Below are positions 1 to 64,000 of a DNA stretch of 64,000 nt, in pieces (within the stretch, counting starts at the first letter, position 1; each line of letters begins with the position of its first letter). Made by a program: the position numbers and the translations under genes. This DNA comes from Nitrincola sp. Its GTDB lineage: Bacteria; Pseudomonadota; Gammaproteobacteria; Pseudomonadales; Balneatricaceae. The stretch is from positions 31,603 to 95,602 of the forward strand of contig JAJOJN010000047.1 in assembly GCA_021208565.1 (NCBI GenBank), given 5' to 3'. The notes under the pieces were generated by a model. The model saw only the letters and a program-made list of their open reading frames with translations. It had not been told where the DNA came from and searched no databases.

Positions 1-291
1 AACGACAAGCGCAAGCAGTGCAACGATACCGACTAGCTTAAAGCTTCCACCAGGGCTTGGATTTCCACCAGAGGTTCCTGAACCTCCGCCAGAACCACCC
101 TTATTACCACCGAAAATACCATTTAGCCGGTCTTGTAGTTTTTGCAGCGCTTCATCCAGATCCGGTGGTCCTTGGTTGTTGTTTCCACCGCCACCACCGC
201 TATTGCGATTTCCACCGCCGGGATTTTTGTCACCGCCGCCACTCCAGGGGTCATGGTTCTTGCCATTCCCGCCAGGCTCATTCCAGGCCAT
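1..291 (-). CDS. hflK: HflK, protease modulator, N-terminal part (runs off the window start)
   Basis: Minus-strand reading from ATG at 291 gives MAWNEPGGNGKNHDPWSGGGDKNPGGGNRNSGGGGGNNNQGPPDLDEALQKLQDRLNGIFGG..., the typical Gly/Asn-rich HflK N-terminus followed by a TM start; lies next to hflX-hfq. Confidence 0.93.
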   Translation of the reverse strand, partial: MAWNEPGGNGKNHDPWSGGGDKNPGGGNRNSGGGGGNNNQGPPDLDEALQKLQDRLNGIFGGNKGGSGGGSGTSGGNPSPGGSFKLVGIVALLALVV

Positions 292-359
292 AGTGTTCTC
301 CGTTATAAGACAAATTAAAAGGGTAAAATTTTATGAACCGCAGCACTCAGATGCAACCG

Positions 360-1668
360 TTAATCGTTATCGACCACATCTGGAAAATATCGTTCCACAG
401 GTATCTGTAATCGACTTAACATCTGCCTAAAATCTTTTTGCTGTAAACGCACTCTCAAATTGATACGTCCATCTTCTTCAATCCGTTCATCAAGCACCGC
501 TTCACGAGCATAAAGCATGGATCGAAACTGACCATCCTGAGGTGACAACTCGAGCGTACCCTCAAACATACTGCCAGATAAACGCTCATTCACCGCCGCT
601 AGCAACAGATCCACACCTTGATTTTGCTGAGCAGATAACCAAACTCGGACGGGAACACCCTCCTCATCCCTATCGACTCGAGGCGAAAAATCATCAAGCA
701 AATCTATCTTATTGTAAACTAATAAGGTCGGGCGATCATCTGCACCAATTTCTTGAAGAACATCATTCACTTGCTCTATATGAGCCTGTCTTTCTTCGTC
801 ATGGGCATCGATTACATGGAGTAACAGATCAGCCTCAGCTGTTTCCTGTAACGTTGCTCTAAACGCTTCAACCAACTTGTGCGGAAGATGTCGAATAAAT
901 CCGACAGTATCCGCCAAGATCATGGGGCCGGCATCCGGTAGCTGAACTTTTCTCAGCGTTGGATCCAGCGTCGCGAAAAGTTGATCAGCAGCATAAACAT
1001 TGGCAGCCGTGATACTGTTGAACAAAGTGGATTTGCCAGCGTTGGTATAGCCGACAAGCGATACCGTCGGAATCTCTGCTCTAACACGCGCACGACGACC
1101 TTGATCTCGCTGCTTACGTACTTTATCAAGGCGCTTCAAAATCGCTTTGATCCGAGCTCGTTAATAGACGCCTATCCGTCTCGAGCTGCGTTTCACCCGG
1201 ACCACGAAGACCTATACCACCTTTTTGACGCTCAAGGTGTGTCCAACCACGAATTAGACGGGTAGACATATGTTCGAGCTGAGCCAACTCCACCTGAAGC
1301 TTACCTTCATGCGTTCGGGCTCGCTGAGCAAAAATATCCAGTATTAGACCAGTTCTATCCAACACTCGACATTTGATTTCTCGCTCAATATTTCTTTCTT
1401 GAGCAGGACTGAGAGAGTGATTAAAAATAACCAACTCAGCTTCATGCATACGAACCAACTCAGCCAACTCCTCGACTTTTCCTTTTACCCAGAAAAAAAT
1501 CGAGGACTCGGATCAGAGCGGCTTCCCAATAAAAAAACAGATAGGATCGGCACCTGCTGACAATGCCAGTTCCTCTAACTCTCTAGGGTCTTCTGCTTCC
1601 GCTTCAGAGGCTAGATCGATATGGACCAGTATTGCGCGCTCGCCTGATTCAGGACGCTCAAAAAACAA
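360..1668 (-). CDS. hflX: GTPase HflX (three apparent +1 frame breaks)
   Basis: [30 protein letters not shown] and [18 protein letters not shown] motifs; N-terminus from TTG at 1668 reads (M)[18 protein letters not shown]. Breaks at about 1155 (ttaacg), A7 1493-1499 and A7 1531-1537. Confidence 0.92.
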
Positions 1669-1677
1669 TCAGATTAC

Positions 1678-1941
<264 letters not shown>

Positions 1942-2041
1942 TCAGTCATAATATTGCGTTTAGTTATAATTCTTGATCATTACCGCTCATCAGAACCACC
2001 CAGGGATATACCGATTAGCTGCAATGCACAAAACACTATCA

Positions 2042-2984
2042 TTATATAACGCGACCCTCGATTAACTTCAAGCAATCTTGCAGGTAATTCTGCTTATTGT
2101 TCGATAAACAGTGCAAATCAGACCAACTTCGTAACCAAGTGTACTGTCGCTTAGCTAATTGGCGTGTTGCCACTATCGACTTATCTTTCATCTGCTGATA
2201 GGTCAGCTCACCTTTAAAGTAGTGCCACATCTGACGATAGCCTACACATCGAATCGAGGGCATCGTTTCGTTTAGATCACCTCGCTGATAGAGATCTGCA
2301 ACCTCTTTTTCAAAGCCTTCGTCTAACATGAGCTGAAAACGCTCAGCAATACGCTGATGCAAGACGGCTCTATCATCAGGCATTAAACCGATACAAAGTG
2401 GCTCAAAGGAGAGCTTAATCGACTCTTGCTGATCCCAATGCGATGTCATGGAACGACCAGTCAGTAAAAAAAACTTCTAACGCACGCTGAACACGCTGTG
2501 TATCCGTGGGATGAAGCCTTGCAGCCGCCACAGGATCTACTTTAGACAAATCAGCATGGAGCGCTTCAATACCTTCAGTTTTAACACGTTGGTCTAACTG
2601 AACCCTTAAAGCAGGATCAGATGCTGGCAGAGCTGCCAATCCCTTCAATAGGGCATTGAAATACATCATCGTACCGCCAACCAATAAAGGGATTCTTTGC
2701 GCTCGATGTGCTTCTTGAATCAGCCTTAATACGTCTTCTCTAAACTCAGCTGCCGAATAACTCTCCGACGCATCCTTAATATCCACGAGATGATGAGGAT
2801 AGGCACTGAGCGTTTTCGAATCTGGTTTCGCTGTACCTATATTCATACCACGATAGATCAAAGCGGAATCCACACTGATTAAAGAAACTGGCAATCGATC
2901 GGCAAGCTGCATCGCCAAGTCCGTTTTTCCGGAGGCAGTTGGACCCATTAAACAAATGGTGAGCGGTTTTGATTTACTGTCCAC
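2042..2984 (-). CDS. miaA: tRNA dimethylallyltransferase MiaA (one +1 frame break)
   Basis: [45 protein letters not shown]; both halves join if A8 at 2466-2473 is A7 ([17 protein letters not shown]). Confidence 0.94.
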
Positions 2985-4833
2985 GAAGAAATAACTTATC
3001 CAATTCTGATAGGGTCAAACTGATCCAAGTAGGTCGACCATGATTGCATTGCCCACTGCCGTTCTGTTTGCTGCCATGTCACGTAACAATGCGTTCATTT
3101 CGGTCAAGGTTAACTGTCGATTAGCACGAACAGCTCCATGACAAGCCATGGTTCCTAAGAGTTCATTAATGTGATTTTCGATTCGCTGACTTGATCCCAT
3201 CTCAACAAGATCGGCAATGACATCACGGACTAACTGTGCCACATCTGATTTTGCCAAGTAGATCGGCACCTCTCGAATCACGAGACTTTCATCACTGAGG
3301 CGCTGGAGCAAGAAGCCTAAGCGCTCAAATAGCTGAGCATGATGCTCAGCCATCTCAGCCTCTTTGCGACTCACCGATAAACTCACAGGAACCAATAGTG
3401 GCTGACTGCGCAAACGATCCTCCGAAAGCGCCTGTTTCATCCGCTCATAAACGATTCGCTCATGCGCGGCATGCATGTCTACCAAAATCAATCCCTGAGC
3501 ACTTTGCGACAAGATATACACACCATGAAGCTGTGCCAGCGCAAAACCTAATGGCGGTGTACCATCAGAAGACTGAGCCACTGGGGCGGAGTCAGCAAAA
3601 TGTGCACTTGAGGCAGACTCATTTACTAAGGAAGAGGTCTGCGGGTATAGCTGCCCATAGTGTTCAATTTGCCGCTGCACTGCAGCAGTTGAAGACACTG
3701 ATGGCACTGAAGGTGGCAGGTGAAATCGACTTTGATCAAACGTCTGTGACGGCACTGCCTGTTGCACCGAAGACGAAGGGGCTTCGAGAACACTGGCAGG
3801 TGTCATTTGCGCAATCACGCGGTGCAAAGAACGGTATATAAAGTCATGGACTAAACGACTTTCTCGGAAGCGGACTTCATGCTTCGTGGGATGAACATTG
3901 ACATCCACCAGCGCCGGATCTAATTCCAAATAAAGTACGAAAGCAGGGTGTCGGCCATTATACAGTACATCTTGATAAGCCTGACGAACCGCATGACTGA
4001 CTACTTTATCCTTAATAATTCGGCCATTGACGAAAAAGTATTGTTGATCAGCCTGACTTCTGGAATGCGTAGGCTGTGTGATCCAACCATACAAACGTAA
4101 ACCAGAGGCTTCTGCTTGCATATCAACCACTAGAGCATGCTCGATAAAAGGCTGTCCAAGCAAAAGAGATAAGCGTCTTTCCTTTTCAAGTTCGGACTGA
4201 GCTGACTTCAGTTGATAGAGTTGTTTGCCGTTGTGTCCTAGGGAGAAACTGACATCAAAACGACTCAAGGCTAAGCGTCGCACCACCTCTTCAAGATGAC
4301 CAAATTCCGTTTTTTTCTGTGCGTAAGAATTTTCGTCGAGCCGGAGTGTTAAAAAAAAAGATCCCGAACCTCAACCGAGGTGCCATAAGGATGAGCTGCA
4401 GGCGTTATTCGTGGTTCCATATCGCGCCCTTCGACCGCCACCGACCAAGCTTCCTGTTGATCCTGTGTTCTTGAGGTGAGGTTAACCGAGACACGGAACT
4501 GATACTGGCTAGTGCTTCACCGCGAAAACCCAGACTGATCACCGCTTCAAGATCTTCTAGAGCGGTAATTTTTGAGGTGGCATGACGACTTAGGGCTAAG
4601 GATAAATCTTCTTTCGGAATACCCGATCCATCATCTCGAATACGGATGAGACGAACACCCCCCTGCTCCACCTCAAGCGAAACGGTCTTGGCACCCGCAT
4701 CTAAACAGTTTTCCAACAATTCTTTGACAACTGACGCAGGTCTTTCTACCACTTCCCCCGCGGCTATCTGGTTAGCCAGTTGTGGGGAAAGTAAACGTAT
4801 GGATGACGTAGGATGATTTAATTGCCTTTGCAT
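2974..4833 (-). CDS. mutL: DNA mismatch repair protein MutL (four apparent frame breaks)
   Basis: [63 protein letters not shown]; the C-terminus [26 protein letters not shown] is recoverable only after a frame change near 3045. Confidence 0.94.
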
Positions 4834-6296
4834 TAGCCCGCAGGAATCCTTAAGACCTGACCCACACGAATCTGATCACCGTTAATTTGATTAGCGGCTC
4901 TCAATGCCGATACCGAAACACCATTTCTAACCGCAATCACCGATAGGGTATCACCGGGTTGTACTCGATGTGTTCTATCACCGCCAGCAAGCGCACCCCC
5001 TTGGCTTTTACGCCATGCTACCCAGGTCATATCAGGTGGTTTTTGCCAGAAATAATCTTTGATACCCTGCATGATCGCGCGAGCCATTCTTTGCTGATAG
5101 GCAGCCGTTCTGAGCTGAGCCTCTTCCTGCGGGTTAGTAATAAAACCCGTTTCGATCAGAATGAGGTACATCAGGTGAACGCAAGACCGCGAAGTTAGCC
5201 ATTTCCACATTAGGTTTGTGCATACGCGCAAACTGACCAATATTACTGTGAATAATATGAGCCACTTCACGACTGCCTGTGCGACTGGCGGTCATCGACA
5301 TGTCCAACAGCACACTCGCCAACACAGCGTCTTTATCTTCAAGGCTGACGTTACCGACACCCCCAATTAAGTCCGCACTATTTTCCCGATCCGCCAACCA
5401 GCGACCCATTTCACTACTCGCACCTCGCTCGGAGAGCACCCAAACCGAGGCACCTCTTGCCGTGGGTGATTTCCAACCGTCGGCATGAATCGACACAAAT
5501 AGATCGGCATTCGCCTGTCTGGCCCGAAGGACACGGTTACGCAAGCTTACAAAGTAATCGCCGTCACGAATCAACACAGCTCGGTAACCCTGCTCTGCAT
5601 CTATCAGTCGTTTTAACTCACGCGCAATGGCAAGTACAACGTCTTTTTCGCGTGTACCATTGGGGCCTATAGCACCAGGGTCTTCGCCACCATGTCCAGC
5701 ATCGATAGCGATAATAATGTCACGGAGATTGCCTTGCCCATTGGCAGGGGGTGAAGCTGTTGCAACAGGCGTGGGCGCAGGCGAGCTACTAGTGGTGCTG
5801 TTTGCAGAGGCATTAGAATCTGATGAGTTAGAAACTGGCTGTGATGACGCCGATGGATTAGCAGCAGGCTGTGTTGCGGTCGCCAGCGTATTTGCAGGGT
5901 TTCTAGGTCGATCACCAAGCGATGACCAAATTGATCATTTGGCGGCAAGGTAAAACTATTGGGTTTCACATTCGATTTCAGGTCCAGAACAATACGCAGC
6001 GTACCATTGCTGTGACTGTGACGAATACTGGCCACTGGACTGTCACCAAGGGACAAATGCTCAAATTCGGTCTTCAAACGGGCATTACTAACATCCACCA
6101 CGACACGATCAGGCCCTTCCAGTCTAAACAATCGATGTTCAACTGGCGCACTCAAATCAAATACTAAACGCGTATTATCAGGCGCCAGCCACGCACGAAC
6201 ACCTTGCACGTCGACATTCGCCAAAGCAAAGGCCGGCATCATGGTAAACATGAGCAACATCAACCAAATCAATATTGTGCGAGTATTTACTTTCAC
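4833..6296 (-). CDS. amiB: N-acetylmuramoyl-L-alanine amidase AmiB type with AMIN and LysM domains (two frame breaks)
   Basis: AMIN-like N-terminus, [42 protein letters not shown], Lys[43 protein letters not shown]. Confidence 0.92.
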
Positions 6297-6305
6297 AATG
6301 TGCGC

Positions 6306-6779
6306 TTACCCATTCAATTTACTTACTATTCTATCGGCAATGATACACCCTTTTTGAGTATTTTTTGACCATTTTATTTCTCTTCCTCGATTTTTTTCAC
6401 TTAAACAAAGTTCGATATCCGCTAGAGGTAACACACCCTGTCCCCTTTCGGGCCATTCGATTAAACAGAGCGCATTCTGGTCAAAGTAATCACGAATACC
6501 GAGAAATTCCAGTTCCTCTGGATCGCCTAATCGATAGAGATCAAAATGATAGACCGTTATATCGTCAAACTCGTAGGGCTCAACGAGTGTATAAGTCGGA
6601 CTCTTAACCGCACCTTGATGACCCCAATAAGAGATCACGCCACGACAAAAGGTTGTTTTTCCCATACCCAAATTTCCTTTCAGAAAAACAACAGCGCCCT
6701 CATTGCCGACGGCTTCCGCAAAAAGTCGTCCAAATTCAACAGTCGCTTGATCATCTTCAAGAAATGCACAGTTACTCAA
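6306..6779 (-). CDS. tsaE: tRNA threonylcarbamoyladenosine biosynthesis ATPase TsaE
   Basis: FLKGNLGMGKTTFCRGVI, KSPTYTLVEPYE, HFDLYRLGDPEELEFLGIRDYF. Confidence 0.95.
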   Translation of the reverse strand: MSNCAFLEDDQATVEFGRLFAEAVGNEGAVVFLKGNLGMGKTTFCRGVISYWGHQGAVKSPTYTLVEPYEFDDITVYHFDLYRLGDPEELEFLGIRDYFDQNALCLIEWPERGQGVLPLADIELCLSEKNRGREIKWSKNTQKGCIIADRIVSKLNG

Positions 6780-6783
6780 CGAC

Positions 6784-8292
6784 TCACTCCTGCTTGTTAT
6801 TCAAAATAAAGGGTAATTGATCGATCAAGTCTGAGGCTAGAAGTCCTCGTTCACCTAAGGTCATCGCACACCTATCAGCTGCCTGAGCATGCACAAAAAC
6901 ACCGATTCTAGCAGCATCTACCGCTTTAAGACCCTGCGCCATTAGACCGCTAATGATACCTGCCAGCACATCCCCCATTCCACCACTGGCCATACCGGGA
7001 TTACCATCACTACAAAGATGAATGACATCACCATCAAAAAGTCAGCGTTCCAGCACCTTTTAAGCACCACTACACCGCCATAACGCTGCTGTAATACGCG
7101 CACAGCCGCAAATCGATCTTGCTGTACTTCTGCCACATCCCAGCCAAGGAGTTCCGCCGCTTCTCTTGGATGCGGGGTAATCACTCGTTTAGGATGCAAC
7201 ACTGGGTTTTTAGCCAAGTAACGCAATGCATCCGCATCTAATACCTGAGGCAAACTGCTTTCGAGGACAGCTTGCATGACGCTATCACTCCAGGATGAGT
7301 CACCTAAACCTGGACCTGCCACTATCACAGAAGCTCGGGCTAACATCTGCTGCAAAGCGTGACTCTGAGTAACACCCCTTGCCATAATCTCTGGCTGGCG
7401 TGTTAAGGCTGCCAAGACATGTTCCGGGCGCGTTGCTAGCGAGGTCAGGCCCGCACCACTTCTTGCAGCGCTCTGTGCCGCCATAATGGCCGCACCCCCC
7501 ATCCCCTCGGCACCCCCCAATAACCAGTAGATGACCAAAATTTCCTTTATGAGCTGAGCGTTGGCGCGCGGGTAATAACTCCAACAGATCTTGATGTTCC
7601 GTTCGAAACACACTGACCGGCACTCTCTCATAGAGTTCATCAGGAACACGTAAATTATCAAAGTAGAGTTCACCGACGTAATCTACCCCCTGATGCGTTA
7701 GCAGTCCCTGTTTAACACCGATAAAGGTCAGCGTCGCCTGTGCCCGCACACAGACACCTAACACTGTTCCGGTATCGCTGCACAAACCAGAAGGGATATC
7801 GACCGAAACAACCGGTTTATTCTGCTGATTTAGCTTGCTGATAGCCTCTCGAACACTCCCTCTGACATCCCCCTTAAGCCCTGTGCCCAGTATTGCATCT
7901 ACAATCAAGTCACCCTGGAATTCAATATAGGGCTGCCATGCTTGCCACTGCACACCTAAACTTTCAGCCCAACGAAACGCGTCTAGCGCCTCTCCCGCCA
8001 ATTGTTCTTCAAAGGGGTGGTGGCCAAAGGTCAACACCTGAACTTGAATACCCTGCTGCTGAGCCAAGCCAGCCACGATGAAACCATCTCCACCATTATT
8101 GCCAGATCCACATAACAGTGTGATAGATCGACTCTCAGGCCATCGACGCTGAATCAGCGCAAAGAGTGCATGGCCCGCTCGCTGCATCAGACGAAATCCA
8201 GGGATAGCAAACGCTTGCGTTGCCAAATGATCTAAAGCACGTGTCTGCTCGGCCGTGTATACTGTGGCTGGCAGTGTGGTTCGACTCATCAT
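6784..8292 (-). CDS. nnr: Bifunctional NAD(P)H-hydrate epimerase/dehydratase (YjeF) (three +1 frame breaks)
   Basis: Epimerase: LLCGSGNNGGDGFIVAGLA; dehydratase: RSAHKGNFGHLLVIGGAEGMGGAAIMAA and MASGGMGDVLAGIISGLMAQG; breaks at C6 7513-7518, about 7061 and about 7038. Confidence 0.9.
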
Positions 8293-8328
8293 GCTAATAT
8301 CTCCTTAACCTTTGATATCTATTCTGTC

Positions 8329-9466
8329 ATGCGTAACGAACAGAGCAAGCAAAATCATCCACTTCAAGACACTATTGAGATGGAACAACTCGCTAAGCAG
8401 ATAAAAGCCTGGGCACTTGAACTTGGTTTTGCTCATTGCGGCATCACAGGCACCGACCTTTCTTCAGAAGCGGAGCACCTACAAAGCTGGTTGAGTGAAG
8501 GGATGCAGGGTGAGATGCAATGGCTGGGGGAACATCAAGAGAAACGCTTAGATGCCGCAAAGCTTCACCCCAATACACAACGGATTATCAGCGTTCGAAT
8601 GGACTATTTACCTGCCGACGTTCAAACACTCAGCATTCTTGAAAACCCTGATAAAGCGTATATTGCCCGTTACACGCTGGGACGCGATTATCACAAAATT
8701 GATGAGAAAGCGGCTCAAAGCGCTGGGTGAAAAAATTCAATCACATTTACAGCAATCGCTAGTATTCCGCCCTTTTGTAGATAGTGCTCCCGTTCTTGAA
8801 CGCCCTATTGCTCGCAATGCTGGACTTGGCTGGATAGGCAAACACACACTACTCCTGACAAGAGAAGCGGGATCTTGGTTTTTCTTGGGAGAACTATTCA
8901 TTAATCTTCCCTTGCCGCTGGACCCACCAGAGCTGAAAAGCCACTGCGGGAAATGCACATCCTGTTTAGATATCTGCCCTACGCAAGCCTTCCCCAAACC
9001 CTACGTGCTAGATGCGCGACGCTGCATTTCCTATCTTACCATCGAACACAAGGGCTCAATCCCCGAGTCACTGAGAAAACCCATGGGAAACCGTGTATTC
9101 GGTTGCGATGACTGCCAGCTTTTTTGCCCTTGGAACCGTTTTGCTCAATCCAGTACAGAAGATGATTTCAAGCCACGTCATCAGCTGGATGACATCGACC
9201 TGTTGACGCTCTTTACATGGGATGAAGCGACTTTTTTAAAAAACACTGAAGGATCGGCTATCCGACGAACAGGCTATGAAGGCTGGCAAAGGAACCTAGC
9301 CGTTGCCTTGGGCAACAGCACGGGCGGTGAACAGATTATCGCCGCCTTAGAACAACGGCTCAGCGACCAAGACTGCTCAACCCTATTGGCTGAGCATATT
9401 CGATGGGCACTTGATCAGCTTACAAACGGAACAGGTTGCGACGATAGTAACGCAACTCCTCAATAG
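8329..9466 (+). CDS. queG: Epoxyqueuosine reductase QueG (one +1 frame break)
   Basis: [11 protein letters not shown]...[27 protein letters not shown]; 4Fe-4S motifs [16 protein letters not shown] and [11 protein letters not shown]; break in AAAA at about 8696. Confidence 0.93.
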
Positions 9467-9962
9467 ACTCGCGTATATCATCTAGAGCCAGATGAGCACC
9501 TTTTTTCTTAAAGCCATCCATAATAGATGGCTTCCAACGCTTGGCTAACTCTTTAATGGTGCTGACATCAATATTGCGATAATGAAAGTGAGCTTCAAGC
9601 TCAGGCATATATTTGACCAAAAAGCGACGATCCTGACCGATGCTGTTGCCACACATTGGCGATACACCCTTATCCGTATGCTGTCTCAAGAAAGCTAACA
9701 TCTGCTGCTGAGCTTCAGCCTCAGTTGTCTTACTTTCTCTGACTCTCGCTGTCAGCCCTGACTGACCATGCTGACGAGTACACCATTCATCCATCTGCGC
9801 CAACAGACTATCAGGCTGATGCACAGTGATCACATGACTTTCCGCGATTAAATTTAAATCGACATCCGTTACGATAGCTGCCATTTCAATGATGCGATCT
9901 TTTTCCGGATCAAGACCTGTCATTTCCAAGTCAATCCATAGCAGGCTAGTTTCACGGGGCAT
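9420..9962 (-). CDS. orn: Oligoribonuclease
   Basis: [70 protein letters not shown]. Confidence 0.97.
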
Positions 9963-10092
9963 GCATCTTTCTCCTGAGTTGACGTTACATCGTCTGACTG
10001 TATTAATTCTGCGCTATAGAGTACCTTATTGACACTCAAGAACGAAGTCCATTCAGCATCGCATTCATTAGATCAGGAAAACCACTTTACCC

Positions 10093-11118
10093 ATGAGCAA
10101 ACGCAAGGTGACCCGCCGACAAGCTTGGCGTATCGATAAAATTCAGGAAGAGCGGGCAAATCGCGCTCAACGCCGTGATTCTCAAATAGAGAAGCAATTG
10201 TCCGGTGGTGAATTAGGACCTGAACAGCCTGGATTGATCATTTCTCACTATGGCAAACAGGTTGATATCGAAGTTTTAACGGGTTCACATGCTGGTGAAA
10301 TCGTGCGCTGTCATTTACGTACCCATCTGGGACAACTGGTCACGGGTGATGAGGTTATTTGGTGTCGCTCACCCGATGGCGGAGTTGTGGTCGCTGTTCA
10401 ACCGCGTAAAAGCCAACTACAACGCCCCAACAATTATGGCGAACTCAAACCGGTGGCGGCGAACATTGATCAAATTATCATTACCCTTGCACCTGAACCG
10501 AGGGCTCACCCAAACCTGATTGACCGTTACCTCATTGCCTGTGAACGTTCAGAAATAGAGCCCATTTTACTGCTAAACAAAACAGATTTAATTAATGAAG
10601 AAAATGCTCAATGGCTGATGCCGATGATGGAAATTTATCAGCAGATAGGCTATCGCATTATTCATACTTCAGCAGGACGTGAAGAATCACTGAGAGCCTT
10701 AAAAGAACAACTCAATGATCGAGTGAGTGTCTTTGTCGGTCAATCAGGGGTTGGCAAATCCTCTTTGATAAATGCGCTATTGCCGGGCATCGACTTAAAA
10801 GTGGGTGAACTATCTGAACAAAGCGGCAAAGGACGCCACACAACAACTACCGCACGCCTTTTCCATATGCCTGATGGAGGTGACTTGATCGACTCACCAG
10901 GGATTCGCGAGTTTGGCATGTGGCACATGGATGAAGCAGAGGTACTCGAGGGTTTTGTCGAATTCAGACCTTTCATAGGTCACTGTCGCTTTAGAGATTG
11001 CCAGCATCAACATGAGCCTGGTTGTGCGCTTTTAAAGGCAGTTGAAGATGGAGAAATTACCGAACAGCGGTTCCGTAGCTATCGAATGATTATTAACTCC
11101 ATGAACGAAACGCTGTAA
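10093..11118 (+). CDS. rsgA: Ribosome small subunit GTPase RsgA
   Basis: FVGQSGVGKSSLINALLPG, RHTTTTARLFHMPDGGDLIDSPGIREFGM, zinc motif CRFRDCQHQHEPGC. Confidence 0.97.
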   Translation: MSKRKVTRRQAWRIDKIQEERANRAQRRDSQIEKQLSGGELGPEQPGLIISHYGKQVDIEVLTGSHAGEIVRCHLRTHLGQLVTGDEVIWCRSPDGGVVVAVQPRKSQLQRPNNYGELKPVAANIDQIIITLAPEPRAHPNLIDRYLIACERSEIEPILLLNKTDLINEENAQWLMPMMEIYQQIGYRIIHTSAGREESLRALKEQLNDRVSVFVGQSGVGKSSLINALLPGIDLKVGELSEQSGKGRHTTTTARLFHMPDGGDLIDSPGIREFGMWHMDEAEVLEGFVEFRPFIGHCRFRDCQHQHEPGCALLKAVEDGEITEQRFRSYRMIINSMNETL

Positions 11119-11145
11119 ACTGATTGTATCTCTGGCCAGTCGAGT

Positions 11146-12832
11146 ATGCAGATGTCACCAAAATCGTTATCACCCAAAAGCATTGAGGAATGGCTAGACT
11201 TTTTTAAGGATAAACCGATTCCTGTCAGAGCCAGTACCCTTGTACGTTTACGAAAAGAGCTCGATTCGCCCAAAAGCAACCTATTAAGTTTAGCGCCGAT
11301 TATCAAACTCGACCCTTTGATGGTGCTTCAAGTAACCCGTGATGCTCAAGCTCTTCTAGCCACGAAGTCAGCCAAAGTAGCTAGCATTGATCACGCTGTA
11401 CAAACGCTTGGATTTGATCGAATTCAAAAGCTATTGAAGAGTTTAGACCCCTTTAAACTCAATCCCTCAAGTACCATACACACCATGTTTATGCGGGCTG
11501 TAGCTGATAGCCATCATGCCGCCACACAAGCAGCAGAGTTTGCACGACTGAAACACCTCCCTCAGGTGGAAGAGATAAAACTAGCGGCTCTACTCTATGG
11601 CTCGATTCACTGGCTGGCTTGGCTTTACGCTCCTCTTCACAAGGAGGCTTATCAACGAAAAGTCCTTCAGGAGGGTGTTGATGTTGCCTTGGCAGAGTTC
11701 GACGTTTTTGGCTGCACGCTACAAGCTGTCGGACACCACTGGGCTAAAAAAACTTAATTTACCCGAATTGACTGTAACCGCCTTGAGTCACGACACCTCC
11801 CCCTCCTCCGACCTGCTCGCAAAACTGCATATGAAAGCGATGGGTGATCCCAGATTAGAGGGAGATGACTTAAGGGAAATTAACCATTTTTTCCAGCAAC
11901 CCTACTTCCCGGTCAAACTGTCTAACTGGTTGGCTCTGACGGCTACCAGAGGTTGGAACACTCAAAAAGCCAAACGGCTTTACGAAATTATCAGTGATTA
12001 TCTCGGGATGGAAAAGGATTCAACCCTAGCTCATCTGCATCGTTTGTGTGCCGAGTCAGCGCGTGAATATGCTCAACCTGGCGTTCTTTCACCGGCCAGT
12101 GAAATGCTGTTATTACCGAGTAAGAGCCAGACGTTTTTAGGAATGCTATCAGACAAGGAACGGGAGCAACTCGATGCTAAAGTGCCTGTGGTCACACAAG
12201 AGGTAACCCGCCCTGCAAACACTTCTTCTGAGGCAAATGCCGCCATTAAGAAGGCTCGGCAGACAGCTCAGAACCCCCAGAAAACAACAGCTATTCCTGA
12301 TTCCTATCTCGATAAACCTTTATTCGAGTCAATCTACGCCGAATTGCAGGCACTCGGGAACAGTGATAAAACCCATTTCGTTAAAGCAGGACATATTATC
12401 AAGCAGCTCCACCGAGGTCTTGCTGAAGGGCTCGGTATCCAACGGGTGATTATTTTCCAAGTCGTTCAAAAAGAGCAGCGACTAATACCCTTACTCAGTT
12501 CAGGATTTAATCCAGATGCTGCCTTAAAAAGCTATCAACAAGATCTCAAAATTCCGAGTCTATTTAAACGGGCACTCGCTAAGCCAACCTTTGTGTGGTT
12601 TTCGAGTGAAAATAGTCAAACGCCTTATGCCATTGATACCCAGTCAATTTGAGCGTGTCATGCCGGTGAATGACTGGCTGATGATGTCTCTTTTTGACCT
12701 AAGGGCGCTATAGTGATCATTTACGCCGATCACGGGCACGATGCCTTACCTTTGAATCACTTTTTGGCTGAAGGCTTTAAAGTGTTATGCACAAGCGCCA
12801 ATCAAGCCTTAAAAAAACTTACCACAGGATAA
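11146..12832 (+). CDS. HDOD-domain protein, signalling-like (about three frame breaks)
   Basis: HDOD-like IIKLDPLMVLQVTRDAQALL...SIDHAVQTLGFDRIQKLL; C-terminal part continues as FERVMPVNDWLMMSLFDPKGAIVIIYADHGHDALPLNHFLAEGFKVLCTSANQALKKLTTG after frame correction. Confidence 0.65.
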
Positions 12833-12835
12833 ACA

Positions 12836-13699
12836 GTGAAAAATAAACTTTTTATATTATTTCAACAGCTTGTTCCTCAACATCTACTCTCAAGATGGGT
12901 GGGCAAACTTGCTGATTGTGAAACGCCCTGGATCAAAAATCGATTTATCGGCTGGTTTCACCGTCAATACCAGATCAACATGAGTGAAGCGAAAGAGGAA
13001 AACCCTTTTGCATATGCCAGCTTTAACGCTTTTTTCACCCGTGAACTCAAGGCCGAAGCACGCCCTATTGATCAAGATCCAGACGTACTGGTATCTCCGG
13101 CTGACGGAGCGATCAGCCAGCTCGGCAAGATAGAGCAGGGCCGTATCTTTCAGGCCAAAGGTCGTAGTTACAGTCTGACCAACTTATTGGGGGGTGATCT
13201 CGATCGCGCGGCGCCTTTCATTAATGGGGAATTTGCAACAATTTACCTCTCACCCAGAGATTATCATCGTGTTCACATGCCCATCAGTGGCGTCTTGCGT
13301 GAGACGGTCTATATTCCCGGTGAACTCTGGTCAGTGAACCAAGTGACAGCAGAAGGCGTAGACCAGTTGTTTGCCCGAAATGAAAGACTTGTCGCCATCT
13401 TCGATACTGAAATTGGCCCAATGGCCATGGTTCTAGTCGGAGCCATGATTGTGGCGGGTATTGAAGTGGTTTGGGAAGGGCAAGTTGCTCCGCCTATGAA
13501 ACGCCCACAGGTACTCGGTAAACACTATAATGATCAATTGACCTTAGCCCGTGGCGAAGAGATGGGGCGCTTTAAACTGGGTTCAACGGTGATCCTGCTT
13601 TTCGGTGAACACGCGGTCAACTGGCATGAACAACTGAGTGCTAGCAGCCCTGTTCAATTAGGTCGCCCACTGGCATCGTTAAACACCCATTCTGTATAA
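12836..13699 (+). CDS. psd: Phosphatidylserine decarboxylase
   Basis: SYASFNAFFTRELK-like motif, SPADGAISQLGKIEQGRIFQAKGRSYSL, YLSPRDYHRVHMP, FKLGSTVILLF. Confidence 0.97.
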   Translation: MKNKLFILFQQLVPQHLLSRWVGKLADCETPWIKNRFIGWFHRQYQINMSEAKEENPFAYASFNAFFTRELKAEARPIDQDPDVLVSPADGAISQLGKIEQGRIFQAKGRSYSLTNLLGGDLDRAAPFINGEFATIYLSPRDYHRVHMPISGVLRETVYIPGELWSVNQVTAEGVDQLFARNERLVAIFDTEIGPMAMVLVGAMIVAGIEVVWEGQVAPPMKRPQVLGKHYNDQLTLARGEEMGRFKLGSTVILLFGEHAVNWHEQLSASSPVQLGRPLASLNTHSV

Positions 13700-13725
13700 C
13701 TTTTGTTGTAGCTTAGGATAGGAAA

Positions 13726-14770
13726 ATGAGTCAAGAAGTTTGGCAAGCGCTCGATATTCCACCCTATTTCAAGATGACTGAAGTAGACCTTTCAGGCCCT
13801 TATGCAGAGGAGTCTTCAGCTATAGGCTTTACCCCACTCATCCACCAACAGATTATTAAGGTGGAAGGAAAGGATGCGCTGAGCTTTCTGCAGGGTCAGT
13901 TGAGCTGTGATCTTCGAGACGTGGTCAAGGAAGGTAGCCGACTGGGTTCACATTGCAACATCAAAGGCCACATGATTTCGCTCTTTCGAGTGATGGCTTT
14001 TAATGATGAGTGCTTTTGGTTAAGAACACACCACTCATTGGCCGATAAAGCACTTGCACAATTGAAAAAATATATCATTTTCTCAAAAGCCAAGTGCGAT
14101 GCTAGCCGATGATCTTTATGGCTTGGGTATTCAAGGTGAGAAGGCAGTGAATTGTCTTGCTGAGATACTGGGTGTTGAATCTAAAGCGATACCCACCCAA
14201 GCGTCGCACAGTCTAACCGGGGACTCTTGGATACTCACCTGTGTTCGAAATGATCGTTTTGAGCTTTGGATCAAACCAAGCGAGCTAACGCCCATGTTGA
14301 ATAAACTCAACTCACAGGGAACATTAATCCCCTCAGAGCAGTGGATCTTGGCTGAGATACGCGACGGCATTGCTGATCTTCGTCCCGAAACCTCCGAGGC
14401 GTTTATTCCTCAGATGACCAATCTTCAGGTATTTGAAGGCATCAATTTCCGTAAAGGTTGCTATACCGGTCAAGAAATTATTACGCGATTGCAACATCGA
14501 GGCGTTCTCAAACGCCCTATGTATCGGATCAGTGCCAAACTCGCAGAGGCACCCCTACCCGGCAGCTTAATTCACTGTGATGATAAAGAGGGTGTTGGGC
14601 AGGTTGTGCTTGCGGCGAAGACAGAGATCTTAGATCACTATGAGATGCTTGCGGTGATTCTGAAAGAGCGCGCCGAACAAGGCGGCTTATGGCTTGGCAA
14701 TCATGAGCCGATCCAAGTATTAGATCTACCCTACACGCTGGATCCCAAGTTATTTGAGAGCAAACGTTAA
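13726..14770 (+). CDS. ygfZ: YgfZ/GcvT-domain folate-binding protein (one +1 frame break)
   Basis: KDALSFLQGQLSCDLRDV and the signature INFRKGCYTGQEIITRLQHRG; break about 14096-14099. Confidence 0.92.
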
Positions 14771-14777
14771 ACACTGA

Positions 14778-15464
14778 TCAGTCAGTTAAGGGCGCTAGTT
14801 GCCATTCAATGGGCGCCTTTCCTTGTTTCACTAACCAAGTGTTTGCCTGACTGAAATGTCGGCATCCCAAGAAGCCACGATGTGCCGACAAGGGTGATGG
14901 GTGAGGCGCTTTCAAGACCAGATGCTTGTCGGTATTGATACCTGCACCCTTCTTTTGCGCGTAACTGCCCCATAACATAAACACCACATGATCACATTGC
15001 TCATTCACCAGTTGCACGATGCGATCCGTAAACCCTTCCCAACCCTTACCCTGATGAGCATTGGCATTGCTTTGCTCTACGGTCAGAACAGCATTTAACA
15101 GCAACACACCCTGTTCAGCCCAGGCATCTAAAAAGCCATGATTCGGCTGAGTGATACCTAGATCACTGGATAGCTCTTTGTAGATATTTTGCAAGGAAGG
15201 TGGAATACGAACACCGGGCTTCACTGAGAAACATAAGCCATGCGCTTGACCCGGCTGATGATATGGGTCTTGTCCCAAAATCACGACCTTTACCTGATCA
15301 AGAGGTGTTGCCTCAAGCGCATGAAACCAATCCGCTGAGGGAGGAAAGATCACCTTATGTTGATCTTTCTCCTCTCTCAGGAATTGCTTTAGCGTTTGCA
15401 TGTAAGGTTTTTCGAACTCTGGATCGAGAAACGGCTTCCAACTGGGGGCGTTTTCTAGTGCCAT
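14778..15464 (-). CDS. ung: Uracil-DNA glycosylase
   Basis: [58 protein letters not shown]. Confidence 0.97.
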
Positions 15465-15491
15465 AATCAAAAAACCTCGGCCTTGAACGTC

Positions 15492-17000
15492 TTATGACTG
15501 ACTACGAGGGCGCATCGCCGGGAAAAGGATAACATCACGAATCGATGGCGAATCAGTGAATAACATCACCAAACGATCGATACCGATACCTTCACCCGCA
15601 GTTGGTGGCAAACCATATTCCAGTGCGTTGATGTAATCGGCATCATAATGCATCGCTTCATCATCACCGGCATCTTTCTCTTCAACCTGAGCACGGAAAC
15701 GCTCTGCTTGATCTTCCGGATCGTTCAACTCGGAAAAACCGTTGGCCAGTTCACGCCCACCCACGAAGAACTCAAAGCGATCTGTTACATGTGGATTAGT
15801 GTCATTCAATCGCGCCAAAGGACTGACTTCGGTTGGATACTCGGTGATAAAGGTTGGCTGATCTAGGTGATGCTCAACCGTTTTATCAAAGATCTCCATT
15901 TGCACACGACCTAAGCCCCAGTTATCTTTCACATCGATATGCAAACGCTCAGCTATTTGACGTGCAGCATGCTCATCCGCCAGCGCTTCCGGTTTGATAT
16001 CAGGATTGTAATGAAGAATAGAATCAAACACGCTGATACGACGGAAAGGTTGGCTTAAGTCATACTCAAACGTTTCCAGCACCTCGCCCTCTTCATTACG
16101 AACAGTATTCACGATGGTTGTAGTACCCAGAATATCTTTCGCCAAGGTGCGCAACATATCTTCAGTCAAATCCATCAAGTCATGGTAATCGGCATAAGCC
16201 TGATAGAACTCAATCATGGTGAACTCTGGATTATGACGCGTCGATAAACCTTCGTTACGGAAGTTACGGTTGATCTCGAACACGCGCTCAAAACCGCCGA
16301 CCACTAAACGCTTCAAATAGAGCTCTGGTGCAATACGCAGATACATATCCAGATCGAGTGCATTATGATGGGTCACAAAGGGACGTGCCGTGGCACCACC
16401 GGGGATACCATGCAACATCGGTGTTTCCGCTTCAATAAAACGACGTGCCGATAGGTACTGACGGATACCCGACACGATTTTTGAGCGCACTTCGAATACA
16501 CGACGAGACGTTTCATTGGTGATCAAATCAACATAGCGCTGACGGTAACGCATCTCCGTGTCCTGCAAGCCTTTGTGCTTTTCAGGTAATGGACGCAGAT
16601 TTTTAGTCAGTAATTCAAACTCCGCCATATCGACATAGAGATCACCCTTACCGGATTTGTGCAACACACCACGAACACCGATGATATCACCCAAATCTAG
16701 AGATTTAGCGAAGGCTCTTGCTTCTTTGTTGACGTATAACTGTATACGACCACTCATGTCTTGAAGCACCATGAAAGCACCCCGATTGAGCATGACACGT
16801 CCGGCCACACTCACCTGATTGCACTCTGCTTCTAACTCTTCTTTGGTTTTGTCTGCATGTGCCGACTGAATATCTGCCGCATAGCTATCACGACGAAAGG
16901 TGTTGGGAAACGCTTTACCTTCATCGCGCCATTGGCGAAGTTTTTCTCGACGCTCGGCAATAAGGCGGTTTTCATCTTGGGGTTGATTCACTTCTGACAT
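15492..17000 (-). CDS. lysS: Lysyl-tRNA synthetase
   Basis: Class II aa[94 protein letters not shown]. Confidence 0.98.
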
Positions 17001-17035
17001 GAAGTTGTTTCCTAAATTTGTCGGTTGTCGATTAA

Positions 17036-18130
17036 TTAGAGGCCGGCTTTCAAGCTAGCGACGATAAACTGATCTAATTCACCGTCAAGTACACGATCAC
17101 AGTTGGATGTTTGCACACCCGTGCGCAGATCTTTGATGCGCTGATCATCGAGTACGTATGAACGTATTTGACTACCCCAGCCGATGTCCGCCTTGGAGTC
17201 TTCGAGTTCTTGCGCAGCGGCATTACGCTTGAGCATTTCCATCTCGTAGAGTTTGGAGCGTAACTGTTTCATACACACGTCACGGTTTTGATGCTGGGAG
17301 CGCGCTGATTGACTTTGCACCACGATACCTGAGGGTTCGTGGGTGATACGCACAGCAGATTCGGTACGGTTAACGTGCTGACCACCCGCGCCCGAGGCTC
17401 GATAGACATCGACACGCAAATCAGCCGGATTGATCTCGATTTCTATATTGTCGTCGATCTCAGGAGAAACGAATACGGAGGCGAAAGAGGTATGACGACG
17501 ACCACCGGAATCGAAAGGCGATTTACGCACTAAACGATGCACGCCGGTTTCGGTGCGTAACCAACCAAAAGCATACTCACCTTCAAAGCGAATAGTCGCA
17601 CTTTTAATACCCGCCACGTCACCGTCAGAGACTTCGATCAATTCGGTTTTAAAGCCCTTATCCTCGCCCCAACGCAGATACATACGCAGCATCATATTGG
17701 CCCAGTCTTGCGCTTCTGTACCACCGGAACCGGATTGGATATCCAAGAAGGCATTGTTCGCATCGGCCTCACCGGAGAACATGCGACGGAACTCTAAATC
17801 CTCCAGTCGCTTCCTTAAAGTCTCTAACTCTTTAACCACTTCCGCGACTGTATCTTCGTCGTCTTCTTCAACGGCCAAGTCTAAAAGCTCACGGGCATCG
17901 ACGACACCCGATGTTAAATCTTCTAAGGTGGTGACTGTATTGCTTAAACTGGTGCGCTCTCGACCAAGCTGCTGGGCATTTTCCGGATTATTCCAGACAT
18001 CAGGGTTTTCAAGCTCGCGCTCTACCTCTTCCAAACGCTCACGTTTGCCGTCGTAATCCATGTAACGCTTAAGCGTAGCGGTACGCTCAGCATAATCTTT
18101 AAGGCTGTTAAGTATTGGATTAATTTCCAT
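17036..18130 (-). CDS. prfB: Peptide chain release factor 2, single open frame
   Basis: [36 protein letters not shown]...[16 protein letters not shown]...[21 protein letters not shown]-type tripeptide ([15 protein letters not shown]). Confidence 0.97.
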
Positions 18131-18284
18131 GTTAGAACTTAAAACTCCGGCTGTGGAAAAGGCTGTCAAAAAAGGAGCACTATTCTAACCGATTAGCGAA
18201 TGGGATTGAATGTTCTGTGCAGAGATTAAACAACTGAAGCTGCATCTGCAGCTTCAGTATGGGGATGAAGCGAACTCGAACTGC

Positions 18285-18719
18285 TTAGTTGCGGAAATTA
18301 TCGTGGCAAGTACGACAGGTTTGTCCCATTTGGCCGACTGCTGGACGCAGTGCTTGAAGTGAACCTTCTTCAGCCGCTGCAACCATGGCACCACTCACCT
18401 CTTGAAATCTTTCCATACCACCAGAGAACTGATCCCAGTTAGCCCAAATTTCCGGCTTAGCATCACCACCCTGAGTGCCTTCACCAAAACCCTCTTTAGC
18501 CATAAAACTCATTGCGTGAACTTGACGCGCGTGATGAAGTGCAGCATCAGCATTAAATTCAGCATCACCACGAGCCATCGCGCCTAGTGAATCCATGTGC
18601 CATTTGACAACTTTAAAAACTGACTGACGATACTCGATCGAAGCATCTGCATCAGCTACAGCAACACCAGCTCCAAACAACAGTGAAGCCGTTAAGCAGG
18701 TAAGTGCAAGTTTCTTCAT
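18285..18719 (-). CDS. Class II c-type cytochrome (cytochrome c'-like)
   Basis: Signal peptide MKKLALTCLTASLLFGAGVAVA; C-terminal CRTCHDNFRN haem motif. Confidence 0.9.
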   Translation of the reverse strand: MKKLALTCLTASLLFGAGVAVADADASIEYRQSVFKVVKWHMDSLGAMARGDAEFNADAALHHARQVHAMSFMAKEGFGEGTQGGDAKPEIWANWDQFSGGMERFQEVSGAMVAAAEEGSLQALRPAVGQMGQTCRTCHDNFRN

Positions 18720-18793
18720 GGTTCTGTCCTTATTTCTTATTAACAGGTTACACTCAAAAAATATCAGTGCTCACTAATTTAAACATTCTTAGT

Positions 18794-19321
18794 CTACGCA
18801 GCTTTAAACGCATTGCAAACATCTTTTAGCCACTTTTCAAGCCTTTCGTCAGTAAGGCCTGCCTGTCCGTCTTCATCTAAAGCAAGACCGACAAAGTATC
18901 GACCATCATCAGTTAGCGCTTTAGAGGCTTCAAAGTCATACCCTTCAATTGGCCAGTAGCCAACCAAGATAGCACCTTGAGACTTCAGCTGATCATGTAG
19001 CTGACCCATGGCATCCTGAAACCATTCACCATAACCTATCTGATCACCTAAACCGAACAACGCCACTTTAACACCGCTAAATGAATGTTCGATTAATTCG
19101 TCCCAATGAGCTAACCAGTCTTCTTGCAACTCACCAAAGTCCCAAGTAGGTATTCCCATGATCATGTGGGTATATTGCTTGAGCGCCACAAAACCCTCTT
19201 TGGAAATATCATGACCACGAGCAGCACCGCCTAATAAAGCTTCTATCTTCTCAGCAATCTGCTCGGTATTGCCCGTCGTGCTAGCGTAAAAAACACCTAT
19301 CTGAATGTCAGACTCCACCAT
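18794..19321 (-). CDS. Flavodoxin
   Basis: IGVFYASTTGNTEQIAEKI, IMGIPTWDFGELQEDW, LFGLGDQIGYGEWFQDAMG. Confidence 0.93.
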   Translation of the reverse strand: MVESDIQIGVFYASTTGNTEQIAEKIEALLGGAARGHDISKEGFVALKQYTHMIMGIPTWDFGELQEDWLAHWDELIEHSFSGVKVALFGLGDQIGYGEWFQDAMGQLHDQLKSQGAILVGYWPIEGYDFEASKALTDDGRYFVGLALDEDGQAGLTDERLEKWLKDVCNAFKAA

Positions 19322-19326
19322 ACTGA

Positions 19327-19653
19327 TTATTTTCCAGTGGCTTTATCGATCGATTCTTTGGCAAGCTTTTCAATGGCCAAGCGCGCATCGTTAAGCGATT
19401 TCATATTTTGCTCGTTAGCGGAGCGCAGGGTTTTCTCTAACTCTTTAGCATAGGCTTGCTGTAACTCCATCAGATCGACGGGCGTTTTACACTGCTGCAG
19501 CTGTTTTGTTTGCTGCATGGTTGCTTCTAAGCACGCTTTTGTGCAATCCATTTGGTGACGCGTCAAATCTTCAAGCATACGTGTTTGAATATTGACGAAG
19601 TCTTTAAAAGGCTCCATTGAATCGGTCATCTGTTTGGTCATATCCTGAAACAT
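19327..19653 (-). CDS. Phasin-like / PHA granule-associated family protein
   Basis: MFQDMTKQMTDSMEPFKDFVNIQTRMLEDLTRHQMDCTKACLEATMQQTKQLQQ: short amphipathic helical protein of phasin type. Confidence 0.6.
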   Translation of the reverse strand: MFQDMTKQMTDSMEPFKDFVNIQTRMLEDLTRHQMDCTKACLEATMQQTKQLQQCKTPVDLMELQQAYAKELEKTLRSANEQNMKSLNDARLAIEKLAKESIDKATGK

Positions 19654-19946
19654 ATCATTCTCCTCACACTTCTTCAGCTGGGCTTTCCACATTATTTCTA
19701 AGTGTAACGTCATTATTCTTTTTTTTCATGTTAACTGTGATACAAATCAGCTCTAGTTAATCTTCAACCACGTAAAGTTGTACAGTGCTGTGAAGCCTTT
19801 TTTTTGGTACTATTCAACTTAACTAATAAAAACTTTTTTCTCTGCACGTTTTCGTCAGAGCTTTGCTGCTTCAAAGGCAGTTGATCACTCCCTTGGGAGG
19901 GTTTAACTCAGGTCAAAACCCAGATATGAACAGAAGGTTAGTTTGA

Positions 19947-20744
19947 ATGAAAAAATCAACATTCCTAGCAACAGCAGGACTCATCCTGACTTTGCAAATG
20001 GGAGCGGTTTCTGCAAATACGTTGCAGGACGCAAGAAGTGCAATTGAATCACAAAATTATACCGCTGCACTTGAGCAGCTCCGCCCACTTGCGAGGGAAG
20101 GAAACCTGGACGCTAGCAATCTTCTTGGTCAGATGTACGAGCAAGGTTTGGGTGTTGAAAAAGATGAAGAGGAAGCCGCTCGACTCTACCGCCTAGGCGC
20201 CAACCAAGGCCACTTAGACAGCGTCACCAGCTTGCGTGCACTTCAGAACAAAGCCTTTGCTCAGGAGTTTAGTCGTTTAATGCCGATTGCTAAAGCAGGC
20301 AATGCAGAAGCACAAAACCGTATTGGCGAAATGCTGGAGTTCGGACAAGGTGTTGAGCGAGACGTCGAAGCCGCTTACCAGTGGTTTCAACGCGCTGCTG
20401 AACAAGGTGAAGTTTCTGCCTGGCACAATCTAGGCCGAAGCTACAACTTTGGATCAGGTGTTGAGCAAAGCTATGCCACAGCTGAAGAGTGGTATCGCAA
20501 AGCGGCTGAACGCGGCTATACCAAGTCGCTCTTTTTCTTGGGCACACTCTATGCGACTGACCACGGTCAAGATGATAGCCACAATAGTGACATCATCGCT
20601 TACGCTTGGTTAAAGAACGCTGCAGAACTGGGTGATCAAACAGCACGTCCTATTGCGGATAGACTGTTACTAAAGTTAACCGCGGAAGAGGTTGAAACAG
20701 CCAAGCAGTTAGCCGAACGCTACAAAGAACGTTACGTGCAATAA
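19947..20744 (+). CDS. Sel1-repeat (tetratricopeptide-like) secreted protein
   Basis: Signal peptide; repeats NLLGQMYEQGLGVEKDEEEAARLYRLGANQG, NRIGEMLEFGQGVERDVEAAYQWFQRAAEQG, HNLGRSYNFGSGVEQSYATAEEWYRKAAERG. Confidence 0.9.
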   Translation: MKKSTFLATAGLILTLQMGAVSANTLQDARSAIESQNYTAALEQLRPLAREGNLDASNLLGQMYEQGLGVEKDEEEAARLYRLGANQGHLDSVTSLRALQNKAFAQEFSRLMPIAKAGNAEAQNRIGEMLEFGQGVERDVEAAYQWFQRAAEQGEVSAWHNLGRSYNFGSGVEQSYATAEEWYRKAAERGYTKSLFFLGTLYATDHGQDDSHNSDIIAYAWLKNAAELGDQTARPIADRLLLKLTAEEVETAKQLAERYKERYVQ

Positions 20745-20831
20745 TCGTAATCCGTACACCTCTCAATTGATCCTTGAGAGGTGTCATTCCTACAATCCTC
20801 TCTTCGATAACTTATCCTTAGGTAATCTCAG

Positions 20832-21287
20832 ATGAAGCGTGCTTTTCGTGATGACTATCCTGACACCCGACCGGCCTCTTTGGGCAAACGCGTGCTAGCA
20901 ATGTTTTATGATTTTATGTTGATTGTAGCCATATGGATGATTACCGGGTTTGCTGCAGTAGCACTCAATGATGGAGAAGCTGTCGAGGGTCCATTATTCA
21001 AAACGGCTCTATTTGTCATCACTTTTTTGTTTTTTGGTTTCTTCTGGACACGAAACGGACAAACACTTGGCATGCAAGCCTGGCGGATACGCGTGCAAAC
21101 TTTAGATGGCTACCGATTAAGTTGGAGCCGTTCTCTGTTACGTTTTATGCTCTCCATCCTCTCTTGGATTCCACTAGGGCTTGGCTATATCTGGGTATTA
21201 TTCAGTGATGAAAAGCTGGCTTGGCACGATAAGTTCTCAGAATCGTGTGTGGTACAACTGCCTAAAGTAAAGCGGGTGGATGACTAA
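20832..21287 (+). CDS. RDD family membrane protein
   Basis: ASLGKRVLAMFYDFMLIVAIWMITG...RNGQTLGMQAWRIRV...DEKLAWHDKFSESCVV. Confidence 0.88.
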   Translation: MKRAFRDDYPDTRPASLGKRVLAMFYDFMLIVAIWMITGFAAVALNDGEAVEGPLFKTALFVITFLFFGFFWTRNGQTLGMQAWRIRVQTLDGYRLSWSRSLLRFMLSILSWIPLGLGYIWVLFSDEKLAWHDKFSESCVVQLPKVKRVDD

Positions 21288-22342
21288 CCCGCTTTCTTGA
21301 GAAGGTAAACACCACCTAGCGCGCAGATAAGAATTGGAACTAGAGTTGCCAGCAGAGGGGGGAAGCCGTAGACACTACTGGCTGGCCCTAACAGATCTTG
21401 GGCAAACTTAAAAACAAGACCCAGAATAACGCCGGTCACGATTCTTTGTCCGATAGGTACACTACGTAGTGGACCAAACACAAAAGAGATCCCCACCAAC
21501 ACTAACGCCGCTATCGACAAGGGCTGCAACAGCTTTGCCCAAAAAGCCTGCAAATACACATCAGCACTGACACCTTGCTGTTGCAGGTAAGTTGCATAGT
21601 CCCATAAACCCGTTATAGACAGATCAACAGGTTCAACAACCACAATCGAAAGTAACTCCGGGGTTAATCCACTTTGCCAACGCTCTTCGCTACGCTGTTC
21701 AGTTTCCGTATGTTCATCGAAAATACGCGTTTCTGTAACCCTCTGAAGAACCCAAGCACCGTCTTGGTATTCACCAACTCTTGCAAAACTGCTTCGACGT
21801 AGTTGTAAATCATCACTGAATTCGTAACGAGTCACCCCATGAATTTTTTCACCGCTCTCCACGGCGTTAATAAAGATGAAGGTATTACCTTCCTTATGCC
21901 ATACTCCGCTGACAGAGTAAGTTCCCCCACCAGCCATCGCCACGGCTCGAACACTTTGCGCTCTTTGTTCAGTCACTGGAGCAATAAACTGGCCAAGCAC
22001 TAAACCAAACACAGCCATTAACATGACTGGCTTAAAAACAATAAACAGAATGCGAGCAGTAGAAACCCCAGCAGCACGCATCACAGTCAGCTCACTCTGT
22101 GATGCCATCATACCTAAGCCGATCATCACTCCAACTAAGGTACCTAAGGCAATATATTCGTATAAACGACGAGGCATGGTCCAAGTCACATAATGAACCG
22201 CTCCCGATAAAGTGTAGTGATCATTCAGGTTGCTCATCTGATCAAGAAACGCGATCAAAACATCCAACCCCAGAATGACCAGCAACACCACTAATACAGA
22301 CTGTAAGACCTGTCGGAATATATATCGCTCTAGAACGGTCAT
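21284..22342 (-). CDS. lptG: LPS export permease LptG
   Basis: MTVLERYIFRQVLQSVLVVLLVI...MASQSELTVMRAAGVSTARI; C-terminal TM cluster. Confidence 0.93.
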   Translation of the reverse strand: MTVLERYIFRQVLQSVLVVLLVILGLDVLIAFLDQMSNLNDHYTLSGAVHYVTWTMPRRLYEYIALGTLVGVMIGLGMMASQSELTVMRAAGVSTARILFIVFKPVMLMAVFGLVLGQFIAPVTEQRAQSVRAVAMAGGGTYSVSGVWHKEGNTFIFINAVESGEKIHGVTRYEFSDDLQLRRSSFARVGEYQDGAWVLQRVTETRIFDEHTETEQRSEERWQSGLTPELLSIVVVEPVDLSITGLWDYATYLQQQGVSADVYLQAFWAKLLQPLSIAALVLVGISFVFGPLRSVPIGQRIVTGVILGLVFKFAQDLLGPASSVYGFPPLLATLVPILICALGGVYLLKKAG

Positions 22343-23446
22343 GCGACTGCCTTACTAAACAGATGGCGCCAGCGCGAGAGTAAATACCCAAAGCCACGGC
22401 GCCAATAAGGGCTAAGATATATGAGATTCAGTGCAACTCCGACAAACAAGAGGTGCACACCCCATAACAGAAACGGAGAGTCTCCGGATTCTACATTTGA
22501 CCTTGCTGTTGTTAAAAAGGCCATATAAACCAGGTAAAGCAATATCGACGGGATCAATTTAGCAAAACGACCTTGTCTTGGGTTGGTATAACTCAAGGGC
22601 ACCGCCAGCAACGCCACCACTAGGGCTAACACAGGCAATGATATTCGCCAATGAAGTGCCGCTCTATCTCTTACGTTAGAAGATGCTAATAGCATCGCTG
22701 TAGGTTTAGCATCAACTTCTCGAATCTCCGCAGCCAACTCAGGCTCATCAAGTTGCACACCATATTCGGAGTAACGAATACGTGTCACTTCCGCCTCCCC
22801 TGGACGACCATCGTATCGATAACCGTTCAATAACACGAGGAAGCGCTGCTGTGCTTCAGGGAATAAACGACGCTCCGCCGCTTGCGCGATTAAGATATTG
22901 GGTCGTCCATCTTCACCTCTTCGGGAAAGAAAAACCTGCTTAAGTTGATCACCATCAACCGCCTCAGCATAGGTCACTTGACCCGATGACTGGGACAAAA
23001 AAACGCCCCGGTGTCACTAGCTCCAGCTCACTTCGAGCATCTTGTGCAGCTAACAACTGCTCTGCTTTTTGCAGACCTAGAGGGGTTAACCAAACACTAA
23101 GAATAAACACTAAAACAGCAACAACTGCGGTAGGACCATAAGCATAGGCTAAAAGACGATGATCACTAAAGCCTGTTGCTCTGAGGACAGCCATTTCACT
23201 GTCTAGGCACAAGCGTCCATAAGCCAGCAATATACCCAAGAACAAACCTAACGGAAGGAGTAATTCTAGGAAACCGGGCATGCGGAAAAGTAACACAAGC
23301 AACACAGCACCCGCCTCTAACTTTCCGGCTGCCGCATCGGACAAATACTTTATCAGTCGCGCACTGGTAATGATTAACATCAGTACCGCAGTGACTGCCA
23401 AGGTGCTTATAAGCACTTCACGAGTAATATAACGAAATATAATCAA
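22339..23446 (-). CDS. lptF: LPS export permease LptF (one +1 frame break)
   Basis: MIIFRYITREVLISTLAVTAVLMLI...LCLDSEMAVLRATGFSDHRL; halves join if A7 at 22997-23003 is A6. Confidence 0.92.
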
Positions 23447-23543
23447 CGCAGAATCCTAGTCACCAACATGGTTTCGAAGGATGAAAATAGTTTATAGTGT
23501 CATTATTACCTAATCGCTATTGAATGTCTTCTTTGGAGTGATC

Positions 23544-25066
<1,523 letters not shown>

Positions 25067-25067
<1 letters not shown>

Positions 25068-25506
25068 TGTCACGACGAGCAGACTTTTACCTTCTGCCCC
25101 AAGCAGATGATGACAGTCGATTGCGTTTTATGTGCAGGGTCTGTGACAAGGCCCTGCAACATAAACGCAAGGTTTTCATCTACGCCGAGGATATGGCTCA
25201 AGCTGAATATCTCGACCGTTTGCTTTGGAGTTTTCCTGAAGATGGCTTTCTACCCCATCATCTCGTGGGTAGCGAACCCAGTGCACCGATCAGTATCGGA
25301 ATAGGTACTCAGCGACCTACCCATCGTGATCTCTTTTTTTAATGCCGCTAGCCAATTACCTGAGTTCGCTTTTGAGTTTGAACGTATTGCCGAAGTCGTT
25401 ATTCAAAGCACCCGAATCACTCGCGATATCACGACAAAATTTTGTTCGATGTCGTGAGCAGGGTTACGACATGCACTGGAGCGATATGCGTCAAGGTTCG
25501 CAGTGA
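25067..25506 (+). CDS. holC: DNA polymerase III chi subunit HolC (two frame breaks)
   Basis: MSRRADFYLLPQADDDSRLRFMCRVCDKALQHKRKVFIYAEDMAQAEYLDRLLWSFPEDGFLPHHL, sits between pepA and valS; break at T7 25334-25340. Confidence 0.88.
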
Positions 25507-25630
25507 ACTAATCGCTGACAAACCTACACCCTCCCGACTACAACCGTTATAATATTGGGTTTTCTGGACACCTTGTCAAAGGCAAGGTGGATTAACTACC
25601 AGTCCCGATTCTAATTTGACCGAGAAAAGC

Positions 25631-28468
25631 ATGGACAAGACCTATCAGCCACATGAAATAGAACGTACTTGGTACGACAAATGGGAACAACGCGGATACT
25701 TCAAGCCCTCTGGACAGGGTGACGCCTACAGCATCATGATCCCGCCACCCAATGTGACTGGCAGCTTGCACATGGGTCACGCTTTCCAAGACACGATAAT
25801 GGACAGCTTAATTCGCCATCAACGTATGCTTGGTAAAAATACGCTATGGCAAGCAGGCACTGACCATGCCGGTATCGCCACGCAAATGCTTGTCGAGCGC
25901 AAAGTCGCTGCTGAAGAAGGCAAAACACGCCATGACTTAGGACGCGAAGCATTTATCGACAAAATCTGGGAGTGGAAAGAAGAGTCTGGTGGTACGATTA
26001 CTCGTCAGCTTCGCCGCATGGGTTCATCTATTGATTGGAGTCGCGAGCGCTTCACGATGGATGAAGGTTTTTACAAAGCCGTTCAAGAAGTCTTTATCCG
26101 TCTTTACGATGATAAACTGATCTATCGCGGTAAACGCTTGGTGAACTGGGACTGCAAACTGCATACCGCCATCTCCGATCTAGAAGTCGAAAATAAAGAT
26201 CAAAGCGGTCATTTATGGCACTTTCGTTACCCCTTAGCAGATGGCGCCAAAACAACCGATGGAAAAGACTACATCGTAGTGGCAACCACGCGTCCTGAAA
26301 CCATGTTAGGTGATACCGCTGTTGCTGTTAATCCTACTGACAGTCGTTACATTCATTTGGTCGGTCAATTTGTAGAACTACCGCTGGTCGGTCGTCGAAT
26401 TCCCATTATCGCAGACGATTATGTTGAAGCCGAATTTGGTAGCGGCTGCGTCAAAATCACCCCAGCTCATGACTTTAACGACTATGAAGTCGGCAAGCGT
26501 CATCAACTTCCGATGATCAACATCCTTGATCCTAATGGTGCTATTTTAACGAGAGCTGAAATCTACAACAGTGACGGCACGGCCAATGCTGAACTGGATG
26601 ATCGCTTACCCGAAAGCTACCTAGGCTTGGATCGTTTCGACGCACGCAAACAGATCGTTGCCGAATTTGAAGCACTAGGTTTACTCGAAAAGATTGAAGA
26701 CCATGGACTCAAAGTCCCTTATGGTGATCGTTCAGGCGTGGTAATAGAACCCCTGCTCACAGACCAATGGTTTGTGGCTGTCGCGGACCTAGCCAAGCCG
26801 GCTATTGAAGCCGTCGAAAATGGCGACATTCAATTTGTACCTAAACAGTACGAAAATATGTATTTTGCCTGGATGCGCGATCTTCAGGATTGGTGTATCT
26901 CTCGTCAACTTTGGTGGGGTCACCGTATTCCTGCTTGGTATGACGACTGCGGCAACGTTTATGTCGCACGCACCGAAGCCGAAGCTAGGGAAAAATACAA
27001 CCTAAGCCATGACCTGCCACTCACTCAGGACAATGATGTGCTGGATACTTGGTTCTCTTCGGCGCTTTGGACCTTTGGCACACTTGGCTGGCCAGAAGAT
27101 ACCGATGAACTGAAAACGTTCCATCCCAGCAGTGTACTGGTCACAGGTTTTGATATCATTTTCTTCTGGGTTGCCAGAATGATCATGTTCACCTTGAAGT
27201 TCACGGGTGAAGTTCCGTTCAAGAAAGTCTATGTACATGGTCTGGTTCGCGACCAAGATGGACAAAAAATGTCCAAGTCCAAAGGTAACGTATTAGATCC
27301 ACTCGATCTGATCGACGGCATCGATCTGGAAACGCTAGTCGCCAAACGTACCGGTAACATGATGCAGCCGCAACTGGCCAAGAAAATTGAAAACCAAACC
27401 CGTAAACATTTCCCTGAAGGGATCGATGCTTACGGCACTGATGCACTGCGCTTTACCTTCCTCTCTTTAGCCTCAACGGGTCGTGACATTAAGTTCGACA
27501 TGAACCGTATGGAAGGTTATCGCAACTTCTGTAATAAACTTTGGAACGCAGCACGTTATGTGCTGATGAACACTGAAGATCAGGATTGCGGTATACAGGG
27601 TGAAGCCGTTGAGCTAACACTCGCGGATCGCTGGATCATCTCGCGTTTACAAGAGACCGAAGCACAAATCGATAAGCATTTTGCTGAGTACCGTTTCGAC
27701 CTTTTAGCCAACACCCTCTATGAGTTTGTGTGGAACGAATACTGTGATTGGTATTTGGAGCTATCCAAACCTGTTCTTTGGGATGAAAATGCATCGCCGG
27801 AACGCTTGCGTGGAACGCGCCGCACTCTAGTGCGCGTACTGGAAGCCATTCTTCGCCTTGCCCATCCCCTCATGCCTTATATCACAGAAGAGATCTGGCA
27901 GCGTGTTGCACCTTTGGCTGGAAAAGAGGGTGACACCATCATGTTGCAATCTTATCCTTTAGCCGAAGCGAATAAGATTGATGAACAAGCCAGTGCCGAT
28001 ATCGAATGGCTGAAAGCGGTGATGTTAGCGATTCGCAACATCCGCGGTGAAATGAATCTATCACCTGCCAAAGAGATCAAGGTGCTACTGCGCAATGCAT
28101 CCACTGAGGATCAGCGTCGTTTAAATGAAACACGCGTACTACTGAACAAGCTCGCCAAGCTGGAACAGATCGATCTTCTGGATGCAAACGAAGAAGCCCC
28201 CATGTCAGCCACGGGATTAGTCGCGCAGATGGAAATTCTCGTGCCTATGGCAGGGATTATCGATAAGGATGCGGAACTGGCACGTTTACAAAAAGAACTA
28301 GAGAAACTGGACAAGGAAATTGCCCGCTTAGATGGCAAGCTATCCAATGCTGGCTTTGTGAGCAAAGCACCCGCCGATGTGGTTGAAAAGGAACGCGCTA
28401 AACTGAGTGATATGCAGCTTGCCGCTTCACGCCTGCGTGATCAGCATCAGCGTATTGCCAGCATTTAA
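25631..28468 (+). CDS. valS: Valyl-tRNA synthetase
   Basis: [43 protein letters not shown]. Confidence 0.98.
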
Positions 28469-28474
28469 GAGAAC

Positions 28475-28516
28475 AAAAAAAGCCTGCTGATTGAACATTT
28501 ATCAGCAGGCTTTTTT
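28475..28516 (+). terminator. Rho-independent terminator after valS
   Basis: AAAAAAAGCCTGCTGAT...ATCAGCAGGCTTTTTT. Confidence 0.9.
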
Positions 28517-28570
28517 ATGAAACAAACCTGAGAGCCAAAACGCCACAAACTTGTGACAAGGGAATCAAGC

Positions 28571-28705
28571 TTACTTCTTTTTTGGATCTTCATTCATCAA
28601 AGAGCGCAGTTTGAAGCCAGCCCAAATCATCACGGCTGTAATACCGATAATGCCGATCATACTTGGCAGTAAGACTTCCCAGCTGTGCGTATCAATACCA
28701 AACAT
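28571..28705 (-). CDS. Small (44 aa) single-TM protein, absent from the supplied ORF track
   Basis: MFGIDTHSWEVLLPSMIGIIGITAVMIWAGFKLRSLMNEDPKKK, strong SD AGGGGGAG 7 nt upstream, plausible promoter. Confidence 0.7.
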   Translation of the reverse strand: MFGIDTHSWEVLLPSMIGIIGITAVMIWAGFKLRSLMNEDPKKK

Positions 28706-28734
28706 TGTTCATCTCCCCCTAAAAATGTGGGTTT

Positions 28735-28776
28735 AGATTAACTGCTTCTCTATAACGAAATATTGATATAGCTCAA
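28735..28776 (-). promoter_or_regulatory. Candidate FNR/Anr-dependent class II promoter for the 44-aa ORF
   Basis: On the minus strand TTGAG-CTAT-ATCAA (28776-28763; one mismatch to TTGAT-N4-ATCAA) and TAATCT -10 at 28740-28735, spacing consistent with a site centred near -41.5. Confidence 0.5.
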
Positions 28777-28890
28777 CGTTTGCTTCGGTCTCCATTTTCA
28801 TATGAATAAATCTCGAACGAGCTAGGCATTTTCAGTAAAGAAACACTAAACTTAAATAGAACCTATCTATTCAAGTCTAAGGAGATTCAA

Positions 28891-29092
28891 ATGGCTAATC
28901 GCTTTAAACGCTGGACACCAGAAGAAGTGATCAAGATGAATGAAGAAACCTTTATGGTTGAAGCATTAGATATGATCAAATTCTCTCCAGAGATTGATGA
29001 AACAGACCAGATGGTCTCGATCACTAAAAAAGAAACTGGAAGCGATTGAGCAAGCGCTTGAAGCGCGTCTCAATGCAATCAAAAGCAATTAA
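28891..29092 (+). CDS. Small hypothetical protein (about 66 aa after correcting one +1 break)
   Basis: MANRFKRWTPEEVIKMNEETFMVEALDMIKFSPEIDETDQMVSITKKKLEAIEQALEARLNAIKSN; AGGAG SD upstream; A6 run at the break. Confidence 0.55.
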
Positions 29093-29556
29093 TTTGCAAA
29101 TGATCGGGGGTGTTTCTTAACACCCCTGGTTACCTCTCCCCCCTCTACTTCTACTCATTCATAAACACGTCATCTGTAAACACTTATCCCCTCATCTGCT
29201 TAGCCTTTCACAAGATCTGACACCACCCTCACCGCAAGTACATTTCAATCATTCAAATTCAATAAAAGAAACTCAAGAATTAATTTTGATTTTCATAAAC
29301 TCAAATTGAAATATCAAATCATTTATTTTAATAACAAAAAGATCTATGCAAACCATCCTTTCCATAAAAAAATAATCCATATAAATCAACACATTAGACA
29401 ACCCTTCAAACACACCCAAAACAGCTCAAATTAAAATAAAAAAAATCAATAAAATCAATATATTAGAGGTAAAAATTTATCTATTTTTATTTGTGATTCT
29501 TCATTATTTATTTTATACTTATCATATAAATAATTTGATAAATCATTAGTGAGGAT

Positions 29557-29823
29557 ATGATGATGCAAGAAAAGGAAATAAGACTACTTTTTAAAGCTGG
29601 CGTATTCGAATCCTGCCAAGCAACACCTATCGCCATGTCGCGCGGTTGGACTTTGAAATTCATTACTCGAGACAAAGAAGTGCTGACGTTAAACCTTCAA
29701 CGCTCCAATACCGAGCGCGAGTTTAAAAGCCTTGATGGAGCCGCCGCAGTGGCGAAGAGAATTGGTTTTGATTGGTTAAACGTGCAGATTGGCGAATTAC
29801 AATGGAGGGAAAAGGTTTCCTAA
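29557..29823 (+). CDS. Small protein resembling plasmid/ICE partition-associated (ParC-like) proteins
   Basis: MMMQEKEIRLLFKAGVFESCQATPIAMSRGWTLKFITRDKEVLTLNLQRSNTEREFKSLDGAAAVAKRIGFDWLNVQI; family recalled from motif pattern LFxAGxxxxxxxxPxxxxxGWxLxF...QR...R.FKSLDxA...IGF. Confidence 0.5.
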   Translation: MMMQEKEIRLLFKAGVFESCQATPIAMSRGWTLKFITRDKEVLTLNLQRSNTEREFKSLDGAAAVAKRIGFDWLNVQIGELQWREKVS

Positions 29824-29853
29824 CAAATCATGTCAGGAAACCTTAGTATCAAC

Positions 29854-30503
29854 TTAGGGTTGTAAACGCTGAATGGCCCAGCCGCTCTCATTGAGCTGAA
29901 ACACAAAACGGTCATGGAGTCGACTTGGGCGGCCTTGCCAGAATTCGAAGCGCTGAGGTTTCAGGCGATATCCACCCCAGTTTTCTGGGCAGGCTATATC
30001 GCCATCAGGATACTTGGACTTCAAGGTTTCTATGGTTTTCTCGAGCGTTTCTCTTGAGTCTACCGGATGCTTTGACAGGAAGCCGCTGCACTCAGACGAC
30101 TACCAATGGGTCGCTGACTGAAATAGGCTTTTCCTTCTTCAGGAGCCAGTTTTTCTACTTGTCCACGGATTCGAACCTGGCGCGCTAATTGAGGCCAATA
30201 AAAAAGCAACTCAGCCTGCGGATTGATTAACAGCTGCTGCCCTTTCTCACTTCGATAATCTGTAAACCAGCTAAATCCTTCTTTATCATATTGTTTTAAA
30301 AGAACTATTCGCGCTGATGGCATACCTTCAGCATCTGCCGTCGCTAAGGTCATCGCCGTTGCTTCGTCTGAATAAATATCCAATGCATGATTGAACCAGA
30401 TGCCAAACTGATCAAACGGATCTGTATTGAGATCTTCGAGATTCAAATCTCCAACAACATATTCACGCCTTAATGACGTCAAATCGACTTTATCTTGACT
30501 CAT
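29854..30503 (-). CDS. pdxH: Pyridoxamine 5'-phosphate oxidase (one -1 frame break)
   Basis: PSARIVLLKQYDKEGFSWFTDYRSEKGQQL...FSQRPIGSRLSAAASCQS|HPV...PENWGGYRLKPQRFEFWQGRPSRLHDR. Confidence 0.95.
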
Positions 30504-30572
30504 ACATACTCTCCCGTTGTTATAATGAGCTAACTATATCGAAAACTGGCGCGACTAAGATAGGACTCTCTT

Positions 30573-31315
30573 GTGTTTGGATTAGGGAATCGAGGAAAAG
30601 TACAAGATTACCAGCTCATCATAAAACTTCTCTGTTTAAGTGTTTTGATGACGCTCGTGGTGGGCTGTATGTCGACATCCTCCACGGACAGACCTTTTAA
30701 AATTAAAAAACTTAGCAAAAACCGACATCGATCTCGTTGCTGATGCCCATGTTGAGATAACTACAGAACTTTTACGAGAGCTCACCACCAAACTCTATCA
30801 TCGCAATCCCAGAGAACTACAGAAAGCACCCGCTGGAACCACAATTGAGGCACGCTTAGAACAGATATTTAGTACGCCGAGACAACTTAGTCATTCAGAG
30901 GTATTTTACCGCTATGGAGTCGACGCCATTCCACTCGTGTTCGATGAATCCTTTCAGGGCGACAGAGTATTCGCGCTGATGGTCGGATTGGCCGGAATGA
31001 TTCACGCTTCTTACGAATATCGTGAAGAGTTTTTTCATGCTAAATAATCTCGATCAACAGCGCTTGTACAATAGTGCTCGAAATATCGAAATCATCGTTT
31101 GGCGATTAAGTAACCGCCGCGATAGTCGTGGAAGCTTGTTTCTATTAACCAATGGCATTGCAGAAGGAAAGGTGCAAAACCTTAGCTTCGAGCGCTTGTT
31201 TGGTAAACTGATTGCCCATCAGGATATGATGGCGCGTATCGTGTCAGATAAGAACAACCGAGGCATTAATAAAGTGGTGATTAGTGTAGCCACCGCAACC
31301 TTGTTTCCGATCTGA
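30573..31315 (+). CDS. Putative lipoprotein of unknown function (two +1 frame breaks)
   Basis: GTG start, LCLSVLMTLVVGC lipobox; continuous after removing one A (about 30705) and one T (about 31030): ...GLAGMIHASYEYREEFFMLNNLDQQRLYNSARNIEIIVWRLSNRRDSRG... Confidence 0.65.
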
Positions 31316-31333
31316 CACTGGCTGAATAAAGAG

Positions 31334-32320
31334 CTAACGATTGATGATGATTTCTTCAATTTTATGATTGTCATTTAATCGCAACACTAAGTCCGCTTGC
31401 CCAGGCATCTGTTCAAGCATGGCACGTGTCAGCCTTTCGTAGTGTTGAATAAATCGAATGATTTGCTGCTCATTCATGATGCGTAGATGATCGCTTGGCT
31501 GTTTAGTGTCGTGGATATATTTCATTCGCTCAGCCAGCTTTTTCTCTTGTAGCGATCGCCATTCAAAGACCGCTTGCATACTCGGTACTTTTAACATGAG
31601 CAGCAGATCTAACCGAGAAAACAACTCAGCATATTGCCCCTTGAGTTGCTCATTAGCATAACGTCTCCAAATACCCTCTGGATCTTCTTTTCGCTCTAAT
31701 TCGTTCACCGGCTCACTCAAATCTGACTCTGACTGAGGAACTGCACCTACACACCAGCCTTCAAACACAATGACGTCCGCTCGTCCGATCCACTCCTGCC
31801 AAGTATGTTCTGGACAGCGATCATCAATTGACTTATCAAATATCGGAATTGAAGTAACGGTTTGCTCATTAGCATGAATTAATGAATCAATAATTTCGAT
31901 ACCTAAATCAATATCATGGGTACCTGGAACACCACGCGTGAGCAACAAAGGATGAACCTTGTCGGCTAACTCAGAACGTTTAGCCCTTGTTTTATAAAGA
32001 TCATCGATTGAAAAACCCACCACTCGCAAGCCAAACCCTTCTGTCAGAGTGGCTTCTAGCAGGTTAAACAAGGTTGATTTTCCAGCACCTTGAGCGCCAT
32101 TAATGCCCAACACCAAGGGTTGCTGTTTTTGAGCCTGGCACTGAGCAATCCACGCCCCCATCGGCACATAGATTTGCTCAACCATTTCTTTAAAACCGAT
32201 ATCCACCTGAAGGTTTTCAAGCGCCGACGCAAAAGCAGCTTCAACAGCATCGACGGCTATTTTTCGTTCTTGCTCTGTCAAACAGATATGTGTTGATGGC
32301 CATTTCGCAAGCACGCTCAT
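31334..32320 (-). CDS. P-loop kinase, D-glycerate 3-kinase-like
   Basis: [25 protein letters not shown]...VVGFSIDDLYKTRAKRSELADKVHPLLLTRGVPGTHDI...VIVFEGWCVG. Confidence 0.8.
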   Translation of the reverse strand: MSVLAKWPSTHICLTEQERKIAVDAVEAAFASALENLQVDIGFKEMVEQIYVPMGAWIAQCQAQKQQPLVLGINGAQGAGKSTLFNLLEATLTEGFGLRVVGFSIDDLYKTRAKRSELADKVHPLLLTRGVPGTHDIDLGIEIIDSLIHANEQTVTSIPIFDKSIDDRCPEHTWQEWIGRADVIVFEGWCVGAVPQSESDLSEPVNELERKEDPEGIWRRYANEQLKGQYAELFSRLDLLLMLKVPSMQAVFEWRSLQEKKLAERMKYIHDTKQPSDHLRIMNEQQIIRFIQHYERLTRAMLEQMPGQADLVLRLNDNHKIEEIIINR

Positions 32321-32425
32321 TTTTTCATTCCTTTTATTAGATTTCAAACAGATCAGTCCGATTTTTCTGGAACTTAACGTTCAGCTAAGTATACTAATGT
32401 CTATTAGAATTAAGGAAATAGATTT

Positions 32426-33799
32426 ATGTCCGGTTACCGCATCGAAAAAGATTCACTAGGTGATGTTCGCGTACCTGAAAATGCACTTTATGGCGCACAA
32501 ACCCAACGTGCAATCGAAAACTTCACCATCAGCGATCTAAGAATGCCCAAGGCATTTATTATCGCGCTGGCTCAAATTAAGGCCGCCGCTGCGCAAACCA
32601 ATGCGGAGCTAGGCGTCTTAAGCAAGGAACATGCAATTGCTATCGTAAAAGCATCTCAGTGGATTCAAAAAAAACTTCGTACCCCAGGCCTTTCCTGTTG
32701 ATGTTTTTCAAACAGGTTCTGGTACCAGTACGAATATGAACATGAATGAGGTGATAGCTTCGGTTGTTAAACAGCAATCGAATCTAGATCTTCATCCAAA
32801 TGATCATATCAACCTTAGCCAAAGCTCTAATGATGTGATTCCGACAGCGATACACCTAAGCGCTTTGCACCATCTTGATAAATCATTATTACCCGCTCTT
32901 CACCATTTGCACACTCGCTGTACTCGCAAATCTGCCGAAGTGGCAGAAATTATTAAAATGGGCCGAACCCATTTGATGGACGCTTTGCCCATGCGAATGG
33001 AAGATGAAGTAAGAGCTTGGGGTATACAGATACAACAGGCTAAAAGAAGACTGGAATCTCTGCGCAACGAACTGATGAAACTTCCCCAAGGGGGCACCGC
33101 CATAGGATCTGGTTTAAATGCGCCTAGAGGTTTTTCTCGTCGGTTTTGCACCCATTTAAGCAGTATGACGACCTATCATCTATCCCCACCGGACAGCAGC
33201 TTTGCCGCACAAGCCTGCCAAGATACCGCCCTTGCGCTTTCTGGTGAGTTAAAAGCCACAGCAACAGCTTTACTGAAAATCGCTGAAGATCTTCGCTGGA
33301 TGAACTCAGGCCCCTACGCGGGTCTCGGCGAAATCTCGTTACCCGCCTTACAACCCGGCTCCTCCATTATGCCTGGCAAGGTAAACCCAGTGATTCCTGA
33401 AGCCATTATTATGGCTGTCGGACAGGTTAACGGTAATGACGCAAGCATCACATTTTGCGCCCAACGTGGAAATTTTCAGTTAAACACTGCACTGCCTTTG
33501 ATCGCTTTTAACTTACTGCAAAGCCTTGATATTTTGAGTAATGCTGCGCATACATTGTCTGACAAAGCGATTGCTGGCTTTACTGTAAACGAAGATAAGA
33601 TTAAACAGTCTTTACGGAAAAACCCTATTTTGGTGACCGCACTCAATCCAGTTATTGGCTATGAAAAAGCCGCACAGATTGTCAAAAAAGCCTATGAACG
33701 GATAGGGACATTATTGAGGTAGCGGCTGAGATGACGGATATTCCACTTGAAGAGTTAGAAAGGCTGTTAGATCCCAATCAAATTGCACAACCAAGCTAG
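32426..33799 (+). CDS. fumC: Class II fumarate hydratase (two frame breaks)
   Basis: [56 protein letters not shown]; breaks at A8 32667-32674 (+1) and about 33703 (-1). Confidence 0.94.
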
Positions 33800-33898
33800 C
33801 AAGAAATTTGGCTGACTAGCCCGCATTAGGTATACTGTTTGCCCTATTTAGCTGACTTAAACCCCTGAAATATTCAGGGGTTCTTACAGGATACCGGC

Positions 33899-35098
33899 AT
33901 GAACAGTGATCTGCAGAAGTTGCACCCTTACCCTTTTGAAAAGCTTGCTGAACTGACCCAAGATATCAAACCAGCAAAGCATCTAGAACCCATTTCACTA
34001 GGCATAGGTGAACCCAAACATGCATCGCCAGCACTTGTCGTGGATGCTGTTCGCAATAATCTTTCAGGCCTGTCTAACTACCCAACAACCAAAGGGATTC
34101 TGAGTCTTCGCCAAGCCATTGCAGACTGGGCGACGCGTCGATTCAACCTTCAATCGGGCAGCTTGGATCCTGAACAACATCTGCTGCCTGTCAATGGCAC
34201 CCGTGAAGCCATTTTTGCCTTTACACAAGCCTTAGTAAACCGAGCAGAAGATGCCTTAGTTGTCTCTCCCAATCCGTTTTACCAGATCTATGAGGGAGCT
34301 GCTTACCTCGCCGGTGCTACGCCTTATTATTTGAATTGCACAGAGGAACGCGGTTTTATTCCCGATTACGATGCCGTACCTGCTGAAGTCTGGGAAAATT
34401 GCCAATTACTGTTTGTCTGTTCACCCGGCAACCCGACAGGCGCCGTGCATGACATGGACACCTTGAAAAAGCTGATTGCCTTAGCTGATCAGTACAACTT
34501 TGTGTTGGCCAGCGATGAATGCTATTCAGAAATCTATTTAGATGAAGCGAAGCCACCCGTTGGACTGCTTGAAGTTTGTGCCGCGTTAGGACGTGATGAT
34601 TATCGCAACTGTGTGGTGTTCCACAGCCTCTCTAAGCGGTCGAATCTACCCGGTATGCGCTCAGGCTTTATTGCTGGCGATGCCAAACTGATCATGCCAT
34701 TCCTGAAATACCGAACCTATCATGGTTGCTCAATGCCCGTTCAGCATCAAATTGCTTCTACTGCGGCTTGGCAAGACGAAGCACACGTACTTGAAAACCG
34801 TGATCTCTATCGTGAAAAATTTGCGGCGGTTCATGAAATTCTGGCTCCGGTTATGGATATTTCACTACCTGAAGCTAGTTTCTATCTCTGGGCGAAAACA
34901 CCCATCGATGATGAGGAATTTACCCGAGGACTGCTTGAGCAACAAAACCTCACGGTGCTTCCAGGTCGCTACCTGGCTCGTGAAGTGGACGGCGTCCAAC
35001 CAGGGGCAGGCTACGTGCGCATGGCTCTAGTAGCCACGGTTGAAGAGTGTGTCGAAGCCGCTCAACGTATCCGTGCATACATCGAATCACTTAAATAG
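33899..35098 (+). CDS. dapC: Succinyldiaminopimelate transaminase (class I/II aminotransferase)
   Basis: PLP aminotransferase motifs (CSPGNPTGAVHDMDTLKKLI, SLSKRSNLPGMRSGFIAGD), adjacent to dapD-dapE. Confidence 0.9.
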   Translation: MNSDLQKLHPYPFEKLAELTQDIKPAKHLEPISLGIGEPKHASPALVVDAVRNNLSGLSNYPTTKGILSLRQAIADWATRRFNLQSGSLDPEQHLLPVNGTREAIFAFTQALVNRAEDALVVSPNPFYQIYEGAAYLAGATPYYLNCTEERGFIPDYDAVPAEVWENCQLLFVCSPGNPTGAVHDMDTLKKLIALADQYNFVLASDECYSEIYLDEAKPPVGLLEVCAALGRDDYRNCVVFHSLSKRSNLPGMRSGFIAGDAKLIMPFLKYRTYHGCSMPVQHQIASTAAWQDEAHVLENRDLYREKFAAVHEILAPVMDISLPEASFYLWAKTPIDDEEFTRGLLEQQNLTVLPGRYLAREVDGVQPGAGYVRMALVATVEECVEAAQRIRAYIESLK

Positions 35099-35137
35099 AA
35101 TTATTTAAATAAGTTACTTTGAGACAAAATCATTAGC

Positions 35138-35487
35138 ATGTTTATTTTATACGGCATTAGTAATTGCGACACGGTTAAAAAAGCCAAAAAAATGGCTTGA
35201 TGCCGGGCAAATAGACTATCGTTTCCATGACTTTCGTAAAGATGGCTTAACCGCACAAGACATTGAGCGCTGGGTGGCTTTGATCGGCACGGACAAGTTG
35301 ATCAATAAACGCGGCACGACTTGGCGCCAATTATCTGATGCTGAGAAAGCGAAAGCAGAATCTGATCCCATTGAGATACTGCTTCAGTATCCAGCGATCA
35401 TTAAACGTCCTTTACTTGAAGGCCACTCCGTTTGCGAAGTTGGCTTTAATGAAAACCTATACAGCGATTTAATTAACGGAGACTCCC

Positions 35488-35495
<8 letters not shown>
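35138..35495 (+). CDS. ArsC/Spx-family (YffB-like) protein (one +1 frame break)
   Basis: MFILYGISNCDTVKKAKKWLDAGQIDYRFHDFRKDGLTAQDIERWVALIGTDKLINKRGTTWRQL after correcting A7 35186-35192 to A6. Confidence 0.85.
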
Positions 35496-38534
<3,039 letters not shown>

Positions 38535-38539
38535 CTCAG

Positions 38540-39193
38540 ATGAAGGCAAAACTGCAAACCCTGCGACGCTTCTTGCACCAACGTGCTGATAACCCGAGAG
38601 AAAACTTTATCTTACTGGTGACAGGTTTTACCTTGTTTATGCTGGGAATGATGGCAATTGCTATCGCTCAGTTTGCCATGATGGATACAATCACTGCAGA
38701 AGTTGTCGCACTCTTAGGTCTTGTGCTTATGGTATTCGGTGGCATACTGGCACTAATAGGCTATATAAGTTTAAGTATATTAAGAATTTTTTCGTTTTTT
38801 TGGATTCAGACGATGACAAGACATCCTGATATAGAGATCTACATTAAAAATTCCTCAGTTGAAGCTATTTGCGCCTGGTTGGCTAAGCGTTTTGAACAAC
38901 TCGAACCCATAGGACGCAAAGGCCTACTGCACCAATACCAAGCCCGATATCAAGGCCATGATTTTGAAGTGCTGATCAATGAGAGAGCTATTGGCAAATC
39001 CTGGATTATTGTCTGGTTTCAATCCGACAAGACTCCTTGGTCAATCGATCTTGACTGCGCTCGAGAAGCCTCTACAGAACTTCATACACAGGTTCGCTGT
39101 ATCGCTTCTGGCTGGCAAGAAGGAGATGATCCGGATGAGTGGTGGCGCGTTGATAAGGGTAAAGAACAGAAAATTAAATGGTCCACAGACTAA
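38540..39193 (+). CDS. Hypothetical membrane protein (two TM helices, cytoplasmic C-terminal domain)
   Basis: Open 217-aa ORF, hydrophobic segments FILLVTGFTLFMLGMMAIAIAQF and VVALLGLVLMVFGGILALIGYI. Confidence 0.6.
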   Translation: MKAKLQTLRRFLHQRADNPRENFILLVTGFTLFMLGMMAIAIAQFAMMDTITAEVVALLGLVLMVFGGILALIGYISLSILRIFSFFWIQTMTRHPDIEIYIKNSSVEAICAWLAKRFEQLEPIGRKGLLHQYQARYQGHDFEVLINERAIGKSWIIVWFQSDKTPWSIDLDCAREASTELHTQVRCIASGWQEGDDPDEWWRVDKGKEQKIKWSTD

Positions 39194-39221
39194 GATCAGG
39201 TCAAATTTAAGCTAGAGTGAC

Positions 39222-39668
39222 TTAAGCGACTGCCTGAAAACCTTCTCGCGCTGCGGAAATCTGCTCTAACATTTGACCACCCAAAGACGCTAAGGAAAGC
39301 TGCGCGAAGCGATCATTACGTATCGGCTTGTTGATCGGCGTTTCAGTTTTGACCTGCAGATAACTCACTAAGTAAGCAAACTCGCCACGCTGCTCCTGAG
39401 TCACTGATTGATTCAGGCGCCCAACAAGCTCGGTGTTAAAAAAACTATCTGGGTTAGGATAACTTAACTTATCTGGAAGCGAGAATTCAGCACCACTGCG
39501 CTGAGGCGCTGATTGGGCTACAGGGCCTTTTTCATAGGTCGAGGCAATCAGACTCAACAACATACCAAACTCGGCGCTACTAGGCGCACGCACAGCCTGA
39601 GGCAGGCTAGAAGTATATCCTTCTACCCTTCGCAACATCAGATCCTGTGTTGTTTGTTCGACAGCCAT
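39222..39668 (-). CDS. Hypothetical cytosolic protein
   Basis: MAVEQTTQDLMLRRVEGYTSSLPQAVRAPSSAEFGMLLSLIASTYEKG..., SD-like sequence upstream. Confidence 0.55.
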   Translation of the reverse strand: MAVEQTTQDLMLRRVEGYTSSLPQAVRAPSSAEFGMLLSLIASTYEKGPVAQSAPQRSGAEFSLPDKLSYPNPDSFFNTELVGRLNQSVTQEQRGEFAYLVSYLQVKTETPINKPIRNDRFAQLSLASLGGQMLEQISAAREGFQAVA

Positions 39669-39778
39669 GAGTCTCTCCACTAATATCATCAACTTAACGG
39701 CTAAAATCGGCTAAACTTTAGCCCTTATTGAGATGTTCTTATGATAACGCTACTAATGAGTTGGAAAATCCATCCATC

Positions 39779-40252
39779 ATGAAACGAAAACTGATCACGC
39801 GGGCGGGCTATAACAAATTAAAGCAAGAGTTCGACACTCTATGGAAAGAGGAGCGACCTGAGATCACTAAGAAGGTCACTTGGGCCGCCAGCTTAGGGGA
39901 TCGCTCTGAAAACGCTGACTACCAGTACAACAAAAAAAGACTCAGAGAAATTGATCGTCGTGTGCGTTACCTACTGAAAACGCTTGAAAATATAGAGATT
40001 GTTGATTATTCGCCACAGCAGGAAGGAAAGGTTTTTTTTGGCGCCTGGGTCACGATTGAAAATGATGAAGGTGAGCAGCGCCGCTTTCGTATCGCCGGTT
40101 ATGATGAAATTTTTGATCGTAATGACTATATTTCGATTGAGTCTCCCATGGCCAGAGCACTTCTCAAAAAAGAGGTCGATGACGAAGCTTGGGTAGAAAC
40201 GCCCAAAGGCAAAACCTGCTGGTATGTTGTATCGATCGAATATGAGAAATGA
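39779..40252 (+). CDS. greB: Transcription elongation factor GreB
   Basis: MKRKLITRAGYNKLKQEFDTLWKEERPEITKKVTWAASLGDRSENADYQYNKKRLREIDRR. Confidence 0.97.
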   Translation: MKRKLITRAGYNKLKQEFDTLWKEERPEITKKVTWAASLGDRSENADYQYNKKRLREIDRRVRYLLKTLENIEIVDYSPQQEGKVFFGAWVTIENDEGEQRRFRIAGYDEIFDRNDYISIESPMARALLKKEVDDEAWVETPKGKTCWYVVSIEYEK

Positions 40253-40254
40253 AA

Positions 40255-40330
40255 TGGTGGGTCGTATAGGATTCGAACCTATGACCAATTGGTTAAAAGC
40301 CAACTGCTCTACCGACTGAGCTAACGACCC
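40255..40330 (-). tRNA. tRNA-Lys (TTT)
   Basis: GGGTCGTTAGCTCAGTCGGTAGAGCAGTTGGCTTTTAACCAATTGGTCATAGGTTCGAATCCTATACGACCCACCA. Confidence 0.98.
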
Positions 40331-40347
40331 GCTCATAGAAAGAAGTT

Positions 40348-40423
40348 TGGCTCCCCGAGCTGGACTCGAACCAGCGACCAATAGATTAACAGTCTACTGC
40401 TCTACCAACTGAGCTATCAGGGA
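40348..40423 (-). tRNA. tRNA-Asn (GTT)
   Basis: TCCCTGATAGCTCAGTTGGTAGAGCAGTAGACTGTTAATCTATTGGTCGCTGGTTCGAGTCCAGCTCGGGGAGCCA. Confidence 0.98.
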
Positions 40424-40447
40424 ACAACTCGTGCAACATTCATCCTT

Positions 40448-40535
40448 TGGCGGAGGGACAGGGATTCGAACCCTGGGAGCCTCTCGACTCGTCGGTTTTC
40501 AAGACCGGTGCTTTCGACCACTCAGCCATCCCTCC
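40448..40535 (-). tRNA. tRNA-Ser (TGA)
   Basis: GGAGGGATGGCTGAGTGGTCGAAAGCACCGGTCTTGAAAACCGACGAGTCGAGAGGCTCCCAGGGTTCGAATCCCTGTCCCTCCGCCA. Confidence 0.98.
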
Positions 40536-40617
40536 AAGGATGAGCGCAAATTCTACAGCCTGAGCCGAACATGTCAACAGTTAATTGAAAAACTTACACA
40601 AATAATTGTAAAAAAAT

Positions 40618-41676
40618 CTATTTTCGGTAGTGCTCAGTGTATTCTGAACTGCGCCGGTACTCGCCTGGCGTCATTCCTGTCCATTTTTTAAACGATCTAA
40701 AAAATGCTGAGGGCTCATCAAAACCCATCAGCCCAGCAACATCATTGATCGATAATTGAGGCGAGTTCATATAATTGATCGCTGCCGCTTTGCGCTCGTC
40801 ATCTTTTATCTTTTGATAAGACGTGCCTTCTTCTAACAAACGACGCCTCAAGGTTGACACCGACATGTGCAGAGCTCTTGCCACCTCTTCGGCGGAAGGC
40901 ATCTCACGGCTAAAATCCTTACCCAGCAAGGAGATCACTCGAGCCTTTAAACTCTTGTCAGCATCCACCATGACGATCAACTGATAAGGAGCTGTTTTGA
41001 GAAAACCTCTCAGTGATTCCTCATTCTGCGCCAAAGGCAAGTCTAAAAACTGCGCAGGAAAAACTATCGCATCCTCATGCTGACTAAACTTTACTTCAGA
41101 TTGAAAAAGTTTGACGTACTGATCAGCATCATGAGACTCGGCATGCCTAAAATAAGCGGCTTTCAACTCCAAACGCCGACCAATCAACCAGCTCATAAAG
41201 TGATGCCACATGGATAAAGAGGTACGAATTTGCAGCGGCGATCTTTATCCATCAACTCGCGAAACTCAGCTTCATCTAAGGCATCGATTGGGGCGAATGA
41301 AACCTTGGCATAACGACCACGACGCACCAATATGGGTTTTATCATCGATCCACGACAGATCTCATAAAAATCACTACAGCGGCGCAAGGCTCTTTCTAGG
41401 GTTTTACAGTGAATAATGGCATGACACATCATTCGAAAAGTGCCATTGGGAACCCGACCACCACTGAGCATTCCAAAGGACTCGTCCTGTGCAATCCACA
41501 TAATATGCTGGTAAAGCAAACCAAACTTAAAATGCTGGAATCGCGCTATGCTCATCCAGTTCCGCTTGAGTAATGTCGATATGCCGCAGCAACTCCTCAA
41601 GATCAAAACCTTGAGACTCCGCCATGGATAACAAGTGACGCACGTATCCCGTTGGCACCGTAATGGTTTTTTCCAC
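40618..41676 (-). CDS. AraC-family regulator (two frame breaks)
   Basis: N-terminal arabinose-binding-like domain (FKFGLLYQHIMWIAQDESFGMLSGGRVPNGTFRMM) and HTH MSVSTLRRRLLEEGTSYQKIKDD...FDEPSAFFRSFKKWTGMTPGEYR. Confidence 0.87.
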
Positions 41677-41906
41677 CCTTTCCTCCCTTGAGCAACAGAA
41701 ATCGGCACATTTTTTGATCTAGCGCACTAAAATGTTAGCCTGATTGAACTCTTATGTTATTGTCGACTTATGTAATTTAAATAAGACTGGCAAAGAGTAA
41801 AGTTCCAACCTAAGCTGCACATTAGGAAACCCTGAGATCTCTTAACAACAGCTTAGCTTAATAATAAACCTCAGTAAGACAATAATAACAAGGTGGATCG
41901 AACGAA

Positions 41907-43730
41907 ATGGCAACTCAACATTCGTACTTCACGCGTAACACACCCAAAGCCCGTCCCAAATTTACACCTGTACTTCTGACCTCATTGCTTGCCGCAGGTT
42001 TCACTGCTCAGGTGCAAGCTGTTGAATTTCAGTTAGGTGAAATACAAGGACGTTTCCAATCTAACATCTCTATCGGTACCAGCATCCGTATGGAGAACCC
42101 GGATAGCTCGCTGATCTCTAGACCGAACAGTGGTACAAGTGCTGGATCAGGTAGCTATGACGATGGCACACAAAACTTCAAAAAAGGGAAACCCTTCTCA
42201 ACTGTCGTTAAAGGTGTTCATGATCTAGAACTTACTTATGAGAATGTCGGTTTCTTTGGTCGTGGCAAGTACTGGTATGACTATGAACTAGAAAGAGGCA
42301 GCCGCCCGCATGGTCACATTCCAAATGGTTATGTGCCTAATACTCGTCTAAATGACAGTGGCTTCAATGACTTTGCAAAATTCAGCGGTATTGAACTGCT
42401 TGACGCTTATTTTTATGGTGGATTTGATTTAGGCAATATGCCACTCGATATCCGCGTAGGTCGCCAAGTCATTAACTGGGGTGAAAGTACTTTTATTCAA
42501 GGTGGTATTAACGCCTTCAACCCTGTTGATGTAACTGCGTTCCGACGTCCAGGCGCTGAACTTAAAGAAGGCTTACTTCCTTTCGGTAGTGTTTTTGCCT
42601 CTCTAGGATTAACTGACAACCTTACTGTAGAAGGTTTTTATCAGTACGAATGGGAGCCTACGGTAATTGATGGCTGCGGTACTTATTTTTCAACCAACGA
42701 TTTTGCTGCTCAAGGATGTAACGGAGTTCGAGTAGATGCGGATTTAGGTTTTGTAAATCTTCGTGATATTTCTGATCAACAATATTTCAATGCACCTCTG
42801 CTTTCACCCTTTATTGTAGAACGTAACCAAAATGGTAGAAGAACACCTGGAGATGATAATCAGTTCGGTATTGGCTTTAGGTATTTTTCCGAAGCGTTAA
42901 ATAATACGGAGTTTGGATTATTCTATGCGCAATATCATAGCAGACTTCCCTTAACTAGTGGCGTTGTTGGATTAGCTCCTGGAATAGGTCCATTTGCTAG
43001 CACATATTTCATAAGCTATCCGGAAGAAATTAGAATGACTGGATTTAGCTTCAGTACTAATCTTGGGGATATCGCTTGGTCTGGTGAAATTAGCTACAAA
43101 CAAGATCTTCCTATACAAATCAACGGCCCTCTCCTTGTAGGAACCATTTTAGCTCGAGGCCAAGGCGCTCCTGTTGGTCTTAACCCAGCAGCAGATAAGC
43201 TTTTTGACAACAGAGCTGCAAACGGTGAAATTAAAGGATACGGTCTATTTGATGTAACCCAAGCCCAAACAACGTTCATTAAGTTCTACGACAATGTTCT
43301 AGGTGCAAGTCGCTTAACAACAATTGCTGAACTGGGATGGACACATATCCATGGATTTGACGAAGGAGCAAGCGCGCTCAAATATGGTCGAGGTGGAATG
43401 TTCGGCTTCACAAGAGATAGCAATACTGAAGGCGGCTTTGTCACCAAAAACTCCTACGGCTACGTATTACGTGGCGCGTTGGAATATCCAAATGCCTTCG
43501 CAGGTGTCACATTAATCCCTGAACTGAACTTCCGTCATGGTGTAAAAGGTAATGGACCTGAGCCAGGTGCTGCTTTCCGTGAGAATGAAAAATCGGTCAA
43601 TATCGGTCTGACTGCAGACTATATGAATCGTTATCGTTTTGGCGCGTCTTATACCACCTTCTTTGGTGGCTCTTTCAATGCTGAAAAAGACCGCGACTAT
43701 ATTTCACTGAATGCATCTATCGCCTTCTAA
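41907..43730 (+). CDS. DUF1302 outer-membrane-associated protein
   Basis: Signal peptide, VEFQLGEIQGRFQSNISIGTSIR, RVGRQVINWGESTFIQGGINAFNPVDVTAFRRPG, C-terminal Phe. Confidence 0.9.
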   Translation: MATQHSYFTRNTPKARPKFTPVLLTSLLAAGFTAQVQAVEFQLGEIQGRFQSNISIGTSIRMENPDSSLISRPNSGTSAGSGSYDDGTQNFKKGKPFSTVVKGVHDLELTYENVGFFGRGKYWYDYELERGSRPHGHIPNGYVPNTRLNDSGFNDFAKFSGIELLDAYFYGGFDLGNMPLDIRVGRQVINWGESTFIQGGINAFNPVDVTAFRRPGAELKEGLLPFGSVFASLGLTDNLTVEGFYQYEWEPTVIDGCGTYFSTNDFAAQGCNGVRVDADLGFVNLRDISDQQYFNAPLLSPFIVERNQNGRRTPGDDNQFGIGFRYFSEALNNTEFGLFYAQYHSRLPLTSGVVGLAPGIGPFASTYFISYPEEIRMTGFSFSTNLGDIAWSGEISYKQDLPIQINGPLLVGTILARGQGAPVGLNPAADKLFDNRAANGEIKGYGLFDVTQAQTTFIKFYDNVLGASRLTTIAELGWTHIHGFDEGASALKYGRGGMFGFTRDSNTEGGFVTKNSYGYVLRGALEYPNAFAGVTLIPELNFRHGVKGNGPEPGAAFRENEKSVNIGLTADYMNRYRFGASYTTFFGGSFNAEKDRDYISLNASIAF

Positions 43731-43745
43731 GGTTGGAGAATAAGA

Positions 43746-45085
43746 ATGATACAAATGAGTCTTCCTAAAAAGCTTCTCTGCACTGCACTACTGCTGACCC
43801 TCGCAGGCGGTATCAGTGCAAATCCTGATCGCTTAGGTCAGGATCTAACACCCGTTGGTGCAGAACGTGCTGGCAATGCAGCAGGCACTATTCCTGAGTG
43901 GACTGGTGGCATCTCTCAGAGTAATGATCGCTACACCAACCCCTTTGCTGACGAGCAACCGCTATTTGTCATCACGGCTGCTAATTATCAGGAGCATCGT
44001 GAACACCTGACAGATGGTCAGATCGCCATGTTCCAGCGCTACCCTGATACCTTCCGTATGCCCGTCTATCCGACCCATCGTACAGCGGCCTTACCTGCTC
44101 ATATTTATGAAATAGGTAAAGAGAATGCGCGTAACGCTCGATTGACTGAAGACGGCAACGGCTTGCTCAACTTTAACGAAGCTTTAGCCTTTCCAATCCC
44201 TGAAAATGGTTTACAGGTGATTTGGAATCACATGACGCGTTATCGTGGTGGTGCACTGGAAAGAACCTTTGTTCAAGTCCCCGTCCAAGCTAACGGCACT
44301 TTCACACCTATCCGCATTAACGAAAAACTGTCTTGGCCAAGCTACTTACTGGATGCTAACAGTGGTGAAACTCGCCATGACAATATCCTCTTTTACTTCG
44401 TTCAAGAGGTAACCGCACCAGCTCGTTTGACCGGAACCATCCTACTCGTCCATGAGACTCTCAACCAAGTCCAGCAACCGCGCAAGCTTGGACCTATAAC
44501 TCAGGACAACGTCGTGTTCGTTTAGCACCTAACATCGCTTACGATGCACCAGGGACTGCGACCGATGGCATGCGAACAACTGACAACCTTGACATGTTCA
44601 ACGGCGCTCCTGATCGTTACAACTGGGAATTGGTCGGCAAAAAAGAGATTTACATCCCTTATAACAGCTGGAAACTAGCTGATCGCAACCTTTCTTACAG
44701 TGACATCATTCAACCAGGCCACCTTAATCCTGACCTGACACGTTATGAATTGCACCGTGTCTGGAAAGTTGAAGCTACGTTGAAAGAAGGTCAACGCCAT
44801 GTTTACGCGAAACGTACCTTCTACATCGATGAAGATACTTGGCAGATTGCAACCGTCGATCACTATGATGGACGTGGTGAACTCTGGCGTGTCGGCGAAA
44901 TGCATAAGGTAATGGCACGTGATGTCATGGTACCTGGTGCTGCTGCTGAAACTTTCTATGATCTGCAGTCTGGTCGCTACTTAGTGGGTGGTTTGACTAA
45001 CGAGGAAAGAGTAGGTTATGACTTTACTCAACGCTTCCACTTCCGTGATTTTACACCTCAAGCGATTCGTCGTGCGGGTCGTTAA
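43746..45085 (+). CDS. DUF1329 protein (one -1 frame break)
   Basis: LGQDLTPVGAERAGNAAGTIPEWTGG...WTYNSGQRRVRLAPNIAYDAPGTATDGMRTTDNLDMFNGAPDRYNWELVGKKE after correction near 44487. Confidence 0.9.
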
Positions 45086-45104
45086 TTAACGAATCAATAT
45101 ACAC

Positions 45105-45138
45105 AAAGGGTTGAGCATAAACACCTCAACCCTTTTTT
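45105..45138 (+). terminator. Rho-independent terminator after DUF1329
   Basis: AAAGGGTTGAG-CATAAACAC-CTCAACCCTTTTTT. Confidence 0.9.
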
Positions 45139-45235
45139 ATTCGCTAACTCTTCCCGCTTCACTTCAGATAACCTATTAATAACTCAGCTTGAGCTTGAAC
45201 ATTGGACTTCACCCACCTAAACCCAAACCTAATTA

Positions 45236-45283
45236 GCCCAAGCCCAAACCCAAGCCCAAGCCCAAGCCCAAGCCCAAGCCCAA
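45236..45283. repeat. Hexanucleotide tandem array (GCCCAA)8, third unit ACCCAA, with degenerate units upstream
   Basis: Direct reading GCCCAA GCCCAA ACCCAA GCCCAA x5; flank CACCCACCTAAACCCAAACCTAATTA looks like decayed units. Confidence 0.97.
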
Positions 45284-45348
45284 TAGATTGTGCTTATGTT
45301 CTTCTTAGTGAAAGTAGATATCAGTGAAAAAACCAGATCGCCAGACAC

Positions 45349-45376
45349 AAAAAAAACCCGCCGCAGCGAGTCTTTT
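45349..45376 (-). terminator. Rho-independent terminator after NlpC/P60 gene
   Basis: Minus strand AAAAGACTCGC-TGCG-GCGGGTTTTTTTT. Confidence 0.65.
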
Positions 45377-45407
45377 GTTACAGGAGACTGAGGTATCTAA
45401 ACGCAGA

Positions 45408-45917
45408 TTACATGCTCGCTAGCTGAATAGCATCTAGCGGACGTCTTGCAGTCCAGTAGTTACGCTTCCAATAGGGGTTATCTAGCTTGGAAATAATGAC
45501 ACCACGACTGGTAGACGCATGTAAAAACTCACCATCACCCAGGTAGATACCAACATGTTGCGTTCTACCAGTTTTGAAAAACACTAGATCCAATGGCTCG
45601 AGAGAGTGACGCTGAACAGGTACACCAATGTTGACCTGTTCTGAGGTTGAACGCGGTAACTGGAAATCGAAAGCATCTGTGAAAATGGTTTGCACAAAGC
45701 CAGAACAATCTATACCTGATTTATCAGTACCACCTAATCGATAAGGTGTACCAGCCCATACTTCATACTTCTCTTCAAGCACAAGACGAAGATCACTTTG
45801 TACCGGAGCCATGATAGGCTCAGGCTTCGCAACCAATGGCTGAGTGTGACGACCCGTTGAAAAACAACCCGTTAAGATCAATGATAAAGCAACAAGTAAG
45901 ATAATACGCATAAGCAT
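45408..45917 (-). CDS. NlpC/P60 family lipoprotein peptidase (Spr-like)
   Basis: Lipobox LSLILTGCF; GTPYRLGGTDKSGIDCSGFVQTIF, RTQHVGIYLGDGEFLHAST. Confidence 0.93.
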   Translation of the reverse strand: MLMRIILLVALSLILTGCFSTGRHTQPLVAKPEPIMAPVQSDLRLVLEEKYEVWAGTPYRLGGTDKSGIDCSGFVQTIFTDAFDFQLPRSTSEQVNIGVPVQRHSLEPLDLVFFKTGRTQHVGIYLGDGEFLHASTSRGVIISKLDNPYWKRNYWTARRPLDAIQLASM

Positions 45918-46093
45918 CAGATATATATGTAAAATTAATCGCCAAAATTAACCCAATTCCGGACAAATCACAAGTACTTTAGCGGACATTTTTTAGTAAA
46001 GAGATGATCCATTCGGATAAGACGCTATTTATCCGACAGCTGAGTTGTTTTCTGTTAATATAAACCTAATTGTTTGCAGGAGATTTAGCCTAA

Positions 46094-47452
46094 GTGTTTA
46101 CTGATATTCAATTGAACGAACGCCTTCAAAAAGCGCTGGATGCTCAAGGCATCTCGACGCCCACGCCCGTTCAAGCCGCCACAATCCAACCCGCACTGGA
46201 TGGAAAAGATTTAATGATCAGCGCTGTCACTGGCAGCGGAAAGACTTACGCTTTTCTGTTACCCATCCTGCAGCGCTTTATCGAGACTCCGGCACCTCGA
46301 TCCGCAACCCGAGCACTGATTCTAGTGCCTACTCGAGAGTTAGCGGAACAGGTCAGCAAAAGCTGTGATCAGCTTGCCGCATTTACACAGATAAAATCAC
46401 TGAGCGTTTTTGGTGGTGTAGGCTTCAAAGAACAAGCCGCCAAACTACGAAAAAAACCCTGAAATCTTAGTGGCCACACCTGGGCGCCTTATCGAGCACT
46501 TGGAAAAACGCAGTGTCGATCTTAGCGATCTGGAAGTGTTAGTGCTGGATGAAGCCGATCGCATGCTAGACATGGGCTTTAGTGATGATGTCCTCAAAAT
46601 TGCGGCTGAGTGTCGAACAGAGCGTCAAACACTCCTTTTTTCAGCCACACTTGATACTGGTGACATTAGTCATCTAACTAAGCAGGTAATGCGAGATCCG
46701 GAAGCCTTACTTCTCAGCAATGCTAAAACTCAGGTCAAGGCAATCGCTCAGCAAATCATCTTAGCCGATGATCAAAAACACAAAGAGCGCCTACTGGATA
46801 AGTTACTAAGCAACACCCCTTTTGATCGCGCTTTAATCTTTACCAACACTCGCACTGCAGCAGATCAACTTGGCAACATCCTTCGCTACCATAAACACCG
46901 TACCGCTGTTTTGCATGGCGATATGGATCAACCTCAACGCCGGCTTGTACTGCAGCGCTTTCGAGATAAATCGATCAGCATTTTGGTCGCAACAGACGTT
47001 GCCGCTCGTGGACTCGATATTGAGGGCGTCGATCTGGTAGTGAATTTTATGATGGCACGCAGTGGTGACGACTACGTTCATCGTATTGGTCGAACCGGTC
47101 GCGCCGGACAAGAAGGAACAGCGGTATCCTTTATCTCCGCAGCTGAATGGAATTTGATGTGCAGCATAGAGCGTTACCTCAAAGTACAATTTGAGCGTCG
47201 ACAAATTCCGGGACTAGAAGGCAGCTTCAAAGGCCCAACGCATACTAAATCTTCGGGTAAGTCGGTCGGCAAGAAAAAAGCGTCAAGACACGAAGAAGAA
47301 GGAAGTGGAAAAGCCGAAGGTTAAGAATCGATTACGCGATCAAAAAGCGATCGGTAAAACGTCGCCAACCTCAAGCGCTTAAACCGGAAGCATCCAAACC
47401 GGAAGCCGTTGACCATGGCTTCGCCCCTTTGAAGCGAAAAACCACCGAGTAG
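46094..47452 (+). CDS. DEAD-box RNA helicase (about three frame breaks)
   Basis: ISAVTGSGKTYAFLLPIL, VPTRELAEQ, VLDEADRMLDMGF, LLFSATL, VHRIGRTGRAGQEGTAVS; break at A7 46450-46456; basic C-tail extends beyond 47324 after correction. Confidence 0.94.
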
Positions 47453-47549
47453 AAAAGAAAAAGCACCTGATGCTGGGTGGAACATCAGGTGCCAAAAAGT
47501 ACAGTTCTATGCTGTGTGAACAGTCTATGATGATGGCCGGAAGTTTTTT

Positions 47550-47563
47550 TTGATCCAAATCAA
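47550..47563 (+). promoter_or_regulatory. Perfect FNR/Anr box TTGAT-CCAA-ATCAA upstream of the HDAC-like gene
   Basis: Exact TTGAT-N4-ATCAA within the larger dyad TTTTTTGATCCAAATCAAAAAA; TATTTT -10 candidate at 47584-47589. Confidence 0.6.
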
Positions 47564-47669
47564 AAAACATGGCTATTGATGATTATTTTAACATTTAAGA
47601 CTTTCGCCTAACGCATAAATGGTTCGTTTTACTCTAAAATGATCTCAGAGATGAGGAGTAAAATAACCT

Positions 47670-48594
47670 ATGACAACCGCCTATATTACCCATGAAGACT
47701 GCTTACTTCACAATATGGGACCTGATCATCCTGAGAGCCCCGTTCGCCTTCAAGCCATTCGAAAGGTTTTGGAAAGAACCGGCTTAATGGATCATATGGA
47801 TCAGCTCACTGCTGTCCCTGTGACACCTGAGCAGATTCAATTGGCGCATGCAAAACTCCACTTGAAAAAACTCGAAATGAAGGTACCCAGTGAGGGCGTT
47901 GTTTATACTGACGAAGACACTGCGCTCTGCCCTCATTCACTTGAAGCCGCCCAACTCGCAGCTGGTGGCGTTATTCTAGCTACTAATCGAGTACTGTCAG
48001 GTAAAGCTAAAAATGCTTTCTGTGCTGTTCGCCCGCCAGGACATCATGCTGAATACAACATCCCGATGGGATTCTGCTTTTTTTAATAATGTGGCTATCG
48101 GTGCCTGTCACGCCCTACTTCATGAAGATATCCAACGCGTAGCGGTATTAGATTTCGATGTTCACCACTGCAATGGTACCGTAGATATTTTCAAAGACCG
48201 TCCAGAAGTACTGGTGTGCTCGACCTTTCAGCACCCCTATTACCCTGAGCGCTACACTACGATTGATAGACCCAACATTATCAACTGCCCCATCCCAGCT
48301 CACTCAGACAATAGTGTTTTTCGTGAAGCGATCGAAAAACAATGGATTCCCGCCCTTGAGGCTCATAAACCCGACATGATCTTTATATCCGCGGGATTTG
48401 ATGCACACAAGGAAGACCCTATGGCCGATTTAAACCTGGATGAGGAAGATTATCGATGGGTCACCCAGCAGATCATGGCGATGGCGAATAAGCACAGTCA
48501 GGGTCGCATCGTTTCTGTTCTCGAGGGTGGATACAACCCTGTATCTCTAGCGTTCAGTGTTCAGGCACACTTAGAAGTGCTGGCTGGTTTTTAA
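47670..48594 (+). CDS. Histone-deacetylase-family (AcuC/HDAC-like) protein (one +1 frame break)
   Basis: TAYITHEDCLLHNMGPDHPESPVRLQAI, FCAVRPPGHHAE, RVAVLDFDVHHCNGTVDIF, FISAGFDAHKEDPMADL; break at T7 48077-48083. Confidence 0.93.
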
Positions 48595-48604
48595 TTGCGC
48601 TCTT

Positions 48605-48634
48605 AAAAAACAAGAGGGCCATTTAGCCCTCTTG
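48605..48634 (-). terminator. Terminator between HDAC-like gene and dctM
   Basis: CAAGAGGGC-CATTTAG-CCCTCTTG with T6 on the minus-strand 3' side. Confidence 0.75.
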
Positions 48635-48651
48635 ATCTTCATTTACACCCG

Positions 48652-50045
48652 CTATCGACCGTAAATCTTATCTGGCAACCAGGTGATAAGTTCTGGGAAA
48701 ATAATCAGCAACGCGATAACAGACACCTGCAACACGACAAAAGGCAGAGCACCTTGGTAGATATGTCGCGTCGTAATGGTATCCGGAGCCACACCCCGAA
48801 GGTAGAACAGTGCGAAGCCAAATGGCGGTGTTAAAAAAGCTAGTTTGCAAGTTCACAGCCACCATAACACCCAACCAAATTGGATCGATATCCATCATTA
48901 ATAGAATGGGCGCTGTAATCGGAATGACCAGGAAAATAATTTCAAAAGTATCGAGAATAAATCCTAGCAGGAACATCAGCAGCATTACGAAGATAATCGC
49001 ACCGACCTTTCCACCCGGTAAGCTATTTAAGAAATCGCTAACCAACTCCTCACCACCCATCATGCGGAACACCAGTGAAAACACAGATGCACCAATCAAT
49101 ATAATAAAGATCATGGTGGTTGTATTGGCGGTAGCAAACATCACCTGACGCAAATTGGCAAAGGTGAGTTTACGACGCAGGGCTGCCAAGAACATAGCAC
49201 CCACTGCACCGACCGATGCTGACTCAGTCGGTGTCGCCACACCTCCTAAAATAGAGCCAAGAACAGCGATAATCAGAAGTAATGGCGGAATTAAGGTAAA
49301 GATAACATCATAGAAAAGGCGCTTACGCTCATCATCTGTCACCTCTAGGGCTGGACAGGTTTCCGGTTGCGTTACGGCCTTATAGATCATAAAGGCCATA
49401 TAGACAGCCACCAAAATCAAGCCAGGAATAAAGGCACCTGCAAACAAATCACCAACTGAAACGGGTGTTGGAGCAAAGTTACCCTTTGACATCTGCACCT
49501 GCTGATTGACACCGGCCAGCATATCCCCCATAAAAATCAGGACGGTAGAAGGCGGTATGATTTGCCCCAAGGTACCTGAAGCACAGATCACCCCAGTAGC
49601 TAACTTTGGATCGTAACCCGCACGCATCATCGCAGGAAGTGACAACAGCCCCATGGTCACCACAGTGGCACCCACTATGCCTGTTGAAGCCGCTAGTAAG
49701 GCCCCTACAACAATAACAGAAAGACCTAAGCCTCCACGCAACTTACCAAACAATCTACCCATAGTAATCAGTAGCTGTTCAGCGATTCCCGAACGCTCAA
49801 GCATCATCCCCATAAAGATGAACAAGGGAACGGCAACCAACACCTCATTCAACATTACCCCCAAATAACGTGGGGCAAGACTGGAAAAGTTTGATAAATC
49901 AAAAACACCCAAAGCATGACCGATGGCTGCGAAAATGACCGACGTACCGGCCAAAGAAAAGGCAACGGGGAAGCCCATCATTAGTACACCGATGATGGTA
50001 AAACATCAGCAAAGATAGAATTTCACCTAATAAGACTGGATCCAT
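48652..50045 (-). CDS. dctM: TRAP transporter large permease DctM (two +1 frame breaks)
   Basis: VPLFIFMGMMLERSGIAEQLL, GALLAASTGIVGATVVTMGLLSLPAMMRAGYDPKLATGVICASGTLGQIIPPS; breaks at about 50005 and A6 48833-48838. Confidence 0.94.
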
Positions 50046-50047
50046 GA

Positions 50048-50596
50048 TTAGCCCCCTACCTTGTAACGGTAATTTTCGGGCACCAGATCCTCGTGCTTAG
50101 TTAGCACAAGTATACTGCGCATCACCATGGCAATCGCTTGCAAGGCCACTACGGTAACGAAGACCAGCAGAAAGGACTTCACAACATAGAGCCCTGGCAT
50201 ACCACCGAAGTTTGCAGATCCCTCCATAAAGCGCCAAGAACGCTGAACATAAGGAAGACCATAGGTAGTTAAGATATAAAGAAAAGGGGCGACAAAAAGA
50301 ATACAACCTATCAGATCAACCAAAGCCTTGCGTTGGATACTGGCTGGACGATAAAAAACATCGACACGAACATGACCATTTTGAAATAGCGTAAAACCCG
50401 CAATTCCCATGAACATCATCCATTCAGCCAGACATAAAGGTCTTGCATCCAGACAAATCCGGTGGAAAAAAAGTATCTCAGCACTACGACTGTAAAACAG
50501 ACCAGAACAATGCCCAGAGAAAACCAGGAAAAGAAGTGACCCAGAATAATGTTGATTCGACAGATAAACCGAATCAGTAATGAGAGCAATTTCATA
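50048..50596 (-). CDS. dctQ: TRAP transporter small permease DctQ (one -1 frame break)
   Basis: MKLLSLLIRFICRINIILGHFFSWFSLGIVLVCFTVVVLRYFFSTGFVWMQDLYVWL...WMMFMGIAGFTLFQNGHVRVDVFY. Confidence 0.9.
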   Translation of the reverse strand, partial: YEIALITDSVYLSNQHYSGSLLFLVFSGHCSGLFYSRSAEILFFHRICLDARPLCLAEWMMFMGIAGFTLFQNGHVRVDVFYRPASIQRKALVDLIGCILFVAPFLYILTTYGLPYVQRSWRFMEGSANFGGMPGLYVVKSFLLVFVTVVALQAIAMVMRSILVLTKHEDLVPENYRYKVGG

Positions 50597-50626
50597 CGAC
50601 CTCTCGCTATGATGTGATTGTTGTTT

Positions 50627-51367
50627 TTATAACAAACGGTAGGTGAAAATCACGGTCATGATCAACCCTACCAAAATAACAAAACGTTTCACCCAAATTA
50701 CGGGTAAACGTCTAGACACGGCAGCTCCCTGATACCCTCCAAGCGTCGCGGCCAGCATCATCACCATTCCCTCGAACCATATTATTTTACCTGCAACTGC
50801 AAAAGCAGCGACAGAAATAAATGATAAAACAAATGAAAGACTGTTTTTCAGGCCGTTCATCGTGTTCAGGTTGGTCATCCCTGCAGCAGCAAATAATGCC
50901 AACAGCATAATGCCTAAACCACCATTAAAATATCCACCATAAACGGCGACAAGAAATAATCCAGGCAGCAAAGGCAATGGCAGCCCACTTTTCCTGACTT
51001 TTGCCATGATTTGCGTGCCTAAAGCAAACATCGCCGTCGCAAAGAGAAGCAACAAGGGTACGACAAAAGCAAAAATATGCGCTGGGGTAACTAACAGCAG
51101 TAATGCACCTAACAAACCACCCGCTAGAGCAACGGAAGATAACACCAAATGTCTTTTAAGACGGATCTCTCTCAGCTCTGGACGAAAACCTAATGCACCA
51201 CCGGCATATCCAGGCAACACGGCAACGGCACTGGTCGCGTTCGCCATAATAGGTGGGTACCCTGCCCACACCAGCGCAGGAAAGGTTAAAAAGCTTCCTC
51301 CACCCGCTACAGCATTGAGCACCCCTGCAAAGTAGCCTGCCAGCAATAAGACGGTCCATTCAAGCAT
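50627..51367 (-). CDS. TSUP (TauE/SafE) family permease
   Basis: GYFAGVLNAVAGGGSFLTFPALVWAGYPPIMANATSAVAVLPG. Confidence 0.92.
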   Translation of the reverse strand: MLEWTVLLLAGYFAGVLNAVAGGGSFLTFPALVWAGYPPIMANATSAVAVLPGYAGGALGFRPELREIRLKRHLVLSSVALAGGLLGALLLLVTPAHIFAFVVPLLLLFATAMFALGTQIMAKVRKSGLPLPLLPGLFLVAVYGGYFNGGLGIMLLALFAAAGMTNLNTMNGLKNSLSFVLSFISVAAFAVAGKIIWFEGMVMMLAATLGGYQGAAVSRRLPVIWVKRFVILVGLIMTVIFTYRLL

Positions 51368-51533
51368 CTATCGATTCCTATATAAAGGACAAAACCTATC
51401 ATCTAAAATCGGGCGTTTATACCGAGTTAAAGATGATTGGTCAAATAGATTCCCGAAAAACAGGTCAGACCATCTTGAATCACCTAGCAATAAAGGTTCA
51501 AATGCAGTAAATCATAATCATAAAGAAAGCGAC

Positions 51534-52457
51534 ATGCGTCTAAAACCTGATCATCTTGCTTACCTGTTACTGGGTCTGACCACTTTATTTTGGGGTGGTA
51601 ACTTTGTTGTTGGCAAAGCTGTTTCTTCACAAATTCCACCGATCGCTCTAGCTTGGTGGCGCTGGGCCTTCGCCCTCTTAGTGATTCTTCCCTTTACACT
51701 ACAAGCACTTTGGTCAATTAAGAAAACGCTGCTTTCTCACTGGAAGTATCTAGTTATCGTATCACTGCTTGGTGTCGCTAATTTCAACACTTTTGTCTAT
51801 TTGGGTTTACAAACCTCGACAGCCACGGATGCTGTACTGTTACTGTCCGCCACACCCATCATCATACTTATTTTTTCCAGACTCTTGTTCGCTGTTCCCA
51901 TTAGCGCGCAACAGCTCCTAGGTATAGTCGTTTCCCTTTTTGGCGTTTTAGTGATTATTTCTGCAGGAGTACCCGCCCAACTAGGCAGTCTTGTTCAGGG
52001 CGCTGCAAGCAGCTTATGGATTCTAGCGGCTGTGATCAGCTGGTCTCTCTATTCGGTATTACTTAAAAAGCGCAGTGCTGATATCAATGGTCAGGCGTTC
52101 TTTGCCATCACTTGCATCTTAGGCTGGATCGCTATCACACCACTCTATTTATATGAACATTGGGTTTTAGATGCCCCTATGCCATGGACCTTTAATTCCG
52201 TACTCAGCATTATTTATGTCGGTCTATTCGCGTCCGTTTTTGCCTTTTTATTTTGGAATAAAGGCGTCGAAATACTGGGAGCCAATAGAGCCGGTAACTT
52301 TATTCATTTGATTCCAGTCTGGGCGCTTTTATTGGCCAGTCTTTTTCTAGGTGAGCGCATGTACTGGTTTCACTGGGTTGGTATTTTAATGATTTTTACA
52401 GGAATTGCGATGGCAAGCTACAAGCGCTCCCAGCTGTCAAACGTCACCGCAAAGTAA
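51534..52457 (+). CDS. EamA/DMT-family transporter
   Basis: LLGLTTLFWGGNFVVGKAVSSQIPPIALAWWRWAFALLVI; two EamA halves. Confidence 0.92.
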   Translation: MRLKPDHLAYLLLGLTTLFWGGNFVVGKAVSSQIPPIALAWWRWAFALLVILPFTLQALWSIKKTLLSHWKYLVIVSLLGVANFNTFVYLGLQTSTATDAVLLLSATPIIILIFSRLLFAVPISAQQLLGIVVSLFGVLVIISAGVPAQLGSLVQGAASSLWILAAVISWSLYSVLLKKRSADINGQAFFAITCILGWIAITPLYLYEHWVLDAPMPWTFNSVLSIIYVGLFASVFAFLFWNKGVEILGANRAGNFIHLIPVWALLLASLFLGERMYWFHWVGILMIFTGIAMASYKRSQLSNVTAK

Positions 52458-52543
52458 TGATTGCTTTAGGATAAATAGCCGCTATTCTTAGGCTATTCTT
52501 CTATAGAAAACATGTACAACAATAACTCTAACGGAGATTTAGC

Positions 52544-53637
52544 ATGAAAAGACGTCATTTTCTTAAAGGTGCCGCCATCGGTGCAGGTGTTGCAGCCACT
52601 TCGCTTGCCGCTCCCGCCATTGCTCAACGTCGTATTACCTGGCGTATGGTAACAACCTGGCCTCGTAACTTCCCAGGATTGGGAACTGGCGCACAACGAC
52701 TGGCTGATCGAATCACCGCCATGTCTGAAGGCCGCTTAACTGTTCAAGTATTTTCTGCCGGAGAACTGGTTCCAGCACTAGGTACCTTTGATGCCGTTAT
52801 AGAAGGCTCTGCTGAAATGAGCCATGGTGCGGCTTATTATTGGCAGAACAAAAGTCAGGCAACCTCTTTCTTCACGGGTGTCCTTACGGTATGACATCTC
52901 GCGAACTGGCTGCTTGGATGCGCTACATGGGTGGTCAGGAAATTTGGGATGAAGTGTATGACCAATTTGGTGTGAAAGGCTTCTTATCAGGCGACACCGG
53001 CACTCAAGCGGGTGGCTGGTTCCGTAAAGAACTGACCGGACTCAGTGATATTCAAGGCTTGCGTTTCCGTACCCCAGGTCTGGGTGGTCAAGTATGGCAA
53101 CGCATGGGCGCTACAGTCGTCAATATGGCAGGTGGTGAAATCTACGCCGCACTCCAATCCGGTGCACTCGATGCCGCTGAGTTTGTTGGTCCCTATAACG
53201 ACTTAGCGCTTGGCTTCCACCAGATTTGCAAAGATTACTACTTCCCAAGCTTCATTGAACCTGGCTTGGCCACTGAACTGGTGGTGAACAAAGAAAAATT
53301 CTCTGCGTTACCCGCAGACCTACAAGCAATCGTTGAATCGGCTTGTCAAGCCGAGTACGACCAAGTGGCATCTGAGTTTTACGCCAATGATCCTATCGCA
53401 CTCAAAACCCTTGTGGAACAGCATGGCGTCAGAGTTCACCAGTTCCCAGATGAAATTTTAGAAGCTGGTGCAAGAGTCTCCATGGAGCTCTTAACTGAGA
53501 TTCGTGAAGGTGGAGATGCGTTGACCAAGAAGACCGCTGAAAGCTTCGTGAATGCGCTGAACATTCTCCGTACACGTACTGAGAATACTGACCAAGCCTT
53601 CTTGGCAGCTCGCGCTAAGTACTTCAAGCTCGACTAA
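52544..53637 (+). CDS. dctP: TRAP substrate-binding protein, Tat signal, alpha-keto acid (TakP)-like (one -1 frame break)
   Basis: MKRRHFLKGAAIGAGVAATSLAAPAIAQ twin-arginine leader; WRMVTTWPRNFPGLGTGAQRLADRI...GLRFRTPGLGGQVWQRMGATVVNMAGGEIYAALQSGALDAAEFVGPYND; break near 52882. Confidence 0.88.
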
Positions 53638-53661
53638 TGCTCAATTGATCATCCTAAAAGC

Positions 53662-53687
53662 AAAAAAGGCTGCATCGCAGCTTTTTT
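53662..53687. terminator. Bidirectional terminator between dctP and oadB
   Basis: AAAAAAGGCTGC-ATC-GCAGCTTTTTT. Confidence 0.85.
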
Positions 53688-53731
53688 GCAGCTCACTTCC
53701 TTGTGAGTCGCGAGAGTTGGTTAATCGGCAA

Positions 53732-55033
53732 TTAACCCACAAACTTAATCATGACACCGGCCGCAATCGCAGAGCCGATAACACCCGCTACGTTGGGTCC
53801 CATTGCATGCATCAGTAGGAAGTTTTGAGGGTTAGCCTCAAGACCTAACTTATTGGACACCCGTGCTGCCATAGGCACCGCAGAAACACCGGCGGAACCA
53901 ATTAATGGGTTGATCGCATTGCCACCCATCATCCAGTTCATGAGCTTGCCCATTAAGACACCCGAAGCTGTTCCTAAAGCGAAAGCCACAATACCCAGGA
54001 TCATGATACCTACGGTTTGCATATCCAAGAACTTTTCTGCGACAAGTACTGAGCCGACAGAGAGACCTAAGAAAATGGTGACTATGTTGATCAGTGCATT
54101 CTGAGCAGTATCACTCAAACGATCCACCACACCACACTCACGCATTAAGTTACCGAAACAGAACATACCCAAGAGAGGCGCCGCTGCTGGCAGTAACAAG
54201 GCTACCAAGAAAAGCAGCACTATCGGGAAAAAGATCTTTTCACGCTTGGTGACTGGGCGAAGCTGACTCATTACGATCTTGCGCTCACGTTCGGTCGTGA
54301 GTAAGCGCATGATGGGCGGCTGAACCATCGGTACTAAGGCCATATAAGCATAGGCTGACACGGCTATCGCACCCAACAGATGTGGAGCCAGCATAGTGGA
54401 TACCCAAATGGCTGTTGGACCGTCAGCACCACCGATGATACCGATAGCGGCGGCTTCTTGGATGGTGAAGTCCATTACTCCAATTGACGTAAGGAAAACA
54501 GCACCAATCACCGTAGCAAAGATACCAAATTGAGCAGCGGCACCAAGGAACAGCATGCGCGGGTTAGCTAACAGAGGACCAAAATCAGTCATTGCACCTA
54601 CGCCCATAAAAATGAGTAGGGGTGCAGCACCTGATAGTATGGCGATACTGTAGAAGTTATACAGCATACCGTTGTTAAAACCAGCATCTTGCGCCACCAA
54701 AGTCGCGGCCGCTTTCATTGAAGCAGGCGCTTCTGCGATCAGCAGTTTTAGTTCTGCAACGTTCGCAGTAGCACTCCCCAGCAATAGGGCCATTTCAGTC
54801 AGTACTTCAGCACCACCGAAATACAGCGCGTTCTCCACAGCGGAGTAGGCAATACCCGCCTGAGGTATATTGGCAAGTATGCCACCAAAACCAATGGGCA
54901 CTAACAGCAAAGGTTCAAACTTTTTATATATTGCTAAATATAACAATAGGATACCCACAAAGATCATCACAACCTGACCAGCGGTCAGGTTGTAGAGTCC
55001 AGATGAGTGCCAAATACTTAATAATGCATCCAT
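53732..55033 (-). CDS. oadB: Oxaloacetate decarboxylase beta subunit (Na+ pump)
   Basis: [83 protein letters not shown]. Confidence 0.95.
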
Positions 55034-55045
55034 TATTAACCTCTA

Positions 55046-56861
55046 TTATGCAAGAGAAAGAAGACTATCGCCGACTTGGACGGTATCACCTTCTTTCACA
55101 TCGATGGATACCACTGAACCAGAACGCGCTGCACGAATTTCCGTTTCCATCTTCATGGCTTCCAGAATGATCAGTACATCGCCTTCTTTAACTTGCTGAC
55201 CCGGTGATACCAACACTTTCCAGATGTTTCCAGCCAAAGGAGCCGCAACAGGCTCGCCTGCACCCACTGGTGCTGGAGCTGCTGGTGCAGATGCAGTAGA
55301 CGCCGCGGGGGCACTACTGACCACATTGGTAATATCTCCACCTTCAGAAACCTGCACCACATAGCTTTGTCCATTAACAACAATGGTATAAACACCTGGA
55401 TCAGAGGCTTTAGTTGGCGAAGATGAGCCCTTGCTGGCAGCAGGTAGGCTTTCTTCACCGGTTGGCACTGGCTCAAACGCGTCTGGGTTGCCACGATTTT
55501 CTAGGAATTTCAGACCGATTTGTGGGAAAAGCGCATAGGTTAGGACGTCATCTATCTCATTTTCGCCAGCAGCTAACGAAATACCCTTATCCTTAGCAAT
55601 TTGCTGAAGTTCAACAGTCAGCTTTTCAACTTCAGGCTGAATTAGATCAGCAGGTCTGCAAGTAATCGCTTCAGCACCGTCTAACACGCGAGCTTGCAAC
55701 TCGGCATTATAAGGAGCAGGAGCAGCACCATATTCACCCTTTAAGATGGCTTGAACTTCTTTGGAGATGCTCTTGTAACGCTCACCCATCAAAACGTTGA
55801 TCACTGCTTGAGTGCCTACGATTTGTGAGGTCGGTGTTACCAATGGAATCAAACCTAGATCTTCACGAACTTTTGGAATTTCAGCCAGAACTTCATCAAA
55901 TTTGTCTGCTGCGCCCTGTTCTTTCAACTGACTTTCCATGTTGGTGAGCATACCGCCAGGTACTTGCGCCAACAGAATACGCGAGTCAGTACCACGCAGA
56001 GATCCTTCAAACTTAGCATATTTCTTACGCACAACTCTGAAGTAAGCCGCAATCTCTTCTAGAAGTTCCAGGTCTAAACCCGTATCACGATCCAAACCTT
56101 GTAGAGTCGCAACGACGGTTTCGGTCGCGGTATGACCATAAGTCATGGACATTGAAGAGATAGACGCATCGACTCGATCGATACCCGCTTCAATAGCCTT
56201 TAGTAGCGTCATATCGGCGAGACCTGATGTCGCATGCGACTGCAGTTGAACCTCAAGGTCAGTTTGTGCTTTTTAAGCGAGATACTAAATCATAGGCATC
56301 ATAAGGTTTTAGAATGCCAGACATGTCTTTGATGAATAGCGAGTCAGCACCCATATCTTCGAGGGTTTTCGCGTAATCGACCCACATATCCAGCGTATGC
56401 ACACGACTGGTTGTATAGGAAAGTGTACCCTGAGCATGCTTACCGCAGTCTTTAACCGCTTTGATTGCAGATTCCAGGTTGCGCGGATCATTCATCGCAT
56501 CGAAGATACGAAATACATCAACACCATTTTTGGCAGCACGCTCAACAAAGCGACTCACCACATCATCGGCATAATGACGATAACCAAGGAGATTTTGACC
56601 ACGAAGAAGCATTTGTTGTGGTGTTTTAGGCATAGCCGCTTTTAATTCACGGATACGCACCCACGGATCTTCACCGAGGTAACGGATACAAGCATCGAAT
56701 GTTGCTCCACCCCAGCTTTCCATTGACCAATAACCAACCTGATCCAATTTTGCTGCGATTGGCAACATATCATCGAGGCGCATTCGAGTTGCTAGTAGAG
56801 ACTGATGGCCATCACGTAACACGAGTTCAGTGATGCCAAGCGGTTTTTTTGCGTCTGACAT
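55046..56861 (-). CDS. oadA: Oxaloacetate decarboxylase alpha subunit, biotin-dependent (one +1 frame break)
   Basis: [32 protein letters not shown]; biotinyl site [16 protein letters not shown]; break at about 56266-56270 (AAAAA, expected AAAA). Confidence 0.96.
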
Positions 56862-56892
56862 GGGGCTAACCTTTTAATTTGTTGAAAAAGAA

Positions 56893-57177
56893 TTAGTGGC
56901 TATTGCGATCTTCGCGATATTTTTTTACCGCCGCTGAGAGTACTGCGATTAATGCAGGATCATTTACAGCTCCTGCGGTCGCACCTGCAGCAGCTCCTGC
57001 GGTCGCTCCTGCGGTCGCTCCCGTTTTCTTGGCAGCAACCGGTACAGGCGCCGGCTCGAAACGGACTAAAATGCGTGACATGAGAGAAGTGGCAAAAACT
57101 AGCAAGGTTAGAAATACCACGACAAATCCCATACCAAACAATAAGAGGGAAAAGCCTTCAGCTAATATACCGTCCAT
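56893..57177 (-). CDS. oadG: Oxaloacetate decarboxylase gamma subunit
   Basis: Single TM FSLLLFGMGFVVVFLTLLVFATSLMSRILVRF, Ala/Gly-rich linker, C-terminal AVKKYREDRNSH; operon position. Confidence 0.88.
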   Translation of the reverse strand: MDGILAEGFSLLLFGMGFVVVFLTLLVFATSLMSRILVRFEPAPVPVAAKKTGATAGATAGAAAGATAGAVNDPALIAVLSAAVKKYREDRNSH

Positions 57178-57520
57178 CAATTGCTCCTGAAGTTTGCTAT
57201 TTAAGCCGTACAATGATTGTTGATCTAGCATCTAGCTTAGACTAGCAATACCGAAATTGTTATCAATGGCCTTTAAGTAACCTAGTACAAAAAGGGTTAT
57301 AGAGCCATTAAAGCCAATTTTATCTAGAGCAGCAAGCACGGATGGACTATGTAATTTTTTTACAAAAATACCCATAGAAGAATTTCCGGATGCTGGAATG
57401 ATCCACACCAAGGTAATCACTTGGAGATAATGCATACTAGGTATAGAGGTATAGGATGATGTTACAGAGGAAAAACGAGAAAAAATAACTGAAATTGAAA
57501 ATTAAAATTGCAAAGTTAAA

Positions 57521-57597
57521 TGGCGCGCCCGAGAGGATTCGAACCTCTGACCGCCTGGTTCGTAGCCAGGTACTCTATCCAGCTGAGCTACGGGCGC
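57521..57597 (-). tRNA. tRNA-Arg (ACG)
   Basis: GCGCCCGTAGCTCAGCTGGATAGAGTACCTGGCTACGAACCAGGCGGTCAGAGGTTCGAATCCTCTCGGGCGCGCCA. Confidence 0.98.
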
Positions 57598-57606
57598 ATA
57601 TCAAAA

Positions 57607-57696
57607 TGGCGGTGAGTGAGGGATTCGAACCCTCGATAGAGTTTCCCCTATACGCCCTTAGCAGGGGCGCGCCTTCAGCCACTCGGCCAACTCACC
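57607..57696 (-). tRNA. tRNA-Ser (GCT)
   Basis: GGTGAGTTGGCCGAGTGGCTGAAGGCGCGCCCCTGCTAAGGGCGTATAGGGGAAACTCTATCGAGGGTTCGAATCCCTCACTCACCGCCA. Confidence 0.98.
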
Positions 57697-57757
57697 TAAC
57701 AACGGCGCATATACTACTAAGAAAAATCCTTAATGAAAAGAGAAATTTATAAAAATT

Positions 57758-57946
57758 TTACTCTTTCCCTGAATCTTCCCCTTTTTCACGTTGGATTCGC
57801 TGATAAATCTCTTCACGATGAACAGATACATCCTTTGGTGCGTTAACACCGATGCGAACTTGGTTGCCTTTTACACCTAATACAGTAACGGTAACATCGT
57901 CACCAACCATCAGGGTTTCGCCAACACGTCTTGTCAAAATCAGCAT
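57758..57946 (-). CDS. csrA: Carbon storage regulator CsrA
   Basis: [55 protein letters not shown]. Confidence 0.98.
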
Positions 57947-58024
57947 ATGAATCTCCCGGTCCTTTTTAACTGATGTGATAGTGACCGACCCCATGTCACC
58001 ACTGATCCCTCAGTAAGTTTAAAA

Positions 58025-59266
58025 TTACTCAGATACCGTATCGGTTACGTCAAGATTAAATGAAGAATGCAATGCACGCACTGCCAACTCCAAATATTTC
58101 TCAGCGATCACTACTGATACTTTGATCTCGGAAGTTGAGATCATCTGAATGTTAATATTTTCGTTAGCTAAAGCATCAAACATACGACTCGCCACTCCGG
58201 CGTGTGAACGCATCCCGACGCCCACAATTGATACTTTAGCTATTTTGTTGCTCCCTGTGCACTCTTTCGCACCTAACTCGACTACCACTTTTTCCAAGAT
58301 CGCTCTGGCTTTATCATAGTCATTGCGATGCACTGTGAAAGTGAAGTCAGTGGTTTTATCTCCTGCCACATTCTGTACGATCATGTCGACTTCAATATTT
58401 GCTCGACTGACCGGTCCTAAAATCCTTGAGGCCACCCCTGGAATATCGGGTACGCCGACCACTGTCAGCTTGGCTTCATCACGATTGAACGCAATACCTG
58501 AGATGACCGGATTTTCCACGGTGTTATCTTCCTCTGTTGTTATCAATGTTCCTGGGCCGTCAACCATACTGGATAAAACGCGCAGTGGAACTTTATATTT
58601 TCCCGCAAACTCAACGCTGCGAATCTGTAACACTTTTGAACCTAGACTGGCCATTTCCAGCATCTCTTCAAAAGTAATCTTTTCCAGACGACGAGCCGTT
58701 TCGACGACTCTAGGATCCGTGGTGTAAACACCATCCACATCAGTATAGATCTGACACTCGTCTGCCTTTAACGCTGCCGCGAGCGCCACGCCTGTCGTAT
58801 CAGATCCACCACGCCCTAATGTCGTGATATTACCCGACGAGTCTACGCCCTGGAAACCCGCTACAACCACCACACGGCCTTCGTTTAAATCAGCTCGCAT
58901 CTTTTCAGTTTCAATATCCTGAATACGCGCTTTAGTAAACGAACTGTCCGTTAATATTTTTACCTGTGTTCCCGTGTATGAACGAGCACTCACCCCGCGC
59001 TTTTCCAACGCCATACAGAGTAACGCTATGGTGACCTGCTCCCCTGTGGAGACAAGAACATCCAGTTCACGAGGGCTTGGATCATTTGAGATCGCCTTCG
59101 CCAAGCCGATTAAGCGGTTCGTTTCACCACTCATCGCTGACAAGACAACCACAACATCATCGCCGCGATCACGAAAACTTTTCACTTTATCGGCAACAGC
59201 TTCAATTCTTTCGATGGAACCTACCGATGTACCGCCGTACTTTTGTACGTACAATGCCATTTTCAC
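58025..59266 (-). CDS. lysC: Aspartate kinase
   Basis: MALYVQKYGGTSVGSIERIEAVADKV, TLGRGGSDTTGVALAAAL, two ACT domains. Confidence 0.97.
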   Translation of the reverse strand: MKMALYVQKYGGTSVGSIERIEAVADKVKSFRDRGDDVVVVLSAMSGETNRLIGLAKAISNDPSPRELDVLVSTGEQVTIALLCMALEKRGVSARSYTGTQVKILTDSSFTKARIQDIETEKMRADLNEGRVVVVAGFQGVDSSGNITTLGRGGSDTTGVALAAALKADECQIYTDVDGVYTTDPRVVETARRLEKITFEEMLEMASLGSKVLQIRSVEFAGKYKVPLRVLSSMVDGPGTLITTEEDNTVENPVISGIAFNRDEAKLTVVGVPDIPGVASRILGPVSRANIEVDMIVQNVAGDKTTDFTFTVHRNDYDKARAILEKVVVELGAKECTGSNKIAKVSIVGVGMRSHAGVASRMFDALANENINIQMISTSEIKVSVVIAEKYLELAVRALHSSFNLDVTDTVSE

Positions 59267-59313
59267 TTCTCCGCACGGGTAGATTAACTATCCCGATCAG
59301 CTATTTACAAAAA

Positions 59314-61960
<2,647 letters not shown>

Positions 61961-62005
61961 TTATATAGAATAACTTTAAAATGTACGATATTTATCCTTG
62001 CTTTT

Positions 62006-62465
62006 TCATTCAAATTCCGGTTTTAGAGCGTTTTTCGCTTCTTCATAATCAAATCCATGATTTAACAGATAACGAAACCTTCTCGACTGCTCTTTCTGTG
62101 ATGTTGGCACTGACTGATTAAACTTCTTAATTGCCAATTCTTTCGCGAGATCTGCCCAATTGACTTCCATCTCTTCCAATATTCTCAAAATGAGATCTTT
62201 CGCGATCCCCTTCTGCTGTAGTTCGTAAGTGATACGTTTTTGCCCCCAATATTGACTCACTCGCTGACGCACAAAGCTTTCAGCAAATCGCTGATCACTC
62301 TGATAATCCATTTTCTGCAAGACGGTCTAGCTCTTCGTTGAGCAATTGGGTCGATTCGACTTGATCTTTGAAACGTTGATAGAGTTCTGCACGAGAATAT
62401 TCACGTCTAGCGAGGAGGCTAATGACTTTGTTTCTAAGGGATGGTGTATCAAGAGGTGTTTTCAT
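62006..62465 (-). CDS. recX: RecX regulatory protein (one +1 frame break)
   Basis: MKTPLDTPSLRNKVISLLARREYSRAELYQRF...LLNEELDRLAENGYQSDQRFAESFVRQRVSQYWGQKRITYELQQKGI. Confidence 0.93.
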
Positions 62466-62531
62466 TCTAGATTAACTTCCTGTTTTTTAGCTTACGTAAT
62501 GGTGGGAGCGGATCACCGACCTTTACTACGC

Positions 62532-62559
62532 AAACTCTATTCATCCCTGAATAGAGTTT
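62532..62559 (-). terminator. Hairpin between recA and recX (terminator/attenuator)
   Basis: Perfect 12-bp stem AAACTCTATTCA-TCCC-TGAATAGAGTTT; minus-strand U-tract is short (TTT). Confidence 0.6.
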
Positions 62560-62578
62560 TTGAAAAGATTACAACAAA

Positions 62579-63618
62579 TTAAGCATCCAGTTCAGGCTCT
62601 ACCGTAGGATCTTCGTCTAACACTTTTACCTGTGAGGTTAATAAACGACGACGAATTTCCAGCTCAATTTCGTTTGCGATATCTAAGTGCTCTTCAAGGT
62701 ATTTTGCCGCATTCGCTTTCCCTTGGCTATCTTATCACCTTTATAGGCATACCAAGCGCCGGCTTTATCGATCAAACCTTCTTTCACACCAAGGTCGATC
62801 ACCTCACCCATATGATAGATACCGCTGCCATACATAATCTGGAACTCAGCTTGCTTGAAAGGCGGAGCCACTTTGTTTTTGACCACTTTAACGCGGGTTT
62901 CATTCCCAACAATCTCATCGCCTTGTTTAACAGAGCCAATACGACGAATATCAAGACGCACGGATGAATAAAACTTCAGCGCATTACCACCGGTAGTCGT
63001 TTCGGGTGAACCAAACATCACACCGATCTTCATACGAATCTGGTTAATGAAGATCAGCAAAGTATTGGCATTTTTAACACTAGAAGTCAGCTTACGTAAT
63101 GCCTGTGACATCAATCGAGCTTGAAGACCTACGTGAGAATCACCCATTTCGCCCTCAATTTCGGCCTTAGGTGTTAACGCAGCCACCGAGTCGACAACGA
63201 TGACATCAACCGCATTTGATCTTACCAACATATCAGTAATTTCGAGCGCCTGCTCACCTGTGTCAGGCTGAGAAACTAAAAGCGCATCGACATTAACCCC
63301 TAACTTTTCAGCGTAAATAGGATCAAGCGCGTGTTCAGCATCGACAAAGGCACAGGTTTTACCCTGTTTCTGCGCTTCGGCTATGACTTGAAGCGTTAAG
63401 GTCGTTTTACCAGAGGATTCCGGCCCATAGATTTCAACCACTCGCCCATAAGGTAAACCACCTAAGCCTAATGCAATATCCAAACCTAGCGAACCGGTAG
63501 AAACAGAAGGAATGGCCTCCCGTGGCTGGTCACTCATGCGCATGACCGCACCTTTACCAAACTGTCGCTCGATTTGTGATAAAGCGGCATCAAGTGCTTT
63601 TTTTCTGTTATCGTCCAT
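62579..63618 (-). CDS. recA: Recombinase RecA (one -1 frame break near the C-terminus)
   Basis: [53 protein letters not shown]; break near 62730; corrected tail KANAAKYL...VEPELDA*. Confidence 0.98.
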
Positions 63619-63659
63619 TGAGTCTTAACCTCTGGCTTTCGATGTTAGGCTTAAAAATA

Positions 63660-63675
63660 CTGTATATTTAAACAG
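63660..63675 (-). promoter_or_regulatory. LexA (SOS) box upstream of recA
   Basis: CTGTATATTTAAACAG matches CTG-N10-CAG with an AT-rich core, 42 bp upstream of the recA start. Confidence 0.9.
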
Positions 63676-63714
63676 CATTATTTCATATTTTTCGATAAAT
63701 GCAAGTAGTGATTT

Positions 63715-64000
63715 TTAAGAATTCGGTAGGTAGGCTAGCAAGCCCTGTAATGCTTGCTCTACCGCTTGCTCTCTTATTGCTCGCCGGTCACCAGAAAAAA
63801 AGCTTAAACAGGAAACCGTTGGCTGATTTTTGATAGCCCATGCAAACCAAACTGTTCCGACTGGTTTTTGTTCGGTACCGCCATCCGGTCCCGCAATACC
63901 ACTTATCGCGACCGTAATATCAACATCAGCATCGTTCAATGCACCCCTCCGCCATCTGAACCACCACCGATTCTGAAACCGCTCCTTTGATTTGAATTGA
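63715..64000 (-). CDS. CinA C-terminal domain (PncC, nicotinamide-nucleotide amidase), partial at window edge, one +1 frame break
   Basis: [50 protein letters not shown]; upstream of recA. Confidence 0.92.

Follow-up and report, generated by a model that had tools for sequence, protein, structure and literature searches.

What does a 44-residue membrane protein encoded in Nitrincola DNA do, and which respiratory complex, if any, does it serve? The window, i.e. the whole stretch of 64 000 nucleotides that was analysed, is part of a Nitrincola-like metagenome bin; the host family, Nitrincolaceae, is marine/alkaliphilic. The original prediction combined a 44-aa open reading frame, a Shine–Dalgarno sequence, a TAATCT −10 element and a TTGAG-CTAT-ATCAA box, all of which were recovered at the positions given for them (Table 1), and the box, placed about 41 bp upstream of the predicted start, proved to be centred 41.5 bp from it. 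We refer to the protein as A1 and to the protein with its orthologues as the A1 family. The inverted repeat downstream of the gene is probably a bidirectional terminator common to A1 and the convergent valS.

Table 1. Sequence features of the A1 locus (positions in the window)
Feature	Positions	Strand	Remarks
A1 gene, 44-aa single-transmembrane protein MFGIDTHSWEVLLPSMIGIIGITAVMIWAGFKLRSLMNEDPKKK	28705-28571	minus	ATG at 28705, TAA at 28573-28571
Shine–Dalgarno sequence AGGGGGAG	28720-28713	minus	7 nt 5' of the ATG
−10 element TAATCT	28740-28735	minus	conserved at a fixed distance from the box in orthologues
Predicted transcription start	28728	minus	inferred from geometry only, box centre 41.5 bp away
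FNR/Anr box TTGAGCTATATCAA	28776-28763	minus	centre 28769.5; 22 bp to the −10 element
Inverted repeat with flanking A/T runs	28475-28516		found by sequence inspection

The open reading frame is a real gene. A1 was matched in most genomes of the same family at E ≤ 7e-7 in a first, smaller draw and was found in 96 of 117 Nitrincolaceae genomes in a larger one; it is present in all ten other genomes of the same genus and in named genomes of Nitrincola, Marinobacterium, Neptunomonas, Amphritea, Neptuniibacter, Pontibacterium and Aliamphritea. A second family, f15, also carries A1, whereas a class-wide draw (369 genomes) did not detect it in any other order sampled. The f15 loci (L087–L095) lie in two different contexts, following either an ABC-F gene or mnhG-like genes, and usually have FNR-like boxes. 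Asp5, Pro14, Ser15, Met26, Trp28 and Leu36 are invariant in the alignment, and the protein is under purifying selection, since dN is 0.015–0.22 while dS ranges from ∼0.45 to saturated. The two checks suggested with the original prediction, conservation in relatives and dN/dS, have thus come out in its favour.

Searches of Pfam, NCBIfam, PHROG and PDB sequences with both the single protein and the profile returned only noise, in agreement with the earlier remark that the protein was not recognised as a named family; matches of single members to MWFE and DUF3149 (E 0.02–0.08) are at chance level and were discarded. No Rfam match was found near the gene. The AlphaFold2 model consists of one helix (residues 6–38, mean pLDDT 84.7), and the hydropathy peak (2.16) lies at residues 11–29. 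By the positive-inside rule, the N-terminus is predicted to face outwards and the lysine-rich, positively charged C-terminus to be cytoplasmic.

Gene neighbourhood did not reveal a partner gene among the orthologous loci. The valS gene adjoins A1 only in Nitrincola and the neighbours differ elsewhere, apart from a small divergent gene that lies across the same intergenic region from A1 in 32 of the 49 loci; its product (28891–29092 of the window, plus strand) has ∼65 residues and a WTPEE motif, is frameshifted in the window and has no Pfam family. Apparent frameshifts split many conserved genes of the window (22339–23446, 23746–25067, 28891–29092 and 32426–33722), the split genes including lptF-like, pepA-like and fumarase-like genes as well as the small divergent one. 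The cco cluster (L116; ccoN, ccoG, ccoI and hemN) is also split, with ccoN in three pieces, and is intact in the relatives checked. These breaks are likely to be assembly or sequencing indels in the metagenome bin.

A single FNR box is weak evidence for regulation and could be due to chance, since the window holds ten matches to TTGATnnnnATCAA with at most one mismatch, against 3.8 expected. Genome-wide, FNR-like boxes are in use, as judged from 62 exact TTGAKn4MTCAA sites compared with seven for the reversed control pattern. What we regard as decisive for the putative A1 promoter is the box across the orthologues together with a −10 element at fixed spacing. An exact TTGAn6TCAA lies upstream of A1 in 49 of 49 named orthologous loci (compared with ∼0.35% per shuffled upstream region), with a −10 element (TAatCT) 22 bp downstream of it in 46–47 of the 49; when the first T of the box is counted as position 1, the initial T, the A and the last T of this element fall at positions 37, 38 and 42 in 46/49, 47/49 and 46/49 loci, respectively. 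Five outlier loci have the exact box further up, at −118 to −130, and the same five retain a degenerate box (8–9/10) between −69 and −73, followed at class II distance by a −10 element (TATTGT, TATTCT or TATCCT), so that practically every locus has the class II geometry. Among the f15 copies, exact boxes and the one-mismatch form CTGATnnnnATCAA both occur.

The class II position of FNR is −41.5 (PMC7349173), and the pattern at A1 corresponds to it in having a box centred at −41.5, a matching −10 element and an FNR gene in the genome. The FNR encoded by genome G000 has an N-terminal cysteine cluster and an ETISR motif, and its gene is located in the cluster ccoNOQPGHIS-hemN-fnr-apt, 10 kb from ccoN, which has its own FNR box (TTGATCCATATCAA) 0.3 kb upstream. 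The near-consensus FNR/Anr class II promoter of the original prediction is upheld as a sequence pattern, with its geometry conserved in orthologues; the A1 promoter presumably binds FNR and would respond to oxygen. The upstream half-site is TTGAG, not TTGAT, in 44 of 49 orthologues (promoters of L031–L079), and this conserved departure from the FNR consensus may tune activation.

Cytochrome cbb3 oxidases are major high-affinity oxidases of proteobacteria. The distributions of A1, ccoN, FNR and CydA were compared, by hand count, across the same 117 Nitrincolaceae genomes. A native ccoN is present in 102 of them, 95 of which carry A1; the seven that do not are five incomplete assemblies (67–94%) and two complete genomes (G015 and G023). 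None of the eight genomes lacking ccoN has A1, nor do any of the six genomes of genus g13, in which CcoN is very divergent (branch 1.8 versus a median of 0.066) and FNR is kept in all; one further genome, G332 (75% complete), has A1 but no detected ccoN. For the association between A1 and native ccoN, Fisher's test gave p = 4e-12 without correction for phylogeny. The cbb3 operon seen at L119 (G022) and in genus g13 is very divergent, has an FNR box nearby and appears to have replaced the native operon throughout the genus.

Such an association might also arise if A1 belonged to the FNR regulon but worked in a different low-oxygen membrane system (the bc1 complex, cytochrome c maturation and a transporter are candidates) or in general membrane stress, and tracked cbb3 only through a shared microaerobic life. 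Consistent with this, A1 is not linked to cco genes, and other roles are known for small membrane proteins linked to stress, for example YohP (PMC12719787). Furthermore, FNR was lost along with ccoN and A1 in genus g2 and in G019, so that these losses do not single out cbb3. Genus g13, however, allows cbb3 to be told apart from the other members of the FNR regulon, because FNR is kept there, the cbb3 is of a different type and A1 is absent. This contrast, together with the mutual exclusion of A1 and CcoM in G015 and G023 described below, leads us to consider a role in another system unlikely.

If cbb3 is the partner, the closest known protein in kind is CcoM, described from Pseudomonas, a 36-aa single-helix subunit of the cbb3 oxidase of Pseudomonas stutzeri (PDB entry 5djq, chain N) that stabilises the complex. 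Like CcoM, A1 is tiny, with a single transmembrane helix in fewer than ∼45 residues, is encoded as a single-gene unit and occurs with the same (Pseudomonas-type) CcoN (95/102 genomes with native ccoN versus 0/14 with ccoN absent or divergent). The promoters are also alike: most ccoM genes examined, with single-helix products of 36–43 aa, are single genes with a TTGATCCnGGTCAA-like FNR/Anr box ∼80 bp before the ATG and a TAATCT-like −10 element in the class II arrangement. In contrast, the two proteins have no detectable homology (hhalign of A1 against the CcoM profile A3, probability 0.5%), which keeps A1 out of the CcoM family, and in A1 an invariant PS precedes the helix core, which contains a tryptophan, and the tail is usually LMNED.

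Within Nitrincolaceae, the distributions of A1 and CcoM are mutually exclusive. Many families of the order encode a CcoM homologue, but no A1-positive genome has one as a stand-alone gene (0/49 of those tested in the family). Of 70 family genomes searched with the CcoM profile, only G023 (MYMDTIVFAGVGTVGLMLLFMGGLYLVLKKQAEKKGK) and G015 (MYMDTVVIAGLAVIVMALGFFGGLAYFIKKDNDHHQRPK) encode a stand-alone protein, in each case behind an FNR box, and these are the sole two complete genomes of the family that have native cbb3 but not A1. The profile had no match in G000, and matches in G346, G123, G315 and G295 were discounted as they lie inside reading frames of 115–269 aa. The CcoN tree groups G015 with G023 as sisters (91/98), so the swap counts as one evolutionary event; its Fisher p is only 0.014. 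Many families of the order have a native-like CcoN with neither A1 nor CcoM detected.

Alternatively, A1 could be a genuine CcoM orthologue that has diverged extremely far: the two agree in size, MF..D start, single helix and promoter, both have a lysine-rich tail, and homology signal fades fast in short helices. We consider this very unlikely in view of the profile–profile result and of a relative of A1 elsewhere in the genome, A2 (MSIDKYSM..PS.., G000:C86:3505–3627, L101), that is readily detectable (hhalign probability 97.5%, E 6e-12) and so points to a different origin from CcoM. The A2 family (45–49 aa, single helix; also at L100, L102–L104 and L096) differs from A1 in its locus, beside a GarR-like dehydrogenase gene; of the six copies checked, only those of G021 and G023 have an exact FNR box upstream. 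The match of G023 to A1 (E 2.5e-4) is this paralogue.

Two other small single-transmembrane proteins of oxidases, CcoQ (FixQ) and CydX, had supplied the logic of the original prediction. CcoQ is likewise linked to cbb3, but its gene lies between ccoO and ccoP, and G000, G016 and G026 each carry it separately; identity with CcoQ was rejected on this ground and on the lack of a Pfam family for A1. CydX is a component of cytochrome bd (PMC4325964), and a CydX-like role for A1 there is highly improbable despite its size, its single helix and the presence of CydA in G000, because no CydA match was obtained in at least nine A1-positive genomes of at least 95% completeness (e.g. G016 and G024), which argues that cytochrome bd is not the partner. 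The likely partner, judged from co-occurrence, is cytochrome cbb3 oxidase. The proposal of a single-transmembrane accessory subunit of a respiratory complex is supported by comparative genomics, with the difference that the matching known protein is CcoM.

Taken together, A1 is probably an unnamed, non-homologous counterpart of CcoM that most likely binds and stabilises cbb3 and is induced by FNR, and this is the most economical account of the data. In this account, A1 would span the inner membrane once, and a drop in oxygen would lead FNR to activate the class II promoter of its monocistronic gene together with the ccoNOQP operon, which has an FNR box of its own. A1 would then bind assembled or assembling cbb3, a contact suggested by the shared distribution, and by analogy with CcoM in P. 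stutzeri may stabilise the oxidase, substituting for CcoM both in Nitrincolaceae and in the second family. For the evolutionary history, we see roughly even chances that CcoM was displaced non-orthologously by an unrelated helix protein with the same promoter design, perhaps a duplicate of A2, in Nitrincolaceae and, independently or ancestrally, in the second family.

If this is true, it would suggest that the complex needs the helix and not its sequence, and that other cbb3 lineages without CcoM may hide unrelated, FNR-boxed small subunits. The combination of an FNR class II promoter with a small single-helix open reading frame would provide a search rule for missing subunits elsewhere.
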